A stretch of DNA of 64,000 nt from Ferruginibacter sp. (GTDB lineage Bacteria > Bacteroidota > Bacteroidia > Chitinophagales > Chitinophagaceae): NCBI GenBank assembly GCA_025963635.1, contig JAOQAK010000035.1, forward strand, positions 62,001 through 126,000, in the 5' to 3' direction. The notes under the pieces were generated by a model. The model saw nothing but the letters and a program-made list of their open reading frames with translations. It did not search any database and was not told where the DNA came from. Made by a program: the position numbers and the translations under genes. This document shows, piece after piece, positions 1 to 64,000 of the stretch. Position 1 is the stretch's first letter, and each line of letters begins with the position of its first letter.

Positions 1-797
1 ATATCGGTGGCAATGATTACCAGGCTTTCGGGTTTAGTAACCATTTCATCCAACTTTTTTCGTTGTTGCACGTACATGGCTTCTTCAAACCCTACAAGAT
101 GCATAAAGGCATAATTGGCCCGGTACAAACCAGGGCGGCGGTTGGTAGCGAGCAATGCGGCTTCAATAGCCACGGTAGAAGATCCGCACATGGGATTGAT
201 GAAGGGTGAACTTCTGTCCCACTTGGTAGCCAACAAAGTTGCTGCAGCCAGCGCTTCCAGCATGGGCGCCTTTCCTGGGATTTTTCGGTACCCATGCTTT
301 GACAAAGTTTCGCCGGAAGTGTCAATAAAAATTTCTGCGAGATCTTCCTTCCAGTACAAATGAATAACGGCCTTGTCGAGTTCTGGTCCCGAATTGGGCC
401 GCAGACCGGTTCGATTTCTAAAACGGTCAACTATGGCATCCTTTACTTTAACATTGGCAAATAGCGAATTGTTGATGGTATCATTATCTACATTGCTGGT
501 GATTGAAAAATATCCATCCGCTGCGATAATATCTTCCCATTCAAAATGAATTAATGAATTGTACAAATCATCCGCATTGCGCGCAGTAAATTCATTGATA
601 GAAAATAGTACCTGGCTGGCACATCGGAGTTGCAGGTTGAGCTTGATACAATCCTCCATGGTTCCTTTCAATTCTACGCCTGTTTTAAAAACACGGACAG
701 GAGTAAATCCCAATTCCGATATTTCCTGTTGAAGAAAGGGTGATAAACGGTTACTGCAGGTGATGATGATCCTGCTGCTTTGTTGAAAGAGTTGCAT
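1..797 (-). CDS. THUMP-domain class I SAM-dependent RNA methyltransferase (RlmL/YpsC family), partial
   Basis: The reading frame is open from an ATG at 797 on the minus strand to the window edge, so the C-terminal part is missing; the ORF track lists only shadows here. The translation starts MQLFQQSSRIIITCSN. Residues about 50-160 look like a THUMP domain (FSITSNVDN...FRNRTGLRPN), followed by ETLSKHGYRK and the methyltransferase entry motif INPMCGSSTVAIEAALL near residue 205. This order, THUMP then a Rossmann methyltransferase, is that of RlmL/YpsC proteins, which by family knowledge methylate N2 of a guanine in 23S rRNA. The usual motif is PMCGSGT; serine replaces the second glycine here. 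Which guanine is modified cannot be read from the sequence. Confidence 0.9.
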   Translation of the reverse strand, partial: MQLFQQSSRIIITCSNRLSPFLQQEISELGFTPVRVFKTGVELKGTMEDCIKLNLQLRCASQVLFSINEFTARNADDLYNSLIHFEWEDIIAADGYFSITSNVDNDTINNSLFANVKVKDAIVDRFRNRTGLRPNSGPELDKAVIHLYWKEDLAEIFIDTSGETLSKHGYRKIPGKAPMLEALAAATLLATKWDRSSPFINPMCGSSTVAIEAALLATNRRPGLYRANYAFMHLVGFEEAMYVQQRKKLDEMVTKPESLVIIATD

Positions 798-927
798 AGC
801 TGCAAAAATAAGCAATCAAAATGGGTTGGTGCGGCAGGTTGCGGAGTTGTGTTGCTTATAATTATGCTGATTAGGGCGCAACAAAAGCAATATACATACC
901 GTTGGCTGTAATTGGTATCGTCAATTG

Positions 928-1062
928 CCTCCTGCTTTAGCTGGAGGAGTAAAAGACTATTTCATTGTTGGCTTTAGCCAAATCAATCACGGAAATCCTC
1001 CAATTCAATTCGGCTAAAGCCGTAGCTATATCCTATTTTTTATTAACCACAGGCTTAAGCCA
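928..1062. repeat. Cluster of four GCTTTAGC-centred palindromes
   Basis: The first half of the 527-bp gene-free stretch 798-1324 holds four short palindromes built on the same core: CCTCCTGCTTTAGCTGGAGG (928-947), TTGGCTTTAGCCAA (968-981), CGGCTAAAGCCG (1011-1022) and GGCTTAAGCC (1052-1061). Such GGCTTTAGCC/GGCTAAAGCC hairpins resemble REP-type intergenic repeats. The track ORF 965..1216 runs through them and is not a gene. Confidence 0.65.
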
Positions 1063-1206
1063 ATGGCAACTCAATTCTAACCAAATCACCCCAACTCATG
1101 TGTACATAACATTTGCCAGACTCCTCTTTTGCGGGAGTATTTTTGGATACATCCGCGATGTCAAACTCCGCTTAGATAAAAGTTTAATAGCAGCACTGCC
1201 GATGAA

Positions 1207-1260
1207 CGTACTGTGACACAACGATGCCGCTATGAAAACCAGTGCTGGTAACATAAAAAG
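1207..1260 (+). repeat. Dispersed ~55-bp intergenic element, copy 1
   Basis: The sequence GTACTGTGACACAACGATG, then a CCAGTGCTGG mini-palindrome and a final ACATAAAAAG, aligns along its length with the copy at 62966-63029 and more loosely with copies at 13632, 47700 and 58974. It ends about 65 bp before the NYN gene. I see no ORF in it. Confidence 0.65.
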
Positions 1261-1324
1261 TTTCTGCATTGTATTGCCACCTTTGGCTTAAAATGATAAT
1301 ACTAAAAAAGAATTATCTTGTGTT

Positions 1325-2131
1325 ATGGATTTTCAAAAAGATATAAGGCTCGCAGTTTTGATAGATGCCGACAATGTGCCCTACAGTAATGTGAAGGGTG
1401 TGATGGAAGAAATTGCCAAATATGGCACCCCCACTTTTAAAAGAATTTACGGCGACTGGACCAGGCCCACAGTTTCGGGATGGAAAAATGTGCTGCTGGA
1501 AAATGCGATCACACCTATTCAGCAATACAGTTATACTTCGGGCAAAAACTCCAGCGATAGTGCGCTCATTATTGATGCCATGGACATTTTATATTCCGGC
1601 AAAGTAGATGGATTTTGTATTATTTCGAGCGACAGTGACTTTACCAGGTTGGCGACCAGGCTGCGGGAAGCCGGTATGAAAGTGTTTGGTATTGGGCAAA
1701 AGAAAACGCCGAATCCATTTATCGTGGCTTGCGATAAGTTCATTTATATGGAAATTATTGCAGTGCCCGAGGTGGAGGAAACTGTGTCTGCGAAAACAAA
1801 AACCAAAGCAAAAGCAACACATCCTGCACCCAGTAATTCGTTTGATAAACTTAGCAAAGAAACCATTCATTTATTGGCGACTACGATCGATGACCTTGGG
1901 GATGAGAATGGCTGGGCTTTTTTGGGAGAGGTAGGAAGTTTATTACTTAAAAAACAACCCAATTTTGACCCACGGAACTATGGGTTTTCCAAGTTGACAC
2001 CATTGGTGGTTTCCCTGCATAAATTTTTTGAAATAGATAAGCGTGATAAGGGAGGAACCAAGTTAGTTTACATCCGAAACAGGGAGTTTTCTAATTTGGT
2101 AGAAAGTGTAAAAGACGAATTGCCCTTTTAA
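1325..2131 (+). CDS. NYN domain (PIN-like) protein with C-terminal LOTUS/OST-HTH domain
   Basis: 268 aa. The N-terminal ~150 residues carry the NYN/LabA-type PIN fold signatures: LIDADNVPYSN near residue 12, DSALIIDAMDIL near 78 and FCIISSDSDFTRLA near 97, whose aspartates would bind the metal of an RNase site. A lysine-rich linker (KTKTKAKAT) leads to a C-terminal domain (residues ~180-268) that looks like OST-HTH/LOTUS, known from other proteins as an RNA-binding module. This is the architecture of bacterial NYN-OST-HTH proteins; a role in RNA turnover is inferred from the family and no substrate is known. Single gene, convergent with rmlD, whose stop lies about 10 bp beyond this one. Confidence 0.88.
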   Translation: MDFQKDIRLAVLIDADNVPYSNVKGVMEEIAKYGTPTFKRIYGDWTRPTVSGWKNVLLENAITPIQQYSYTSGKNSSDSALIIDAMDILYSGKVDGFCIISSDSDFTRLATRLREAGMKVFGIGQKKTPNPFIVACDKFIYMEIIAVPEVEETVSAKTKTKAKATHPAPSNSFDKLSKETIHLLATTIDDLGDENGWAFLGEVGSLLLKKQPNFDPRNYGFSKLTPLVVSLHKFFEIDKRDKGGTKLVYIRNREFSNLVESVKDELPF

Positions 2132-2140
2132 GATTGGCCT

Positions 2141-3040
2141 CTATGCCTGAAGCATTTTTACCAGGCAAATTTCAAGGCTCTCTTTCCATCCGGAAATTTT
2201 CAAGTCGAATGTTTGCTGAATTTTAGCGGTATCCATCACTGAATACCCGGGACGTTTTGCCGGCGTGGGGTATTGCGCTGCAGTTATGGGGTTTACGATA
2301 CATTTACTACCCGAAAGCTCTTTTATAGTCGTTGCAAAACCGTGCCAGGTAGTGACCCCTTTATTGGAATAATTGAAAATTGCAGGAGCGGATAAGCTGT
2401 TATTCAAAAGCTGTGGTGATTGCTCAAGCCGGGTAATTATTTGCATGATGGCGGCTGCAAGATCGGCGGCATATGTAGGCGATCCTTGCTGATCGCTAAC
2501 AACATTGATGCTGTCTCTCTCCTTCATCAGCCGCAGCATGGTTTTCACAAAGTTATTTCCAAAAGAAGAATACACCCATGAAGTGCGAATGATGATTGAC
2601 CGTGGGTTATTCTGAAATGCTGATATTTCACCTGCCAGTTTGGATGCGCCGTATAAATTGACCGGACTCACCGGATCATTTTCACTGTAAGGTACCACCG
2701 AGGTTCCATCAAATACATAATCGGTAGAGATATGAATGAGTTGGGTATTGTGCGCCTTACAAACTTTTGCGAGGTTTTCTACGGCGGTTGAATTGACCAG
2801 GTAAGCCTTTTCGGGTTCGGTTTCTGCTTTATCTACGGCTGTGTATGCTGCGCAATTAACGCAATAATCAATGGTGTGGCGATTAAAATAAGCTGCTATT
2901 ATTTCATCGTCTTCAATGGGTAGTTGCTCCCTTGTTACGAACAAAAAATCGTACAACGGGTATGCGGATGAAACTACCTGCATTTCATTGCCCAACTGAC
3001 CGTTGGCACCCGTAACTAAAATCGTTTTTCTTTCTGCCAC
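2141..3040 (-). CDS. rmlD: dTDP-4-dehydrorhamnose reductase
   Basis: 299 aa, normal length for RmlD/RfbD. It has the SDR cofactor motif VTGANGQLGNE at residue ~9, the substrate-site motif STDYVF near 105, and the catalytic YxxxK as YGASK near 129. By family knowledge it reduces dTDP-4-keto-L-rhamnose to dTDP-L-rhamnose with NAD(P)H, the last step of the RmlABCD pathway in the cytosol. Its start is 9 bp from the rmlC stop, so the two are co-transcribed. rmlA and rmlB are not in this window and must lie elsewhere. Last gene of the leftward nucleotide-sugar block. Confidence 0.95.
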   Translation of the reverse strand: MAERKTILVTGANGQLGNEMQVVSSAYPLYDFLFVTREQLPIEDDEIIAAYFNRHTIDYCVNCAAYTAVDKAETEPEKAYLVNSTAVENLAKVCKAHNTQLIHISTDYVFDGTSVVPYSENDPVSPVNLYGASKLAGEISAFQNNPRSIIIRTSWVYSSFGNNFVKTMLRLMKERDSINVVSDQQGSPTYAADLAAAIMQIITRLEQSPQLLNNSLSAPAIFNYSNKGVTTWHGFATTIKELSGSKCIVNPITAAQYPTPAKRPGYSVMDTAKIQQTFDLKISGWKESLEICLVKMLQA

Positions 3041-3049
3041 TACAATTAA

Positions 3050-3604
3050 TTAATACGTGAAATTACTTATGCAATTCGCTAATGTAGGGTGAACCATATC
3101 TTTATCCGCAACGATTGCTTTATCGCCCGGAATTTGCCAATCGATGGCGAGCTCCGGGTCGTTGTATAGCAACCCGCCTTCACTTTGTTTATTGTAAAAC
3201 CCGTCACATTTATACATTACTTCTGCTGTTTCGCTTAAAACAGAATACCCGTGGGCAAAGCCTTTCGGAACCAGTAACTGCTTTTTATTTTCTGCCGTAA
3301 GTTCTAGTGCATAAGACAGTCCATAAGTGGGGGAGCCTTTTCTTAAATCAACAGCTACATCGAGTATGCTGCCACTCAATACCCTTACCAGTTTTGTTTG
3401 CGCATATGGAGGCATTTGGAAATGTAATCCACGTATTACACCATAGGTTGATCTTGCCTGGTTATCCTGCACAAATATGATATCGATGCCTTCAGCGGCA
3501 AAAACCTTAGCATTGTAACTTTCACAAAAATAACCACGACTGTCTTCAAACACAACGGGCTCGAAAATTAATAAATCGCGGAATTCCGTTTTTATAATGG
3601 GCAT
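3050..3604 (-). CDS. rmlC: dTDP-4-dehydrorhamnose 3,5-epimerase
   Basis: 184 aa cupin protein of the RmlC family. Family landmarks are present: FEPVVFEDSRGYFCESYN near the N-terminus, GVIRGLHFQ (catalytic histidine near residue 62), VDLRKGSPTYG and PKGFAHGYSVL. It converts dTDP-4-keto-6-deoxyglucose to the L-rhamno form, which RmlD then reduces. Directly upstream of rmlD with a 9-bp gap; the 71-bp gap to the wbpP-like gene holds no obvious terminator. Confidence 0.95.
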   Translation of the reverse strand: MPIIKTEFRDLLIFEPVVFEDSRGYFCESYNAKVFAAEGIDIIFVQDNQARSTYGVIRGLHFQMPPYAQTKLVRVLSGSILDVAVDLRKGSPTYGLSYALELTAENKKQLLVPKGFAHGYSVLSETAEVMYKCDGFYNKQSEGGLLYNDPELAIDWQIPGDKAIVADKDMVHPTLANCISNFTY

Positions 3605-3675
3605 GTTGGTGGTTGAGAATGGTTAATATTAATGTTTAAAGAAAACTGGGTATTGACAAAAGACAGTATAAATGA

Positions 3676-4665
3676 TTACTCATCCTTTGAAAACTGGTCT
3701 CTGAAAAACTCAATGGTTTCCTTTAATCCTTCTTCAAACTTTTTTTCCGGCTGGTAATCTAATAAATCTTTGGCCAGCGAAATGTCTGCCAGTGAATTGC
3801 GGATATCACCCGGTCTCGGTTCCCGGTAAGTAGCTTCGAAATCACTTCCTAAATATTCCTTACAGGCCTGGTACAAATAGTTAACGGAGTAACTTTCTCC
3901 TACAGCCACATTGTAAACCTTGTTGATGGCTGCCGGGTTTTCGGTCAGCATTCCTTTAATATTTATTTGTATGGCGTTCTCTACAAAGGTGAAATCCCTG
4001 GTTTGTTCCCCATCACCGTTTATATACACGGGTGTCTGTTTCATGATGCCTTTTACAAACAAGGGAATCACTGCCGCATAGGCTCCGTCCGGATCCTGGC
4101 GGGGACCAAATATATTAAAATAACGAAAACCCATTAGTTTTATGCCGTAAACATCTGCAAATACCTGTGCATACAATTCATTCGTCTTTTTTGTTGCAGC
4201 ATAAGGTGAGAGGCAATTGCCTACCCTATTTTCTGATTTGGGCAGGGTGGGTTCATCTCCATACACCGACGATGAAGACGCATAAACGAATTGGAGGATG
4301 TTGTTGTCTATGGAAGCTTTGAGCATATTAACAAAGCCGCCTGCATTTACTTCATTGAAATACACTGGTTCCTTGATAGAACGTGGAACGGAACCCAGTG
4401 CCGCCTGGTGACTTACATAATGAATATCCTTGCAGGCCGCCTGGCAGGTGGCTTCACTCCTGATATCGCCCTCCAGAAATTCAAAGGCAGGATATTGCTG
4501 CAGGATGGCGAGGTTTTTTTTAAAGCCGTTCACCATATTATCCAGCACCCTTACTTTGGCAGCGCCATTCTTTAGCAGGTACTCGGCAATATGGCCACCG
4601 ATAAATCCACCGCCGCCGGTCACTAAAAAATTATTTTGAGAGATGTCTTTTGTATGAAAAATCAT
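3676..4665 (-). CDS. wbpP: UDP-N-acetylglucosamine C4-epimerase, WbpP/TviC type
   Basis: 329 aa extended SDR. The N-terminal VTGGGGFIGGHIAEYLL binds NAD; ASSSSVYGDEPTLPK (near 127) and the catalytic SPYAATKK (YxxxK, near 150) follow, then FRYFNIFGPRQDPDGAYAAVIP and NGDGEQTRDFTFVENAI. These stretches match what I know of WbpP and Vi-antigen TviC, which interconvert UDP-GlcNAc/GalNAc or their uronic acids, better than GalE. The next gene upstream is the matching TviB/WbpO-like dehydrogenase, which supports a UDP-GalNAcA-producing pair. The 139-bp gap between the two is AT-rich without a clear hairpin. Exact substrate preference is inferred. Confidence 0.88.
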   Translation of the reverse strand: MIFHTKDISQNNFLVTGGGGFIGGHIAEYLLKNGAAKVRVLDNMVNGFKKNLAILQQYPAFEFLEGDIRSEATCQAACKDIHYVSHQAALGSVPRSIKEPVYFNEVNAGGFVNMLKASIDNNILQFVYASSSSVYGDEPTLPKSENRVGNCLSPYAATKKTNELYAQVFADVYGIKLMGFRYFNIFGPRQDPDGAYAAVIPLFVKGIMKQTPVYINGDGEQTRDFTFVENAIQINIKGMLTENPAAINKVYNVAVGESYSVNYLYQACKEYLGSDFEATYREPRPGDIRNSLADISLAKDLLDYQPEKKFEEGLKETIEFFRDQFSKDE

Positions 4666-4804
4666 GATGAATGCTGAAATGATTGTTGGCTAAAAAACCG
4701 GTATGCTAAAAAATTTGCGCCGTTCATTTATTTTTAAATCGATCTCCATTGGCTTGTTGTATCGATTTATGATAGATATTAACGCATATAAAATTTTCCA
4801 TTAA

Positions 4805-6094
4805 TTATAAACTCCAATAATGCCTGCTGCTAATCTTGTTCCTGAAAATTCCTTTTAAGTCTGCAATCATTGCTGCCGGCTTAGTAATACCAGCAAAATA
4901 TGCATCGTCTAAATATTTGTAATCATTGTGAGGAACCGTTATCAATACGGCATCATAATCATCAGCCAGGTGGGTGGAAATTGAAAAGCCATACTCCTTT
5001 TTTAACTCATCACTATCCGCGTGAGGATCAGTGATATCTACGTTTAGAGAATAGGATTTCAACTCGCTTACCACATCAGCAACTTTACTGTTACGGATAT
5101 CACTTACATTTTCCTTGAAAGTGGCTCCCATCACCAATACTTTTGCAAATTTCACATTGCCGTCATTTTGTATAATGTGCTGCAATACTTTTTTGGCGAT
5201 ATAGCCAGCCATCCCATCGTTAATCACCCTTCCCGCTAGAATTACCTGGCTATCATATCCTAATTCACGGGATTTGTAAGTGAGATAATAAGGATCTACC
5301 CCAATGCAATGCCCCCCCACCAGGCCCGGCTGAAACTTTAAAAAATTCCATTTTGTCCCAGCTGCCTCCAGTACTTCAAATGTGTTGATTCCCATTCTAT
5401 CGAAGATGATGGACAGTTCATTCATAAGGGCAATGTTCAGATCACGCTGTGTATTTTCAATGATCTTCGCAGCCTCAGCTACTTTTATGCTGGAAGCTTT
5501 GTGTATGCCTGCAGTCACCACCATTTCGTACACCCTGGCGATCACATCCAAACTTTCCGCGTCGCAACCACTTACTACTTTGATGATTTTAGCTAATGTA
5601 TGCTCTTTGTCGCCCGGGTTAATTCTTTCCGGTGAATAACCTGTTTTGAAATTTACTACGTTTTTTAAGCCCGATAAATTCTCTATAATCGGCAAACAAT
5701 CTTCTTCAGTGCAGCCCGGGTATACAGTGCTTTCGAACACCACATAATCGCCCTCCTTTATTACTTTGCCGATTGTTTCGCTTGCCATTTGAACAGGCAC
5801 CAGGTTAGGGGTATTGTGCTCGTCGACAGGTGTAGGGACCGCTACAATAAAAAAATTGGCTTGCTTTAAAACCTCCAGGTCATTGGTAAATTCTATATCG
5901 CACCCATCAAATGCGGAGCTCTCCAGTTCCTGGCTCGGATCAATGCTGTTGCGCATCATTTCAACCCTTTTTGCATTGATGTCAAAACCAATTACTTTTA
6001 TTTTTCTTGCAAATTCTAATGCGATCGGCAATCCTACATAGCCTAGTCCGATTACTGCCAGTTTCTTGTTTTTGTCTATTAATCCCTGATACAT
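4805..6094 (-). CDS. wbpO: UDP-N-acetyl-hexosamine 6-dehydrogenase, WbpO/TviB type
   Basis: 429 aa nucleotide-sugar dehydrogenase. It shows the NAD motif VIGLGYVGLPIALEFA at residue ~14, VAVPTPVDEHNTPNL near 106, FESTVYPGCTEED near 140, the invariant RINPGDKEH segment, and the catalytic cysteine in GGHCIGVDPYYLTYKS near 265. The ESTVYPG and RINPGDKEHT signatures are those of the TviB/WbpO group (UDP-GlcNAc or UDP-GalNAc to the uronic acid) rather than UDP-glucose dehydrogenase, which is encoded separately three genes upstream. Pairs functionally with the WbpP-like epimerase downstream. Confidence 0.88.
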   Translation of the reverse strand: MYQGLIDKNKKLAVIGLGYVGLPIALEFARKIKVIGFDINAKRVEMMRNSIDPSQELESSAFDGCDIEFTNDLEVLKQANFFIVAVPTPVDEHNTPNLVPVQMASETIGKVIKEGDYVVFESTVYPGCTEEDCLPIIENLSGLKNVVNFKTGYSPERINPGDKEHTLAKIIKVVSGCDAESLDVIARVYEMVVTAGIHKASSIKVAEAAKIIENTQRDLNIALMNELSIIFDRMGINTFEVLEAAGTKWNFLKFQPGLVGGHCIGVDPYYLTYKSRELGYDSQVILAGRVINDGMAGYIAKKVLQHIIQNDGNVKFAKVLVMGATFKENVSDIRNSKVADVVSELKSYSLNVDITDPHADSDELKKEYGFSISTHLADDYDAVLITVPHNDYKYLDDAYFAGITKPAAMIADLKGIFRNKISSRHYWSL

Positions 6095-6229
6095 TACTTT
6101 TTATACCCTAACCCGTAACGACAATCGATGCTTAGCACCTATCATAAAAAAGGTTATTCGTTTTTATTGTTATGAATTATACTTTGTGAACAATTGACCA
6201 GGCTCTCCAAAAATTGCCTGATAGGTTTC

Positions 6230-7225
6230 CTACTTAGCGTCTTTACTTACCCTTGCAAATTCCTTAGGTAATTTATACAGTTCTTCCTGGGGAAGTGATT
6301 TAAAATATTCGTACGTTATTTTTAACCCGTCGGCCCTGTTCACCGTTGGTTGCCAGCCCAAAATTTCTTTCGCCTTTGTGATATCCGGCTGGCGTTGTTT
6401 CGGATCGTCGGTAGGAAGCGGCCTGTACACAATCTTCTGATCAGTGCCGGTTAGTTTTATAATTTCTTCGGCAAAATCCTTGAGTGAAATTTCATCAGGG
6501 TTACCAATGTTTACCGGGTGTGCATAATCGCTCAACAGCAAACGATAAATTCCTTCCACCAGGTCAGCTACATAACAAAAGCTCCTTGTTTGGCTGCCAT
6601 CACCAAACACAGTAAGATCTTCACCACGTAATGCCTGGCCGATGAAAGCAGGCAATGCACGTCCGTCATTTAAGCGCATCCTTGGGCCATAAGTATTAAA
6701 TATCCTGATGATCCTTGTTTCTACACTATGAAAAGTATGATAAGCCATGGTGATCGCTTCCTGAAAGCGTTTGGCTTCATCATAAACTCCCCGAGGGCCT
6801 ACAGGATTTACATTGCCCCAATATTCTTCATTTTGTGGATGCACCACGGGATCACCATACACTTCGCTGGTACTGGCTACGAGAATCCTTGCCTTTTTTG
6901 AAAGCGCAAGTCCAAGGCAATTATGCGTTCCCAACGAACCGACCTTTAATGTTTGAATGGGGATTTTCAAATAATCAATCGGGCTGGCGGGTGAAGCAAA
7001 ATGCAATATATAATCGAGTTCGCCGGGCACATGGATGAATTTTGATACATCATGATGGTAAAACTCAAACTCTTTCAATTTGAAAAGATGTTCGATGTTT
7101 TTAAGATCACCTGTAATTAAATTGTCCATCCCAATTACATTAAATCCTTCTTTGATAAACCGGTCGCACAGGTGCGAACCTAAAAATCCGGCTGCGCCTG
7201 TTATCAATACCCTTTTATTTGCCAT
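6230..7225 (-). CDS. uxs: UDP-glucuronate decarboxylase (UDP-xylose synthase)
   Basis: 331 aa SDR. It has [17 protein letters not shown] at residue ~6, [22 protein letters not shown] near 73, [15 protein letters not shown] near 117, and [17 protein letters not shown] with the catalytic YxxxK near 147. The ASPASP and EVYGDP..HPQ.E.YWG blocks are characteristic of UXS enzymes, which oxidise and decarboxylate UDP-glucuronate to UDP-xylose. The upstream gene, ugd, makes its substrate, so the two form a two-step route from UDP-glucose to UDP-xylose. The 233-bp gap to ugd holds a repeat with inverted arms (see 7264-7449). Confidence 0.93.
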
Positions 7226-7263
7226 GATTCTTGATTTAATTTTTTGTTACCGGATGTAAATTT

Positions 7264-7449
7264 CTGATGCCTGATCTGTGGATGTCTGATTTTTTAAGGT
7301 TCCATCTCTCTTGTAACATCGAATACTTTGTTCAACGGTTAACAAATTTTCTTAAAATATCACAAATCTGTTTTTTGATAATAACCAGCCTGAAAAGCTT
7401 GGCCGTAACTGAGGCTATCAAATCAGACATCAAAAAATCAGCCATCAGC
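7264..7449. repeat. Inverted-arm repeat, copy A (between ugd and uxs)
   Basis: The left arm CTGATGCCTGATCTGTGGATGTCTGATTTTTT (from ~7264) and the right arm AATCAGACATCAAAAAATCAGCCATCAG (7421-7448) are imperfect inverted repeats enclosing ~120 bp. The 28-bp right arm is identical to 12841-12868 in the tdk-ccmB gap, where it is again paired with an upstream inverted arm. The sequences between the arms are unrelated, so only the arms define the family. Confidence 0.75.
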
Positions 7450-7458
7450 CATTGTTTT

Positions 7459-8784
7459 CTATCCTACTACTATCTTTCTTCCAATGCTTACATAATGATA
7501 CCCCATATCTTCCATCTGTTTCAGATCAAACAAATTGCGGCCGTCGAAAATGGCTTTGTTTTTAAGCAGGGAGGTAATCCTCGAAAAATCGGGCGTTCTG
7601 AACTCGCTCCACTCCGTTGCAATCACCAATGCATCTGCGTCTTGCAAAGCATCATACTGACTTTCAACATAAGTAATTTTATCACCCACTACCTGCTTTA
7701 CATTTTTCATAGCTTCCGGATCAAATGTAGCTACCGTGGCACCTGCAGCTAATAATTCTTTGATGATATATAAAGCCGGTGCTTCCCTGATATCATCCGT
7801 ATTAGGTTTAAATGCAAGTCCCCACAATGCAATTTTTTTACCCTGCAGCCCATCTTTAAAGTAGGCTTTAATCCTTGGTAACAAATGAAGTTTTTGCTTT
7901 TCATTCACTTCCATCACGGCGTCTAATATTTTAAAGGAATAATCTACTTCGTTAGATGATTTGGCAAGTGCCTGCACATCCTTTGGAAAGCAGCTTCCTC
8001 CATAACCAATGCCTGGAAATAGAAACCGGCGCCCGATACGATCATCACTGCCCATTCCTTTGCGCACCATATCCACATCTGCTCCCAGCAATTCGCACAG
8101 CTGGGCAATTTCATTCATGAAAGTAATTTTAGTTGCCAGGAAAGAATTGGCCGCGTATTTTGTTAACTCGGCACTTCTTTCATCCATGAAGATAACAGGA
8201 TTTCCCTGCCGTACAAAGGGAGCATATAAATCGCTTAATATTTTTTTGGCCCGTTCAGAATCAGTACCGATAACCACCCTGTCCGGTTTCATAAAATCAT
8301 CTACTGCAACACCTTCTCTTAAGAACTCAGGGTTACTTACAATGTCAAATGTACCTTCAATGCCGCCATTGTTTAACAATGCCTGCTTCACCTTTTCTGC
8401 AGTACCAACCGGAACAGTACTTTTGTCGATAATTACTTTGTAATCGCCTTCCTTTATCAGGGCACCAAGGTCTTTGGCCACACCCAAAATATATTTCAAA
8501 TCAGCGCTGCCATCTTCACCCGGTGGTGTAGGAAGGGCAAGAAAAATAACCTGCGCATCGGCTATACCTTCCACGAGTGAGGTGGTAAAATGGAGACGAT
8601 TTTCTTTTTGATTCCTTAGAAAGATCTTTTCTAGGCCTGGCTCATAAATAGTAATATGTCCTGAAGACAATTTATCTACTTTGCTTTTATCGATGTCTAC
8701 ACAAATGACATCATTTCCCGTTTCTGCAAAGCAAGTGCCGGTTACTAAACCTACATATCCTGTTCCAACGACTGCGATTTTCAT
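7459..8784 (-). CDS. ugd: UDP-glucose 6-dehydrogenase
   Basis: 441 aa, the common length for bacterial Ugd. Motifs: VVGTGYVGLVTGTCFAETG at the N-terminus (NAD binding), LPTPPGEDGSADL near 85, DKSTVPVGTAEKV near 120, EFLREGVAVDDF, and the catalytic cysteine in GYGGSCFPKDVQAL near 257. It oxidises UDP-glucose to UDP-glucuronate, the substrate of the Uxs encoded downstream. The start codon lies 7 bp from the stop of the DegT aminotransferase gene, so they share a transcript. Confidence 0.96.
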   Translation of the reverse strand: MKIAVVGTGYVGLVTGTCFAETGNDVICVDIDKSKVDKLSSGHITIYEPGLEKIFLRNQKENRLHFTTSLVEGIADAQVIFLALPTPPGEDGSADLKYILGVAKDLGALIKEGDYKVIIDKSTVPVGTAEKVKQALLNNGGIEGTFDIVSNPEFLREGVAVDDFMKPDRVVIGTDSERAKKILSDLYAPFVRQGNPVIFMDERSAELTKYAANSFLATKITFMNEIAQLCELLGADVDMVRKGMGSDDRIGRRFLFPGIGYGGSCFPKDVQALAKSSNEVDYSFKILDAVMEVNEKQKLHLLPRIKAYFKDGLQGKKIALWGLAFKPNTDDIREAPALYIIKELLAAGATVATFDPEAMKNVKQVVGDKITYVESQYDALQDADALVIATEWSEFRTPDFSRITSLLKNKAIFDGRNLFDLKQMEDMGYHYVSIGRKIVVG

Positions 8785-8791
8785 TTTTTAA

Positions 8792-9934
8792 TTAATTTGA
8801 ATTTATATAATTGAATACATTAGAAATAATAAAGTCCTGCTGCTCATGGTCGAGCTCTGTATGAATCGGCAGAGAAATAACCCGCTCAGAAAGCCAGTCC
8901 GTTACAGGCAAATCAAAATTTTTACCCCCCAGCGAATCAAACATCTTTTGGCGGTGACAAGGCACCGGGTAATAGATCATGCTCGGAATTCCTTTTTCGG
9001 CAAGATAATTATTCAAACCATCCCTGCTATGTGCTGCTGTATTATTAAAAATAATCGTATACTGATGAAATACATGACTACAATAAGCCGCCCTGAAGGG
9101 CACGGTGATACTTGTACTTTTTGCGAATGCCGCATCGTAATAGTCAGCTGCCTTTCTCCTGGCAGTGTTGTATTCATCCAGAAATTTCAATTTAATATCC
9201 AATATCGCTGCCTGTACTGTATCCAGCCTCGAGTTGCAACCTACCACATCATGATAATATCGCTTGCTCTGTCCGTGAACAGCAATCTTTTTTAATTTCT
9301 CTGCTAATACATCATCACTAGTAAATATGGCCCCTCCATCGCCATAGGCGCCCAGGTTTTTTGAGGGATAAAAAGAGGTGCAGCCGATATGGCCAATTCC
9401 GCCTGTCTTTTTTTTGCTGCCATCAGTAAAAGTATAATCGCAACCAATTGCCTGTGCATTGTCTTCGATGACATATAAATTGTGCTGTTGGGCAATATCC
9501 ATTATTTTTTCCATCTCGGCAGCATGTCCGTAGAGATGAACCGGTATGATGGCTTTCGTCTTTGGAGTAATTGCCTTTTCTAACAAGGCCGCGTCCATGC
9601 AAAAAGTTTGGTCATCTACATCTACAAAAACCGGCTTCAGTTTAAGTAAGGCCGCCGCTTCTACCGTGGCAATATAGGTGAAGGAAGGCGTGATTACTTC
9701 ATCGCCGGGCTGCAGATCGAGCGCCATCATGGAAACCTGTAATGCATCGGTACCATTGGCACAGGGAACAAGGTGTTTTACTCCGTTATAAACCGCGAGA
9801 TGTTGTGCAAAATCATTTAAAACTTTACCCCCGATGAATTGCGAACTTTCAAGCACCGCAATAACTGCTGCATCTACTTCCTTCTTTATCTTCTGGTATT
9901 GGGTACTGGTATCTACCATTTGCAATGGCCTCAT
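8792..9934 (-). CDS. DegT/DnrJ/EryC1/StrS family sugar aminotransferase (WbpE-like)
   Basis: About 380 aa PLP-dependent enzyme. It shows ANGTDALQVSMMALDLQPGDEVITPSFTYIAT, HLYGHAAEMEKIM, EDNAQAIG and the PLP lysine in FYPSKNLGAYGDGGAI. The FYPSKNLGAYGDGG block is shared with WbpE-type enzymes that aminate UDP-3-keto-GlcNAcA, and with other sugar aminotransferases, so the substrate is unproven. The track starts this ORF at a TTG at 9958, but a -7 promoter box (TATCTTTG) overlaps that position; the ATG at 9934 (MRPLQMVDTSTQY) lies ~20 bp after the box and is the better start. First gene of the nucleotide-sugar block. Confidence 0.88.
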   Translation of the reverse strand: MRPLQMVDTSTQYQKIKKEVDAAVIAVLESSQFIGGKVLNDFAQHLAVYNGVKHLVPCANGTDALQVSMMALDLQPGDEVITPSFTYIATVEAAALLKLKPVFVDVDDQTFCMDAALLEKAITPKTKAIIPVHLYGHAAEMEKIMDIAQQHNLYVIEDNAQAIGCDYTFTDGSKKKTGGIGHIGCTSFYPSKNLGAYGDGGAIFTSDDVLAEKLKKIAVHGQSKRYYHDVVGCNSRLDTVQAAILDIKLKFLDEYNTARRKAADYYDAAFAKSTSITVPFRAAYCSHVFHQYTIIFNNTAAHSRDGLNNYLAEKGIPSMIYYPVPCHRQKMFDSLGGKNFDLPVTDWLSERVISLPIHTELDHEQQDFIISNVFNYINSN

Positions 9935-9955
9935 ATCTTCTTTTTTTGGGTGCTG

Positions 9956-9985
9956 CAAAGATAGGGGTTAGCGTTTATGAACCAA
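9956..9985 (-). promoter_or_regulatory. Bacteroidota-type promoter of the nucleotide-sugar gene block
   Basis: On the minus strand, TTG (9983-9985) is separated by exactly 19 bp from TATCTTTG (9956-9963), matching the TTG-N19-TAnnTTTG consensus of the primary Bacteroidota sigma factor. Transcription would begin ~15 bp before the ATG at 9934. No other equally good promoter was noticed in the block down to rmlD. Confidence 0.75.
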
Positions 9986-10040
9986 GTTTGAGTGCTTATT
10001 CGTGCCCCGCAAATCAGATTTTGAAAAATAGCGGTTAGAT

Positions 10041-11321
10041 TTGTTTAAAAAATTGCAGTTGGGTAAGATCATTTACAACATATTTTTAGCACTGTACAGT
10101 ATCGGATTTCAACTTGTTGCCTTGTTCAACAATAAAGCAAGACTTGGCGTAAAGGGCCGCCGGCACGATATTCCAAGGGTTGCAAACCCTAACCGGCAAT
10201 TGGTATGGATGCATTGCGCAAGCCTTGGAGAATTTGAACAGGGAAGGCCGGTTTTGGAATCTTTAAAACAACAATATCCCGGCATTTCCATAGCCCTCAC
10301 TTTTTTTTCTGCTTCCGGCTACGAGGTGATGAAAAATTACAAAGGCGCTGATCATATCTTTTATTTGCCCATAGATAGTTCGTCTGGTGCGAAAAGATTG
10401 GTAGATGCTTTAAATCCTACCCTGGTATTATGGGTAAAATATGAATTCTGGTATTATTACCTGGAGGAGTTGAAAAGAAGGAATATTCCTGTCTTGCTCC
10501 TTTCAGGAATTTTCAGAAAGAGCCATCCCTTCTTTCAATGGTATGGAGGATTGTGGAGAGAGATGCTTCATTGTTTTAGCTTTTTCTTTGTGCAGAATGA
10601 AAGTTCCGCCAATTTGCTGGCCACCCTAGGTTTACACGAAAATATTCTTGTAACGGGTGATACCCGGTTTGACCGTGTAATTGAAATCGCTGAAAGATTC
10701 GAGGCGCTGCCACTCATTGAAAAATTTTGTGGCGACAGTAAAATATTGGTTGCGGGAAGTACCTGGGAAGATGATGAAGCCGAACTCATCCATTATGTAA
10801 AGGCAAATCCACAAATAAAACTGATTATAGCCCCACATGAAATTGATACAGAAAATTTAAAGGATGTGAAGAAAGAATTCGTCAATACCATCTTTTATTC
10901 GGAGTTGCAGCGTAATGAGCAGTCACCTGGAAGCGATGAAAAAGTGCTGCCCAATGTGCTGATCATTGATAACGTTGGAATGCTGTCACGATTGTATGCT
11001 TATGGTGATATTACCTATGTTGGCGGCGGCTTTGGAGCCGATGGTGTGCACAACGTATTGGAAGCCGCTGTATATGGAAAGCCTGTGATTTTTGGTCCTG
11101 AATTTGAAAAATATGCTGAGGCGGTTGGCCTTGTCGAAAGCGGCGGGGGAATCACTATTGCAAATGCACTGGAACTGGAAAGCGTTTTAAATGGGTTATG
11201 GGAAAATGAAAGTTTATTGAACGATAAAGGGGCTTCAGCCAAAAATTACGTGTATTCAAATGCCGGGGCAAGCAATAAAATCATCCGGGTAATTCAGGAA
11301 AAGCGCCTTTTAACCAACTGA
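10041..11321 (+). CDS. waaA: 3-deoxy-D-manno-octulosonic acid (Kdo) transferase
   Basis: Up to 426 aa GT30 glycosyltransferase. Landmarks are an N-terminal membrane-anchoring segment (IIYNIFLALYSIGFQLVAL), HCASLGEFEQGRPVLESL (catalytic glutamate region), FFSASGYEVMKNY, YLPIDSS, KYEFWYYYLEEL, VAGSTWEDDEAEL and YVGGGFGADGVHNVLEAAVYGKPVIFGPEF. It adds Kdo to lipid A precursor at the inner membrane. No ATG exists near the N-terminus: the track start is TTG 10041, but a TAGATTTG match at 10036-10043 overlaps it, and the in-frame TTG at 10059 (giving MGKIIYN) may be the true start. The 3' end overlaps the convergent coiled-coil gene by 28 bp. Confidence 0.93.
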   Translation: MFKKLQLGKIIYNIFLALYSIGFQLVALFNNKARLGVKGRRHDIPRVANPNRQLVWMHCASLGEFEQGRPVLESLKQQYPGISIALTFFSASGYEVMKNYKGADHIFYLPIDSSSGAKRLVDALNPTLVLWVKYEFWYYYLEELKRRNIPVLLLSGIFRKSHPFFQWYGGLWREMLHCFSFFFVQNESSANLLATLGLHENILVTGDTRFDRVIEIAERFEALPLIEKFCGDSKILVAGSTWEDDEAELIHYVKANPQIKLIIAPHEIDTENLKDVKKEFVNTIFYSELQRNEQSPGSDEKVLPNVLIIDNVGMLSRLYAYGDITYVGGGFGADGVHNVLEAAVYGKPVIFGPEFEKYAEAVGLVESGGGITIANALELESVLNGLWENESLLNDKGASAKNYVYSNAGASNKIIRVIQEKRLLTN

Positions 11322-12040
11322 TCAAATTGTTTCACGGTTTCATCGTCTTCTGTCCAGCCTAGTTTGGTTTTCAGTTCCCGCCTGATCCAATATTCTGCTT
11401 CGGGCCAGATAGAAAAGCCGTTGATGGTTTTAATGCTTCTCTCATACATTGCTTCATCCCCCCTGAACAGGTCATTGATGTATAAAAAACGATCGTTGAT
11501 ACCGATAGCCTTTCTTAAATCTTTTACGGGCAAGGAGGTTAACTTTTCACTCACTTCAATTTTCTTTTCTTTTAAGCGCTCGTTGATAGAATGCGCTTCT
11601 TCGGCAACTGTTTCATTGATTTCTTTTCCACGACCCGTCACCTGGTGATTAAGGGTAGGAATATCATTTTCTTCCGGCTCAAATAATAACTGTGGTTTGC
11701 TATGCCCGTGTATTTGCTGCATCATCGAGGCATGGCGTTTAATTTCCTCCAGTTCCGCTGCCACTTCTGCTTCATCCACCTGCAATACTTCAACAATTTT
11801 TTCTTCCTGAGCTGGCTTGGTTTCGATTGCTGCAGGATTGGGCTTAGGTGATTCTTGGATCTTAATGGATTGTAAAGGCATTGAAACTACTACTGCACCT
11901 TTAGCCGATATCGGCTGACCTGCCTGCAAAAAGCTCAACTCATGTTGTAACATTTGTACGGTTAGCAAGAGCTGTTCTACCGATGCCTTATCATTAAATT
12001 GTTGCTGCAACTTTTGCAAAAGTGTTTCCACTCTTTCCAT
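11294..12040 (-). CDS. Conserved coiled-coil protein of unknown function
   Basis: 248 aa, no signal peptide and no membrane segment. Residues 1-45 are rich in heptad leucines/glutamines (VETLLQKLQQQF...VQMLQHELSFL), followed by a Pro/Glu-rich low-complexity middle (~60-165). The C-terminal ~80 residues look like the conserved part: LPVKDLRKAIGINDRFLYINDLFRGDEAMYERSIKTIN, then WIRRELKTKLGW and a terminal LVKRRF. I recall this C-terminal pattern as a recurrent uncharacterised Bacteroidota protein but know no function. Convergent with waaA (28-bp overlap) and divergent from tdk. Confidence 0.8.
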   Translation of the reverse strand: MERVETLLQKLQQQFNDKASVEQLLLTVQMLQHELSFLQAGQPISAKGAVVVSMPLQSIKIQESPKPNPAAIETKPAQEEKIVEVLQVDEAEVAAELEEIKRHASMMQQIHGHSKPQLLFEPEENDIPTLNHQVTGRGKEINETVAEEAHSINERLKEKKIEVSEKLTSLPVKDLRKAIGINDRFLYINDLFRGDEAMYERSIKTINGFSIWPEAEYWIRRELKTKLGWTEDDETVKQFDQLVKRRFS

Positions 12041-12087
12041 AAAAACACGATTAAATGTATGATTTAGAAATAAGAAAGAAATTTAGT

Positions 12088-12118
12088 TTTGACCGGTGGT
12101 TCAAAACCGTAATCTTTG
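12088..12118 (+). promoter_or_regulatory. Probable promoter of tdk
   Basis: TTTG (12088-12091) is followed after 18 bp by TAATCTTTG (12110-12118), close to TTTG-N19-TAnnTTTG with one extra base inside the -7 box. It lies ~50 bp before the tdk ATG. Confidence 0.5.
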
Positions 12119-12166
12119 CAATAATGGCGTTAAAGTTACTAACTGAATTCTAAAAAAAATATATAA

Positions 12167-12739
12167 ATGTTTATTGAACCAAGTATATCGGGGGGAAGGC
12201 GTGGCTGGATTGAAGTGATTTGCGGAAGCATGTTCAGCGGCAAAACAGAAGAACTGATCCGCAGGCTAAAAAGAGTTAAAATTGCCAATTTGAAGGCAGA
12301 GATATTTAAACCCGCCATTGATACGCGGTACGATGAGGTGAAGATAATTAGTCATGACACTAATTTTATCCATAGCACCCCGGTAGACAGTTCACAAAAT
12401 ATATTATTGCTTGCACAGGATGCCGATGTGGTGGGCATTGACGAGGCCCAGTTCTTCGATGCGGAGATCGCCAATGTGTGCGAACAGCTTGCATTGAAGG
12501 GAATAAGGGTGATTGTTGCCGGGCTGGATATGGATTATACGGGGAAACCCTTCGGACAAATGCCCAACCTTTTGGCAGTTGCAGACTACATCACCAAATT
12601 GCATGCTATCTGTGTACGGTGCGGCAATATAGCCAATATCAGCTACCGGAAAACCTCCGAAGTGGGGCAGGTATTATTAGGCGAAAAAGATGTATATGAA
12701 CCGCGGTGCAGGCATTGTAATAATATAAAAGACAAATAA
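12167..12739 (+). CDS. tdk: Thymidine kinase
   Basis: 190 aa type II thymidine kinase. It has the P-loop [16 protein letters not shown] near residue 20, the DEAQFF motif near 94, the lasso-loop segment [17 protein letters not shown], and two cysteine pairs (CVRCG near 148, CRHCN near 183) that bind structural zinc. It phosphorylates thymidine to dTMP in the salvage pathway, complementing the de novo ThyA/FolA pair at 23.5-25 kb. Upstream there is a Bacteroidota-like promoter; downstream the tdk-ccmB gap holds the second copy of the inverted-arm repeat. Confidence 0.96.
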
Positions 12740-12740
12740 A

Positions 12741-12869
12741 TGATGTCTGATGTTTTGATGATGGCTGATGTAAGAAGCTGCATTCGATGCTAACATCCCA
12801 AATTAAAAAGAGAGCTGTCAAAATCCCATGCAATCGCAAAAATCAGACATCAAAAAATCAGCCATCAGA
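12741..12869. repeat. Inverted-arm repeat, copy B (between tdk and ccmB)
   Basis: The left arm GATGTCTGATGTTTTGATGATGGCTGATG (from ~12742) faces the right arm AATCAGACATCAAAAAATCAGCCATCAG (12841-12868), the latter identical over 28 bp to 7421-7448. The ~70 bp between the arms are not shared with copy A. Confidence 0.75.
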
Positions 12870-12880
12870 CATAACCAAAT

Positions 12881-13537
12881 ATGACTAAAACAGTATTTGC
12901 CCTGCTAAAAAAGGATCTCCTGCTTGAACTGCGGCAGCAGCACAGTATCTATGGCATTTTGCTGTATATGGCTTCCACCATTTTTGTTCTAAAGCTTTCC
13001 ATCAGTGAACCGGAAGGTGAAATATGGAACGGGCTATTCTGGATCATTCAATTATTTGTGTGTGTAAATGCCGTAGCAAAAAGCTTTTTGCAGGAAAGCC
13101 GTGGGCGCATGTTGTATTTCTATTCCATTTCGGGCGCAAGGGAATTCATTATTGCAAAGCTGGTATACAATATTATACTGATGTTGCTGATGAGCCTTTT
13201 GAGTTTGGGATTGTTTTTTATTTTACTAAGAAATCCGCTGACCAACACCCTTCAATTTATTGGGATTGTTTGCCTCGGTGGCGTTAGTCTCAGCCTTGTA
13301 TTTACGTTACTGGCGGCAATAGCGGCTAAAGCCCAGCAAAATGCCGCACTGATGGCCATTCTAGGGTTTCCCCTCATTATTCCGCAATTGTTATTGCTGA
13401 TCCGCCTATCAAAGGCAGCGTTTGGAGAGCAGTTCCGGGAAGGTGCTTTGCTAAATCTAACCTTTTTAATTGTTGGACTCGATATTATGGTAGTAGCACT
13501 TTCAATTATCCTATTTCCCTTTCTCTGGAAAGACTGA
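12881..13537 (+). CDS. ccmB: Haem exporter permease CcmB
   Basis: 218 aa with six predicted hydrophobic segments. The N-terminus FALLKKDLLLELRQQHSIYGILLY and the stretch FLQESRGRMLYFYSISGAREFIIAKLVYN are typical of CcmB, the membrane subunit of the CcmAB ATPase that drives cytochrome c maturation (release of holo-CcmE). No ccmA lies beside it; the ATPase must be encoded elsewhere. ccmC and a CcmD-like gene follow, separated by a 359-bp gap with its own promoter. Confidence 0.92.
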   Translation: MTKTVFALLKKDLLLELRQQHSIYGILLYMASTIFVLKLSISEPEGEIWNGLFWIIQLFVCVNAVAKSFLQESRGRMLYFYSISGAREFIIAKLVYNIILMLLMSLLSLGLFFILLRNPLTNTLQFIGIVCLGGVSLSLVFTLLAAIAAKAQQNAALMAILGFPLIIPQLLLLIRLSKAAFGEQFREGALLNLTFLIVGLDIMVVALSIILFPFLWKD

Positions 13538-13846
13538 TGGAGGCCAGCAGTTTGCCCACGTTATCAAACGTGCTTCAGCACTTCTTGTACCATTTCTGTT
13601 AGTTAATACCGAAAAAATAGCGACGGTGCAAATTTTTTGTCCGGGCATCAAATCTATGTGGAACATTGGTGGCGTCGCACACTTGTACGATAGATCAATT
13701 TTGATCAAACTACCGCAACGGTTATGTTTATAGATAAGCATATCGCTCCTGCACTTCTTATTGGCAGGTTTGATTCCATGCTACAATTTTCCATCACATT
13801 CAATAATTTTAATTTTTACGCAACTCCGGGACGCAAAAAATTACAA
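13538..13846. other. Gene-free gap between ccmB and the ccmC promoter
   Basis: I see no credible gene here; the track ORFs 13511..13741 (-), 13724..13939 and 13761..13970 are low-quality shadows. The stretch contains the dispersed ~55-bp element (13632-13688) and, just beyond it, a small inverted repeat GATCAATTTTGATC (13694-13707). Confidence 0.6.
13632..13688 (-). repeat. Dispersed ~55-bp intergenic element, copy 2
   Basis: Read on the minus strand: GTACAAGTGTGCGACGCC, then ACCAATG, then GATGCCCGGACAAAAAA. The order GTACAAGTG / GCGACGC / AATG / GCCCGG / A-run follows the other copies, though overall identity is moderate. Confidence 0.55.
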
Positions 13847-13877
13847 TTTGCACGACAGGTTCTTTCCCCTAATTTTG
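13847..13877 (+). promoter_or_regulatory. Bacteroidota-type promoter of ccmC
   Basis: TTTG (13847-13850), exactly 19 bp, then TAATTTTG (13870-13877), a full consensus match. The ATG of ccmC is 19 bp downstream, implying a very short leader. It suggests ccmC and the CcmD-like gene can be transcribed separately from ccmB. Confidence 0.75.
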
Positions 13878-13896
13878 CATCCACATTATTATTTAG

Positions 13897-14574
13897 ATGC
13901 GAAAAAGCTGGTGGAAAATATTGGCTGTGGTATTACTGATCTACACGTTTACCGCAGGGTTTTTAATTAAAGTTCCGGATATCGGCAACCTGAAGGAAAC
14001 CATTCGCAACCTGTTCTTCCATGTACCGATGTGGTTTGGACAAATCGTACTACTTTCCATCTCGCTGGGCTATTCCATTTTATATCTCCGTAAGCCCGAT
14101 CTCAGGTATGATATTTATGCATCCTGCTTTGCCAAAACGGGCATCGTAATGGGTGTGCTTGGCCTGGTAACGGGCGCAATCTGGGCAACCTATACCTGGG
14201 GCGAACCCTGGAGCAATGATCCAAAACAAATTGGCGTTGCCATCGCATTGCTGATCTATTTTGCCTACCTCGTGTTACGCAATGCCATCCCCGATATTGA
14301 CAAGCGTGCCAAGGTGAGCGCTGTATACAATATTTTCGCCTATTTCATTTACTTACCCCTCATAATGATTTTACCGAGGATGGTGGAATCTTTGCACCCC
14401 GGTGGAAAAGGTGTAGAAGGTAATCCCGGCCTAAACGGCGCAGACCTGGATGCTACGATGCGGCTGGTATTTTGGCCGGCGGTTATTGGCTGGACTTTGT
14501 TGGGCGCCTGGATCAGTACACTCAATGTAAGGCTATATTTAATCAGGGATAAAAATTTACTTAATGCGAAATAA
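13897..14574 (+). CDS. ccmC: Haem export protein CcmC (CcsA-type haem handling protein)
   Basis: 225 aa with about six membrane segments. The tryptophan-rich signature is present as TGAIWATYTWGEPWSNDPKQ (the WD motif region), with flanking histidines in NLFFHVPMWFGQ and PRMVESLHPGG positioned to ligate haem, as in the CcmC/CcsA haem-handling family. By family knowledge it delivers haem to CcmE on the periplasmic face. Its 3' end overlaps the CcmD-like gene by 11 bp, so the two are translationally linked. Confidence 0.93.
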   Translation: MRKSWWKILAVVLLIYTFTAGFLIKVPDIGNLKETIRNLFFHVPMWFGQIVLLSISLGYSILYLRKPDLRYDIYASCFAKTGIVMGVLGLVTGAIWATYTWGEPWSNDPKQIGVAIALLIYFAYLVLRNAIPDIDKRAKVSAVYNIFAYFIYLPLIMILPRMVESLHPGGKGVEGNPGLNGADLDATMRLVFWPAVIGWTLLGAWISTLNVRLYLIRDKNLLNAK

Positions 14575-14779
14575 CGTTTATCGTTTATTGTTAATGCTTG
14601 TAGCTGTATTTACTGGTGCTATTTCATTTGCACAGGGCAACGAGCCTGTAGAGAGTACCATGCGTAGTAACGGGAAAATATATGTAGTACTGGCCATTTG
14701 CGTAACAATATTGGTAGGCCTCTTTTTATACCTGGTAAGTATTGACAGAAAAATTAGTAAAATAGAAGACAGGCAGTAA
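14564..14779 (+). CDS. CcmD-like small membrane protein
   Basis: 71 aa. It starts inside the ccmC stop region (11-bp overlap). The first ~24 residues look like a cleavable signal peptide (LLLMLVAVFTGAISFAQG); one further membrane helix (YVVLAICVTILVGLFLYLVSI) is followed by a short charged tail (DRKISKIEDRQ). Position after ccmC, small size and the helix-plus-charged-tail layout are those of CcmD family proteins, which stabilise the CcmC-CcmE complex. Sequence conservation in CcmD is low, so the call rests mostly on context. Confidence 0.75.
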   Translation: MRNNVYRLLLMLVAVFTGAISFAQGNEPVESTMRSNGKIYVVLAICVTILVGLFLYLVSIDRKISKIEDRQ

Positions 14780-15004
14780 AACATACGATCCGGCAGTATT
14801 GAAGGATTGAGCCATGAAATTCCCTTTGAAACAATGATCGTTTACTTCCATACTATTGAACGATATCGCCCTATAGCGCCATGACGCAAATTATTAAAAA
14901 CTTCTTTAAATATACTCACCCAACTTCCGTTTGGAAAGGTGTTCCATAGCTTCTTGCCAGTTGCTATTTCTTTTATTTACGATTGCTTAATTTAAAACAA
15001 ATTT

Positions 15005-16426
15005 ATGTCAGTAGAAAAGCCCTACAGTTTTTTTGAAAGTGTTGAAAAAAGTTTTGACAAAGCCGCCAGGTTCACAAAATGGGATGTCGGCATTCTGGAA
15101 CAGATCAAGGCCTGCAACAGCGTTTACCGCATGCGTTTCCCTATAAAAAGAGATGATGGATCCATCGAAGTAATGGAAGCTTACCGGGTGCAGCACAGCC
15201 AGCACAAATCGCCCTGCAAAGGCGGTATTCGTTTTAGTGATGAGGTTAACCAGGATGAAGTGATGGCACTTGCCGCCCTGATGACCTACAAATGTGCCAT
15301 CGTAAATGTACCGTTCGGAGGTGCAAAAGGGGGAATTAAAATTAACCCCCGCAAGTTTTCGACTTATGAACTGGAAAAGATTACCCGTCGCTACACATCC
15401 GAGCTGGTAAAGAAGAACTTTATTGGTCCGGGTATAGATGTACCTGCACCTGATTATGGTACCGGCGAAAGGGAAATGTCGTGGATCGTGGATACTTATC
15501 AATCCTTAAAACCTGGTGAAATAGATGCAGCGGGTTGTGTAACGGGCAAACCAATTACACAAGGTGGTGTAAGGGGCCGTAAAGAAGCCACGGGCCTGGG
15601 AGTATTTTTTGGTATTCGTGAAGTATGCAATATGCATGTGGTAATGGATAAACTGGGCATGAAAGTGGGTGTGGAAGGGAAAACGGTAGTGGTGCAGGGG
15701 CTCGGCAATGTTGGCTATCATACCGCCAAATTCTTTCGGGAACATGGCGCCATAGTGATTGGGCTTGCCGAATATGAAGGCGCCATTTACAACGCCGCGG
15801 GTTTAAACGAAGAAGAAGTTTTTCAACATCGGGCAATTACCGGCTCCATTTTAAATTTTCCGGGAGCTACCAACCTCACCATTAATTCTGATGCGCTGGA
15901 GCTGGAATGTGATATCCTGATTCCTGCCGCACTGGAAAACGTAATCAATGGGGATAATGCACAAAGGGTGAAGGCTAAGATTATTGGAGAAGCTGCTAAC
16001 GGCCCATGCACACCCGAAGCGGATGAAGTGTTTATTCAGAAAGGGATTTTATGTGTGCCGGATATGTATCTCAATGCAGGTGGTGTTACCGTTAGTTATT
16101 TTGAATGGTTGAAAAACCTCAGCCATGTTCGTTACGGCCGTTTGGAAAAGCGTTTTTCCGAAAACATGAATGCCCGTATTTTATCACAGATGGAACAATT
16201 GAGTGGTAAATCGGTAGTAGAGAAAGAAAGGCTCCTCATTATGCATGGAGCCGAAGAAATAGACCTTGTGCATAGTGGACTGGAAGAAACTATGATTAAT
16301 GCCACCCGTGAAATCATGCATATCTGGCTCAGCAGTCCTGAGATACCGGATATGCGCACGGCAGCTTATGTAAGTGCGATTAATAAAGTAGCAACAAGCT
16401 ATGTTGAACTGGGTATATTTCCGTAA
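15005..16426 (+). CDS. gdhA: Glu/Leu/Phe/Val family glutamate dehydrogenase
   Basis: 473 aa. The dimerisation/substrate half has SQHKSPCKGGIRFSDEVNQDEVMALAALMTYKCAIVNVPFGGAKGGI, including the catalytic lysine in the PFGGAKGG block near residue 110; the cofactor half has VVVQGLGNVGYHTAKFFREHGAIVIGLAEYEG near 222. It interconverts glutamate and 2-oxoglutarate plus ammonia; NAD versus NADP use cannot be settled by eye. The glycine motif GLGNVG followed by an acidic residue (AEYEG) would fit NAD. Single gene with a 225-bp 5' region lacking a clear promoter match and a strong terminator after it. Confidence 0.93.
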   Translation: MSVEKPYSFFESVEKSFDKAARFTKWDVGILEQIKACNSVYRMRFPIKRDDGSIEVMEAYRVQHSQHKSPCKGGIRFSDEVNQDEVMALAALMTYKCAIVNVPFGGAKGGIKINPRKFSTYELEKITRRYTSELVKKNFIGPGIDVPAPDYGTGEREMSWIVDTYQSLKPGEIDAAGCVTGKPITQGGVRGRKEATGLGVFFGIREVCNMHVVMDKLGMKVGVEGKTVVVQGLGNVGYHTAKFFREHGAIVIGLAEYEGAIYNAAGLNEEEVFQHRAITGSILNFPGATNLTINSDALELECDILIPAALENVINGDNAQRVKAKIIGEAANGPCTPEADEVFIQKGILCVPDMYLNAGGVTVSYFEWLKNLSHVRYGRLEKRFSENMNARILSQMEQLSGKSVVEKERLLIMHGAEEIDLVHSGLEETMINATREIMHIWLSSPEIPDMRTAAYVSAINKVATSYVELGIFP

Positions 16427-16443
16427 AACAATTTTGAATAGTA

Positions 16444-16487
16444 ACATATAAAAAAGCCCCGCACATTTCCGGGGCTTTTTTATATGT
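16444..16487. terminator. Bidirectional intrinsic terminator
   Basis: ACATATAAAAAAGCCCCG, a short loop, then CGGGGCTTTTTTATATGT: a long GC-rich stem flanked by A- and T-tracts on both sides. It serves gdhA (+) and the convergent LysM gene (-). Confidence 0.9.
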
Positions 16488-16545
16488 TAAGTTAATCGTT
16501 CTGTAACACAGTGTCTTTCTTCAATGTTGCAATTCCTACCTCGCT

Positions 16546-17583
16546 TTATTTTGAATAGCTCAATGTGCAGTCAAATTTCGTATCTCCTGCACCAAGCTCT
16601 TCCGCAGCCGCATTGCTGACGCGGATAAGCAGTCCGGTATTTTGCTTTATGTCGGGGATTACATCCAACACCTTGGCATAAACGCTTTTGCCTGTAGAAT
16701 TATTAGTGATTTTCACAATCGTACCAGGGGTTGAGCTGTTATGTAAGCAATAATATTTACCGTCTTCCCATCCACTGGTGCTTTTGAAAATTGCTGCCTC
16801 GCCTTTTTCACCTGCGATGTCCTTATCATGGATTTGCTTCTCGTAATCGGATCTAAACACGCCTCCATTAAAAGTTTTTGCCTTTACAGGCGTGCTTATT
16901 TTTTTAACCGGTTCAGGTTCTTTCAATGCTGTTTCCACCTCGGGCTCTTTCTTTGTTTTTTCAGCTACGATGGGCTTTTCCTTTGCTGCATTTTTTACAG
17001 GTGGCAGGGGTTCGGTTGTTGCTGGCTTTTGTTCAACCTGTTTCGCCGCGATTGTTTTCGTTGACTCTTCGACTGCTTTAACAGGATTGTCGGCAGGCCT
17101 GGTACTTGCCATACCCGCAAGTGGTGACAGTTCTTTTTTTACCTTCAGGTATCCAACCACCAGTTTGGTACCATTGCTTACCACATCTCCCTTTAGGCTG
17201 TTCCAATGCTTTATCGTTTCCACCGGCACTTTGTTATAATTCACACTGATCCGATATAATCCTTCCTTTCCATCAACCATGTGATATACGGGAATAAAGG
17301 CCTCATCGGCAGCAGCATTGCCTATTTGCGCAAAGTTGGCTGCCGATAATGGAATTTTAAGGGTTTGACCCAGGCTTAAACCATTCTCTAAAACAAGGTT
17401 ATTAAAAGGAGCAACTTCTTTCGGACTAACATTATAAATACGGCCAATGCTATAATAGTTCTCTTTTGGTGCGACAGTGTGAACCAGGTATAAATTTGGT
17501 GCAACGCCCTCTATCACAAGTGGCTTATTTTGTGCCATTACAAACAAAGGCATTGAAAATAATAGGATCAGTAAACGCTTCAT
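16546..17583 (-). CDS. Secreted LysM-domain protein with C-terminal RlpA-like barrel
   Basis: About 345 aa from the ATG at 17583; the track start at 17649 adds an implausible 22-residue tail, whereas MKRLLILLFSMPLFVMAQ is a clean signal peptide. LysM-type repeats follow (VHTVAPKENYYSIGRIYNVSPKEVAPFNNL...LSLGQTLKIPL and a second degenerate copy YRISVNYNKVPVETIKHWNSL). A long Pro/Lys/Glu linker (~residues 155-250) leads to a C-terminal ~100 residues (GEAAIFKSTSGWEDGKYYCLHNSSTPGTIVKITNNSTGKSVYAKVLDVIP) resembling the double-psi beta-barrel of RlpA/expansin-like proteins. Likely acts at peptidoglycan in the periplasm; catalytic activity is not shown. Confidence 0.8.
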   Translation of the reverse strand: MKRLLILLFSMPLFVMAQNKPLVIEGVAPNLYLVHTVAPKENYYSIGRIYNVSPKEVAPFNNLVLENGLSLGQTLKIPLSAANFAQIGNAAADEAFIPVYHMVDGKEGLYRISVNYNKVPVETIKHWNSLKGDVVSNGTKLVVGYLKVKKELSPLAGMASTRPADNPVKAVEESTKTIAAKQVEQKPATTEPLPPVKNAAKEKPIVAEKTKKEPEVETALKEPEPVKKISTPVKAKTFNGGVFRSDYEKQIHDKDIAGEKGEAAIFKSTSGWEDGKYYCLHNSSTPGTIVKITNNSTGKSVYAKVLDVIPDIKQNTGLLIRVSNAAAEELGAGDTKFDCTLSYSK

Positions 17584-17794
17584 AGCTGGTATTTTTTCAC
17601 CGCAAAGATGGGAAATTTTGTTGGTTAGTAGTATTATAATCGGGTACACCCGGTTAGTTTAACTAATCTTTTTTGCTCGTAAATTAAAAATTACTTTAGC
17701 ACAACAAGGTTATGGAACCATTTGCTTAATTATAAAATCCGACATCCCCAACCAGGGCATTTGATTTAAAATAAACCCGAACAAGTTATTATCA

Positions 17795-19189
17795 TTATTT
17801 ATTTAGAATACGCCACTCTTTCGGATAATAGTTATTGATCCGGTTCGGTAAGATCTTTATCCATCCGAGGGCCAGGTGATGGTGAGTTAGCATTGCCCAT
17901 CCTTTATTATGGCTGTCTATTTTAATTTCCCCTCTCCTTAAATATTGCAAAGCAGTTGCCTTATCAACTTTAACAGAAGGGATACGATGATGAATGATTG
18001 AACTCAATGCAAGTTCATGTGCGGGAATCAATTCGTTTCTAATAATTGTTCCCATTTTTACGCCCGCTTTTTTTATATACAAGGCTGAGCGAATGTCTGT
18101 CAAATCATTTTCAAGATGAGCTGGCATGGCAATTACTTCTTCCTGTTGGTTTATGAAGAAGAAATCATCAGGGTTTTTTAGCCATGTTTTTATTACCGAA
18201 ATCTCTTTGGGAGTTAATACTTCTGTTCTGATTTTTTTTTTATTGTTTTGTGGGATAATATCGCCTGCAATATTTTTCTTGAAAGCTGCGATATAAAAAC
18301 CTTCTCCTTTTAGCTGGTCAGGATAAAAACGATAACCAAAAGCATTGCTGTCTGCAGCGGTTGTTTCTACAATATTCCACTCCTCCTTTAATGATAAGCG
18401 GATGGTTGATAACGGATGCTCCTTCATCACCATATCCGCGATTGCTTCATCTTCCTCTGTGGAATAGGAACAGGTGGAATAAATCAAAACGCCGCCTTCC
18501 TTTAATGATGGTAAAATATCGGCCAATATCTTTTGTTGGCGAACACAGCATTGCTCAACATTTTGCCCGCTCCATTCTTCAGTCGCTTTTGGATCTTTCC
18601 TGAATAAGCCGCTACCACTGCAGGGTGCATCTACCACGATAATATCAAAAAAACCAGGTAATCGCTTAAAATCGGCCGGATCATTGTTTGTAACGATCAC
18701 ATTGGATGAACCCCATTTGGTGATGTTTTCTGCTAAAATCATCACCCGGCTTTTAATGACTTCGTTGCTTACCAATAAGCTTGTTGCTGAGAGAAGGGAT
18801 TGTATCAATGTTGATTTGCCGCCCGGTGCTGCGCAAAGATCTAATACTTTTAAAGGCTGTGTAAGATCCACCGATTGCTTCAATGCCTCTTCTAAAAACA
18901 TGCTACTGGCTTCCTGTACATAGTAAGCGCCGCCATGAAACAACGGATCTGAAGTAAATGATGGGCGGGCAGAAAGATAGTATCCATTGCTGCTCCACGG
19001 CACGGGGGAAATTGCCACATCTTCAAAAGCTATTCCTGTTAAATCTGCTTTCAGCGCATCGGGTAATTTATGGATGTTTATTCTTATAGAAGTATTTTGT
19101 TCGCCTGATTGGTGCACTTTTTCAAAAGCTTCTTTGTTGAAGCCCTTTACATTTGTAAGCGAACTGATTAGCGCTGATGGAAGTTCCAA
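17795..19189 (-). CDS. rRNA cytosine-C5 methyltransferase, RsmF/NOL1-NOP2-Sun family
   Basis: 464 aa. The methyltransferase core has the SAM site VLDLCAAPGGKSTL near residue 115, VVDAPCSGSGLFRKDP (motif IV cysteine near 190) and LIYSTCSYSTEEDEAIAD (motif VI catalytic cysteine near 238), the two-cysteine pattern of m5C enzymes. The C-terminal ~150 residues (KIRTEVLTPKEISVIKTWL...KWGWAMLTHHHLALGWIK-like) resemble the extra C-terminal domain of RsmF/YebU. Family members methylate C5 of cytosine in 16S rRNA. A second NOL1/NOP2 protein without that tail is at 37.3-38.5 kb. Confidence 0.88.
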   Translation of the reverse strand: MELPSALISSLTNVKGFNKEAFEKVHQSGEQNTSIRINIHKLPDALKADLTGIAFEDVAISPVPWSSNGYYLSARPSFTSDPLFHGGAYYVQEASSMFLEEALKQSVDLTQPLKVLDLCAAPGGKSTLIQSLLSATSLLVSNEVIKSRVMILAENITKWGSSNVIVTNNDPADFKRLPGFFDIIVVDAPCSGSGLFRKDPKATEEWSGQNVEQCCVRQQKILADILPSLKEGGVLIYSTCSYSTEEDEAIADMVMKEHPLSTIRLSLKEEWNIVETTAADSNAFGYRFYPDQLKGEGFYIAAFKKNIAGDIIPQNNKKKIRTEVLTPKEISVIKTWLKNPDDFFFINQQEEVIAMPAHLENDLTDIRSALYIKKAGVKMGTIIRNELIPAHELALSSIIHHRIPSVKVDKATALQYLRRGEIKIDSHNKGWAMLTHHHLALGWIKILPNRINNYYPKEWRILNK

Positions 19190-19279
19190 AAGAATCTTTT
19201 TTTTGAAGTGGTTATACGAACATTACAGCCAGTTGCCAGTTGATGAAACGTACCACAATAGTATGTAGTACAAGTGAGA

Positions 19280-19311
19280 TTATTTTTTCTTTTTACCAAA
19301 AGAAAAAATAA
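19280..19311. terminator. AT-rich perfect hairpin, probable terminator of the pnt genes
   Basis: TTATTTTTTCTTTT, a 4-nt loop, then AAAAGAAAAAATAA: a perfect 14-bp stem, nearly all A-T. It sits between pntB (ending 19432, minus) and the RsmF-like gene (starting 19189, minus). Stem stability is low, so termination is a guess from position; the rest of 19190-19431 shows nothing recognisable. Confidence 0.45.
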
Positions 19312-19431
19312 CAAAATCATATTTACAACTATGTTGCCCAAAGAAATACAGCTTGTACCAAAATAAACAAGACAAAAAATGGTGATGATTTCCAAATAGT
19401 CCAACAAAAAAAATCATAGTGATACTGACTG

Positions 19432-20946
19432 TTACCCGAGTGTTTTAATCTCTGCACAGAGATCCTGCAACACCTTTTTTGCATCCCCGAACAACATACT
19501 TGTTTTGGGTTGATAAAAGAGGGAATTCTCAATACCCGCATAGCCGGGTTTCATACTCCGTTTATTTACAATCACATTCTTTGCCTGCTCCACTTCCAGT
19601 ATGGGCATGCCATAAATGGGAGACGCCAGATCATTTTTTGCAGCAGGGTTTACCACATCATTGGCGCCGAGGATCAACACCACATCACAGGTTTTAAATT
19701 CATCATTTGCCTGCTCCATCTCCAGTAATTTTTCATAATTCACATCAGCTTCGGCAAGCAACACATTCATGTGGCCCGGCATACGGCCGGCAACGGGGTG
19801 GATGGCATACTTTACTTCAACACCTTTTTCTTCCAATATTTTTTCCAACTCATGACAGGTATGCTGGGCCTGTGCCACCGCCAATCCATAACCCGGTACG
19901 ATCATGACTTTGTTGGCATAACTCATTACCATTGCACAATCGCTTAAACTGATTTCTTTATAAGCGCCGTGTTCAGCAGATGCAGCGCCTTCTGCCGCTG
20001 CAGCACCTCCCCATGAACCGATGATCACATTGAGCAAACTACGGTTCATTGCCTTGCACATCAGGATGGTAAGCAGCGTACCGGCGGCTCCTACCAATAT
20101 ACCGCCTGTTAGCATCGCCTGGTTATTATACATAAATCCTGCACTGGCAGCTGCTACGCCCGTGAAGCTGTTGAGCAAGGAAATTACCACGGGCATGTCC
20201 GCACCACCAATCGGCAGCACGAATAAAACACCGTACATAAGAGACAGTGCCAATATTCCATAAAACAGGGAAAGATTAAAAGAAGTAAGTCCCCATGCTG
20301 CCGGGTTGCTGTCGTCTGTAACTGGCGTTTTAAAAATGAACAAGGCAATTGCCGCTACCAACACAAACAATAAAACCATGTTGAGGTTACGCTGGCCTTT
20401 GAAGGTGGTGTCTTTTATGATGCCCCTTAATTTTCCCCAGGCAATGATGCTACCACCAAAGGAGATACTGCCGATCACCAAACCTGCAATGATGGCGATG
20501 ACCGAAACGGTGGTTAGTTCCTGCGTTAACCAGGTAGTTCCATCAACCGATTCATTGGCAGAATGAATGTAATGATTGAATTCAATAAGAGAGATCAGCA
20601 TCGCACAGGCACCGCCCATCCCGTTAAAAAGACTCACCATCTCGGGCATGGCGGTCATTTGAATTTTTTTGGCAGAAACAAATCCCAATACCGAACCAAT
20701 TGCCAGCGCCAGGAAAATCAACGCGATATTGCCCAGGTGTACTTTTTCGCCATCCACTTCATGTTCAAACAAAAAGATCGTTCCAAAAATACCAATCGCC
20801 ATTCCCGCTGCTGCTACAAGGTTTCCCCTGCGGGCACTTTCAGGATGTGATAACATTTTAAGACCAAGAATAAAAGTAACGGAAGCGATAAGATAACAGA
20901 TCGTTAGTACGTGAAGTCCCATATTTAAAAAATTTGCCTCAACCAT
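19432..20946 (-). CDS. pntB: NAD(P) transhydrogenase subunit beta
   Basis: 504 aa (or 497 from the second ATG at 20925, MGLHVLTICYL, which may be the true start). About nine membrane helices fill the first two thirds, ending in NGMGGACAMLISL- and SFGGSIIAWGKLRG-type segments; the C-terminal ~180 residues form the NADP-binding domain dIII with VPGYGLAVAQAQHTCHELEKIL, HPVAGRMPGHMNVLLAEA and ILGANDVVNPAAKND, all strongly family-specific. With PntAA and PntAB it couples hydride transfer from NADH to NADP+ to proton flow across the inner membrane, supplying NADPH. Confidence 0.96.
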   Translation of the reverse strand: MVEANFLNMGLHVLTICYLIASVTFILGLKMLSHPESARRGNLVAAAGMAIGIFGTIFLFEHEVDGEKVHLGNIALIFLALAIGSVLGFVSAKKIQMTAMPEMVSLFNGMGGACAMLISLIEFNHYIHSANESVDGTTWLTQELTTVSVIAIIAGLVIGSISFGGSIIAWGKLRGIIKDTTFKGQRNLNMVLLFVLVAAIALFIFKTPVTDDSNPAAWGLTSFNLSLFYGILALSLMYGVLFVLPIGGADMPVVISLLNSFTGVAAASAGFMYNNQAMLTGGILVGAAGTLLTILMCKAMNRSLLNVIIGSWGGAAAAEGAASAEHGAYKEISLSDCAMVMSYANKVMIVPGYGLAVAQAQHTCHELEKILEEKGVEVKYAIHPVAGRMPGHMNVLLAEADVNYEKLLEMEQANDEFKTCDVVLILGANDVVNPAAKNDLASPIYGMPILEVEQAKNVIVNKRSMKPGYAGIENSLFYQPKTSMLFGDAKKVLQDLCAEIKTLG

Positions 20947-21023
20947 ACGGGCTTTGGGCTTTTATAAGTAAATCTTTATTTAGAGAAAATATTATGCATT
21001 CTGCATTCTTAAAAGCACCCTGC

Positions 21024-21347
21024 TCAATTCGCCTTTGGTGCTCTTTTCTTCTTAAACATCTCCAGCATCCTGTCGGTAACAACAAAGCCGCCCACTACAT
21101 TTAGGGTGCCTAATACCACGGCCAGAAAACCCAATACCAGGGCACCATAATTGTCTGGTTGTGCCTGTCCCATTACGATGATTGCGCCAATTACCACTAC
21201 TCCATGAATGGCATTTGCTCCGCTCATTAACGGTGTATGCAGTACGCTTGGCACACGGCCAATCACTTCGATCCCTAAAAAAACAGAAAGGATTACGATG
21301 TATATAATTTCGATATGGAAGCTGAAAAAATCCAGGATAGATTGCAT
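21024..21347 (-). CDS. pntAB: NAD(P) transhydrogenase subunit alpha, membrane part
   Basis: 107 aa with three to four hydrophobic helices. FVVTDRMLEMFKKK near the C-terminus and VIGRVPSVLHTPLMSGANAIHGVVVIGAI in the middle are the hallmarks of the PntA transmembrane domain dII, encoded here as a separate gene as is common in bacteria with split PntA. 77 bp upstream of pntB and after pntAA on the same strand; the intervening gap to pntAA contains a heptad repeat. Confidence 0.95.
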   Translation of the reverse strand: MQSILDFFSFHIEIIYIVILSVFLGIEVIGRVPSVLHTPLMSGANAIHGVVVIGAIIVMGQAQPDNYGALVLGFLAVVLGTLNVVGGFVVTDRMLEMFKKKRAPKAN

Positions 21348-21418
21348 AGTTGGTTTATTTGCACAATGATCAGGGGATCAATGGCTGTTTTATTGTGTTA
21401 AGAATATTATGTTGATAG

Positions 21419-21534
21419 TCGTGAATGGTGAATCGTGAATCGTGAATGGTCAATGGTGAATGGTGAATCGCTAATCATTATTCATCTCCTCTTAATCACG
21501 CCCATTGACCATTGACCATTGCCCATTCACGATA
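21419..21534. repeat. Heptad-repeat hairpin, GTGAATG/CATTCAC type, copy 1
   Basis: A left arm of degenerate GTGAATG heptads (GTGAATGGTGAATCGTGAATCGTGAATGGTC...) faces a right arm of the complement (CCCATTGACCATTGACCATTGCCCATTCACGAT). The same right-arm layout recurs at 51619-51663 with a different number of heptads. The element reaches into pntAA: the TGA stop of that gene (minus strand TCGTGAATG) belongs to the repeat. Confidence 0.8.
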
Positions 21535-22648
21535 CAAAAGCCTGTACCCGATCATTCGTTATTTTTCCTTCATGAACAATGCAGGTGCCCTTAACCAGAT
21601 CATCTTCAAAATTCAGGTTCAATTGGCCTTCTTTTCCAATCATCAATTGTAAAAAGTTCAAAATATTTTTCCCGTACAATTTGCTTGCATCACTGGGCAT
21701 TCCCGCAGCCAGCCTCGAATTGCCCACAATGCTAACACCGTTGTGAACAATGGTTTCATCGTTAATAGTTAGTTCGGTATTGCCTCCAGTAGCTGCCGCC
21801 AAATCAATGATTACAGAGCCATTCTTCATGGCTTCCATCATTTCGGTCGTGATCAATATGGGTGCTTTCTTACCGGGTATCTGGGCGGTGGTGATGATGA
21901 TGTCTGCCTTGGCAACACTTTCAGCTATTTTGGCTTTCTGGTGCTGCATAAAATCCGCCGTTTGCTCTACCGCATATCCACCGGCTTTGCTGGCATCAGC
22001 GGCTCCTTCTACTTCAATAAACTTAGCACCAAGGCTCATCACTTCTTCTTTTACGGCGGGCCTGGTGTCAAAAACTTCTACTACCGCACCCAGCCTTCTG
22101 CCCGTGGCAACTGCCTGTAGCCCTGCAACACCAGCTCCAAGGATTAGCATTTTTGCAGGAGGAATGCTTCCGGCTGCCGTCATAAACATGGGAAAATATT
22201 TCGGAAATAGGTTTGCTGCTGTAAGTACGGCTTTGTACCCGGCAATATTGGCCTGGCTGCTTAATACATCCATACTCTGAGCCCGGGTGGTCCGGGGAAT
22301 CATGTCGATACTGAACACCGTTACTCCTTTTGCCACACATTCTTTAACAAGGGCGGCATTAAACAAGGGCTGGTAAACACCGAGGATAATTTTAAATTGC
22401 AATAAGCTTAGCTCACCGGATTGCGGTTCATTGATACATAAAATAATATCCGCTTTACTAAAAACTTCATCACGGCTCACGATTTCTGCACCTGCCTGGA
22501 TGTATTTCCCGTTCATTGCAAATGCGGTAGCACCAGCATTGGTTTCGATGATCACCGCAACATTCCATTTTTTAAGGATCGTTACATGTTCTGGTAAGAT
22601 GGAGACTCTGGTTTCAGGAGATGATTCTTTTAAAACGCCGATTGTCAT
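21527..22648 (-). CDS. pntAA: NAD(P) transhydrogenase subunit alpha, soluble NAD-binding part
   Basis: 373 aa. MTIGVLKESSPETRVSILPEHV is the alanine dehydrogenase/PNT N-terminal signature; RAQSMDVLSSQANIAGYKAVLTAA lies near 125, and the NAD fold ILGAGVAGLQAVATGRRLGAVVEVFDTRPAVKEEVMSLGAKFIEVE near 165 is the PntA form. This is domain dI, which binds NAD(H) on the cytoplasmic side. A -7 box (TACCTTTG on the minus strand, 22665-22672) lies just upstream. The stop codon is embedded in a heptad repeat. Confidence 0.96.
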   Translation of the reverse strand: MTIGVLKESSPETRVSILPEHVTILKKWNVAVIIETNAGATAFAMNGKYIQAGAEIVSRDEVFSKADIILCINEPQSGELSLLQFKIILGVYQPLFNAALVKECVAKGVTVFSIDMIPRTTRAQSMDVLSSQANIAGYKAVLTAANLFPKYFPMFMTAAGSIPPAKMLILGAGVAGLQAVATGRRLGAVVEVFDTRPAVKEEVMSLGAKFIEVEGAADASKAGGYAVEQTADFMQHQKAKIAESVAKADIIITTAQIPGKKAPILITTEMMEAMKNGSVIIDLAAATGGNTELTINDETIVHNGVSIVGNSRLAAGMPSDASKLYGKNILNFLQLMIGKEGQLNLNFEDDLVKGTCIVHEGKITNDRVQAFVS

Positions 22649-22664
22649 AAGGAAAAAGTTGGCG

Positions 22665-22672
22665 CAAAGGTA
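22665..22672 (-). promoter_or_regulatory. -7 promoter box upstream of pntAA
   Basis: TACCTTTG on the minus strand, followed by GC, 17 bp before the pntAA ATG. A good -33 TTG at 19-21 bp is not obvious, so this is a half-site match. Confidence 0.45.
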
Positions 22673-22681
22673 ATTTTTAAT

Positions 22682-23479
22682 TTAGAATCGTATTATAAAA
22701 TGTTGTTTCACCTTAAAATCCGGATTGATAAAAACCAGGCCTATAAAGAAAAGATCAATGGTGAGGGTAACCGCAGGATCTTGTTGGATGTCAGTCCAGG
22801 CGGATTCCATCTCGGCGCTCCAGTGTATGTCATCAAAAACAAAAATGGTGGCGTTGGATGAATGACTTAACAATTGTTGAAAATATTGCAAGGTGGGCGC
22901 TTTGCGATGGTTGCCATCAATAAATACAAAATATACTGTTTGAATGGTTGTCAAAAGCTGCGGAAGAGTTTTGGCAAAATCACCCCTTATAATTTCAATA
23001 TTTTTTAACCGCAATGCATCGAAAGTTTGCTGTGCTATGGCAGCTATGCTGGAAGCGCCTTCGCAGGTATACAATCTTGCATCTTTACTGCCAACAGAGA
23101 GATAAGCACTGGTGATACCAAGTGAGGTGCCCAATTCCAAAATGTTAATAGGCTGGTAATATTGCACCATGCGAAATAATAATTGAGCATATTTAGCAGG
23201 TTTCAATGAAGAGTTGGCGATGTCTTTTACCTTCCGCTGATTTGTTTTAATGAGGCTGGAGCCTGCTCCAAAATCCTCCACCTCTATCGTGCTAAAATCG
23301 GCGGTTAATTTCTTTCGTTGATCTTCAATACTTGCATAGCAATCATATTGTTTTGTATCGTTCAATACATGCGTAATGAAATCAAACACAAACGGCGAAT
23401 GTACTCCGTGGCCCTTACCGTTAGACGCCGTCAGAAAATATCGCAGGTATTTTTTTGCTAATTGAAAGTGGTTGTACAA
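22682..23479 (-). CDS. Class I SAM-dependent methyltransferase (O-methyltransferase-like)
   Basis: 265 aa. The start is a TTG; no in-frame ATG precedes the fold and a stop lies upstream. Residues ~85-220 form a Rossmann methyltransferase: ILELGTSLGITSAYLSVGSKDARLYTCEG (SAM motif I near 113), IEIIRGDFAKTLPQLL and YFVFIDGNHRKAPTLQYFQQLL, then IFVFDDIHWSAEME. The DGNHR and DDIHW motifs are like those of metal-dependent O-methyltransferases. The N-terminal GKGHGVHSPFVFDFITHVL is a recurrent Bacteroidota pattern. Substrate unknown. Confidence 0.85.
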   Translation of the reverse strand: MYNHFQLAKKYLRYFLTASNGKGHGVHSPFVFDFITHVLNDTKQYDCYASIEDQRKKLTADFSTIEVEDFGAGSSLIKTNQRKVKDIANSSLKPAKYAQLLFRMVQYYQPINILELGTSLGITSAYLSVGSKDARLYTCEGASSIAAIAQQTFDALRLKNIEIIRGDFAKTLPQLLTTIQTVYFVFIDGNHRKAPTLQYFQQLLSHSSNATIFVFDDIHWSAEMESAWTDIQQDPAVTLTIDLFFIGLVFINPDFKVKQHFIIRF

Positions 23480-23529
23480 AGAAGAGAAAATGAAAAATTA
23501 AGAATTGAAAATTAAGAATGAACTGCAGA

Positions 23530-24075
23530 TTATTTTTTCTTCCAGGTTTGAAATGAATAAGCGTATGCATGTTTATCATCTACCTGAAAATCTTCATTGG
23601 AAACCAGTTCCCACTTGCCTTCATCGATCTCAGGAAAAAAAGCATCCCCTTCTAAAATAGCGTGTACCCTTGTAATATAGATGGTATCGGCAATGTCCAT
23701 GGACTGCTTAAAAATTTCGCCGCCGCCGATGATAAATATTTGTTTTGCATTGGTGTCCCTGGCTTTCTGAATGGCATCGTCCAGGTTCGCCGCAGTGATC
23801 GTTCCTTCTGCTTTCCAACCAGGGTTGCGGGTGATTACAATATTTATTCTGCCGGGCAACGGTTTATTCACTTCTTCAAATGTTTTCCGGCCCATGATCA
23901 CCGGGAAACCCCAGGTGGTGTTTTTAAAAAATTTAAGATCGTTGGGTAAATTCCATACCAGGTGATTGTCCTTTCCAATAACATTGTTGGTGGAAGCTGC
24001 TACAATAAGTGCTAAAGCCTCCCTTCCCTCCAAAGGGAGGTTCTTTGTCTCTTTTATTTTGGTTGATTCATTCAT
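23530..24075 (-). CDS. folA: Dihydrofolate reductase with a repeat-derived N-terminal extension
   Basis: 181 aa. From residue ~22 the protein is a normal DHFR: ALIVAASTNNVIGKDNHLVWNLPNDLKFFKNTTWGFPVIMGRKTFEEV, then GRINIVITRNP and IFIIGGGEIFKQSM (NADPH binding). It reduces dihydrofolate to tetrahydrofolate and serves the ThyA reaction encoded upstream. DHFRs usually begin right at the first strand; here ~20 residues (NESTKIKETKNLPLEGREA) precede it, encoded by a palindromic intergenic repeat (24018-24040). The only ATG is the one at 24075; an internal TTG inside the repeat is an alternative start. Confidence 0.93.
   Translation of the reverse strand: MNESTKIKETKNLPLEGREALALIVAASTNNVIGKDNHLVWNLPNDLKFFKNTTWGFPVIMGRKTFEEVNKPLPGRINIVITRNPGWKAEGTITAANLDDAIQKARDTNAKQIFIIGGGEIFKQSMDIADTIYITRVHAILEGDAFFPEIDEGKWELVSNEDFQVDDKHAYAYSFQTWKKK
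24018..24040. repeat. CCTCCCTT...AAGGGAGG palindrome inside the folA 5' end
   Basis: CCTCCCTT, a 7-nt spacer, AAGGGAGG: a perfect 8-bp stem. Its minus-strand translation LPLEGREA is familiar as a spurious peptide from a palindromic repeat common between genes of Bacteroidota. Here it lies in frame within the dihydrofolate reductase ORF. Confidence 0.7.
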
Positions 24076-24159
24076 ATTATAAGAGCGAATGCTTAGAAAT
24101 TAGAAAAATATTGATTGTTAATTCCTTCTTCAAAATTGCTGCCAGGGAGCGATCAGCTT

Positions 24160-24984
24160 TTAAACCGCCACCGGTGCTTTTATCGCAGGATGTGACTGGT
24201 AATTCACCAATTCGAAATCTTCGTACTTAAAATCAAAAATATCTTTGACCGCAGGATTTATTTTCATTTTTGGTAATGGAAACGGTGTTCTGCTTAATTG
24301 CAGGTTGGCCTGTTCAAAATGATTGTTGTACAAATGAACATCTCCAAATGAATGGATAAATTCTCCGGGTTCCATATCACAAACCTGTGCAATCATCATC
24401 GTAAGCAAAGCATAAGAGGCAATATTAAAGGGAACTCCGAGAAAAACATCCGCGGAACGCTGGTACAACTGGCAACTAAGCGTTCTTCTACCAGCTGCTG
24501 ATTTGGAAGGCGTTGTATAGAATTGGAACAAACAATGACAAGGCATTAGTTTCATCTTTGGCAAATCAGCCACATTCCATGCACTAATGATCATCCGCCT
24601 GCTGTCGGGGTTATTTTTTAGTTGATGAATCAATTCTTTTACCTGGTCTGTTTCCACGCCATCTGCCCCTTCCCAACTACGCCACTGTTTTCCATATACT
24701 GGTCCAAGATCGCCGTTTTCATCGGCCCACTCATCCCAGATTTTTACATTATGTTCTTTTAAATACGCAATATTAGTATCTCCTTTCAAAAACCAGAGCA
24801 ATTCGTAAATAATGCTCTTCATGTGGCATTTTTTGGTAGTCACCAGTGGAAAACCGTTTCCCAGGTTGAACCGCAGCTGATGACCAAATACACTTCTTGT
24901 GCCGGTACCTGTCCGGTCGCTTTTATCGTTGCCTGTGTCTATGATATGCTTAAGAAGCTGAAGGTATTGTTGCATGGACTGCAA
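24160..24984 (-). CDS. thyA: Thymidylate synthase
   Basis: 274 aa. Motifs: [19 protein letters not shown] near the N-terminus (folate/phosphate site), [28 protein letters not shown] with the catalytic cysteine near 160, [23 protein letters not shown] and [13 protein letters not shown]. It methylates dUMP to dTMP with methylene-tetrahydrofolate, producing the dihydrofolate that FolA (84 bp downstream) recycles. First gene of the leftward thyA-folA set. Confidence 0.97.
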
Positions 24985-25092
24985 GTTAACTTAAGTTGCA
25001 AAGAGGACAAAAGATTCGTATTCTTGCGACCAAATTACCTTACAATATCACTGAATGTACGAATTGCAACCCTCTAAAGAAACAAAATATAC

Positions 25093-25545
25093 ATGAATAT
25101 TATTATAAGAAAAGCTATAAAAGAAGATTGCCGTCGCATAATGGAACTCGTGGCAGAACTGGCAATATATGAGAAAGCGCCAGATGAAATTACCGTAAAC
25201 TTTGACCATTTTGTGGAAAGCGGTTTTGGAGAAAATCCAGTCTGGTGGGCTTTTGTGGCAGAAATTGGCGGAAAGGTGGAAGGCTTTGCGCTCTATTATA
25301 TCCGCTATAGCACCTGGAAAGGTCAGCGAATGTACCTCGAAGACCTGATAGTAACGGAAAAATCCCGGGGAATGGGCATTGGCAAACTGCTCTTCAATCA
25401 ACTGATTGAAGAAGCTAAACAAAAACAATTTACCGGGATCGCCTGGCAGGTGCTTGACTGGAACGAACCAGCCATTAACTTCTATAAAAAGCTCGGCCAG
25501 GTAAGTTTCGACAGTGAATGGGTGAATTGTGCGATCAATTTTTAA
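25093..25545 (+). CDS. GNAT family N-acetyltransferase (SSAT-like)
   Basis: 150 aa. IIIRKAIKEDCRRIMELVAELAIYEKAPDE at the N-terminus, then GFALYYIRYSTWKGQRMYLEDLIVTEKSRGMGIGKLLFNQLIEEAKQKQ (acetyl-CoA site, the RGMGIGKLL loop near 95) and WQVLDWNEPAINFYKKLG. The YSTWKG..MYLEDL..T...RG.G block is that of the spermidine/spermine acetyltransferase-like group. The substrate is not established. It precedes the isocitrate dehydrogenase gene by 51 bp. Confidence 0.87.
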   Translation: MNIIIRKAIKEDCRRIMELVAELAIYEKAPDEITVNFDHFVESGFGENPVWWAFVAEIGGKVEGFALYYIRYSTWKGQRMYLEDLIVTEKSRGMGIGKLLFNQLIEEAKQKQFTGIAWQVLDWNEPAINFYKKLGQVSFDSEWVNCAINF

Positions 25546-25596
25546 CACCGGTGCTTACCTTTACTCTACATAACATTCATCTATTAAAATATTTAT

Positions 25597-26862
25597 ATGG
25601 CAGAAAAAATATCAATGGGCGCCAATGGCAAACTAGTCGTTCCCAACAATCCAACTATTCCGTTCATTGAAGGGGACGGCATTGGTCCGGATATCTGGAG
25701 AGCCAGTGTAAGGGTATTTGACGCAGCCGTCGAAAAGGCTTTTAAGGGAGAAAAAAAAATTGAATGGAAGGAAGTGTTGGCAGGAGAAAAAGCATTTAAC
25801 GCTACAGGCAGTTGGATGCCTGAAGCAACCATGGATGCCTTTAAAGAATACCTTTTAAGCATCAAAGGGCCGTTAACAACACCCGTTGGAGGAGGAATCC
25901 GCAGCCTGAACGTAGCACTGCGACAGGAGCTGGACTTATATGTTTGTCTGCGGCCTGTAAAGTATTTTGAAGGTGTACCCTCACCTATGTGGCAGCCGGA
26001 AAAAGTGAATATGGTAATTTTCCGGGAAAACACGGAAGACATTTATGCAGGCATCGAGTACATGACCGGTACACCGGAAGCGCAAAAATTATTGGATTTC
26101 CTGATCAATGAAATGGGAGTGAAAAATATCCGTTTCCCTGAAACTACTTCTTTGGGAATAAAACCGGTTAGTAAGGAAGGCAGTGAACGCCTGATCCGGA
26201 GCGCCATTCAACATGCTATTGAACATAAACTGCCAACGGTAACCATCGTGCACAAAGGCAATATCATGAAGTATACAGAAGGCGCTTTTAAAAACTGGGG
26301 ATATGAGCTGGCTGAAAGGGAGTTCCCAGGCGAAGTATATACCTGGAACCAGTGGGAACGAACCAAAAAAGACAGCGGTGAAGCAGTTGCCAACGAAGAA
26401 ATGAAATTGTGTGCTGTTGGAGGAAAAGTGATCATCAAAGATGCCATTGCTGATAATTTTTTACAACAGGCTTTACTTGCTCCGCAGGATTATTCGGTGA
26501 TTGCCACATTGAACTTGAATGGCGACTATATCAGCGATGCATTGGCAGCACAGGTTGGCGGAATCGGTATCGCCCCGGGCGCAAATATCAATTACCTCAC
26601 AGGTCATGCTGTGTTTGAAGCTACCCATGGAACGGCGCCGAGGTTTGCCAATACCAATACAATGAATCCTTCGTCCGTGATTTTAAGCGGCGTAATGATG
26701 CTGGAATACATGGGTTGGCGGGATGCTGCAGAACTGATTACCAATTCCGTTGGCAAAACAATTCGTAATAAAACAGTAACTATCGATTTTTATAATTTGA
26801 TGAAAGAAGGCACCTTGCTGAAAACAAGCGAGTTTGCAGATGAGATTATCAGGAATTTATGA
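25597..26862 (+). CDS. icd: Isocitrate dehydrogenase, prokaryotic type I (E. coli Icd-like)
   Basis: 421 aa, aligning by eye with E. coli Icd from [17 protein letters not shown] to the C-terminal [25 protein letters not shown]. Substrate-loop residues are in [31 protein letters not shown]; the active-site segment [21 protein letters not shown] is intact. It oxidatively decarboxylates isocitrate to 2-oxoglutarate. The cofactor loop reads [15 protein letters not shown] where E. coli has HGTAPKYAGQDKVNP, and the positions of E. coli Tyr391 and Arg395 are Ile and Asn, so NADP use should not be assumed. A second, unrelated isocitrate dehydrogenase follows 650 bp downstream. Confidence 0.93.
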
Positions 26863-26878
26863 GGAGGATAAATTTTGA

Positions 26879-26886
26879 TATATTTG
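26879..26886 (+). promoter_or_regulatory. -7 promoter box upstream of vapB
   Basis: TATATTTG matches TAnnTTTG and lies 22 bp before the vapB ATG, between icd and vapB. A convincing TTG at the right distance is lacking. It suggests that the toxin-antitoxin pair has its own promoter. Confidence 0.45.
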
Positions 26887-26908
26887 TGACCTGCTAACAC
26901 CTAAAATA

Positions 26909-27103
26909 ATGAAAGCAACCATCGAAATAGATAATGATTTAATGAAGAAAGCATTGAAATATTCTGGCCTGAAAACAAAAAAAGATGTTTTAAATACGGC
27001 ATTGGAGGCCTACGTAAAATATCAAATGCGTCTTAAAATGTTGTCCTTGCAGGGTAAAGTAAAATGGGTGGGTGATTTGGATAAAATGCGCACCAATGAG
27101 TAA
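26909..27103 (+). CDS. vapB: VapB-family antitoxin
   Basis: 64 aa. MKATIEIDNDLMKKALKYSGLKTKKDVLNTALEAYVKYQ is a ribbon-helix-helix-like DNA-binding domain typical of VapB antitoxins (beta strand TIEID, then two helices); the C-terminal part ([17 protein letters not shown]) would wrap the toxin. The stop overlaps the toxin start (ATGAGTAA), the usual translational coupling. Inserted between two isocitrate dehydrogenase genes. Confidence 0.87.
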   Translation: MKATIEIDNDLMKKALKYSGLKTKKDVLNTALEAYVKYQMRLKMLSLQGKVKWVGDLDKMRTNE

Positions 27104-27506
27104 TATAGTGGTAGACAGTTCGGTTTGGATTGATTTTTTTAACAAGAAGACCTCGCATCAAATTGAAATAGTTCGCAACCTAATATTCGACAGCCCGGTT
27201 GTAACAACGATTACAATATTGCCCATAATTCTACAGGAAGTATTACAAGGAATACAAAGCAATAAACATTTTGAAATCGTCAAAGAAAATCTGCAAGGCT
27301 TTAATTATATTTTTTTTGATGCATATACCTCCTCAGTCAGTGCCGCCCAATTGTATAGATATTTGCAGAAGAAAGGCATCACGATACGAAAGCCAAACGA
27401 TTGCTTAATTGCTTCTGTAGGTATTGACCAAGATTTATTTTTATTGCACAATGATCGCGATTTTGACAACATTGCAAAACATACTTCACTTAAAATCTAC
27501 AAATAA
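27096..27506 (+). CDS. vapC: VapC-family PIN-domain ribonuclease toxin
   Basis: 136 aa from the ATG at 27096; the track start (27072) lies inside vapB and would add eight unlikely residues. Four acidic PIN positions are visible: D in [11 protein letters not shown] (residue 7), E in LQEVLQGI (~47), D in [11 protein letters not shown] (~102) and D in HNDRDFDNI (~120). VapC toxins cleave RNA, commonly tRNA or rRNA, when not held by VapB. The gene is intact, ends 5 bp before the next isocitrate dehydrogenase start and is therefore likely read through into it. Confidence 0.9.
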
Positions 27507-27511
27507 AACGA

Positions 27512-28744
27512 ATGAGCAAAATTAAAGTAGCAAATCCCGTAGTGGAACTGGACGGGGATGAGATGACACGGATCATCTGGAAGTTTATTAAAGATAAACT
27601 AGTAGTTCCCTACCTGGAATTGGATATCAAATATTATGACCTTGGAATGGAATACAGGGATGAAACCAATGACCAGGTTACGATTGATGCAGCCAATGCC
27701 ATCAAGGAATTTGGTGTGGGAATAAAGTGTGCTACCATTACACCGGATGAGGCCAGGGTAAAAGAATTTAGCCTGAAACAAATGTGGAAGAGCCCCAATG
27801 GCACCATCCGGAACATCCTTGATGGAACTGTTTTTCGTGAACCCATTGTAATGCAAAATGTTCCAAGACTCGTTACCAACTGGACCGCCCCCATCATTGT
27901 AGGCCGCCATGCATTTGGTGATCAATACCGTGCCACCGATGCCGTTATAAAAGGCAAGGGAAAGTTAACCATGACTTTTACTCCTGAAGACGGAGGTGAG
28001 CCACAGGTTTTTGAAGTATATAATTTCAAAGGAGATGGCGTGGCCCTTAGCATGTACAATACCGATGAAAGTATCATGGGCTTTGCACGGAGCTGTTTTA
28101 ATATGGCGTTGAGCAAAAAATGGCCCCTGTATCTTTCCACAAAAAATACCATTCTTAAAAAGTATGATGGCCGTTTCAAAGATATTTTTGAAGAAATTTT
28201 CCAGGCCGAATTTAAAGCCGCCTACCAGGAAGCAGGCATTACTTATGAACACCGCCTGATTGATGATATGGTAGCCAGTGCACTAAAATGGAACGGCAAC
28301 TTTGTATGGGCATGTAAAAATTATGATGGCGATGTGCAGAGCGATACTGTGGCACAGGGCTTTGGAAGTTTAGGATTAATGACTTCCGTTTTAATTACAC
28401 CGGATGGCGGCACCATGGAAGCGGAAGCTGCCCACGGAACCGTAACCCGCCATTACCGCGATCACCAGGCGGGCAAACCAACTTCCACCAATCCCATTGC
28501 TTCTATTTTTGCATGGACAAGAGGTTTGGCATTTCGTGGCAAGTTGGATAACAACCAGCCACTGATCGACTTTTGCCTGGCACTGGAAGCAGTTTGTATT
28601 GAAACCGTAGAGAGCGGAAAAATGACCAAAGATCTCGCCGTTTGCATACATGGCAATAAAGTAACGCACGGTGAACACTATCTGTACACAGAGGAATTCC
28701 TGGATGCAATTGATGAGAACCTTAAAAAGAAAATGGGATTCTAA
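27512..28744 (+). CDS. NADP-dependent isocitrate dehydrogenase, eukaryotic-type subfamily (IDH1/2-like)
   Basis: 410 aa, the length of mitochondrial/cytosolic IDH. The sequence [70 protein letters not shown], and [34 protein letters not shown] are nearly textbook IDH1/2; the TRH pair in the last block is the NADP determinant. It is only distantly related to the Icd encoded just upstream, though both catalyse the same reaction. Starts 5 bp after vapC and is followed by a strong terminator. Confidence 0.95.
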
Positions 28745-28804
28745 TTACAAAGAAGAGAGTTTTTTCGTTTAAAAATACTTCTCTTATGCTGGTAAATTTT
28801 ATTT

Positions 28805-28832
28805 GGGCAACATTTATTGTTGCCCTTTTTTA
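28805..28832 (+). terminator. Intrinsic terminator after the second isocitrate dehydrogenase
   Basis: GGGCAACA, loop TTTAT, TGTTGCCC, then TTTTTTT: an 8-bp perfect stem with a T-tract, 60 bp after the stop. Confidence 0.88.
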
Positions 28833-28846
28833 TTTAATATAAATAC

Positions 28847-29323
28847 TTAATTCCCTTCTACATAAATGACCGGTTGATGATGAATCGGGAAATTGCAGGA
28901 GTTGGCAACATAACACAATTCATTGGCTTTTTTGTGCAGTGCTTCCGCCTCATTTTTCTTTGATTCATTTGTGATGGTGACGGCCGGGTTCAGCATCACT
29001 TCTGTGAAGCGACCACCACCACTGGAAGTTTCAACCATGATTCCTGTGGCATGATCCACATAAGCAGTGATAATTATGCCCGCATCGGAACAAAGATGTA
29101 AATACCAAAGCATATGACAGGTTGCGATAGAAGCTAAGAAAAGCTCTTCCGGATTATGCTTTTTTGCATCCCCCCTGAAAGCCACATCTGCAGATCCCTC
29201 AATGACATATTTATTTTCAACAGAAATGGTATGACTGCGCTCATAGGATTGATAATTTTTTGTACCCTCACCGGTATTACCCGTCCATTCAATCCATAAA
29301 GCATACTGATGTTTTCTTTCCAT
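28847..29323 (-). CDS. OsmC family protein
   Basis: 158 aa from the ATG at 29323 (MERKHQYALWIEWTGN), chosen because the 21 upstream track residues are not OsmC-like and overlap the next gene. Core motifs: FRGDAKKHNPEELFLASIATCHMLWYLHLCSDAGI and ANELCYVANSCNFPI, containing the two cysteines (in ATCH and NSCN) that reduce organic hydroperoxides in OsmC/Ohr proteins. Likely a cytosolic thiol peroxidase or related protein; the exact substrate is not evident. Confidence 0.87.
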   Translation of the reverse strand: MERKHQYALWIEWTGNTGEGTKNYQSYERSHTISVENKYVIEGSADVAFRGDAKKHNPEELFLASIATCHMLWYLHLCSDAGIIITAYVDHATGIMVETSSGGGRFTEVMLNPAVTITNESKKNEAEALHKKANELCYVANSCNFPIHHQPVIYVEGN

Positions 29324-29372
29324 GGTATTCAATTTTGTGATCCTTACTCTTGGGGAATGGATACCACCTGGT

Positions 29373-29867
29373 TCAATGCTGTGCAATCTCTTCCAGGTTA
29401 TCCCAACAAATCCAGTGTGGATTAAGATATCGTCCTCCCTTTTTCAGATAAAATGCCTGGTACTTATTTTCCAATGCAAAACCAACACATAAACTTCTTA
29501 CTCCCTGTTCCATCATCCAGCCGGTTAGCGTGTGAAACAAGTCTGTGCCGATTCGTTTTCTTTGATATTCCTTCAAAACATAAAACGACTGAATTTCGGC
29601 ATCCTTTTCATAGCGGGTAGTAAGGTGCCCTGCAATAAAGCCAACGATCTTGTCCCCTATTTCCGCCTTGAGTATCAGCCTGCCGGATTTCGAGCCATTT
29701 GGAGATTCACCTTTGAAATAAGTTTGCCAACGGTATTTCGTTGACTGGTAATCGATCTCAATATCTTCCACGCATTCCGGGATCGATTTTATTTTGCTTT
29801 CAACTTCTACCTGCGCCAGTTCTTCAATATCTACCGCACTTGCGATTTGAATGGTGATGTTGTTCAT
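29373..29867 (-). CDS. GNAT family N-acetyltransferase
   Basis: About 164 aa from the ATG at 29867 (MNNITIQIASAVDIEELAQVEVES); the longer track ORF opens at a TTG within the remains of the upstream pseudogene. The acetyl-CoA motif is FYVLKEYQRKRIGTDLFHTLTGWMMEQGVRSLCVGFALENKYQAFYLKKGG. Substrate unknown. It sits in a leftward run of small enzymes (OsmC, methyltransferase, NudK) with no common pathway that I can see. Confidence 0.85.
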   Translation of the reverse strand: MNNITIQIASAVDIEELAQVEVESKIKSIPECVEDIEIDYQSTKYRWQTYFKGESPNGSKSGRLILKAEIGDKIVGFIAGHLTTRYEKDAEIQSFYVLKEYQRKRIGTDLFHTLTGWMMEQGVRSLCVGFALENKYQAFYLKKGGRYLNPHWICWDNLEEIAQH

Positions 29868-29928
29868 CGATAAAATGCTGGTTTGTTCCTGCTTTTTAAC
29901 GCAGGATAATATTGTTAGACGGAATTTC

Positions 29929-30491
29929 TCAGGCCATAACGGATACCATCGACAATGCAATTTCGCCCAGCCTGTAATCGCCTGATATTTGAACCTTGTT
30001 TTTTACTTCTTCCGGGCGGAGGCTCTTTGAAAATAATTTCCAGGCAAGATCAGGATCAATAATTAATTCACTCGTCACAGGCAAATGATTTTCTCTTTCG
30101 GGAACCCACCGGCCATTATCTTGAATCAACTGAGTGATGCGTAATACTTACAATACAAATAGCCCGTTGCCTCGTGTAGATAAATAAGCATTGCCGGACT
30201 TACCCGTTTCATGGCTTTTACCCAATCTGCATTTAATTCATTTAGATAAGCTGTCAGGTCTTGGTTGGGCGCTGGTTGCACACCGGAATAACCATCCCGT
30301 AGCATGGAAAGAATCCGGATATTGCCATCCAGTAAATGAGCAATTACATCTTTTACTTTCCATTGTTTTGCAACTGTTTGCCTTTGCCAGTTTTCAGGTT
30401 GCAATCCCTTCAGCAATACAATCAATTTATTGTCGAGCACGGGAAGCAATTGCACTACATCAACTGGTATAATTTGTCGGTCGGTTGTCAC
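29929..30491 (-). pseudogene. DinB/mycothiol-maleylpyruvate-isomerase-like gene, internally deleted and frameshifted
   Basis: Two track ORFs on the minus strand read as the two ends of one protein. 30126..30491 (121 aa) starts TTDRQIIPVDVVQLLPVLDNKLIVLLKGLQPENWQRQTVAKQWKVKDVIAHLLDGNIR, the N-terminal helix bundle with the metal histidine in AHLLDGN. 29929..30129 (66 aa) in another frame ends IIDPDLAWKLFSKSLRPEEVKNKVQISGDYRLGEIALSMVSVMA, the usual C-terminus of this family. Intact relatives, as I know them, are ~250 aa, so some 60-70 residues of the middle, including the other histidines, are missing at the ~30127 junction. Function is very probably lost. Confidence 0.75.
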
Positions 30492-30504
30492 TTTACTGAA
30501 TGAT

Positions 30505-31263
30505 TTATAATTCCTGCTTTTGCATTTTAGCTACTCTAAGCATTATAGGAAACCGCATTTCCTGCTTCGTTCCTTCAGGCCATATTTTTTTTAATGCCGG
30601 TTTTATTACCTCAACAGGATTTTCATTTTTAGCATTTATATAATGTTGTACTGCCGACCAGGTATCAAGGTAACCCGTTAAATCTTCGAGCGTCCAATAA
30701 TAACGGTTGATGATTTTGGGCGCTGCAATTTCTTCGAAAGGGAATGGTATGGTTTGATAGTTTTCATCAATATATTTTCGCTCCTTATCCCAGTATGGTC
30801 CCACAATGTTATCATGAAAATCCTTTATTATCCTGTCCACTTCCTCATTTACTTTTAACAGGCCGTAACCTATTATCGCAAATACACCATTGGGTGTCAG
30901 CACCCGTTTGACTTCCCGATAGAACCTGTCGAAATCGAACCAATGAATTGCCTGGGCAACTGCCACAAGGCCAATGCTATTGTCTTCCAGGGAAGAACTT
31001 TCTGCTCTTTCCACGCTATAAAAAATATTATCCTTCTGAACAGCATTCTTTAATTGTTGCTCACTGATGTCGGTGGCGTATACCTTTTCGAAAAAACTGG
31101 ATAGTTCCATTGCAACCTGCCCGTTACCGGTTGCGCAATCCCATGCAGTCCTCCTGTCTTCCACCAACGAAAACAAAAAATTGTATAACTCCGGCGGGTA
31201 TGCCGGGCGGTACTTAGCATATTCGTTGGCCTGTGTGGAAAAATTGTCTTTGGTAGCTTTCAT
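30505..31263 (-). CDS. Class I SAM-dependent methyltransferase (Methyltransf_11-like)
   Basis: 252 aa. N-terminal FSTQANEYAKYRPAYPPELYNFLFSLV, then TAWDCATGNGQVAMELSSFFEKVYATDISEQQLKNA (SAM motif I near 42), LVAVAQAIHWFDFDRFYREVKRVLTPNGVFAIIGYG. The ATGNGQ..EL and AQAIHWFD blocks are typical of the small-molecule methyltransferases related to yeast TMT1-like proteins. Substrate unknown; convergent or co-directional neighbours give no hint. Confidence 0.87.
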   Translation of the reverse strand: MKATKDNFSTQANEYAKYRPAYPPELYNFLFSLVEDRRTAWDCATGNGQVAMELSSFFEKVYATDISEQQLKNAVQKDNIFYSVERAESSSLEDNSIGLVAVAQAIHWFDFDRFYREVKRVLTPNGVFAIIGYGLLKVNEEVDRIIKDFHDNIVGPYWDKERKYIDENYQTIPFPFEEIAAPKIINRYYWTLEDLTGYLDTWSAVQHYINAKNENPVEVIKPALKKIWPEGTKQEMRFPIMLRVAKMQKQEL

Positions 31264-31274
31264 CTTTTTTATAA

Positions 31275-31856
31275 TTAAAACAAATCGTTCAACTTCGCGT
31301 ATTGCAGCAACATAATGGTTTTAGCATCCCTGATCTCCCCGCTTTTGATCATCTGCATAGCGATGTCAAATTTTAGTTCCATCACCTCAATATCTTCCTG
31401 CTCATGATCAATACCTCCGCCGTCATTTATTTTCATGGATTCGGAATATTCTGCTACAAAAAAATGAAGTATTTCAGTTACCGATCCGGGAGACATATAG
31501 GCTTCAAATATTTTGCGCACATGCGAAACTTTATAACCTGTTTCTTCTTCTGTTTCCCTGCGAATACAATCCTCCGGATTATCGTTATCCAGCAAACCTG
31601 CGCAGGCTTCAATCAGCATTCCCGATGCATTTCCATTAACAAAAGAAGGCAGGCGAAATTGCCGGGTAAGAATCACTGTTTTATTTTCTTTATGATACAA
31701 TAAAATGGTAGCACCATTTCCCCTGTCGTACGCTTCGCGGCTTTGTACCTGTTTTGCTCCGTCATTTTTTATATACTCGTAAGTGTATTTTCTAAGCGTG
31801 TACCAGTTGCTGGAAAGAATTTCTGTATCCAGGATTTTTACATTGCCGTTATTCAT
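31275..31856 (-). CDS. nudK: GDP-mannose pyrophosphatase NudK-like Nudix hydrolase
   Basis: 193 aa. The sequence is very close in pattern to E. coli Nud[95 protein letters not shown] with the Nudix box ([20 protein letters not shown]) near 85-108, and [19 protein letters not shown]. NudK hydrolyses GDP-mannose to GMP and mannose-1-phosphate; magnesium is bound by the REtEEET glutamates. Start 12 bp from the methyltransferase gene downstream, so they are likely co-transcribed. Confidence 0.92.
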
Positions 31857-32014
31857 TCATCGTTTATTTAGTAATAAATATATTATTAAAATGTGTCAAA
31901 GCAGTCAAAAATTATTTTGGATTACAACAAGCAGTTCTCACCATTGTTTAGCAATTTTCAGGGAAGATTGTTAGCTTTTTTGCCATTACTTTGTTGAGAA
32001 TTAAAAGAGCAACG

Positions 32015-32239
32015 ATGAAGGAAATAAAGGCAGAACAGCAGAATAACCCGCTTCATGGGAAAACATTGCAATGTATACTTGAATCCCTTGTGGAGAAATT
32101 TGGCTGGGAAGAGTTGGGCACCATTATAAGGATTAACTGCTTCAATGAAAATCCGGGCATAGCATCCAGCCTCAAATTTTTACGGAAAACAGAATGGGCA
32201 AGAAAAAAAGTGGAACAGCTATATATTAAAACACTATAG
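32015..32239 (+). CDS. VF530-like (DUF2132) small DNA-binding-type protein
   Basis: 74 aa from the ATG at 32015 ([22 protein letters not shown]); the track begins at a TTG eight codons earlier. The [25 protein letters not shown]...[32 protein letters not shown] pattern is that of the VF530 family, a small all-helical fold proposed from structure to bind DNA. The role is unknown. Stand-alone gene between nudK (divergent) and a TonB-like gene (convergent). Confidence 0.85.
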
Positions 32240-32261
32240 TAACCCGACGAGAGCTTATGCC

Positions 32262-32295
32262 ATAAAAAATCCGGGAATGAAGTTCATTCCCGGAC
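32262..32295 (-). terminator. Intrinsic terminator of the TonB-like lipoprotein gene
   Basis: On the minus strand TCCGGGAATG, a short loop, CATTCCCGGA, then TTTTTT: an ~11-bp stem directly followed by a T-run, 35 bp after the stop at 32329. On the plus strand the stem is followed by CC and an A-run, so it is not a normal terminator for the VF530 gene. Confidence 0.85.
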
Positions 32296-32328
32296 CAAAA
32301 AAATTTATTTTATAAATTAACCAACTGA

Positions 32329-32988
32329 TTAATATAACTGGAACCGTATCGGTAGCGTGTAACGGGTCTTTACATTTTTCCCTTTAATCCTGCCTGGTGT
32401 CCAATTGGGCATTTGTTTGAAAACCCTGATGGCCTCTGCTTCAATGCCATATCCTACCGGATTGCTCGTTACCACGGGATTGTATACTTTACCGTTTTCA
32501 TCCACTGCAAAAGTTAGATTTACCGTTCCTTCTGCATTGTTTTCTGTTGCATCATCAGGATAAACAATGTTTTTTTCAAAGAAACGCTCCAGGGCCTTTT
32601 CGCCACCAGGGTAGGCGGGGAGTATTTCTGTGTTTTTGTAGAACCCTTCCTTGTCCATTTCCATTGTAGTTGTAATGGGCTGTTTGGCCGGGGCTACAAT
32701 AGTTACCTTTCCTTTTTTCTTGTTTTTATCTACTTTCAGCTTTAGCGAAGTGTCCCTGCTTACCCTGGCCAGTGTATCCGGATTTACCATAGTATGGGTT
32801 GAGTCCATTGTAGCCACGTGCGTTTGATCAGTCATCATGGTGTCGGTATTGACTGTCATGGCAGTGTCGGTGCTACCGGTTGTGGTGCTGGAATTATCCG
32901 TGTCGTTACTTGTGCAGCTGGCTATAAACCCAAGCGCCAGCAGGGATAAAAATACCTTACCCTGTAAATGAATTATCCTTTTTTTCAT
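32329..32988 (-). CDS. Lipoprotein with TonB C-terminal domain
   Basis: 219 aa. The N-terminus KVFLSLLALGFIASCTSND is a lipoprotein signal with lipobox ASC. A Thr/Ser/Asp/Met-rich spacer (~30-90) and a basic patch (KLKVDKNKKKGKVTI) lead to a TonB C-terminal domain (~125-219): PAYPGGEKALERFFEKNIVYPDDATENNAEGTVNLTFAVDENGKVYNPVVTSN...EAIRVFKQMPNWTPGRIKGKNVKTRYTLPIRF. A true TonB is anchored by a transmembrane helix and has a Pro-rich span; this one has a lipid anchor instead. It probably does not energise transport and may act as an adaptor in the envelope. Single gene with its own terminator. Confidence 0.85.
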   Translation of the reverse strand: MKKRIIHLQGKVFLSLLALGFIASCTSNDTDNSSTTTGSTDTAMTVNTDTMMTDQTHVATMDSTHTMVNPDTLARVSRDTSLKLKVDKNKKKGKVTIVAPAKQPITTTMEMDKEGFYKNTEILPAYPGGEKALERFFEKNIVYPDDATENNAEGTVNLTFAVDENGKVYNPVVTSNPVGYGIEAEAIRVFKQMPNWTPGRIKGKNVKTRYTLPIRFQLY

Positions 32989-33189
32989 AAATTATGAGAT
33001 TTAAAAGTTTGTTAAGGACATATTGTTTTCAAATAAGATGCCGTATATATAATAAAGTAGTCGTGGCCGCTATCTTTTACTAACGCTCCGTGGTTAAAAC
33101 TTAGCGCTCAACTGAATTTTTTCTCGATTTGAGGAACTTTATACTCGGCCGGCGGCTCGCTCCCGATGATTTTTTAAGGGTTGAAACTG

Positions 33190-33197
33190 TATCTTTG
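33190..33197 (+). promoter_or_regulatory. -7 promoter box upstream of mnmA
   Basis: TATCTTTG followed by C, 18 bp before the mnmA ATG. The candidate -33 region is only T-rich (GATTTTTT), so this is a partial match. The rest of 32989-33189 holds an imperfect palindrome (CTAACGCTCC...CTTAGCGCTC, ~33080-33110) and nothing else recognisable. Confidence 0.55.
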
Positions 33198-33214
33198 CAT
33201 CGAAGAATTTCGAT

Positions 33215-34330
33215 ATGAGTAAAAAAGGAAAAGTATTAATGGCAATGAGCGGCGGTATTGACAGTACCGTTGCGGCACTAATGCTTCACAAAGAAGGCTA
33301 TGATGTAATTGGCATTACCATGAAAACATGGGATTACGCCACCAGTGTAGGTGTAACCGGGAAAAAAGAAACCGGCTGCTGCAATCTTGATAGTTTCAAC
33401 GATGCACGGCAGGCAGCGGTACAACATGGATTTCCGCATTTTATATTAGATATCCGCGAAGAATTTGGCGACTTCGTAATAGATAATTTTGTTGAAGAAT
33501 ATATGGCAGGCCGCACGCCTAACCCCTGTGTGATGTGTAATACGCATATTAAATGGCGTGCTTTATTGAAGAGAGCGGATGCATTGGGCTGCGATTTTAT
33601 TGCTACCGGGCATTACGCACAAATTCATCAGCATACCAATGGCAGATATTTTATCCGCAAGGGAATTGATGAAACCAAGGACCAGAGTTATGTTTTATGG
33701 GGTCTCCAACAAGACTTGCTGAGCCGTACGCTGTTGCCGCTGGGCACTTATCGCAAAACAGCCATACGCCAGATGGCGGAAGATTTTGGTTACCCTGAAC
33801 TGGCTAAAAAAGCGGAGAGTTACGAAATTTGTTTTGTACCCGACAATGATTATAGAGGGTTTTTAAAACGCAATGTAGATGGATTGGAAGAAAAAGTGAA
33901 CGGGGGAAATTTTGTAGATAAAAACGGAAAAATCCTTGGGCACCATAAGGGATATCCTTTTTACACCATTGGCCAAAGAAAGGGGCTTGAGATTGCTTTA
34001 GGAAAACCCGCCTTCGTAACTGGTATCGATCCGGCAACCAATACCATTGTTTTGGGCGAAGAAGAAGACCTGAAAGGCAGTGAAATGAATGTGGCTAAAA
34101 TAAACTGGATCAAATACGATGGAATTACCGAAGGCATGGAATTACTAACAAAAATCAGGTATAAAGATAAAGGTGCCATCAGTAACCTGCATACATACGA
34201 AAACGGTATCAAAGTACGTTTTTATGATAATGTAAAGGGCATTGCACCCGGCCAGAGCGCAGTTTTTTACGAAGGCGATGATGTGGTAGGGGGTGGAATT
34301 ATTCAAAGAGCGCCTGTTTATCCTGTATAA
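33215..34330 (+). CDS. mnmA: tRNA-specific 2-thiouridylase MnmA
   Basis: 371 aa. PP-loop AMSGGIDSTVAALML at residue ~10; catalytic cysteine in TPNPCVMCNTHIKWRALL (~105) and the second catalytic cysteine in AESYEICFVPDNDYRGFL (~208); FYTIGQRKGLEIALG and the C-terminal beta-barrel (GQSAVFYEGDDVVGGGII) complete the family. It thiolates U34 at position 2 in tRNAs for Lys, Glu and Gln. Single gene; the -7 box lies just upstream. Confidence 0.96.
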   Translation: MSKKGKVLMAMSGGIDSTVAALMLHKEGYDVIGITMKTWDYATSVGVTGKKETGCCNLDSFNDARQAAVQHGFPHFILDIREEFGDFVIDNFVEEYMAGRTPNPCVMCNTHIKWRALLKRADALGCDFIATGHYAQIHQHTNGRYFIRKGIDETKDQSYVLWGLQQDLLSRTLLPLGTYRKTAIRQMAEDFGYPELAKKAESYEICFVPDNDYRGFLKRNVDGLEEKVNGGNFVDKNGKILGHHKGYPFYTIGQRKGLEIALGKPAFVTGIDPATNTIVLGEEEDLKGSEMNVAKINWIKYDGITEGMELLTKIRYKDKGAISNLHTYENGIKVRFYDNVKGIAPGQSAVFYEGDDVVGGGIIQRAPVYPV

Positions 34331-34400
34331 TAACAGTGTCGCTTGAAACAAAGCAGCCTTTTACTTTATATCCGGCTCTTATGATGTAACTTTCTGTATT

Positions 34401-35135
34401 ATGAAAAGATTTTTTTTACTTAACTGCCTTCTTTCCTTATTGATTGTAAGTGCATGTAAAAAACAAACAGAAGAAGTTACGAGTGCACCCATCGAAGATT
34501 ACTCGCCGCTTGTTGCCGGAAAATATATTACCTACCAGTTAGACTCTTTCAAATACTTACCATTCAGTTTAAAAGATACCACGATTACTTACCAGGTAAA
34601 ATACGAAGTGAATGCGCTGACCAGTGATAACCTTGGCCGGCCATCTTTCAGAATCATCCGCTATATCCGGAAAAGTTCACTGGCCACCTGGGTGCCGGAC
34701 AATACTTTTATCGCGTTAAATACAGGCGGAGCATTGGAATTTGTTGAAAATAACCAACGTTTTCTAAAATTAAAATTACCCATTAAAGAGGGCTACACCT
34801 GGAAGGGAAATAGTTATATAGATACTTACTCACTGAACTCCCCGGTAAGATACCTGGATGGCTGGGACTATATCTATGAAGGAGTGAATGCCTCCCTTAC
34901 TGTAGGAACTTTTCATCTCGACAGCACCTTAACCGTAAACCAGCGGGATGAGATCATAGGGTCCCCAGGATTTTACAATGAAAAGAATTTTAGTAAAGAA
35001 ATATATGCAAAAGGTATCGGACTGGTGTACCGGAAATTTCTTCACACAGAATATCAGCCCGCCACTCCGGGTAGCGCCGCAGCTTACAGCGATCAATCTT
35101 ATGGGATTACGCTTACGATGACCGGTCATAATTAA
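34401..35135 (+). CDS. Conserved lipoprotein of unknown function
   Basis: 244 aa. The signal peptide ends in the lipobox VSACKK (cysteine at residue 19), so it is a lipid-anchored envelope protein. The remainder is predicted beta-rich without a domain I recognise; repeated aromatic/charged strands (GKYITYQLDSF, VKYEVNALTSD, IYAKGIGLVYRKFLHTEYQP) suggest a single beta-sandwich or lipocalin-like fold. Located 66 bp upstream of the T9SS subtilase in the same direction and possibly co-transcribed. Confidence 0.75.
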   Translation: MKRFFLLNCLLSLLIVSACKKQTEEVTSAPIEDYSPLVAGKYITYQLDSFKYLPFSLKDTTITYQVKYEVNALTSDNLGRPSFRIIRYIRKSSLATWVPDNTFIALNTGGALEFVENNQRFLKLKLPIKEGYTWKGNSYIDTYSLNSPVRYLDGWDYIYEGVNASLTVGTFHLDSTLTVNQRDEIIGSPGFYNEKNFSKEIYAKGIGLVYRKFLHTEYQPATPGSAAAYSDQSYGITLTMTGHN

Positions 35136-35201
35136 ACGGCAGCAAATTTGCCGGAGCAGTATTAAAACCATCATCAGCCTTACCTGTTATCAACTTACTG
35201 T

Positions 35202-37160
35202 ATGAAAAAAGCCCTGGTTATTATTCTACTTCTTGCTGCGCATTCAAACAGTTTTGGCCAATATTCCCGTTATATTATCCAGTTAAAAGACAAGACCGGC
35301 ACTCCCTTTTCAACCAGCAGTCCTTTGCAATTTTTAACCCAACGTGCTGTTGACAGGAGAACAAGATATCATATCGCCATTGATCAAAGTGATCTGCCTG
35401 TTACTCCTCGATACATTGATAGCATTCGTTTGTCCGGTAAGGTTACTATTTTAAATATCAGCAGATGGCTCAACCAGGTTTGTATCCTTACAACAGATGC
35501 GACAGCACTTGCTAAGATAAACAGCTTCCCTTTTGTAATAGCTTCACGGGCCATTGCGGCCAGGCAATCATCTACTCCTATTGCCATTAATAAAAACGCA
35601 GACCCTTCGACAGGGCTTGTGCCTGTTCCGAGGCCTGTCAGTCCGCAATCACCTGCCGACCTGTACAACTACGGAGCCGCTTTCCCGCAGTTGAATATAC
35701 ACAATGCCGAGTTTTTACACAATCTTGGTTTTAGAGGAGAAGGTGTGCAACTCGCAATCATGGATGATGGCTTTTACCATTACAAAACGCTCCGTACATT
35801 TGACAGCATCCGGAGTAATAACCAGGTGTTAGGCACCTGGGATTTTGTGACCAATGATGCAAATGTCGATGAAGATGATGCGCATGGAATGCATTGCTTC
35901 AGTACGATTGCCGCTAACCTTCCCGGATCATTTGTAGGTACGGCTCCCAAAAGTTCATTTTATCTATTTCGCACAGAAGATATTGCCAGTGAATACCCCG
36001 TTGAAGAACAAAACTGGGCAGTCGCAGCCGAAAAAGCGGACAGTCTTGGAGCGGATGTGTTTTCAGTTTCGTTGGGGTATAATTTATTTGATAACAGCAA
36101 TTTTAATTACACCTACTCCAATATGGATGGTAACACCACCATTATTGCAAAGGCATGCGATCTTGCCGCAAAGAAAGGAATACTGGTAGTAGTTGCTGCC
36201 GGAAATGAAGGCAACAGTAGCTGGAAATACATCACCACACCAGCTGATGCCGACAGTGTTTTAACGGTTGGTGCGGTGAATGCAGCGGGGCAAGTTGCGG
36301 GGTTTAGTAGTTATGGCCCTTCGGCAGATGGGCAGGTAAAACCGGATGTTGCAGCGATTGGTGCAAATGCTGTAATTGCTGATCAGAACACCGGGGCACC
36401 CACTTTTGGTAACGGCACTTCGTATGCATGCCCCATTTTGGCAGGCATTGTTACCTGTTTATGGCAGGCATTTCCTGAGGTGAACAATATGTCAATCATC
36501 GAGGCAACCCGCAATTCATCTAACAAAGCAAATACGCCGGACGACAGGAGCGGCTACGGAATACCCAATGCAAAAAAAGCTTTTGTATTGCTCATTAAAA
36601 AATTATATACTCAACAAATAAATGTTGATACAAATTGCAGGGCATCTATTCATCTTACCTTAAAAGCAGGGGCAAACATGAGTGTTGGGCTTGAAAGAAA
36701 ATTGTCCACAGATACAGGTTATATTATTATCGCGACAAAGAGCTATACCGGCAATTTTGCACCCGTGAGTTTTAATTATTCGGATGATCTTGCTTTTTTA
36801 CAAACGGGCAATAATATACAGTATCGGCTGAAAATGACCATAGGAACGGACACCAGTTTTTACCTGGATTCTGCGTTCATTAACTACACACAGCCCTGTA
36901 CCAATATCAACCCAAAAATTACCATCCGGCCCATCCCGGTAACCGATCAACTCACTGTGACCGTCTCTGGAAATAATCCCATCAAGGCCGGTATCACCAT
37001 CCATTCCATTACCGGTCAAAAAATTTTCGGCAGCGAAGAATTGGTAACAGGTGTGCGAACCATCTCCATCCCGATGAAGCAAATGAGCAGGGGAGTATAC
37101 GTTATCACACTCTATTTAAATGGCAAAAAAGAAGTTGTAAAAAAGTTTATTAAGGAGTAA
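35202..37160 (+). CDS. Secreted S8 (subtilisin-like) serine protease with T9SS C-terminal domain
   Basis: 652 aa. A signal peptide (MKKALVIILLLAAHSNSFGQ) is followed by an inhibitor-like propeptide and a catalytic domain with triad Asp in LAIMDDGFYHYKT (~188), His in EDDAHGMHCFSTIAA (~228) and Ser in NGTSYACPILAGIV (~405), with oxyanion Asn in VVAAGNEGN. The last ~80 residues (ITIRPIPVTDQLTVTVSGNNPIKAGITIHSITGQKIFG...SRGVYVITLYLNGKKEVVKKFIKE) form a type A T9SS sorting domain, which sends the protein across the outer membrane. By family, it is an extracellular or cell-surface protease. Confidence 0.93.
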   Translation: MKKALVIILLLAAHSNSFGQYSRYIIQLKDKTGTPFSTSSPLQFLTQRAVDRRTRYHIAIDQSDLPVTPRYIDSIRLSGKVTILNISRWLNQVCILTTDATALAKINSFPFVIASRAIAARQSSTPIAINKNADPSTGLVPVPRPVSPQSPADLYNYGAAFPQLNIHNAEFLHNLGFRGEGVQLAIMDDGFYHYKTLRTFDSIRSNNQVLGTWDFVTNDANVDEDDAHGMHCFSTIAANLPGSFVGTAPKSSFYLFRTEDIASEYPVEEQNWAVAAEKADSLGADVFSVSLGYNLFDNSNFNYTYSNMDGNTTIIAKACDLAAKKGILVVVAAGNEGNSSWKYITTPADADSVLTVGAVNAAGQVAGFSSYGPSADGQVKPDVAAIGANAVIADQNTGAPTFGNGTSYACPILAGIVTCLWQAFPEVNNMSIIEATRNSSNKANTPDDRSGYGIPNAKKAFVLLIKKLYTQQINVDTNCRASIHLTLKAGANMSVGLERKLSTDTGYIIIATKSYTGNFAPVSFNYSDDLAFLQTGNNIQYRLKMTIGTDTSFYLDSAFINYTQPCTNINPKITIRPIPVTDQLTVTVSGNNPIKAGITIHSITGQKIFGSEELVTGVRTISIPMKQMSRGVYVITLYLNGKKEVVKKFIKE

Positions 37161-37271
37161 GACATCCCGCTATTTTACCATTACACAGGTGTTTCGGGTT
37201 GCATAAATTCTCTTCCCGGAAAGCCTTTGATATTCGGTTGTACTGCGCTTACTGCTGTGTCGTTTGATTGT

Positions 37272-38465
37272 TTATACTTTTCTGAAAACGGCTACAAACA
37301 TGCTATCGGCTTTCTTATCATATCCTTTTAAAAGTTGGATATCCAGTAACTGGCAATTGAAATTACCGGCAATAAAAGAAGCGATTTGCTCATTTTCATT
37401 TTTAAAAACTGAGCAGGTGATGTAAACGAACAAACCCCCTGTTTGCAGGCAGGGGACAGTGTTGGCAACGATCTTTTTTTGAAGGTTGCTATATTCCAGT
37501 ATGGAGGTTTGTTTAAAAAAACACAATTGTTCGGGTGTCCTGCTCCATGTGCCACTGCCGGTACAGGGTGCATCACAAATGATAAGATCAAATTTCCCTT
37601 CAATAGGTTTAGGATCAGCAGTGGTGATATCCGCAATAAAATATTTATACTCTTTTATGCCCGCCTTTTTAAATCTTTGATGCAGGATCAAAATAATGGC
37701 AGGGCGAACATCCGAAACCGTAAGATCGACCTTTCGGTTAATGATATCTTTTAGCAGGATAGATTTACCGCCACTTGCAGCACAACAATCCCATACACGT
37801 AAATTTAGTTTTGATTTGGTTGGAGGTGGGGCGATTTGTAGGTCGGCACTCTTTAAATAGTCAAGTACCTTTTGGGAGTTATAATCCTGAACCACTACCT
37901 CTTTATCAATGATAAAATGGTCTTCTACTTTATCTGAAATGGTTAACCGAACGCAATCTTCTCCTGCAAACTGCCAGGGTAATTTAGACTTTTCGAGCTT
38001 CTTCAACAGGGTGATCCTTGTCTGCGGCCTTATCCTTATAAATAGGCCTGGCTGCACTAAAAAAGATAGGCAAAACTGATCCTTATCAATTCCATCGCCT
38101 AATTCATTTTGAAAGGGAAAAATCTCTGCGGCAGAAAATTCCGGACCGACTACTGCCAATTTTTCTGAAATGGACAATAATATTTTGCTATTCCATTCCG
38201 GCTGAAGATTTTCCAATAATTCTGTTGGTGCTGTTTCACATAAGAAAGTAGCCATCAACATTTTTTGTTCGGGGGAGATATTGCCCCCGGCAAATCCCAT
38301 CCTGAAATAGTTATAGCAGAGAGAAGATATATACCGCCTGTCTTTAGATCCATATTTTTTATTTACAGCAAAGAATTGCTTTAAAAAAACAGCAAAAGGC
38401 TTTTCTCCTTTGTAAGTTTCAATTAAATTTTTAGCAGAATTGATATAAGAATGGAAACGGCTCAT
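37272..38465 (-). CDS. RsmB/NOP-family RNA cytosine-C5 methyltransferase
   Basis: 397 aa. The N-terminal ~180 residues are a helical NusB-like/PUA-like region typical of this group (SYINSAKNLIETYKGEKPFAVFLKQFFAVNKKYGSKDRRYISSLCYNYFRMG). The catalytic domain has LRVWDCCAASGGKSILLKDI (SAM site ~228), LIICDAPCTGSGTWSRTPEQL (motif IV) and FVYITCSVFKNENEQI (motif VI catalytic cysteine). By family it methylates C5 of a cytosine in RNA, probably rRNA; the site cannot be told. Distinct from the RsmF-like protein at 17.8 kb. Confidence 0.87.
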   Translation of the reverse strand: MSRFHSYINSAKNLIETYKGEKPFAVFLKQFFAVNKKYGSKDRRYISSLCYNYFRMGFAGGNISPEQKMLMATFLCETAPTELLENLQPEWNSKILLSISEKLAVVGPEFSAAEIFPFQNELGDGIDKDQFCLSFLVQPGLFIRIRPQTRITLLKKLEKSKLPWQFAGEDCVRLTISDKVEDHFIIDKEVVVQDYNSQKVLDYLKSADLQIAPPPTKSKLNLRVWDCCAASGGKSILLKDIINRKVDLTVSDVRPAIILILHQRFKKAGIKEYKYFIADITTADPKPIEGKFDLIICDAPCTGSGTWSRTPEQLCFFKQTSILEYSNLQKKIVANTVPCLQTGGLFVYITCSVFKNENEQIASFIAGNFNCQLLDIQLLKGYDKKADSMFVAVFRKV

Positions 38466-38521
38466 TCAGTATAAATATAAACGGCCGGATATGAATCCAG
38501 CCGTAAAATGTAATCTTTTAA

Positions 38522-39745
38522 TTATAGTTCAAGGAGACTTTTAACCGGATCCCTGCCGAACAAAAGCAAACTGGGGTTTTCCAGTAATTCTTTCACTCTT
38601 ACTAAGAAGCTAACCGATTCTCTTCCATCAATGATCCTGTGATCATAACTGACTGCAAGGTACATCATCGGCTTAATGACTATTTGACCGCCCACGGCTA
38701 TAGGGCGGTCCTGAATCTTGTGCATTCCCAGGATAGCACTTTGAGGTATATTGATGATGGGTGTACTCATGAGTGAGCCAAAAACACCTCCATTGGTAAG
38801 GGTAAAAGTTCCACCGCTCATTTCTTCAATGGTCAGTTTATTGTCTTTGGCTTTTGTGGCCAGTTCTACAACTTTTTTCTCAATATCCGCCATACTCAAA
38901 CTTTCGGCGTTGCGAATCACCGGCACTACCAGTCCTTTAGGTGCAGATACTGCTATGGAGATATCGCAGAAATCGTGATAAATGATATTTTCTCCGTCGA
39001 TCATTGCGTTTAATGCCGGCCATTCCTGCAATGCGAAGCAACAAGCCTTGGTAAAGAAACTCATAAACCCCAGGTTAACGCCATGCACTTCCTTAAACTT
39101 ATCCTTATTTTTTGCTCTGATCTCCATAATCGCACTCATATCTACTTCGTTGAAAGTAGTGAGCATAGCGGTAGTATTTTTTGCTTCAACCAAACGACGG
39201 CTAATGGTTTTGCGCAGGTTGCTCATCTTTTCAGGACGCTCGTTTCGGCCAAATAGTTGTATTCCTGGCTTGCGGCCCGGATTATTGAGCGCTTCAAGGA
39301 CGTCCTGCTTTACAATTTTGCCATTGGAGCCGCTGGGCGTTACGGACTTTACATCAATTTTTTTATCGGCAATGATTGCGGCTGCGACAGGCGTGGCTTT
39401 CACCTCCTCAGCAGGCTTTGCTGCAGGCGCTGCGGGTGGGGCATTGCTTTCTTTTTTTATTTCAGGAGATGATGTGGTATCCGGTGCTGTCTTGGCCACC
39501 GGTGCTGTTGCAGATGTATCTATACTACAGGCGATATCGCCGATTTTTAAGGTATCCCCCTCGGCAGCAATGGTTTTAAGGATTCCGGCCTGTTCCGCGT
39601 TAATTTCGAACGTGGCCTTTTCGCTTTCCAGTTCAGCTATCACTTCGTCCCTTTCCACCCAGTCGCCATCCTTTTTAATCCATTTAACAAGCGTAACTTC
39701 TGTGATACTTTCTCCTACCGGCGGTACTTTTATTTCAATTGCCAT
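38522..39745 (-). CDS. odhB: 2-oxoglutarate dehydrogenase E2, dihydrolipoyllysine succinyltransferase
   Basis: 407 aa. N-terminal lipoyl domain with the lipoylated lysine in [17 protein letters not shown] (~43); an Ala/Pro/Lys-rich linker (~80-120); a small E1/E3-binding domain ([21 protein letters not shown]); and the acyltransferase domain with [49 protein letters not shown] and the catalytic [25 protein letters not shown] (His and Asp). It forms the core of the 2-oxoglutarate dehydrogenase complex. The partner E1 gene lies 3.2 kb upstream on the same strand; two opposite-strand genes are between them. Confidence 0.95.
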
Positions 39746-40008
39746 TATTATTTTTATTTAAGCGAATTTCGGTTAAATAAAAGTACTAATAAAATCGTTT
39801 TCTACTTAAAGACCGGATGGGGAATAGTATTACCTGTTTGACAAAGTATTTTTAAATTTCAAAATTTATCTTTACATTCAATAAGCAAATCGGTGCCAAT
39901 TAATAGTATTTGGCAGCCGTTTACTAAATAATGTTTTTCAGTTCACGCGAAACATATTACTTTAGCCCTACATTGCATTACTTTTTCTTATTTAAAAATT
40001 ACTGCTCC

Positions 40009-41613
40009 ATGAAGCTTACAAATTTACACACAACATTTATGGTGTTAGCCTTTGGTGTCTGTAACCTGGCCTCTGCTCAATTAACTATTGACAATGCACA
40101 GTTTACGATACAAAGCGGTGCAACCGTTACCGTTCAGGGTGATGTTACCAGTAACACCGACATTTTAGGCGCCGGCACCCTGCAAATGAATGGATCTGCC
40201 GCCCAGAATTTGAATATGAATGGGTTTAGCATCCCCAATTTAGAAATTAATAACCCCAGCAATGTAACGCTCACAAGCGCATGCAAAGTGGGTACTTCGT
40301 TGTTGTTTACAAATGGGAAAATACTGTTGGGCACTAATAATTTTACATTGGCGGATGTTGCTACAATAAGTGGACAAGGAGCCGGAAAATTTGTCGAAAC
40401 CAATGGCTCAGGCCAATTATTAAAATCATTAACCACCAATGTTACTTTGCTGGAATTACCAGTTGGTGCCGGCACTGTTTACAGACCTGCATACATCACT
40501 ACTTCGGGCACTTATTCTAACGCAAGCGTCGGGGTAAGATTACTAGGCATTACTGATCCAAATAAACCACCGATGATTTCCGATTTTCTTACAACTCACT
40601 GGCCTGTAACTAAAACAGGCGTCACGGGGACTGTTACAGTAACCGGTCAATATGCTGACGCTGATATTAGCGGTATAGAAAATAATTTAAGGGGGTACTA
40701 TTTTAATGGAACAGATTGGAGTTCTACCGGCGAGGCACATGATATCGCTTTAAATAGAGTTTCAGCTCCCATTGCTACTGCAAATGGTGATGTATTTGGC
40801 ATGGATAAATTTATTTTGTCAAAAACTAAAGCATTTCTGCAGGCAGCATATAATAGTACGACAGGGGTTATGGCTGACAATTTGAGAACTCCGACAAATC
40901 TTATCCCTTTATCAGATCCTTATAGAACAGCTCCATATTCTACCAGTTTTACACACGTATCCAATGGAGTAGCAGAAACAGCGAGTGCTGGCGTCTTTGC
41001 GGACCAAGCCTCTTCGAATAACAATATAGTGGATTGGGTTTTTTTAGAATTACGAAATAATACTGTATCACCAGGTAATACCGTATTACAAACAAGAAGT
41101 GCATTATTACAGAGAAATGGAGATATAGTTGACGTAGATGGCACAAGTCCTGTGACCTTTAATAATATGACAGACGGCAACTATACACTGGCTATCCGCC
41201 ACCGTAATCATATTGGGATCAGCGCAGATCCTGCCACTAATTTAAAAGCCCTGAGCGAAACCAAATCGACGGCTACTATTCTTGATTTAACAACCGCACC
41301 AGATGCTAATCTTTTTGGACCGGCCACAGCTTATGGGGTTGCCACAGATGGGAAAAATATACTGTGGGCCGGAAATGCCAATAGTAATGCTAACGTAAGA
41401 TATGTAGGGCTATCTAATGATAAAGATTATATTGTGGTAACTACCTTGGCCAATAATGCGACTCAAGTTTTATCAAATGTGTACAATGCAGCTGACGTAA
41501 ACATGAATAGAAATGTTCGCTATGTTGGACTATCCAACGACAAGGATCTAATACTTGTAAATATTTTAGCAAATACAGCCACTGCGCAAAAAATTCAGTC
41601 ACTACCTAACTAA
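40009..41613 (+). CDS. Secreted protein with duplicated dockerin-like calcium-loop motif at the C-terminus
   Basis: 534 aa from the ATG at 40009; the track's 39931 start adds 26 residues, whereas MKLTNLHTTFMVLAFGVCNLASAQ is a clean signal peptide. Residues ~25-100 look like a parallel beta-solenoid rich in Asn/Thr (IDNAQFTIQSGATVTVQGDVTSNTDILGAG). The C-terminus has an exact 12-residue repeat, NVRYVGLSNDKD, in NANSNANVRYVGLSNDKDYIV and ADVNMNRNVRYVGLSNDKDLIL; these resemble the D/N-x-N-x-N calcium loops of dockerin modules seen in Bacteroidota secreted proteins. There is no T9SS C-terminal domain. Followed 40 bp later by a T9SS protein gene. Confidence 0.78.
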   Translation: MKLTNLHTTFMVLAFGVCNLASAQLTIDNAQFTIQSGATVTVQGDVTSNTDILGAGTLQMNGSAAQNLNMNGFSIPNLEINNPSNVTLTSACKVGTSLLFTNGKILLGTNNFTLADVATISGQGAGKFVETNGSGQLLKSLTTNVTLLELPVGAGTVYRPAYITTSGTYSNASVGVRLLGITDPNKPPMISDFLTTHWPVTKTGVTGTVTVTGQYADADISGIENNLRGYYFNGTDWSSTGEAHDIALNRVSAPIATANGDVFGMDKFILSKTKAFLQAAYNSTTGVMADNLRTPTNLIPLSDPYRTAPYSTSFTHVSNGVAETASAGVFADQASSNNNIVDWVFLELRNNTVSPGNTVLQTRSALLQRNGDIVDVDGTSPVTFNNMTDGNYTLAIRHRNHIGISADPATNLKALSETKSTATILDLTTAPDANLFGPATAYGVATDGKNILWAGNANSNANVRYVGLSNDKDYIVVTTLANNATQVLSNVYNAADVNMNRNVRYVGLSNDKDLILVNILANTATAQKIQSLPN

Positions 41614-41653
41614 TCACGAGCTTTTCGAAATTGTTAACTTCAAAGAACTTAAA

Positions 41654-42811
41654 ATGAAAAAAATATTACCGATAATTATTGCTTCTTTACTTTGCTTACA
41701 GAGTTATGGTCAATTAATGCAGGCAAGTATTGGAATAGGATCACAAGCAAACAGGATCAAAATTTATCTTAAATCTAGCGTAACACAAGCTCCAAGCAGT
41801 ATATCGACGTTACAGTTTAACGTTGGAATTAATGCGACTGGTATTGTTGTTTCCCCCAACTTAGCTGTGTTATCTTCAGCGTTTCCATCAGTTACCTGGG
41901 CAGTAGAAAAGCATTTGGATGGAGGTTATTGGAACTACAATATTACTACAGCTACCAGTCCATTGACTCCAAGTTTTACTGCCAACACAGAATTTGAAGC
42001 AATGGAACTTGAATTCTCAAATGGCACACCCAATATGGCCAATGTTGGATTAGTAACTTTACCTGATGGCGGAGCTTTACCATCAAATTCGATATTTTTA
42101 TGCACCGGAACGGTAAGTTCAAATGGAATGAGCAATTTGTATTATGCAAGAACGGGAGTTACAGTCAACAATCAAAATAGTTATGATCTCGTCGCATCTA
42201 CTCCTGGTACCGCCACTTCTACGGCGTTTATTTCGTCGGTTGTACTTCCCGTCAAATTTCTCGGCTTCAACGTTATCAAAAAGAACAACGATGCAATTCT
42301 CAACTGGCAGATTGAAAATGAAACTTCAATTACTGACCGCTATGAAGTTGAAAGGAGTTTGAATGGAGTGGATTTTAAGAATGTTAATACAATCACCCCA
42401 AAACACAATGGCCTTTCAAGTAATAGCTATGACCTGGCAGATGTAAATTTGAACGAACTCCGTTCAGCCGGCATCTTTTACTATCGTATTAAACAGTACG
42501 ACAAAGACGGTCATTTTATTTATTCTGAAACAAAAAGTGTACGGCTTACCAGCAAAGGAATTGTAATGGGTGTTTACCCTAACCCATTGAAGGATTTTGC
42601 AAACCTCTCTATCGATCTTGAACAGAATGCCAATGCAACGATTACTGTTACCGATGCAAGCGGCAAACAGGTACAATACATACAAACGCTCCTCTTTAAA
42701 GGCCCCAATATTAAAAAGATCAACATGAGTGCAGCAGCTGCAGGAAGTTACCTGTTAAAGTTGCAGACAGCCACAGAAACAAAAACAATGTCGATCGTTA
42801 AAACCCTTTAA
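41654..42811 (+). CDS. Secreted protein with cohesin-like N-terminal part and T9SS sorting domain
   Basis: 385 aa. Signal peptide KKILPIIIASLLCLQSYGQ; residues ~22-175 are all-beta (SIGIGSQANRIKIYLKSS...STLQFNVGIN...FEAMELEFSNG) and might be a cohesin-like jelly roll, though identity is too weak to be sure. Residues ~190-300 form a fibronectin-like segment starting VLPVKFLGFNVIKKNNDAILNWQIENETSITDRYEVERSLNG, very typical of Bacteroidota proteins, and the C-terminus VYPNPLKDFANLSIDLEQNANATITVTDASGKQVQYI...SYLLKLQTATETKTMSIVKTL is a type A T9SS signal. Co-directional with the dockerin-like protein and ended by a terminator. Confidence 0.82.
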   Translation: MKKILPIIIASLLCLQSYGQLMQASIGIGSQANRIKIYLKSSVTQAPSSISTLQFNVGINATGIVVSPNLAVLSSAFPSVTWAVEKHLDGGYWNYNITTATSPLTPSFTANTEFEAMELEFSNGTPNMANVGLVTLPDGGALPSNSIFLCTGTVSSNGMSNLYYARTGVTVNNQNSYDLVASTPGTATSTAFISSVVLPVKFLGFNVIKKNNDAILNWQIENETSITDRYEVERSLNGVDFKNVNTITPKHNGLSSNSYDLADVNLNELRSAGIFYYRIKQYDKDGHFIYSETKSVRLTSKGIVMGVYPNPLKDFANLSIDLEQNANATITVTDASGKQVQYIQTLLFKGPNIKKINMSAAAAGSYLLKLQTATETKTMSIVKTL

Positions 42812-42829
42812 CCAGTTTTTAAAGATATT

Positions 42830-42858
42830 AAAAAGCCCTGCCACGTGCAGGGTTTTTT
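42830..42858 (+). terminator. Intrinsic terminator after the T9SS protein gene
   Basis: AAAGCCCTGC, loop CACGT, GCAGGGTTTTTTATT: a GC-rich stem with a T-tract, 20 bp after the stop at 42811. Confidence 0.88.
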
Positions 42859-42997
42859 ATTTGAATACACTTGTGCTCAGCCGGATAAGGCCAGGTTTTG
42901 GTAACAACACTTCGTGAAGAATAAACATACCATTCAGACCACCAGTTACGACCTCGCACAAAAATGCCAGCAAACCGCTGGCACCCTTTATAAAAAC

Positions 42998-45748
42998 TTA
43001 CACTGAAAATGCCTTATCTATGATTTCAGCCTGCTCTTTAGCGTGAATTTTAGAATACCCGGTAGCAGTAGACGCACTTGGCACGCGGCTTATTACAAAA
43101 AAATTAATATTTACCAGGTTCATTCTTAAAAAAGTTGCAGCACCCATATTTAAGGGCTCTTCCTGAACCCAATACCAGATCGCTTTGCTGTATTTTTTGT
43201 AGAGCTCATCCAATTTTGCCTGGGGTAAAGGGTATATCTGCTCAAGGCGAACAAGGGCTACGTCCGTCCGGTTTTCTTTTAGTTGCCTCTCTGCCAGGTC
43301 GAAATACATTTTACCACTGCATAAAATTACTTTTTTAATATTGGCAGGGTCTTTTACAGACCCGTCATCGATCACTTCCTTAAATCCTCCCGAAGTAAAC
43401 TCAGCAGCAGGACTAAAGCTACCGGGATGACGAAGGTTGGCTTTAGGAGAAAAATTGATCAGTGGCTTCCGGAACGGCCATGCGAGTTGCCGGCGCAATA
43501 CATGAAAAAAGTTAGCAGCGGTAGTAACATTCGTGATCACCATGTTATTTTCCGCACACATCTGTAAAAAACGTTCCATTCTCGCACTGCTATGCTCCGG
43601 ACCCTGCCCTTCGTATCCGTGCGGTAATAACATTACTACCCCGTTCATGCGCTGCCATTTGGTTTCTGCAGCCGCAATGAACTGGTCGATCATTGTTTGA
43701 GCGCCGTTACAAAAATCGCCGAACTGGGCTTCCCAGATTACAAGGGCGTTGGGGTTTGCCATTGAATAGCCATATTCAAATCCCAGTACTGCATATTCGC
43801 TCAACAAAGAATTGTAAATCCTGAAGGGTGCCTGCATTTCTGTAAAATGATCCAGCCGGTTATATTCTTCGTTGGTATTTTCATCATAAATAACAGAATG
43901 CCGATGACTAAAAGTGCCTCTTTTTACGTCCTGCCCGCTCATGCGTACATCTTTGCCTTCTATCAGCAAACTTCCATAAGCCATCAACTCACCGGTGGCC
44001 CAATCAATTTTCTGTTCCTCTGAATATAATTTAATTTTATCCTGTAATAGTTTTTCCACTTTCCTGAGTGGTTTGAAATTTTCGGGCCATTTCATCAGCC
44101 CACTGAATAGGAGATTGAAATCTTTTTCATTAATGGCGGTCACCGGTGAACTTTCAAAATCGCCGGCTGCAGCCCTTCTCAGGCTTTTCCACCAAAGCTC
44201 GGGCTTTTGAAAAGTGTACGGCAGGGGATTCTGTTTCACCTCATCCAGTCTTTCCTGTAATTCAGCTAAAAATTGCTTTTCCATTTCCTTGGCCAGCGCT
44301 TTGGCTTCGGGTTCACCATTTTCGATGAGGTACTGCGTATAAACTTCACGGGGATTTTGATGCTTATCAATTAGTGAATATAACTGGGGTTGGGTAAACT
44401 TAGGTTCATCGCCCTCATTGTGTCCATGGCGCCGGTAGCAAACCATATCAATAAAAATATCACTGTTAAATTCCTGGCGATATTGTGTGGCTATTTCTAC
44501 TGCCTTCACTACTGTTTCGGGATCATCACCATTTACGTGCAATACCGGCGCTTTAATCATTGAGGCTATAGAGGTACAGTAATCCGTGCTTCTTGCATCA
44601 TCAAAATCGGTAGTGAATCCAATCTGGTTGTTGATTACGAAATGAATGGTGCCACCGGTATAATATCCCTTCAAATTAGACATTTGTAGCACTTCATATA
44701 CCACGCCCTGACCGGCCACGGAAGCATCCCCATGAATTAGAATAGGTAATATCTTATCAAAATCACTGTTATACAATACGTCTGCTTTACATCTTGAAAA
44801 GCCCACTACCACCGGATCAACCGCTTCCAGGTGCGAAGGGTTCGGGCAAAGCTTCAGGTTAATTTTGTTGCCCGTTGCCGTAACGATATCACTGCTAAAT
44901 CCAAGGTGATATTTCACATCACCGCTCCCCATGGTGGTATCAGGTGTAGCGGTTCCCTCAAATTCGCTGAATATCTGTTCGTAAGTTTTTCCCAAAATAT
45001 TGGCTAAGATATTCAGTCTTCCGCGGTGTGCCATACCAATTACTACTTCCTGCACATTATTGGAAGAAGCTGTATTAATGATAGCATCCAGTGCAGCGAT
45101 GGTTGTTTCGCCACCTTCAAGAGAAAAACGCTTTTGCCCGATGTATTTCGTGTGAAGAAATTTTTCGAACATTACCCCTTCATTGAGTTTTTGCAAAATC
45201 CGTTTCTTTTGTTCCAGCGGAACCGGTTCAAGCATGGTGTGTTCAACGGCATTCATCATCCAGTCGAGCTTACGATTACTATTATCAGCACGAAACTCAA
45301 CGCCGAGATGACTGGTATAACATTTCTGTAAATGGGTGATGATATTTTGCAGGGTGGTGCTTCCTAACCCAACAAATTTGCCGCTTTCAAATGTAGCAGA
45401 AAGGTCATCTTCACTAAGACCATAATTTTCAATAGAAAGATTGGCCTTTCGATCTTTGCGTTCGCGGATGGGATTGGTTTTAGCGACAAGGTGCCCCTTT
45501 CGTCGATACGCCTGTATCAACTGATAAACACTTAACTCCTTTGCAAAAGATACTGCGTCGACTGTACCGCCGCGAGTAGGCATCTTAGCGCCGTTGATCG
45601 CCCCGCCACCATTGCTGACTGCAAAGTCAAATCCTTCAAAAAACTTACGCAATTCCCCGTCTACACTAGTGGGATCCTTTACGAAATCGTTGTACAGGTT
45701 TTCGATGTATGCCGGATGAGCGTTGGTGATATATTGAAAATCCTTCAT
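42998..45748 (-). CDS. sucA: 2-oxoglutarate dehydrogenase E1 component
   Basis: 916 aa, close to the usual ~930. N-terminal E2-binding region YIENLYNDFVKDPTSVDGELRKFFEGF; FSLEGGETTIAALDAIINTA and GMAHRGRLNILANILGK (ThDP site) follow; HGDASVAGQGVVYEVLQMSNLKGY, VNGDDPETVVKA (magnesium site), CYRRHGHNEGDEPKFTQPQLY; then WEAQFGDFCNGAQTMIDQF and LLPHGYEGQGPEHSSARMERFLQ in the C-terminal half. It decarboxylates 2-oxoglutarate and transfers succinyl to OdhB. The isocitrate and glutamate dehydrogenases in this window make its substrate. Confidence 0.97.
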   Translation of the reverse strand: MKDFQYITNAHPAYIENLYNDFVKDPTSVDGELRKFFEGFDFAVSNGGGAINGAKMPTRGGTVDAVSFAKELSVYQLIQAYRRKGHLVAKTNPIRERKDRKANLSIENYGLSEDDLSATFESGKFVGLGSTTLQNIITHLQKCYTSHLGVEFRADNSNRKLDWMMNAVEHTMLEPVPLEQKKRILQKLNEGVMFEKFLHTKYIGQKRFSLEGGETTIAALDAIINTASSNNVQEVVIGMAHRGRLNILANILGKTYEQIFSEFEGTATPDTTMGSGDVKYHLGFSSDIVTATGNKINLKLCPNPSHLEAVDPVVVGFSRCKADVLYNSDFDKILPILIHGDASVAGQGVVYEVLQMSNLKGYYTGGTIHFVINNQIGFTTDFDDARSTDYCTSIASMIKAPVLHVNGDDPETVVKAVEIATQYRQEFNSDIFIDMVCYRRHGHNEGDEPKFTQPQLYSLIDKHQNPREVYTQYLIENGEPEAKALAKEMEKQFLAELQERLDEVKQNPLPYTFQKPELWWKSLRRAAAGDFESSPVTAINEKDFNLLFSGLMKWPENFKPLRKVEKLLQDKIKLYSEEQKIDWATGELMAYGSLLIEGKDVRMSGQDVKRGTFSHRHSVIYDENTNEEYNRLDHFTEMQAPFRIYNSLLSEYAVLGFEYGYSMANPNALVIWEAQFGDFCNGAQTMIDQFIAAAETKWQRMNGVVMLLPHGYEGQGPEHSSARMERFLQMCAENNMVITNVTTAANFFHVLRRQLAWPFRKPLINFSPKANLRHPGSFSPAAEFTSGGFKEVIDDGSVKDPANIKKVILCSGKMYFDLAERQLKENRTDVALVRLEQIYPLPQAKLDELYKKYSKAIWYWVQEEPLNMGAATFLRMNLVNINFFVISRVPSASTATGYSKIHAKEQAEIIDKAFSV

Positions 45749-45815
45749 TGTAAATTGAAAATTGTTTATTGGTATGGCATAATTGAGGAATGCAAATATC
45801 GTTCATTTATTCAAA

Positions 45816-46316
45816 TTATTCAGCAGATGAAATATATGCATTACCGGTTTTAACAGTCGTTAAAACCCACACAATACCGGCACTGATTAAAACATATGCC
45901 GCAAAAAAGTAAAACCCGGGCTCCAGGCTCGCAGTGGTGTTGTTCATTGCACGGCTGCCCAGGAAGGCGATGAAAATACTAACAGCAAAAACATCCGCCA
46001 TTGCCCATTTACTGATAGCGCTCACCAATTTAAGCCAACTCGCAGGGATATTTTTGGATAAAAGAATATAAAAAATGATAGCAGATTTAAACAAGGGAAC
46101 AATTATCCCAAATATGAGAATCAGTACAAAGGGGAAATAGTTGGCACTTTCCCACAGGTTTTGTAGCGTACCGACAATGCTTCTTTTCTCATTAAAAAGA
46201 TTGATATCAATAAAAAATTTGGCAGTAATGTCAACTTTGAGCATGTTAAGCACGAGCCCAAAACCTAAAAACACAAGGGAAAGAATGTGTAACGCTAACA
46301 ATAAAGCCCTCTTCAT
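45816..46316 (-). CDS. Paraquat-inducible protein A (PqiA)-like membrane protein
   Basis: 166 aa with four predicted membrane helices: ALLLALHILSLVFLGFGLVLNML, NYFPFVLILIFGIIVPLFKSAIIFYILL, ISKWAMADVFAVSIFIAFLG, and FYFFAAYVLISAGIVWVLTTV. The IVPLFKSAIIFYIL...WAMADVFAVSIFIAFL block is the conserved heart of PqiA domains. It is a single domain rather than the double one of E. coli PqiA, as usual in Bacteroidota. PqiA proteins belong to envelope lipid-transport systems with MCE proteins, none of which is encoded nearby. Confidence 0.82.
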   Translation of the reverse strand: MKRALLLALHILSLVFLGFGLVLNMLKVDITAKFFIDINLFNEKRSIVGTLQNLWESANYFPFVLILIFGIIVPLFKSAIIFYILLSKNIPASWLKLVSAISKWAMADVFAVSIFIAFLGSRAMNNTTASLEPGFYFFAAYVLISAGIVWVLTTVKTGNAYISSAE

Positions 46317-46410
46317 ACCCTGGTTTATAGCTGAAAGCGTGTTTTGATTGATTTAAGAAGGCGATTTTACAAAAATCCTTTCTAAATGATTATTTCTTAT
46401 TTTGAATCCC

Positions 46411-46418
46411 TATCTTTG
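46411..46418 (+). promoter_or_regulatory. -7 promoter box of rpsT
   Basis: TATCTTTG followed by CAG, 21 bp before the rpsT ATG, matching TAnnTTTG. The -33 position is T-rich (TATTTC) rather than TTG. Confidence 0.6.
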
Positions 46419-46439
46419 CAGCCCAAAAATAAGATTTAA

Positions 46440-46697
46440 ATGGCAAACCATTCAGCAACTAAGAAAGATGTGCGTCAGAGCAGCAAGCGTAATGAACGTA
46501 ACCGTTATTATGGCAAAACAACCCGTAATGCGATACGCGACATTAAAGCGATAGAAGATAAATCAGGTGCTACTGAAAAGCAACCGATTGTTGCCTCTAT
46601 GATTGATAAATTAGCTAAACGTGGAACTATCCACAAAAACAAAGCGGCTAATTTAAAAAGCAAACTGGCCAGGCGGATTAATGCTTTGGCAAAGTAA
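46440..46697 (+). CDS. rpsT: 30S ribosomal protein S20
   Basis: 85 aa, strongly basic, with the typical S20 layout: ANHSATKKDVRQSSKRNERNRYYGKTTRNAIRDIKAI, then MIDKLAKRGTIHKNKAANLKSKLARRINAL. The TIHKNKAANLKSKLARRIN block is diagnostic. S20 binds the 5' domain of 16S rRNA. Single gene with promoter box and a strong terminator. Confidence 0.96.
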   Translation: MANHSATKKDVRQSSKRNERNRYYGKTTRNAIRDIKAIEDKSGATEKQPIVASMIDKLAKRGTIHKNKAANLKSKLARRINALAK

Positions 46698-46725
46698 TTT
46701 TCGCTTTTTGCATATATTATTACAG

Positions 46726-46757
46726 CCCGTCAGGATTAAATACCTGACGGGTTTTTA
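46726..46757 (+). terminator. Intrinsic terminator of rpsT
   Basis: CCCGTCAGG, loop ATTAAATA, CCTGACGGG, then TTTTTAT: a perfect 9-bp stem with a T-tract, 29 bp after the stop. Confidence 0.92.
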
Positions 46758-47174
46758 TGTATAAAACAGATCGCAAGTTGTAAATTATATACTTCTCTTC
46801 GTGTAAGTGCCGCATTCACGGGTAGTTAGGGGTGCCGCTTTAGGTTTTGGTGAAATGAACGGAAATAGTTTTTTGCAGCTTGAACCGAACTGATTTACTG
46901 GTCTGAAACTTCCTCTCATACTTTTCTCTTCAATATTTTTTTCCGCCATTTGCTTCACTCAATAAGGCCGGCTTAAATATCCCGACGGATCACCGCTGGG
47001 AAAGATATTGCAGCAACGGTATAAAAGGCAATTCGGCACCGCAGCAGAAAAAATAAAGTTGTCGATTCTAGTTTGCTTCGAATGCTTGTGCGCAATTGGA
47101 TTTTATTTGTAAAACTCTCCCTGTTATGAGCCGGCGCACATGTGCTTCCCGTTTTTTTGCTTTGTACAATAGTA
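46758..47174. other. Gene-free stretch between the rpsT terminator and the next gene
   Basis: About 440 bp. No ORF with protein-like composition in either strand (the track ORF 46973..47209 minus is not convincing), no tRNA-like cloverleaf and no clear repeat seen. A -7 match TATATTTG at 47175-47182, with T-rich TTTTTTTG ~18 bp upstream, ends the stretch and probably serves the following membrane-protein gene. Confidence 0.5.
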
Positions 47175-47201
47175 TATATTTGTTTACCTAAATTAACCTG
47201 C

Positions 47202-47597
47202 ATGAGCAATGAAGTTTATGCGATTCCACTCCGGTATCGTAAGATGGAGAATTTACACATTGTATTCTGGCTATTCAAAGATATCAGCTGGTGCATGATT
47301 TGGCGCCCCCTTGGTATCGCCATGATTTTTCCCACACTTATCATTGCTATCGTCATTGCTATCCGCACCCGGCAATACATGAGCGAAGTATGCCACAATA
47401 TTGCGATCGTTGTGTGGATCGCCGCCAACTCCTACTGGATGATCAGCGAATTTTTAAACTTCGATACGAATGTGTTGTTTGGTCAATACACTTTCAAACA
47501 CTTAGCCATCATTCCTTTTGCACTGGGTGTGCTGGTGCTGGGCTATTACTATGTTTGGTGGAGGCCCCGGCATATGGATGTGGTGGAAACGATGTAA
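47202..47597 (+). CDS. Conserved small membrane protein of unknown function
   Basis: 131 aa from the ATG at 47202 (MSNEVYAIPLRYRKMENLHIVFWLFKDISWCMIW); the 20 residues before it in the track ORF overlap the promoter region. Four hydrophobic segments: IVFWLFKDISWCMIWRPLGIAMIFPTLIIAIVIAI, EVCHNIAIVVWIAANSYWMISEF and LAIIPFALGVLVLGYYYVWW. The LFKDISWCMIWRPLGIAMI....VCHNIAIVVWIAANSYWM pattern is a recurrent Bacteroidota inner-membrane protein of unknown role. Upstream of aspS. Confidence 0.8.
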   Translation: MSNEVYAIPLRYRKMENLHIVFWLFKDISWCMIWRPLGIAMIFPTLIIAIVIAIRTRQYMSEVCHNIAIVVWIAANSYWMISEFLNFDTNVLFGQYTFKHLAIIPFALGVLVLGYYYVWWRPRHMDVVETM

Positions 47598-47669
47598 ATG
47601 TGAAAGTGTAAAGAGGTGTACTAACAGGTTTCTGTTCCAGAAGCCTGTTTTCCCTAAAATTTCTCTGTG

Positions 47670-47677
47670 TATATTTG
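47670..47677 (+). promoter_or_regulatory. -7 promoter box upstream of aspS
   Basis: TATATTTG followed by CAAC; TTTT (47648-47651) lies 18 bp upstream in place of TTTG. If used, the aspS transcript would start with the ~55-bp dispersed element in its 5' leader. Confidence 0.5.
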
Positions 47678-47699
47678 CAACCGCTTCAATAAAAGCCAA

Positions 47700-47773
47700 A
47701 TAGCACTCCTGCTGTTGAACGGAGCGTCGCCAATGAAGCTCTATCAGGGCTCTGCTGCCGGAAAACAAAAAAC
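47700..47773 (+). repeat. Dispersed ~55-bp intergenic element, copy 3 (aspS leader)
   Basis: GTTGAACGGAGCGTCGCCAATGAAGCT (47714-47740) is identical over 27 bp, inverted, to 59007-59033. It continues CTGCTGCCGG and an A-run, the order seen in the other copies. It ends ~16 bp before the aspS start codon. Confidence 0.85.
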
Positions 47774-47788
47774 TTTAAATACAATACA

Positions 47789-49615
47789 ATGTACCGTTCT
47801 CATACCTGTGGCGAATTAAGAATTGCCGACGTTAATAAAGAAGTTACCCTTAGCGGATGGGTGCAAACCGTTCGCAAATTTGGCAGCATCACTTTTGTCG
47901 ATCTCCGCGACCGGTATGGCATCACACAATTATTATTTTCCGAAGTGCTCAATGGCGAATTGGATGCCAGCCCGCTGGGACGGGAATTTGTATTGCAGGT
48001 AAAGGGCCGCGTAAATGAGCGCAGCAACAAAAATCCGAATCTACCTACAGGTGATATTGAGATCGCCATTTCTGAATTTACGATTTTGAATAAATCGGCA
48101 GTGCCGCCTTTTTCAATACAGGACGATACCGACGGCGGTGATGAACTACGCATGAAATACCGCTTCCTCGATCTGCGCAGGAACCTCGTAAAAAAGAACC
48201 TGGAACTGCGCTACGCCGTGGGCCGCAGCACTCGTAATTATCTCCATGAAAATAATTTCATGGACATCGAAACACCTTTCCTGATCAAATCTACCCCGGA
48301 AGGTGCAAGGGATTTTGTAGTACCCAGCAGGATGAATGCCGGCCAGTTTTATGCCTTGCCCCAATCACCCCAAACATTTAAGCAATTGCTGATGGTGAGC
48401 GGGTTCGACCGCTACTACCAGATCGTTAAATGCTTTCGCGACGAAGATCTCCGTGCCGACCGCCAGCCGGAGTTTACACAAATTGATTGTGAAATGAGTT
48501 TTGTAGAGCAGGAAGATATTTTGATAATGTTTGAAGGCCTGGTGAAACGCATTTTTAAAGATGTAAAAAACATTGACTATACAGACGTTGTAGAGCGCAT
48601 GACCTGGGAAGAAGCTATGTGGATGTTTGGGAACGACAAACCGGATACCAGGTTTGAAATGAAGATTGGCAACTTGAAATTTCCTCAACATGCTTTTCCG
48701 CAGCAGCCGTCGCAGGCATCCCTGATTGAGGGGGCGTCTTTTGGCGTATTTGACGATGCAGAAACTGTATTGGCCATTGCAGCGCCGGGCTGCAGCGAAT
48801 ATACCCGCAAACAAACCGATGAACTCACCGATTGGGTAAAACGCCCGCAAATCGGTATGAAGGGCCTTGTTTATATCAAATGCAACGCAGACGGTACCTA
48901 TAAGAGCAGTGTAGATAAATTTTATAGTCCTGAACGCTTAAAAGCAATTGCTGATGCCGCCAACGCAAAGCCGGGCGACCTGGTGTTAATATTGGCCGGC
49001 GCGGAAGAAAAAACGCGGAAAGCCACGAGCGATCTGCGGATGTACCTGGGCGAAAGGCTGGGCTTGCGCAAAGCTGACCATTTTAAATTATTGTGGGTAC
49101 TCGACTTCCCTTTATTTGAATATGCGGAAGACGACAACCGCTGGGTAGCAAGGCACCATCCCTTTACTTCTCCCAAACCGGATCATATCGATATCATGAT
49201 CAATAATAACCCGGTGATTGAAAATGCGGCGGAATACCTCGCCCACCCCTACGCAGGTATCAAGGCCAATGCGTATGATATGGTGCTTAACGGCAATGAA
49301 ATCGGCGGCGGTTCAATCCGTATCTTCCAACGGGCGCTGCAGGAAAAAATGTTTGCCGCCCTGGGAATGGATACGGCGGAACAACAGCATAAATTCGGTT
49401 TCCTGCTGGGCGCTTTTGAATATGGCGCACCTCCGCACGGCGGATTGGCTTTTGGTTTCGATCGTCTTTGCGCTATCCTTGGCGGCAGTGAAAGTATCCG
49501 CGATTTTATCGCGTTTCCAAAAAACAACAGCGGCCGGGATGTGATGCTGGATGCGCCTTCCACCATTGATGCAAAGCAATTTGAAGAGTTGCAGATCAGG
49601 TTGGATTTGAAATAA
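47789..49615 (+). CDS. aspS: Aspartate--tRNA ligase
   Basis: 608 aa class II synthetase. N-terminal OB-fold anticodon-binding domain ([32 protein letters not shown]); motif 2 region [25 protein letters not shown] near 215; the bacterial GAD insertion domain (~300-400); motif 3 [41 protein letters not shown] near 550. Full length for the bacterial type. It charges tRNA-Asp; whether it is discriminating cannot be said. Confidence 0.97.
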
Positions 49616-49647
49616 TTTTTTTAACTTTAATAGCTAAAGAAAATTGA

Positions 49648-49818
49648 ATGATAATAGAAATTCCAAAAAATACCCCTGAAAAAGAAATTAAAAAAATTTT
49701 AAAAAAAATCCAGGGGAAAACTTCACAGGGGAAAGATGTGGATTCTTTTTTCGGGAAATTACCTGGTATTGAAGATGGGTTAGCTTATCAAAAGAAACGA
49801 CGTAATGAATGGAAATAA
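49648..49818 (+). CDS. Small antitoxin-like protein upstream of a PIN toxin (too short for the ORF track)
   Basis: 56 aa: MIIEIPKNTPEKEIKKILKKIQGK, then KDVDSFFGKLPGIEDGLAYQKKRRNEWK. The C-terminal F(F)GKLPGIEDGL.YQK..RNEW segment is a recurrent tail of small antitoxins encoded ahead of PIN toxins. The stop overlaps the toxin start by 14 bp, the coupling expected for such a pair. The N-terminal half is Lys-rich without a recognisable DNA-binding motif. Confidence 0.75.
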   Translation: MIIEIPKNTPEKEIKKILKKIQGKTSQGKDVDSFFGKLPGIEDGLAYQKKRRNEWK

Positions 49819-50174
49819 TTTATTGCTGGATACTAACATAATTATTTATGCACTGAAAGGCCTGGCGAACGTCAGGCCTTATTTTGACATTGAACCGTTC
49901 ATATCTGTGATCACGGAAATTGAAATTTTGGGTGTTAGAGACTTACCAGATACGGATAAAAAAATCAGGGAAACCGTAATTGAATATTGTAGTATCGTAC
50001 CCTTGACCAACAAAATAAAAACAGCGGGTTATTTCAATAAAGAAGGAGATAAAAACTCCAATCCCGGATGCAATTATTGCAGCAACGGCAATAGAACATG
50101 GACTTACACTTGCTACCGCTGATAAGGGTTTTAAACGCATAAAGCAATTGTCATTGATTTTAATAGAAATTTAA
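49805..50174 (+). pseudogene. VapC-like PIN-domain toxin disrupted by a frameshift
   Basis: The track ORF (49805..50122) starts as a PIN toxin, GNNLLLDTNIIIYALKG with the first metal aspartate and VITEIEILGV with the glutamate, then becomes senseless after LTNKIKTAG. In the next frame the lost half is intact: KQRVISIKKEIKTPIPDAIIAATAIEHGLTLATADKGFKRIKQLSLILIEI, stopping at 50174, with both remaining aspartates. Removing one A from the run AAAAA at 50017-50021 restores a single ~122-aa reading frame. Either the toxin is inactivated or an A-run length error is present; the antitoxin upstream is intact. Confidence 0.85.
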
Positions 50175-50284
50175 CGGCACTTTCCGCAGTGCTAACTGTT
50201 ATCATCACCAGTTAGCGATAATTTTGAATGCACCCATATCAACGTTCAATCCTCACTTCCACAAATATTTCCTAACTTGAAAAT

Positions 50285-51550
50285 ATGATCAAAAGCCAAA
50301 TACCACTGGCAGAACGTTTACGCCCTGCTACCCTCAATGAACTGGTGGGCCAGCAGCATTTAACGGGCAAGGGAAGCATTTTACGTACCGCAATTGAAAA
50401 TGGAAAAGTGCCGAGCATGATTCTCTGGGGACCGCCAGGAGTAGGCAAAACCACCATCGCCAACATCATCGCCCAAACTTTACAGGTGCCATTTTACACA
50501 CTGAGCGCAATCAGCAGCGGTGTAAAGGAAGTTCGTGAAGTAATTGAAGCAGCGAAAACACAGCAAAACGTGATCTTGTTCATTGATGAGATTCACCGTT
50601 TTAATAAGGGCCAGCAGGATGCCTTGCTTGGAGCCGTGGAGAAAGGAATTATTATCCTCATCGGCGCCACAACGGAGAATCCATCTTTTGAAGTGAATAG
50701 TGCGCTACTAAGCCGTTGCCAGGTATATGTATTAAAACCATTGGATGAAGAAGAACTAATCGGACTTTTACAACATGCGATTGCCACGGATGAAATATTA
50801 AGCAGCAAAAAAATAGAAATAAAAGAAACGGCAGCGCTGATCAATATCTCCGGTGGAGATGCACGCAAGCTTTTAAATTTGTTAGAGTTGGTAACAGAAG
50901 CGCTTGGTGATGACATTGTTATAACAGACGACAAAGTGATGGAGATAGCCCAACAACGCATTGCCATTTATGATAAAAGCGGCGAACAACATTATGATAT
51001 TATTTCAGCCTTTATAAAATCGATCCGGGGCAGCGACCCGAATGGCGCACTGTACTGGCTTGCAAGGATGATCGAGGGAGGGGAAGATGTAAAATTCATC
51101 GCAAGGCGTTTACTAATACTGGCCAGTGAAGATATCGGCAATGCCAATCCCAATGCCCTGTTACTGGCCAATGCCACTTTTGATGCGGTCAATAAAATTG
51201 GCTACCCCGAATCGCGGATTATCTTATCACAATGCGTGACTTACTTAGCAAGTTCTGCAAAAAGTAATGCGGCCGTAACAGCAATCAGTGAAGCAATGGC
51301 AGCGGTTCAACAACATGGCGATCTTCCGGTGCCACTGCATATCAGGAATGCGCCCACGAAATTGATGAAGACTTTAAATTATGGCAAGGATTATGCTTAC
51401 TCTCATAACTATGAAAATAATTTCGCTGCCCAGGAATATTTACCCAGGGAGCTTTCCGGTACCGCCTTTTACAAACCCGGCAAGAATGCAAGAGAAGAGG
51501 AATTGCGAAAATTTTTGAAATCTTTATGGAAAGACAAATACAAGTATTAG
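50285..51550 (+). CDS. rarA: Replication-associated recombination protein RarA (MgsA)
   Basis: 421 aa AAA+ ATPase of the clamp-loader clade. PLAERLRPATLNELVGQQHLTGKGSILR; Walker A GPPGVGKTTIANII near 50; Walker B ILFIDEIHRFNKGQQDALLGAVEKG near 100; sensor region GATTENPSFEVNSALLSRCQVYVL; and the RarA-specific C-terminal part (DPNGALYWLARMIEGGEDVKFIARRLLILASEDIGNANP, PVPLHIRNAPTKLMK). It acts at stalled replication forks. Followed by heptad repeats. Confidence 0.95.
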   Translation: MIKSQIPLAERLRPATLNELVGQQHLTGKGSILRTAIENGKVPSMILWGPPGVGKTTIANIIAQTLQVPFYTLSAISSGVKEVREVIEAAKTQQNVILFIDEIHRFNKGQQDALLGAVEKGIIILIGATTENPSFEVNSALLSRCQVYVLKPLDEEELIGLLQHAIATDEILSSKKIEIKETAALINISGGDARKLLNLLELVTEALGDDIVITDDKVMEIAQQRIAIYDKSGEQHYDIISAFIKSIRGSDPNGALYWLARMIEGGEDVKFIARRLLILASEDIGNANPNALLLANATFDAVNKIGYPESRIILSQCVTYLASSAKSNAAVTAISEAMAAVQQHGDLPVPLHIRNAPTKLMKTLNYGKDYAYSHNYENNFAAQEYLPRELSGTAFYKPGKNAREEELRKFLKSLWKDKYKY

Positions 51551-51552
51551 AC

Positions 51553-51588
51553 GGTTGAAGGCTGAAGGTTCAAGGTTGAAGGTTCAAG
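51553..51588. repeat. GGTTGAA/GGTTCAA heptad repeats
   Basis: Four to five degenerate 7-bp units, GGTTGAAGGCTGAAGGTTCAAGGTTGAAGGTTCAA, immediately after the rarA stop. A different heptad sequence follows 30 bp later. Confidence 0.75.
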
Positions 51589-51618
51589 CACGTCTCTCTT
51601 ATTAATCGCTGAATTTTG

Positions 51619-51663
51619 CCCATTGATCATTCACCATTCACCATTCACCATTCACCATTCACG
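51619..51663. repeat. CATTCAC heptad repeats, copy 2 of the 21.4-kb type
   Basis: CCCATTGATCATT followed by four CACCATT units and ending CATTCACGAT. The same beginning (CCCATTGA) and end (CATTCACGAT) bracket the right arm at 21501-21534, with a different number of units between. It lies ~15 bp before the esterase lipoprotein gene. Confidence 0.8.
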
Positions 51664-51677
51664 ATCAATATTTTACA

Positions 51678-52556
51678 ATGAAATTGAACAGCCTTCGCAA
51701 TGCATTTATTAGCGTTATTTTCCTGCTTACCATTTACTCCTGCCAGAAAGAAATAACTGCAACCCCCAATAATCCTAACGTCGCCCAAACGATATTGAAT
51801 GTTTCCTATGGAACAGATCCACAGCAGCAAATGGACATTTATTTACCTGCCTCAAGAAGTTTATCCACCACTAAAGTGCTGGTGTTGATACATGGAGGAT
51901 CATGGACCGCCGGAGACAAATCGGACTTTACTCCTTTTTTAGATACCATGAAGCGCAGGCTGCCGGATTACGCGATTTTTAATATCAATTACCGTTTATC
52001 GGCTGCTCCCAATAATTTGTTTCCCACCCAGGAAATGGACGTGAAAGCGGCGGTTTCCTTTATCTCGGGTAAATCCATCGAATACCAATTGTCCGACAAA
52101 TATGTATTATTAGGAGCAAGTGCCGGAGGCCACCTCGCAATGCTGCAGGGGTATAAATACAATGCGCCGATAAAGCCCAAAGCCATTGTTTCTTTTTTTG
52201 GTCCCAGCGATTTAACGGATATGTATAACAATCCTGTTGGCGGAAACCCCCTTATTTCATTCTTTATGGCACAAGCCATCGGAAGTACGCCTTCACAGGA
52301 TCTTCAATTGTATGTTAACTCCAGCCCCCTCAACTTTATCAGTTCCACGTCAGCACCCACCATTCTTCTACATGGAGGATTGGATGACCTGGTAAGCCCA
52401 TCCCAATCTACAAAAGTGAGAGACAAGCTGCAAGCTGCCGGGGTAATCAATCAATATGTATTTTACCCCACCGGTGATCATGGTGTATGGAGCGACCCGC
52501 TAATGTTTGATGCTTTTAACAAGATCGAGCTATTTTTAACAACCAATGTTTTATAA
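51678..52556 (+). CDS. Lipoprotein alpha/beta hydrolase (esterase/lipase-like)
   Basis: 292 aa. N-terminus SLRNAFISVIFLLTIYSCQKE is a lipoprotein signal with lipobox YSC. The fold shows the oxyanion motif LIHGGSWTAGDKSD (~71), nucleophile elbow LLGASAGGHLAML (Ser ~147), acid ILLHGGLDDLVSPSQS (Asp ~235) and catalytic His in PTGDHGVW (~268), the order of the hormone-sensitive-lipase/carboxylesterase group. An envelope-anchored esterase or lipase; substrate not evident. Same direction as the following genes, 50-bp gap. Confidence 0.87.
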   Translation: MKLNSLRNAFISVIFLLTIYSCQKEITATPNNPNVAQTILNVSYGTDPQQQMDIYLPASRSLSTTKVLVLIHGGSWTAGDKSDFTPFLDTMKRRLPDYAIFNINYRLSAAPNNLFPTQEMDVKAAVSFISGKSIEYQLSDKYVLLGASAGGHLAMLQGYKYNAPIKPKAIVSFFGPSDLTDMYNNPVGGNPLISFFMAQAIGSTPSQDLQLYVNSSPLNFISSTSAPTILLHGGLDDLVSPSQSTKVRDKLQAAGVINQYVFYPTGDHGVWSDPLMFDAFNKIELFLTTNVL

Positions 52557-52606
52557 GTTTGGAACGGCTGGCCAATTATTTTGATGCTGCCTTTTGATTT
52601 ACTTTT

Positions 52607-53896
52607 GTGAATATGCAAAAGAAAACGCTTCTTTGTTTCCTGCTCCTGTTGAGTTTTTCTATTTCGGCATTTTCCCAGACAGACAGTGCGGTTTATTGTA
52701 AAGCAGCCAGCCGGGAAAACAGGAATTCGCTTCACCGGAAAATCATCCAATATTCAATTACCGGCAACCTGTCATTACCATTAAATGAAACCACTGAAGA
52801 AAACTGGATGGATGCTTTTGGAGCAATGGAACTGGTCCGTTACAAGTCGCCCTGGGCTGATGGTAAAATTCATATCGCCTTTGATTCTCTTGAAAAAAGA
52901 AGCGCCGGTTTTCAGCGGGCATTAGTAGAACTTGCCTACACACTCTATCCCAATACTTTCATCAAACCCGTTGGTTCTCTTTTAAAAAAATGCGATGATG
53001 CAAAGGTTTTCGCCATGGCTGCGGAATACTTGAAATTTAGTTCAGAAAACCCTTTCGCTGGCATTAACCTCGAAAGCAGAAGACAACAATTGGCTAAAAC
53101 TGAGAAAGATGAAGCGATTCTTCACCAGTTGATCCAGCGGGTTCAACCCTCCCTAGCTGCCGCAAAAAACATATTGTCCGCAGGGTTCCCGTTAAAGGAA
53201 CTTTTACCCAACCATACCATCCTGTATAGCTTTCAGCGCAAGAACCGCAACTACCCCGGCATCGCGGTAATAAGAGATAGTGCAGGAAATTTTATAAAAG
53301 ATGAGATGGGTACTATATTTTCAGTTCCGCAGTTGGCAAGAAGTATTAATAACCTGCCGGGCTATCTAACCAATGGTAATACGCCCCAGGGAATTTTCAG
53401 GATGTTTGGACTGGATACCAGTAAATCATCCTTCATCGGCCCTACGGCCAATATTCAACTGACCATGCCTTTTGAAACCAGCCTGCAGCATTTTTTTAAT
53501 GATTCTACCATTACGGATTCTGTATGGACCGAAGATTGGTATAAAAAATTGCTGCCTGCAACACTCCGCAACTACCAGCCCATCTACGAGTCTTTTTATG
53601 CCGGTAAAGCTGGCAGAACCGAAATTATAGCGCATGGCACCACGGTAGATCCACAATATTATTCAGGCGAACCATACTTCCCGCAAACGCCCACTGCCGG
53701 ATGCTTATGTACCAAAGAAACCTGGAGCGATGCCGATGGAAAACGCCTCGAAAGTGACCAGCAAAAATTAGTGAATGCATTGCAAATGGCCGGTGGCGCC
53801 AATGGGTACTGTGTAGTGATTGAAATAGATGATGCTCAAAAACCGGTTACACTTCTTGAAATCTTGTCTTTACTAAAAGTACTCGCTCACAAATGA
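52607..53896 (+). CDS. Secreted L,D-transpeptidase-like protein
   Basis: 429 aa with a signal peptide (KTLLCFLLLLSFSISAFSQ). The central part has no domain I know. Near the C-terminus, IIAHGTTVDPQYYSGEPYFPQTPTAGCLCTKETW places His (~343) and Cys (~366) like the HG...S/T.GC motif of YkuD L,D-transpeptidases, and the flanking GIFRMFGLDTSK and GGANGYCVVIEIDD fit such a fold. The usual serine is threonine here. If real, it would cross-link or cleave peptidoglycan or anchor proteins; this remains an inference. Its stop overlaps the truncated haemoglobin start (ATGA). Confidence 0.68.
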   Translation: MNMQKKTLLCFLLLLSFSISAFSQTDSAVYCKAASRENRNSLHRKIIQYSITGNLSLPLNETTEENWMDAFGAMELVRYKSPWADGKIHIAFDSLEKRSAGFQRALVELAYTLYPNTFIKPVGSLLKKCDDAKVFAMAAEYLKFSSENPFAGINLESRRQQLAKTEKDEAILHQLIQRVQPSLAAAKNILSAGFPLKELLPNHTILYSFQRKNRNYPGIAVIRDSAGNFIKDEMGTIFSVPQLARSINNLPGYLTNGNTPQGIFRMFGLDTSKSSFIGPTANIQLTMPFETSLQHFFNDSTITDSVWTEDWYKKLLPATLRNYQPIYESFYAGKAGRTEIIAHGTTVDPQYYSGEPYFPQTPTAGCLCTKETWSDADGKRLESDQQKLVNALQMAGGANGYCVVIEIDDAQKPVTLLEILSLLKVLAHK

Positions 53897-54294
53897 AAGC
53901 AGATATCAGCAACAGGAAGGATATAGAAATTTTGATCCATTCCTTTTACGACAAAGTAAAGCCCAACCCGGTAATTGGTTTTATTTTTACGGAAGTGGTG
54001 AAAATGGATTGGGAACATCATATCCCCGTGATCGTAGATTTTTGGGAAGGTATTTTATTAGACAATCCTGTTTACCAGAGAAATGCAATGGAAGTACATT
54101 ACCACCTGAATAATATCATTCCGCTACACAAAGAACATTTTGATACCTGGCTTAGCTTGTTCTTTTCAACAGTTGATGAATTGTTCGAAGGAAAAATTGC
54201 CAACCTCGCAAAAACACGTGCTAAATCCATTGCCGGATTAATGCTGTTTAAAATGAATGGCATTAACCAAATAAATTTACGGGATGACACTTGA
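53893..54294 (+). CDS. Group III truncated haemoglobin
   Basis: 133 aa. DIEILIHSFYDKVKPNPVIGFIFTEVVKMDWEHHIPVIVDFWEGILL is the group III N-terminal pattern, with Tyr and Trp at ligand-side positions; the proximal histidine is in IIPLHKEHFDTWLSLFF (~81). Group III proteins bind haem and probably handle nitric oxide or oxygen in the cytosol. Start overlaps the upstream stop by 4 bp and its stop overlaps the next start by 11 bp, so three genes form one translationally coupled unit. Confidence 0.92.
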   Translation: MKADISNRKDIEILIHSFYDKVKPNPVIGFIFTEVVKMDWEHHIPVIVDFWEGILLDNPVYQRNAMEVHYHLNNIIPLHKEHFDTWLSLFFSTVDELFEGKIANLAKTRAKSIAGLMLFKMNGINQINLRDDT

Positions 54295-54733
54295 TTGGAA
54301 ATTCAGTTCGTTTGATGAATTAACCGCTGTGGAGTTGTATGCGATCTTACGGTTGCGGAATGAAGTATTTGTAGTGGAGCAAAACTGCGTGTACCAGGAT
54401 GCAGACAACAAGGATGAATCAAGTTACCATATCAGTGCATGGGATGGTCATACACTCGCTGCTTATTGTCGTGTGTTGCCTCCCGGCCTTTCTTATACTG
54501 AAGCCAGCATTGGAAGAGTGGTTACCGCATTCAATTATAGAAATACCGGCAGCGGCCGTGAATTAATGAAAAAGGCTGTAAACTTCACCCGGGATCATTT
54601 CGGCTGTAAAGAAATCACCATATCAGCGCAGCTCTATCTTGAAAAATTTTATGAATCCATCGGGTTTAAAAAAGTAAGCTCAACTTACCTCGAAGACAAT
54701 ATACCCCATATAAAAATGCAATTGGGCGTATAA
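54284..54733 (+). CDS. ElaA-like GNAT family acetyltransferase
   Basis: 149 aa. WKFSSFDELTAVELYAILRLRNEVFVVEQNCVYQDADNKDESSYHI is the ElaA opening; the acetyl-CoA site is IGRVVTAFNYRNTGSGRELMKKAV (~77), followed by ISAQLYLEKFYESIGFKKVSSTYLEDNIPHIKM. ElaA proteins are uncharacterised acetyltransferases. Overlaps the truncated haemoglobin gene by 11 bp. Confidence 0.9.
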   Translation: MTLDWKFSSFDELTAVELYAILRLRNEVFVVEQNCVYQDADNKDESSYHISAWDGHTLAAYCRVLPPGLSYTEASIGRVVTAFNYRNTGSGRELMKKAVNFTRDHFGCKEITISAQLYLEKFYESIGFKKVSSTYLEDNIPHIKMQLGV

Positions 54734-54927
54734 ATCTTACTCCTAAGGCAATAATTAAAAAGTATATTCGTTACAACCTTGTTCCAATTACGCCATTTCT
54801 AAAATGAAGATCTATGAAAGCCCATTTACGCCTTTTTGAACATTTCAAGTTCCCATACTGCTGATTCTGTTTCTGTAAAAGTTTTCCGGTCCCGCATATC
54901 TCATCATCCTGTAAAAACCAGTTCATA

Positions 54928-55296
54928 TTGAAAATCATTCTTCACGCCAGGCCTTTTTCATTTAAAAAAGTTTTACTGTTTACCTGTTTGCTATTGGTAA
55001 GCATTTGCAATCGGTCAAATGCGGCAGAAGCGCCTACCCGTTCAAATGGCGGCAACCGGGTGGCGGTGAATTTTGTACAAAATGAAAAAAAGAATGAATT
55101 ATCAGTTAGTCTAAAATCAGGTTCCGAAACTTCGATGCAACTTTTTCTTTTTTCACCCGATGGAATTTTAATAGAACAGGTTGCCCTGTCAACGCATAAA
55201 ACTGCTACTATTAAAGGGTTAAAAAGAGGGTATTACCTGTACGAGTGTTTTAATAATGATCAAAGAATGAAAAGAGGCAGTCTATTAATAAAATAA
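54928..55296 (+). CDS. Small secreted protein resembling a T9SS C-terminal domain
   Basis: 122 aa from a TTG at 54928; no upstream ATG fits. A signal peptide (KKVLLFTCLLLVSICNRSNAAEA) is followed by ~85 residues that look like a lone beta-sandwich of the T9SS type A family: NELSVSLKSGSETSMQLFLFSPDGILIEQVALSTHKTATIKGLKRGYYLYECFNNDQRMKRGSLLIK. Such stand-alone domains are common in Bacteroidota; role unknown. The 194-bp gap before it shows nothing notable. Confidence 0.7.
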   Translation: MKIILHARPFSFKKVLLFTCLLLVSICNRSNAAEAPTRSNGGNRVAVNFVQNEKKNELSVSLKSGSETSMQLFLFSPDGILIEQVALSTHKTATIKGLKRGYYLYECFNNDQRMKRGSLLIK

Positions 55297-55436
55297 TCAA
55301 CATTGTTTCGAATACTTAAAAAAAGTGCCAAAGTGATATAACAGAAGTTATCCCATGTAAAAACAATATACATTCCTGTATGCTGGATACCGCTGAAACC
55401 ACAATTTAAAACTTCCTTATTATTCCTTGCCACTTT

Positions 55437-55473
55437 AAAAGGCCCGTGCTTTACAGTATGGGCCTTCGGTTTT
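55437..55473. terminator. Possible terminator between the small secreted protein and uvrA
   Basis: AAAAGGCCC, ~14-nt loop, GGGCCTTCGGTTTTATT: a 7-bp GC-rich stem with an interrupted T-tract. It may serve the plus-strand gene; uvrA (minus) ends at 55561. Confidence 0.5.
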
Positions 55474-55560
55474 ATTATAAGCCGTCACCGATCAGCTGTT
55501 CAACATTGCGTTCCACAAAGCGCGGGAAACAAACCATATAATTTGTAGCACCGAAAATCT

Positions 55561-58470
55561 TTACTTTAACTCGGCTTTTAAATATTGCCCTGTAAAGCTT
55601 CCCTTTATTTTTACCAGTTGCTCCGGTACTCCTTCAAACAATATCTGTCCACCACCATCGCCGCCTTCGGGACCTACATCAATGATATGATCAGCCACTT
55701 TTATCACATCCATATTGTGTTCTATCACCAATACCGTATTTCCTCTTTCAACCAGTTTATTCAACACTTCGAGCAAATGTTGAATGTCCTGAAAATGCAA
55801 TCCCGTTGTGGGTTCATCTAAAATATAAAATGTTTTTCCAGTATCTTTTTTACCCAATTCGGTAGATAATTTAACACGTTGCGCCTCTCCGCCGCTGAGC
55901 GTTACTGCACTTTGTCCAAGGGTGATATATCCCAAGCCCACTTCTTTCAGCACTTTTATTTTGCGGTAAATAAAGGGCACCGCCTGGAAAAACTCCACGG
56001 CTTCATCCACCGTCATATCCAACACATCACTGATGGATTTGCCTTTATAGCGGATCTCCAGGGTTTCCCGATTGTATCTTTTTCCATTGCATTTTTCGCA
56101 ATGCACATATACATCCGGCAAAAAGTTCATCTCAATTACCCGCATGCCACCGCCTTCGCAAACATTGCAGCGGCCACTTTTTACATTAAAAGAAAAACGT
56201 CCGGCATTGTACCCCCGGATCTTTGCTTCCGGCACGGCCGCAAACAAAGTGCGGATATCGGTAAAAAAACCACAGTACGTTGCAGGGTTGCTTCGTGGTG
56301 TGCGTCCTATGGGTGACTGGTCGATCTCTATTACTTTGTCGATGTGCTCTAATCCTTTGATCGATTTGTATTCCAGCGGATTGGTTTTTGAATCATAACA
56401 ATGTTTACTCAGCAAAGGATAGAGCGTTTCGTTGATCAGGGTAGATTTTCCGCTGCCACTCACGCCGGTAATCAATACCAATTTGCCCAATGGAATTTTT
56501 ACGCTGAGGTCTTTTAGATTGTTACCCTTTGCCCCTTTCAATTCCAGGAAATTACCATTGCCTTTTCTTCTTTCTTTTGGTACCGCAATTGATTTTTTTC
56601 CGTTCAAATAAAGCGCTGTGTCCGAACCGGAAGCCAGCACTTCTGCGGGTGTGCCCATCGCTACAATTTCACCGCCGTGCTTGCCGGCTTTCGGCCCGAT
56701 ATCTACCAGGTAATCGGCTGCTAGCATAATATCCTTATCATGTTCCACCACCAAAACGCTGTTACCAATATTTCTAAGATTTTGAAGTGCGCCAATCAGC
56801 CGCTGGTTATCCCGTTGGTGCAGTCCAATACTAGGCTCATCCAAAATATAAGTGATGCCCTGCAATTGTGAGCCGATTTGCGTAGCCAGCCTGATCCGTT
56901 GCGATTCGCCGCCACTAAGGCTTTTAGAAGAACGATGAAGAGTAAGGTAAGTTAAACCCACATCCAGCAAAAACTGCAGCCGCTCCCTGATTTCTTTCAA
57001 CAGGTCCTTGGCAATGGTATTCTGTTTGGTGTTGAGCCTTTTTTCAACAGTCTTAAACCAGTCGGCCAGTTTATCGAGGTTAATCGAACTTAGTTCCGAA
57101 ATATTTTTATCATCCACCTTAAACCAAAGGCTTTCTTTTCTTAAACGGCTTCCGTTGCAGGTTGGACAGGTTTTCAGCTCCATAAACTTCTCTACCCAAT
57201 CTCTCATTCCCTCTGTTGTACCGCTGCCGGTAAACCATCGCTTCAACATCGGGATAATCCCTTCAAAACCTCCGTCAGCGCCGGCCGCTTCCAGTAACGA
57301 GTTACTCGACGCATCTGCTTCAAAACCTGATTCATTGAGTTCAAAATCGTCGTCTTCATCATTTCCGGTTCCTTCTGCTTTGCCAAACAATAAAATATTG
57401 AGCGCTTCTTGTGAGAGACTCCCAATAGGTTTATCAAGACTGATCTTGTTCTTTTTCGCCACTGCTTCCACATTTTTGTACATATACGCTTCCCGCTCTT
57501 CACCAAGAGGAGCAATACCGCCCGCTTTGATGGACAACTTTTTATCAGGCAACACAGAATCCATGCTGATGGTGTATACATTGCCGAGGCCCTTGCAGGT
57601 GGGGCAGGCGCCATAAGGACTGTTAAAGGAAAAAGCATTTGGAGAGGGTTCTTCGTAGCTGATCCCCGTATCAATACACATCAATTGTTTACTGTATTGC
57701 ACCACCTTATTATCATCGTTGATCAATAAAAACAGCAGGTCTTTGCCCACCTGCAGTGCTTTCTGAACACTTTGGCTCAGCCTCACTTTCATATCATCGG
57801 TAACGGCCAGCCTGTCGACCACCACTTCTATATCATGAATTTTGTAGCGATCCACCTGCATTTTTGCCACCAGGTCTTTTACTTCGCCATCGATTCTTAC
57901 TTTCAAATAACCCTTCTTGCGGATATCTTCAAAGAGCTCGCGGTAATGCCCCTTCCGGCCACGAACCAAGGGTGCGAGCAAACTGATTTTTTTGTTTTTA
58001 AATTTTGAAAAGATATTGGTTACAATTTCTTCCTCGCTAAACTTCACCATTTTTTTGCCCGTATTGTAGCTGTAGGCATCTCCTATCCTGGCATACAGCA
58101 ACCGCAGGAAATCATATATCTCCGTGATTGTGCCAACGGTGCTCCGCGGATTTTTGTTGGTGGTTTTTTGCTCAATGGAAATTACCGGTGAAAGCCCGGT
58201 GATCTTATCTACATCGGGCCGCTCCATATCGCCCATAAACTGCCGGGCGTAGGCGCTGAAACTTTCCATATACCTCCGCTGGCCCTCGTTGTAAATGGTA
58301 TCAAACGCCAGCGAAGATTTTCCACTACCGCTTACGCCTGTAAATACCACCAGTTGATTTTTGGGAATTTTGATATCGATGTCCTTGAGATTGTGCTCCC
58401 TTGCCCCGAAAACTTCTATAAACTCTTGCTGAATTGCTTCCACCACGGGCGATCCTTTTTCTTTTACCAT
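55561..58470 (-). CDS. uvrA: Excinuclease ABC subunit A
   Basis: 969 aa. Two ABC modules: Walker A VFTGVSGSGKSSLAFDTIYNEGQRRYMESFSAYARQF (~40) and LITGVSGSGKSTLINETLYPLL (~650); signature motifs SLSGGESQRIRLATQIGSQL and TLSGGEAQRVKLSTELGKK; zinc modules CPTCKGLG and CNVCEGGGMRVIEMNFLPDVYVHCEKCNGKRYNRETLE. An acidic insertion (GNDEDDDFELNESGFEADASSN, ~365-395) interrupts the first half, seen in related Bacteroidota as far as I recall. It recognises damaged DNA in nucleotide excision repair. -7-like TACCTTTG lies upstream on the minus strand. Confidence 0.97.
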   Translation of the reverse strand: MVKEKGSPVVEAIQQEFIEVFGAREHNLKDIDIKIPKNQLVVFTGVSGSGKSSLAFDTIYNEGQRRYMESFSAYARQFMGDMERPDVDKITGLSPVISIEQKTTNKNPRSTVGTITEIYDFLRLLYARIGDAYSYNTGKKMVKFSEEEIVTNIFSKFKNKKISLLAPLVRGRKGHYRELFEDIRKKGYLKVRIDGEVKDLVAKMQVDRYKIHDIEVVVDRLAVTDDMKVRLSQSVQKALQVGKDLLFLLINDDNKVVQYSKQLMCIDTGISYEEPSPNAFSFNSPYGACPTCKGLGNVYTISMDSVLPDKKLSIKAGGIAPLGEEREAYMYKNVEAVAKKNKISLDKPIGSLSQEALNILLFGKAEGTGNDEDDDFELNESGFEADASSNSLLEAAGADGGFEGIIPMLKRWFTGSGTTEGMRDWVEKFMELKTCPTCNGSRLRKESLWFKVDDKNISELSSINLDKLADWFKTVEKRLNTKQNTIAKDLLKEIRERLQFLLDVGLTYLTLHRSSKSLSGGESQRIRLATQIGSQLQGITYILDEPSIGLHQRDNQRLIGALQNLRNIGNSVLVVEHDKDIMLAADYLVDIGPKAGKHGGEIVAMGTPAEVLASGSDTALYLNGKKSIAVPKERRKGNGNFLELKGAKGNNLKDLSVKIPLGKLVLITGVSGSGKSTLINETLYPLLSKHCYDSKTNPLEYKSIKGLEHIDKVIEIDQSPIGRTPRSNPATYCGFFTDIRTLFAAVPEAKIRGYNAGRFSFNVKSGRCNVCEGGGMRVIEMNFLPDVYVHCEKCNGKRYNRETLEIRYKGKSISDVLDMTVDEAVEFFQAVPFIYRKIKVLKEVGLGYITLGQSAVTLSGGEAQRVKLSTELGKKDTGKTFYILDEPTTGLHFQDIQHLLEVLNKLVERGNTVLVIEHNMDVIKVADHIIDVGPEGGDGGGQILFEGVPEQLVKIKGSFTGQYLKAELK

Positions 58471-58670
58471 GTATTATTTTACTTACTTCAAAGGTACAAA
58501 ACAAAATCAGGGCGATTTAGTTGATGAGATCTTTGTTTGTTATTTGAAGCCCTCAATGAAGGGGTATGTTATTTATTTTCTATAGAATTAAGTGATCGTT
58601 CACATTTCCGGACGGAAAGATTAGGTGCATTTATTGAAATGATATTTTGTTAGCATATCTTTTATAGCAG

Positions 58671-58782
58671 TTGTAGCATTTTTTTTTGAAAATCTATTTT
58701 TGCTACAGATTTGTAGCGTTTTTTTTGAAAAATTTATTTTTGCTACAAGTTGGTAGCATTTTTTTATTAAAATTTATTTTTG
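58671..58782 (+). promoter_or_regulatory. Three tandem 40-bp units, each a full Bacteroidota promoter match flanked by inverted GTAGC/GCTAC arms
   Basis: Units begin at TTG 58671, 58711 and 58750. Each reads TTG-N21..22-TATTTTTG (boxes at 58695-58702, 58735-58742, 58775-58782; exact 40-bp period) and is framed by TGTAGCA/G upstream and TGCTACA downstream, an inverted repeat spanning the promoter. A degenerate partial unit (TTGTTAGCAT, ~58648) precedes them. All point to the plus strand, towards a 47-codon ORF at 58831. Tandem operators overlapping promoters are the simplest reading. Confidence 0.65.
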
Positions 58783-58830
58783 CTACAATATTTGTTTTGA
58801 GATCGTTATATAAGATTAGATTGATGATGG

Positions 58831-58974
58831 ATGTTGTATACAATTGGTATTTTGGGGAAGCCAATTTTCGTCTCCTGGGGGCAGACCGTATCATTCAAAA
58901 CCATCGCTGATAAGGTGAGTATGGAACAATCCGCCAAATCGTTGCGGAAAAAAATTGGGATGGTAAGTTTATAA
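58831..58974 (+). CDS. Short ORF downstream of the tandem promoter array
   Basis: 47 aa, below the track threshold: MLYTIGILGKPIFVSWGQTVSFKTIADKVSMEQSAKSLRKKIGMVSL. The second half (FKTIADKVSMEQSAKSLRKKIGM) looks protein-like and helical with a helix-turn-helix flavour. The track's overlapping ORF 58686..58910 reads through the array and is a shadow. I do not recognise a family; it could be a genuine small protein or the surviving end of a larger lost gene. It runs directly into a copy of the dispersed element. Confidence 0.4.
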   Translation: MLYTIGILGKPIFVSWGQTVSFKTIADKVSMEQSAKSLRKKIGMVSL

Positions 58975-59040
58975 TTTTTTGGTAACCGGCAGACGATCCC
59001 TGGTTAAGCTTCATTGGCGACGCTCCGTTCAACTGGCTGC
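58974..59040 (-). repeat. Dispersed ~55-bp intergenic element, copy 4 (recQ 3' side)
   Basis: Read on the minus strand: GTTGAACGGAGCGTCGCCAATGAAGCT (59033-59007), identical for 27 bp to 47714-47740, followed by CTGCCGGTTACCAAAAAA. It ends 13 bp beyond the recQ stop. Confidence 0.85.
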
Positions 59041-59053
59041 AACTATGAGGCGA

Positions 59054-61207
59054 CTAAGCTTCACTCATCCTTCTCAAATAATTCATTACAGCAGAAATTT
59101 CACCGTAAGAATACTCATCCCCCAGCTTTTGTTTTACCGGAGAAATGGCCAGGCTATTTTTATTTTCTTCGATGGCTTTTGTGATCGCCGCCTGTTTATC
59201 AGAGCTCACGATTTCGTTGATGGCGATTTCGCCGGTAAAAACAAAATGACCAAGATGTTCTTCAATCGTACTTCTTTTAAGTTCACGGTGAGCGGCAATT
59301 TCGTCGATATCCCTGCCTTGCTGAAACAACCGCAGGCTGAGCAATTTTGTTTCGGTAGATTTATTGCTCACAGTCGCCATCCGTTGCCGTTTTGGAGCTT
59401 TTGCACTCATGTTGGGGCTAAGATTATTTGCCCGGCAATAATCGATAATGGGATCAAGAAAAGATGATCCATATTTTACCAGTTTAAGGTTTCCGAACCC
59501 TGAAATATTGGAAAGATCAGACATAGTTACCGGCAAATAAGTGGCCATTTCTACCAATGTAGCATCTGAAAAAACCTGGAAGGCAGCAACATTTTCTTCC
59601 TTCGCCAATTGATATCGAACTGCTTTTAAGGTATTGAACAAATCTTTATATACGCTGCCCGCAGTGGTAGAATGCACAGCAGTTTCTTTCCTTGCAGTAA
59701 CGGATTTCACCAGGCTAACTTTCAATTCACCTTTCAGGATTAGCAAGCTTTTTTCGTTCAACTGCAACACCGGAAACTCTCCTTCACTTTGCTGCAAATA
59801 TTCAAATCGTAGCATTTCCCTTAGATATTGCTTCCACTGGTCCTTGCTGATATCTTTGCCGATGCCAAATGTTTTTATGGATTGATGTTCGGTTCGGGTA
59901 GTACTGCTTCCGCGCAAAAAATCGATCACGTAATTGATGCCGAACCGGCCGTTCAGGCGACTTACCGCACTCAGCAATTTTTGTGCTTCAACGGTAGCGT
60001 CCGCCCTTTCTTCATCGCTCAGGCATACATCGCAACTGCCACAAAAAGCAGGCGCCGCCTCATCAAAATAATTTAATAAATATTGCCGCCTGCATTGCCG
60101 GGTAGAACAGAGCGTTGCCATTTGGTCAAGCTTCTTAAGCATCACCTTCGATTGAGCCGCATTGCCTTCAATGGTGGCAAATTTTTTCAGCTTAAACACA
60201 TCTGCGGCGCTGTAAAACAATATGGCTTCGCTGGGCAATCCGTCTCTGCCCGCCCTGCCGGTTTCCTGGTAATATCCCTCAATATTTTTGGGAAGATCTA
60301 CGTGCACTACGAATCGCACGTTGCTTTTATTGATACCCATTCCGAAAGCAATCGTAGCTACAATGATCTTTATTTCATCCCGTAAAAATCGCTCCTGGTT
60401 ATCCTCCTTAACATTTTTATCAAGTCCCGCGTGGTAGGCTGTGGCTGCATATCCCTTATCGCAAAGATCTTCTGCGAGGCTTTCAGTTGAATTTCGGCTA
60501 AGGCAATAAATGATGCCGCAGTCATCCTTATGCAATTTCAAATACTCCAGCAACTGCTGTAAATAATTTTTCTTTTGCCGGATAAAATAACTGATGTTGG
60601 GGCGATTAAATGAATTTTCAAAAACCCGGTAATTGGATATTTCCAACTTCTGAATGATATCAGTTTTGGTAAGTTTATCGGCAGTAGCCGTTAAGGCAAT
60701 TACCGGTACGCCGGGGAAGCGCTTTTTTAATTGACCGAGCACCAGGTATTCCGGTCTAAAATCGTGGCCCCAATGGCTGATACAATGTGCTTCATCAATG
60801 GCAAAAAGGGATACATTGATATTTTCGAGATAGAGTAATAAACTGTTTTGCCCCAACAGCCTTTCCGGCGCCACATACAACAATTTGAGCTGGTTATTTT
60901 TCAGTCGTTGAATGATGGCCGCCTGTTCAAAACTAGATTGGGAAGAATTTAAAAAAGCCGCGGCAATTCCATTCAACTTCAGTGCATCTACCTGGTCCTT
61001 CATTAAAGCAATCAGCGGCGAAACTACAATGGTAACTCCTTCAAACATCAACGCCGGCACCTGGTAACACAAAGATTTACCGCCCCCGGTGGGCATTAAA
61101 ACAATGCTGTCATTTTTTGCTAAAACATTTTCGATAATTTCCTGCTGGTTGTGCCGGAATTCATCGTAGCCGAAATACTGTTGCAGGGTTTGCCGGATAT
61201 CCATCAT
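59054..61207 (-). CDS. recQ: ATP-dependent DNA helicase RecQ
   Basis: 717 aa, complete. Helicase motifs: FRHNQQEIIENVL (motif 0), LMPTGGGKSLCYQVPAL (I), LFAIDEAHCISHWGHDFRPEY (II plus aromatic-rich loop), ALTATA (III), ATIAFGMGINKSNVRFVVHVDLPKNIEGYYQETGRAGRDG (V-VI); zinc cysteines in CSTRQCRRQYLLNYFDE...CGSCDVCL; winged helix; and an HRDC domain (~520-600, VRYQLAKEENVAAFQVFSDATLVEMATYLP). A C-terminal helical tail follows (~620-717, with DIDEIAAHRELKRSTIEEHLGHFV) as in other long RecQs. It unwinds recombination and fork-repair intermediates. Confidence 0.96.
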   Translation of the reverse strand: MMDIRQTLQQYFGYDEFRHNQQEIIENVLAKNDSIVLMPTGGGKSLCYQVPALMFEGVTIVVSPLIALMKDQVDALKLNGIAAAFLNSSQSSFEQAAIIQRLKNNQLKLLYVAPERLLGQNSLLLYLENINVSLFAIDEAHCISHWGHDFRPEYLVLGQLKKRFPGVPVIALTATADKLTKTDIIQKLEISNYRVFENSFNRPNISYFIRQKKNYLQQLLEYLKLHKDDCGIIYCLSRNSTESLAEDLCDKGYAATAYHAGLDKNVKEDNQERFLRDEIKIIVATIAFGMGINKSNVRFVVHVDLPKNIEGYYQETGRAGRDGLPSEAILFYSAADVFKLKKFATIEGNAAQSKVMLKKLDQMATLCSTRQCRRQYLLNYFDEAAPAFCGSCDVCLSDEERADATVEAQKLLSAVSRLNGRFGINYVIDFLRGSSTTRTEHQSIKTFGIGKDISKDQWKQYLREMLRFEYLQQSEGEFPVLQLNEKSLLILKGELKVSLVKSVTARKETAVHSTTAGSVYKDLFNTLKAVRYQLAKEENVAAFQVFSDATLVEMATYLPVTMSDLSNISGFGNLKLVKYGSSFLDPIIDYCRANNLSPNMSAKAPKRQRMATVSNKSTETKLLSLRLFQQGRDIDEIAAHRELKRSTIEEHLGHFVFTGEIAINEIVSSDKQAAITKAIEENKNSLAISPVKQKLGDEYSYGEISAVMNYLRRMSEA

Positions 61208-61321
61208 ACATTATCATTTTTGTTGATTTCGACCTCGCTAAGTTAAAACAAGATATTCATTAGCAATTGTCTATTCGCTTGAAGCCGTTGGATTTGGTTC
61301 TCCTCCACCATGTAAGTATAA

Positions 61322-61390
61322 AGCCACGAATGCACGAATTAGCATGAACTGAGCCTTAAACACCCTTTCTTAATTCGTGCATTCGTGGCT
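61322..61390. repeat. Long inverted repeat AGCCACGAATGCACGAATT
   Basis: AGCCACGAATGCACGAATT (61322-61340) and its exact complement AATTCGTGCATTCGTGGCT (61372-61390) surround a 31-bp loop. AATTCGTGCATTCGTGGC-type sequences are known to me as intergenic repeats in several bacterial phyla. It lies just upstream of the met promoter. Confidence 0.85.
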
Positions 61391-61404
61391 AACAAAAAAA
61401 TTTA

Positions 61405-61437
61405 TTTGGAATTATTGGATTCCTGCTTATACCTTTG
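61405..61437 (+). promoter_or_regulatory. Bacteroidota-type promoter of the SAM-riboswitch operon
   Basis: TTTG (61405-61408), 21 bp, then TACCTTTG (61430-61437) followed by CG. Transcription would start ~10 bp before the riboswitch aptamer. Confidence 0.75.
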
Positions 61438-61456
61438 CGCCAGTTCTTTAGTTATC

Positions 61457-61566
61457 ACTTATCAAGAAAGGCAGAGGGTAATGGCCCGTTGAAGCCTTGG
61501 CAACCTATTCCGTTTTAATCGGGAATAAGGTGCCAATTCCATCCGCCGGCTGGCGGAGAGATAAGT
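61457..61566 (+). ncRNA. SAM-I (S-box) riboswitch aptamer
   Basis: The S-box core is unmistakable: CTTATCAAGAAAGGCAGAGGG, AATGGCCCGTTGAAGCCTTGG, CAACC, then AAGGTGCCAATTCC and the closing GAGATAAG that pairs with CTTATC (P1). A variable P3-like hairpin (TATTCCGTTTTAATCGGGAATA) and a P4-like hairpin (ATCCGCCGGCTGGCGGA) fall where expected. SAM binding stabilises P1 and represses the methionine genes downstream. A terminator hairpin follows at 61605. Confidence 0.95.
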
Positions 61567-61604
61567 CAGATCCACAGCTCAAAATATCGACCTTAAAAAT
61601 ATTG

Positions 61605-61636
61605 AAGCTCATCTGATTTATCGGGTGAGCTTTTTT
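61605..61636 (+). terminator. Terminator of the SAM-I riboswitch expression platform
   Basis: AAGCTCA, 14-nt loop, TGAGCTTTTTTG: a 7-bp stem and T-run ~40 bp after the aptamer and 115 bp before the first gene. This is the position expected for SAM-dependent transcription termination. Confidence 0.8.
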
Positions 61637-61750
61637 GTTATACCCCGTTCCGGGGGAATATGAAGCTCAGCCGGTAAAAATTCTTTTCGAAATCTTGATG
61701 ATGATTGCTATCACCCATTTCAATCACATTAAATCACTTCCCCAGGGAAG

Positions 61751-62980
61751 ATGGAGGACAACACCATGAGCAACGCAACACAGTTATTACACAGTATCCC
61801 GGTTGATCCGTTAACGGGAGCCATCAGCGTACCCATTTACCAGACAAGTACTTTTGTGCAGGAAGCACCCGGCGTAAATAAGGGCTACGATTATGCAAGA
61901 AGCAATAATCCAACAAGGGCAACTGTAGAAGACATTATTGCCAAACTGGAAAAAGGTAGCACCGGCATCGCTTTCAGCAGCGGGTTGGCAGCCATTGATG
62001 CCGTAATCAAATTGCTAAAAACAGGCGATGAAATTGTAGCAGTAGATGATATCTATGGCGGTGCATTCAGGTTGTTTGCACAGGTGTACGAAAAATTCGG
62101 GATCACTGTAAAGTATGTCGACACCACGAACAACGAAAATGTTTTTAATGCAGTAAACGCCCAAACCAAACTCATCTGGCTGGAAACTCCTACGAACCCA
62201 ACGCTAAAGATTTCAGACATTGCAGCCATCGCAAAAATTGCCAAAGCAAATAATTGTTTGCTCTGCGTGGATAACACTTTTGCTTCTCCTGCCTTGCAGA
62301 ACCCACTTGTATTAGGTGCCGACCTGGTGGTTCATTCTGCAACAAAATATCTTGGGGGGCATAGCGACCTGATCGCAGGCATTGTGGTTACCAAAGATGC
62401 AGCCCTTGGTGCAAAAGTGAAATTTTTACAAAATGCGTGTGGCGCCATTTTATCACCTTTCGACAGCTGGTTGTTGATCCGTGGAATTGAAACTTTGCAC
62501 CTTCGTGTGAAACAACATTGCATCAATGCACAGGTGATTGCTGAATACCTGCAAAATCATCCATTGGTTGATAAGGTGCATTACCCGGGTTTGCCCTCAC
62601 ATCCAAATCACGAAATTGCAAAGAAACAAAGCAAAGGATTTGGAGGAATCGTTTCGTTTTCGCTCAAGGAAGATACCGAAGCAGCCGCTGTGTCATTTGT
62701 TACCAGCACGAAATATTTTTTACTGGCAGAAAGTTTGGGTGGCATCAAAAGCCTGGTGAGCCATCCTGCAAATATGACCCATAAAAGTATTCCGGCAGCA
62801 ACACGCAGGCTGAATGGTGTGAAGGACAGCCTGATTCGTTTAAGTGTAGGCCTCGAAGAAGTAGAAGATTTGGTGAGTGACCTGGAGCAGGCTTTTGAAA
62901 AATTAAAATCAGGGATTGCACTCCAACCTTTGACGGTATCCAAAGAAAGATCCACAACGGTATGCAGTACAAGTGAGTGA
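61751..62980 (+). CDS. Cys/Met metabolism PLP-dependent enzyme (cystathionine gamma-synthase / O-succinyl- or O-acetylhomoserine sulfhydrylase type)
   Basis: 409 aa, or 404 from the second ATG at 61766 (MSNATQLLHSIPVDPLTGAIS). Motifs: VPIYQTSTFVQEAPG...YDYARSNNPTRATVEDIIAKLE, GIAFSSGLAAIDAVIKLL, LIWLETPTNPTLKISDI and the PLP lysine in VVHSATKYLGGHSDLIAG (~200). It joins a sulfur source to an activated homoserine in methionine synthesis; MetB, MetZ or MetY activity cannot be separated by eye. Its C-terminal tail CSTSE and stop lie within the dispersed element (62966-63029). Under SAM-I control, with hom following. Confidence 0.9.
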   Translation: MEDNTMSNATQLLHSIPVDPLTGAISVPIYQTSTFVQEAPGVNKGYDYARSNNPTRATVEDIIAKLEKGSTGIAFSSGLAAIDAVIKLLKTGDEIVAVDDIYGGAFRLFAQVYEKFGITVKYVDTTNNENVFNAVNAQTKLIWLETPTNPTLKISDIAAIAKIAKANNCLLCVDNTFASPALQNPLVLGADLVVHSATKYLGGHSDLIAGIVVTKDAALGAKVKFLQNACGAILSPFDSWLLIRGIETLHLRVKQHCINAQVIAEYLQNHPLVDKVHYPGLPSHPNHEIAKKQSKGFGGIVSFSLKEDTEAAAVSFVTSTKYFLLAESLGGIKSLVSHPANMTHKSIPAATRRLNGVKDSLIRLSVGLEEVEDLVSDLEQAFEKLKSGIALQPLTVSKERSTTVCSTSE

Positions 62981-63029
62981 CACAACGATGTTACGTTGAA
63001 AAACAAATGTTTGTCCAACAAAAAAAGAA
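62966..63029 (+). repeat. Dispersed ~55-bp intergenic element, copy 5 (metB-type/hom junction)
   Basis: GTACAAGTGAGTGACACAACGATG, then GTTGAAAAAC...GTTTGTCCAACAAAAAAAG, aligns along its length with copy 1 (1207-1260), sharing GTGACACAACGATG exactly. It overlaps the end of the trans-sulfuration gene and fills the gap to hom. Confidence 0.7.
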
Positions 63030-63061
63030 GTTTAAAAATATTCAATAAACAAAATAAAAAA

Positions 63062-64000
63062 ATGGAACCTGGTAAACAATTGACAATTGGCCTTTTTGGA
63101 TTTGGTGTGGTGGGTAAAGGGCTGTATGATGTACTGCACAACACGGCTACACTGCAATCGACCATAAAAAAGATCTGTATAAAAAATCCGGATAAAAAGA
63201 GAAGTATCGCAGCAGATAATTTTACTACCGATCCTGCCATGTTATTAAATGATGACAGTATCAATGTGATCGTTGAATTGATCGATGATGCAGATGCAGC
63301 TTTCGAAATAGTAAAAACGGCCCTGCAAAAAGGGAAATCGGTGGTAAGCGCCAATAAGAAAATGATTGCCGAACATTTTGAGGAACTGCTTGCACTGCAG
63401 CAACAATATCAAACACCTTTTTTGTATGAGGCATCCTGTTGTGCCAGCATGCCGCTGATTCGCAACCTGGAAGAATATTACGACAATGACCTGCTGCAAT
63501 CTTTCAGGGGGATCATCAACGGGTCAACGAATTATATTTTAACGAAGATTTTCCAGGAGCATCTTGCTTTTAATGAAGCCTTATTGATGGCCCAGCAACT
63601 GGGTTTTGCAGAAAGCAATCCCAAACTGGATATCGGCGGGTTTGATGCAGCTAATAAACTCAGCATTTTGCTGGCTCATTCCTTTGGAGTGATCGCTACC
63701 ACCAACCAGTTTATTTTCAATGGCATCGAAAACATATCGCTGCAGGATGCAGGCGTAGCAAAAGAAAAACGGTTTAGCATTAAACTGGTGGCAAATGCAC
63801 AAAAATTAAAAAATGGCAAACTGGCCGCTTTTGTATTACCACAATTTGTAAGTGAAAGCGATGACCTGTACCATGTGCAGAATGAATTTAATGGTGTCAT
63901 TACTGAAAGCGCTTTTGCTGACAAACATTTCTTCAAAGGAAAAGGTGCAGGGGCATTCCCCACTGCATCGGCAGTTTTAAGTGATATTTCGGCGTTGCGG
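63062..64000 (+). CDS. hom: Homoserine dehydrogenase, partial
   Basis: 313 codons to the window edge, open at the 3' end. MEPGKQLTIGLFGFGVVGKGLYDVL is the NAD(P)-binding start; VVSANKKMIAEHFEELLAL, FLYEASCCASMPLIRNLEEYYDNDLLQSFRGIINGSTNYILTKIF and LGFAESNPKLDIGGFDAANKLSILLAHSFG are the homoserine dehydrogenase catalytic signature (GxxNGTxNYIL-like; here INGSTNYIL, and DxxGxDAANKL). It reduces aspartate semialdehyde to homoserine, feeding the enzyme encoded upstream. The protein appears monofunctional at its N-terminus, with no aspartokinase domain; an ACT domain may lie beyond the edge. Confidence 0.94.
   Translation, partial: MEPGKQLTIGLFGFGVVGKGLYDVLHNTATLQSTIKKICIKNPDKKRSIAADNFTTDPAMLLNDDSINVIVELIDDADAAFEIVKTALQKGKSVVSANKKMIAEHFEELLALQQQYQTPFLYEASCCASMPLIRNLEEYYDNDLLQSFRGIINGSTNYILTKIFQEHLAFNEALLMAQQLGFAESNPKLDIGGFDAANKLSILLAHSFGVIATTNQFIFNGIENISLQDAGVAKEKRFSIKLVANAQKLKNGKLAAFVLPQFVSESDDLYHVQNEFNGVITESAFADKHFFKGKGAGAFPTASAVLSDISALR

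Follow-up and report, generated by a model that had tools for sequence, protein, structure and literature searches.

A candidate orphan operator array for an XRE-type protein between uvrA and recQ of a Ferruginibacter species

What is the role of three regularly spaced repeat units in the intergenic DNA between uvrA and recQ of Ferruginibacter sp. GCA_025963635.1, an organism with a genome of 6.64 Mb in 106 contigs? The stretch of DNA analysed here, called the window, comprises 64,000 nt of contig JAOQAK010000035.1, which is designated C25 in the locus labels. An earlier note on this DNA had read the units as promoters that are bracketed by inverted arms for a regulator and point at a small ORF.

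The array, its copies and the promoter reading

The repeat is the top tandem repeat of the 64-kb window in Tandem Repeats Finder (score 178). It consists of three 40-nt copies starting at 58671, 58711 and 58751 (spacing 40 + 40), and the triple array with an exact 40-nt period claimed before is real. The units are 36-bp inverted repeats whose 7-base arms enclose a 22-bp A/T-rich interior, and 4-bp joints lie between them. The inverted TGTAGCA/TGCTACA arms reported around every unit are present with two one-base departures from TGTAGCA, namely in the left arms of units 2 (TGTAGCG) and 3 (GGTAGCA). The array and its neighbourhood comprise the following features:

55561..58470, minus strand: uvrA (Pfam), start codon about 201 bp from the array, transcribed away from it
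58608..58875, no strand: array and flanks common to dispersed copies (76% alignment with C12; a similar stretch aligns with C26)
58671..58790, no strand: putative operator array (orphan copy), three inverted-repeat units, 40-bp period, arm lattice > 29 < 11 > 29 < 11 > 29 <
58672..58707, no strand: unit 1, arms TGTAGCA (58672-58678) and TGCTACA (58701-58707)
58712..58747, no strand: unit 2, arms TGTAGCG (58712-58718) and TGCTACA (58741-58747)
58752..58787, no strand: unit 3, arms GGTAGCA (58752-58758) and TGCTACA (58781-58787)
58831..58974, plus strand: 47-aa ORF (ATG) between uvrA and recQ, judged not to be a gene (no homologue, no Pfam match)
59054..61207, minus strand: recQ (Pfam), 3' end about 268 bp from the array

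A CRISPR array was ruled out, as the 36-bp units are joined by 4 bp and there are no unique spacers of about repeat length. Elsewhere in the window, two intergenic places, 21421-21527 (GTGAATG and CCATTGA) and 51553-51662 (GGTTGAA and CCATTCA), each contain two clusters of 7-bp tandem repeats in an opposed arrangement loosely reminiscent of inverted arms.

A search of the host genome with the unit pattern, allowing up to 3 mismatches, located the unit at five loci (C12, C25, i.e. the window, C26, C46 and C95), and the reversed-pattern control gave no match. A subsequent DNA search added a sixth, diverged array at C67. The window array is thus more than a chance arrangement, since five further loci of the genome contain related arrays with this lattice, and the reversed control contains none. 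All six arrays contain three units; five of them stand alone in intergenic DNA (orphan arrays), and the sixth, at C67, lies just upstream of an XRE-type HTH gene. The lattice of the window is also found at C12, C46 and C95, one unit of the C26 array lacks 5 bp, and in the C67 array the outer arms are degenerate but the lattice is unchanged. Between C12, C25 and C26, the similarity extends into the flanks and covers about 250 bp. Among the five orphan copies, the arms are 94% and the interiors 74% identical, and identity amounts to 66% in the flanks of the three longest copies. Gap openings per 100 columns follow the same order, with 0 in the arms, 0.56 in the interiors and 3.7 in the flanks. 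Orphan arms and spacing look maintained rather than decayed, and the suggestion that the exact spacing is under selection is supported in that the copies preserve arms and spacing and differ in their interiors.

The promoter consensus of Bacteroidota consists of a TTTG element at -33 and a TAnnTTTG element at -7. The TTG-N21/22-TATTTTTG strings from which promoters had been deduced are literally contained in all three units of the window, with TTG at 58671, 58711 and 58750, TATTTTTG at 58695-58702, 58735-58742 and 58775-58782, and gaps of 21, 21 and 22 nt. However, among the 15 units at the five orphan loci, only 9 retain the TAnnTTTG box, which arises at the junction of the T-run and the arm, so that promoter boxes at constant spacing are not conserved across the copies, and the box is absent from the arrays of other genomes. 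The 47-aa ORF exists in the mechanical sense, but it has no relative among 149 other genomes of the family, no match in the sister array copies of the host genome and no Pfam match; part of it falls within the flanking DNA common to C12, C25 and C26. The proposed search of relatives yielded related arrays in other genomes and no homologue of the ORF. No Rfam family matched above its gathering score (best match 21.3 bits versus 37, a eukaryotic scaRNA, E 0.71), and a known RNA family was ruled out on these grounds. Loss of the box in the copies and non-conservation of the ORF led to the rejection of a promoter array with a small ORF, and it is very improbable that three Bacteroidota promoters drive a small protein or RNA from 58831. 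A switch by slippage in the T-runs is likewise not suggested, the orphan lattice of the host genome being constant except in one unit.

The HTH protein at C67, its relatives and a frequent partner gene

The C67 array lies directly upstream of a gene (C67:31760-32287) whose 176-aa product contains an HTH_3 domain, and this adjacency identifies a candidate cognate regulator of the window array. The protein combines an N-terminal Cro/CI-type HTH with a C-terminal long-helix domain. In the structure model (mean pLDDT 90.9), the HTH helices are located within residues 3-57, followed by a 54-residue helix at 65-118. The HTH_3 scores of the trans-factor proteins (29.9, 35.2 and 33.5 bits) exceed the Pfam cut-off of 23, and by this tested domain the trans-factor is a protein of the XRE family (HTH_3, Cro/CI-type). 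Weak fold matches of the HTH include C.BclI, C.AhdI and SinR. For the C-terminal domain, fold searches returned HTH and generic helix matches only and no solved or viral relative.

Profile searches matched 14 of 249 family, 8 of 59 genus and 11 of 396 phylum genomes. Some of these matches belong to a short XRE subfamily with a different C-terminus and weak or absent arrays (genomes G315, G239, G288, G145, G049 and G036, plus G101 C55:36624), which was excluded from the code test described below. Six long-form HTH loci are present in the host genome, including a frameshifted one. A covariance model built from the arrays retrieved a second HTH-linked array of the host genome at C59 (arms TGTAACA) and one of another species at C80 of genome G013 (arms TGTGGCA/TGTGACA), each directly upstream of a homologous gene. 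Most long-form homologues have private inverted arms just before their start codon, including TGTAGCA, TGTAACA, TGTGACA, TGTGGCA, TGTGTCA, TGTACCA, TGTTATC, GGTATCA and others, and some are without a clear array, e.g. at C44 and C21 of G052. Two HTH paralogues of the host genome, C68:37996-38481 and C74:28675-29160 (loci L123 and L124), are 84.6% identical over 1.18 kb of DNA and have TGTAAACA arms. The frameshifted paralogue at C82:5252-5730 (L118, L121) still has an array with TGTGTCA/TGTGACA arms upstream.

At eleven or more loci, a conserved gene for a 136-aa protein follows the HTH gene. This arrangement is found at C59 and C74 of the host genome and at G013 C80, in G142, G311, G021 and G009, at two loci of G052, and in two Flavobacterium genomes. 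Examples are:

L074:499-906, minus strand: 136-aa partner gene, downstream of the HTH gene
L070:460-867, minus strand: 136-aa partner gene, downstream of the HTH gene
L126:3089-3499, plus strand: 136-aa partner gene, downstream of the HTH gene

Within the family, the gene was detected in 5 of 249 genomes, all of which also encode the HTH protein. It was not found at C67, and C74 keeps it where no match was found at the paralogous C68. The partner is predicted to be all-helical (pLDDT 91.7); it has no match in Pfam, NCBIfam, PADLOC or PHROGs, and its fold search returned generic coiled coils only, with SMC coiled coils among the weak matches and none below E 0.001. An origin from plasmids or phages was discarded, as tblastn gave no match for the partner in plasmids or phages and none for the C67 protein in plasmids. 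In Flavobacterium NK2020 (CP051546.1; L126, L127, L128), array, HTH gene and 136-aa gene occur together at three sites with about 97% identity, which indicates that the whole module can duplicate within a genome; at L127, a transposase-like gene (3129-4028) is situated between the HTH and 136-aa genes.

This organization resembles type II toxin-antitoxin systems with an HTH antitoxin, which are likewise small two-gene modules with palindromic upstream operators, many paralogues and a patchy distribution. The arrays could accordingly be relics of a selfish system with the HTH protein as antitoxin, the 136-aa partner as toxin and the orphans as left-over operators, and the private specificities of the paralogues, the frameshifted copy at C82 and the threefold module in Flavobacterium NK2020 would fit such an origin. 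In contrast to toxin-antitoxin systems, however, the partner matches no recognised toxin family in the databases named above and is often absent, as at C67, and the orphan arrays appear maintained. Such a relic is unlikely.

Covariation of arm bases and recognition-helix residues

The variety of private arms allowed a comparison of protein residues with arm bases. In an unbiased scan, mutual information was calculated between each alignment column of 31 non-redundant proteins and arm bases 4-6 (498 tests), the arm being the inverted 7-mer of the form KGTNNNN that occurred most often, with a purine at base 4 if the orientation was ambiguous. The highest value was obtained for residue 31 and base 4 (z 8.5; Leu-A, Met-G), followed by residue 26 and base 6 (z 7.5; Arg-C) and residue 30 and base 5 (z 6.5; Ser-G, Ala-A, Asn-C), and the fourth-best pair reached a z of 3.3. 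All three residues are part of the recognition helix. With the mapping fixed beforehand and the arm rule slightly widened to NGTNNNN, 32 of 50 bases were predicted correctly at 18 held-out loci from the phylum search, compared to a shuffle mean of 20.15 (p = 0.0002), a p-value that is indicative because the shuffles ignore shared ancestry and several of the held-out loci come from one genome. Arms breaking the code occur at the G509 loci, L226 and L239.

In every case of both sets, Arg (or an equivalent) at position 26 together with Ser30 and Leu31 goes along with AGC at bases 4-6. The only protein of the host genome with Arg26, Ser30 and Leu31 is the one encoded at C67, and the array there has the same arm sequence as that of the window, TGTAGCA, which should be the arm of a helix with these residues. 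The covariation suggests that the HTH protein reads the arms, and a regulator very probably binds those of the window array. The regulator postulated in the earlier note has in this way gained a candidate gene in the same genome, and across the family the arm bases covary with recognition-helix residues. A further, two-unit orphan array on the 29/11 lattice is located at C83:89380-89470 (L075, L195) of the host genome; its arms read TGTGGCA, and no protein of this genome has residues matching them.

While the arm bases vary among relatives in the Bacteroidota, the arm spacing (29, 14/15 and 11 bp) is conserved. Most of the 24 HTH-linked arrays follow one lattice with inward pairs at 28-31 bp, direct repeats at 14/15 bp and outward pairs at 11/12 bp, and inverted 7-mers at a distance of 29 bp were found in 27 of 59 upstream regions versus 0.82 in shuffles. 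Orphan arrays of other genomes repeat the layout of the HTH-linked array: all five orphans of G021 are arranged as > 30 < 28 > 30 <, as in its HTH-linked array, and the HTH-linked layout of G013 (> 29 < 11 > 14 > 15 < 14 <) is fully contained, in either orientation, in four of six orphans and in parts in the other two, with at least six orphan arrays in this genome. Array-form TGTAGCA hairpins were found only in the three sampled genomes of the genus that have a TGTAGCA-linked protein; exact TGTAGCA units number 8 in the host genome, 12 in G021 and 4 in G009, and the other sampled genomes of the genus contain isolated matches only. In G021, the average identity across the central 12 bases of the hairpins is only 32%, yet 12 of 12 hairpins are 37 nt long. 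Arms and spacing kept while interiors and flanks diverge, together with this constant hairpin length, fit selection on arms and spacing.

These observations also bear on the possibility that the arrays are a non-autonomous mobile repeat, i.e. a MITE- or REP-like palindrome that a transposase has distributed and that now serves no function. The copies are dispersed and intergenic, three of them share about 250 bp including flanks, and the arm contains GTAG as in GTAG-tagged REPs (PMC3733652). One end of a REP, a short dispersed intergenic palindrome with a linked gene that has copies beside it, is tagged with an unpaired GTAG or CGTC (PMC3733652). In the arrays, by contrast, GTAG forms part of the paired arm and gives way to other bases in related arrays, an unpaired tetranucleotide tag is lacking, the linked gene encodes an HTH protein instead of a Y1 transposase, and there are about six copies, not many. 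The Y1 transposase (RAYT) is present in the host genome and in most array-free genomes tested and is absent from G013 despite its orphan arrays; REP/RAYT was ruled out by the structure and by this missing transposase. As arms and spacing are moreover conserved above the flanks, and the arms covary with the HTH protein, a functionless mobile repeat is improbable, although the arrays may have spread by an unknown mobile copying route.

Proposed function and significance

Taken together, the window array is likely an orphan multi-site operator for the XRE-type protein encoded at C67, and the best reading of the sequence comparisons is that it is kept by selection on arms and spacing. In the proposed mechanism, two HTH heads joined by a long coiled coil would bind an inverted 29-bp arm pair; such a dimer, its heads at opposite ends of the long helix, could span this pair (about 99 angstrom). 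The 11-bp gap would place heads of neighbouring dimers about one helical turn apart, and three units are accordingly proposed to hold a cooperative assembly. At the gene of the C67 protein itself, the array would serve autoregulation. At the five orphan sites, it would make a neighbouring gene responsive to the C67 protein. Here, the most plausible local target, if any, is uvrA: the array is situated about 200 bp upstream of its start, not over the start region.

Alternatively, the orphan arrays might anchor the C67 protein on the chromosome and act as anchoring or bridging sites with a nucleoid-type function instead of as regulon operators. The genes flanking 17 orphan arrays in three genomes have no common type or functional theme. 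This lack of a theme, the fixed multi-site lattice, the long-helix domain of the HTH protein and the coiled-coil partner with its weak SMC matches (none below E 0.001) would agree with anchoring. Only five or six sites per genome and the operator-like position of HTH-linked arrays right at the start codon argue against it, and anchoring in place of regulation is considered fairly unlikely. It is possible, though rather doubtful, that the arrays are part of an undescribed group of fast-diversifying DNA-addressing proteins in Bacteroidota, in which each paralogue has private arms determined for the most part by three helix residues, a conserved lattice, a frequent 136-aa coiled-coil partner, and orphans through which it bridges or silences distant sites beyond local repression.

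As multi-site operators, the arrays can be compared to those of multi-operator XRE repressors, among them phage CI, the controller proteins of restriction-modification systems and SinR, which have the same HTH domain and inverted half-sites just upstream of their own gene. In contrast to these, the lattice of 29, 14/15 and 11 bp is unusual, the C-terminal long-helix domain has no solved relative in the searches, orphan arrays are located elsewhere on the chromosome, and arm specificity differs between paralogues. Dispersed sites for one regulator, as predicted here, are also known from the stoperators of mycobacteriophages, where one repressor has many binding sites across the genome; each of these is a single asymmetric site in a phage genome and stops transcription (PMC9283540). 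The likeness is limited to one regulator with dispersed sites and implies no membership, as the arrays described here are symmetric, multi-site and located in bacterial intergenic DNA. A literature search with most subscription journals outside its scope found no paper on such repeats, regulators or a system of this kind.

In the phylum Bacteroidota, the analysis reveals what appears to be a scarcely described family of regulators whose DNA code can be read, and an odd repeat becomes a testable protein-DNA system. The predicted code assigns A or G to Leu or Met at residue 31, G, A or C to Ser, Ala or Asn at residue 30, and C to Arg at residue 26. A likely trans-factor is thereby assigned to a class of intergenic repeats otherwise filed as promoters, REPs or MITEs. 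Several genomes with many paralogues of differing specificity represent a natural series for the coevolution of repressors and operators, and the paralogues are possible orthogonal regulators for Bacteroidota.
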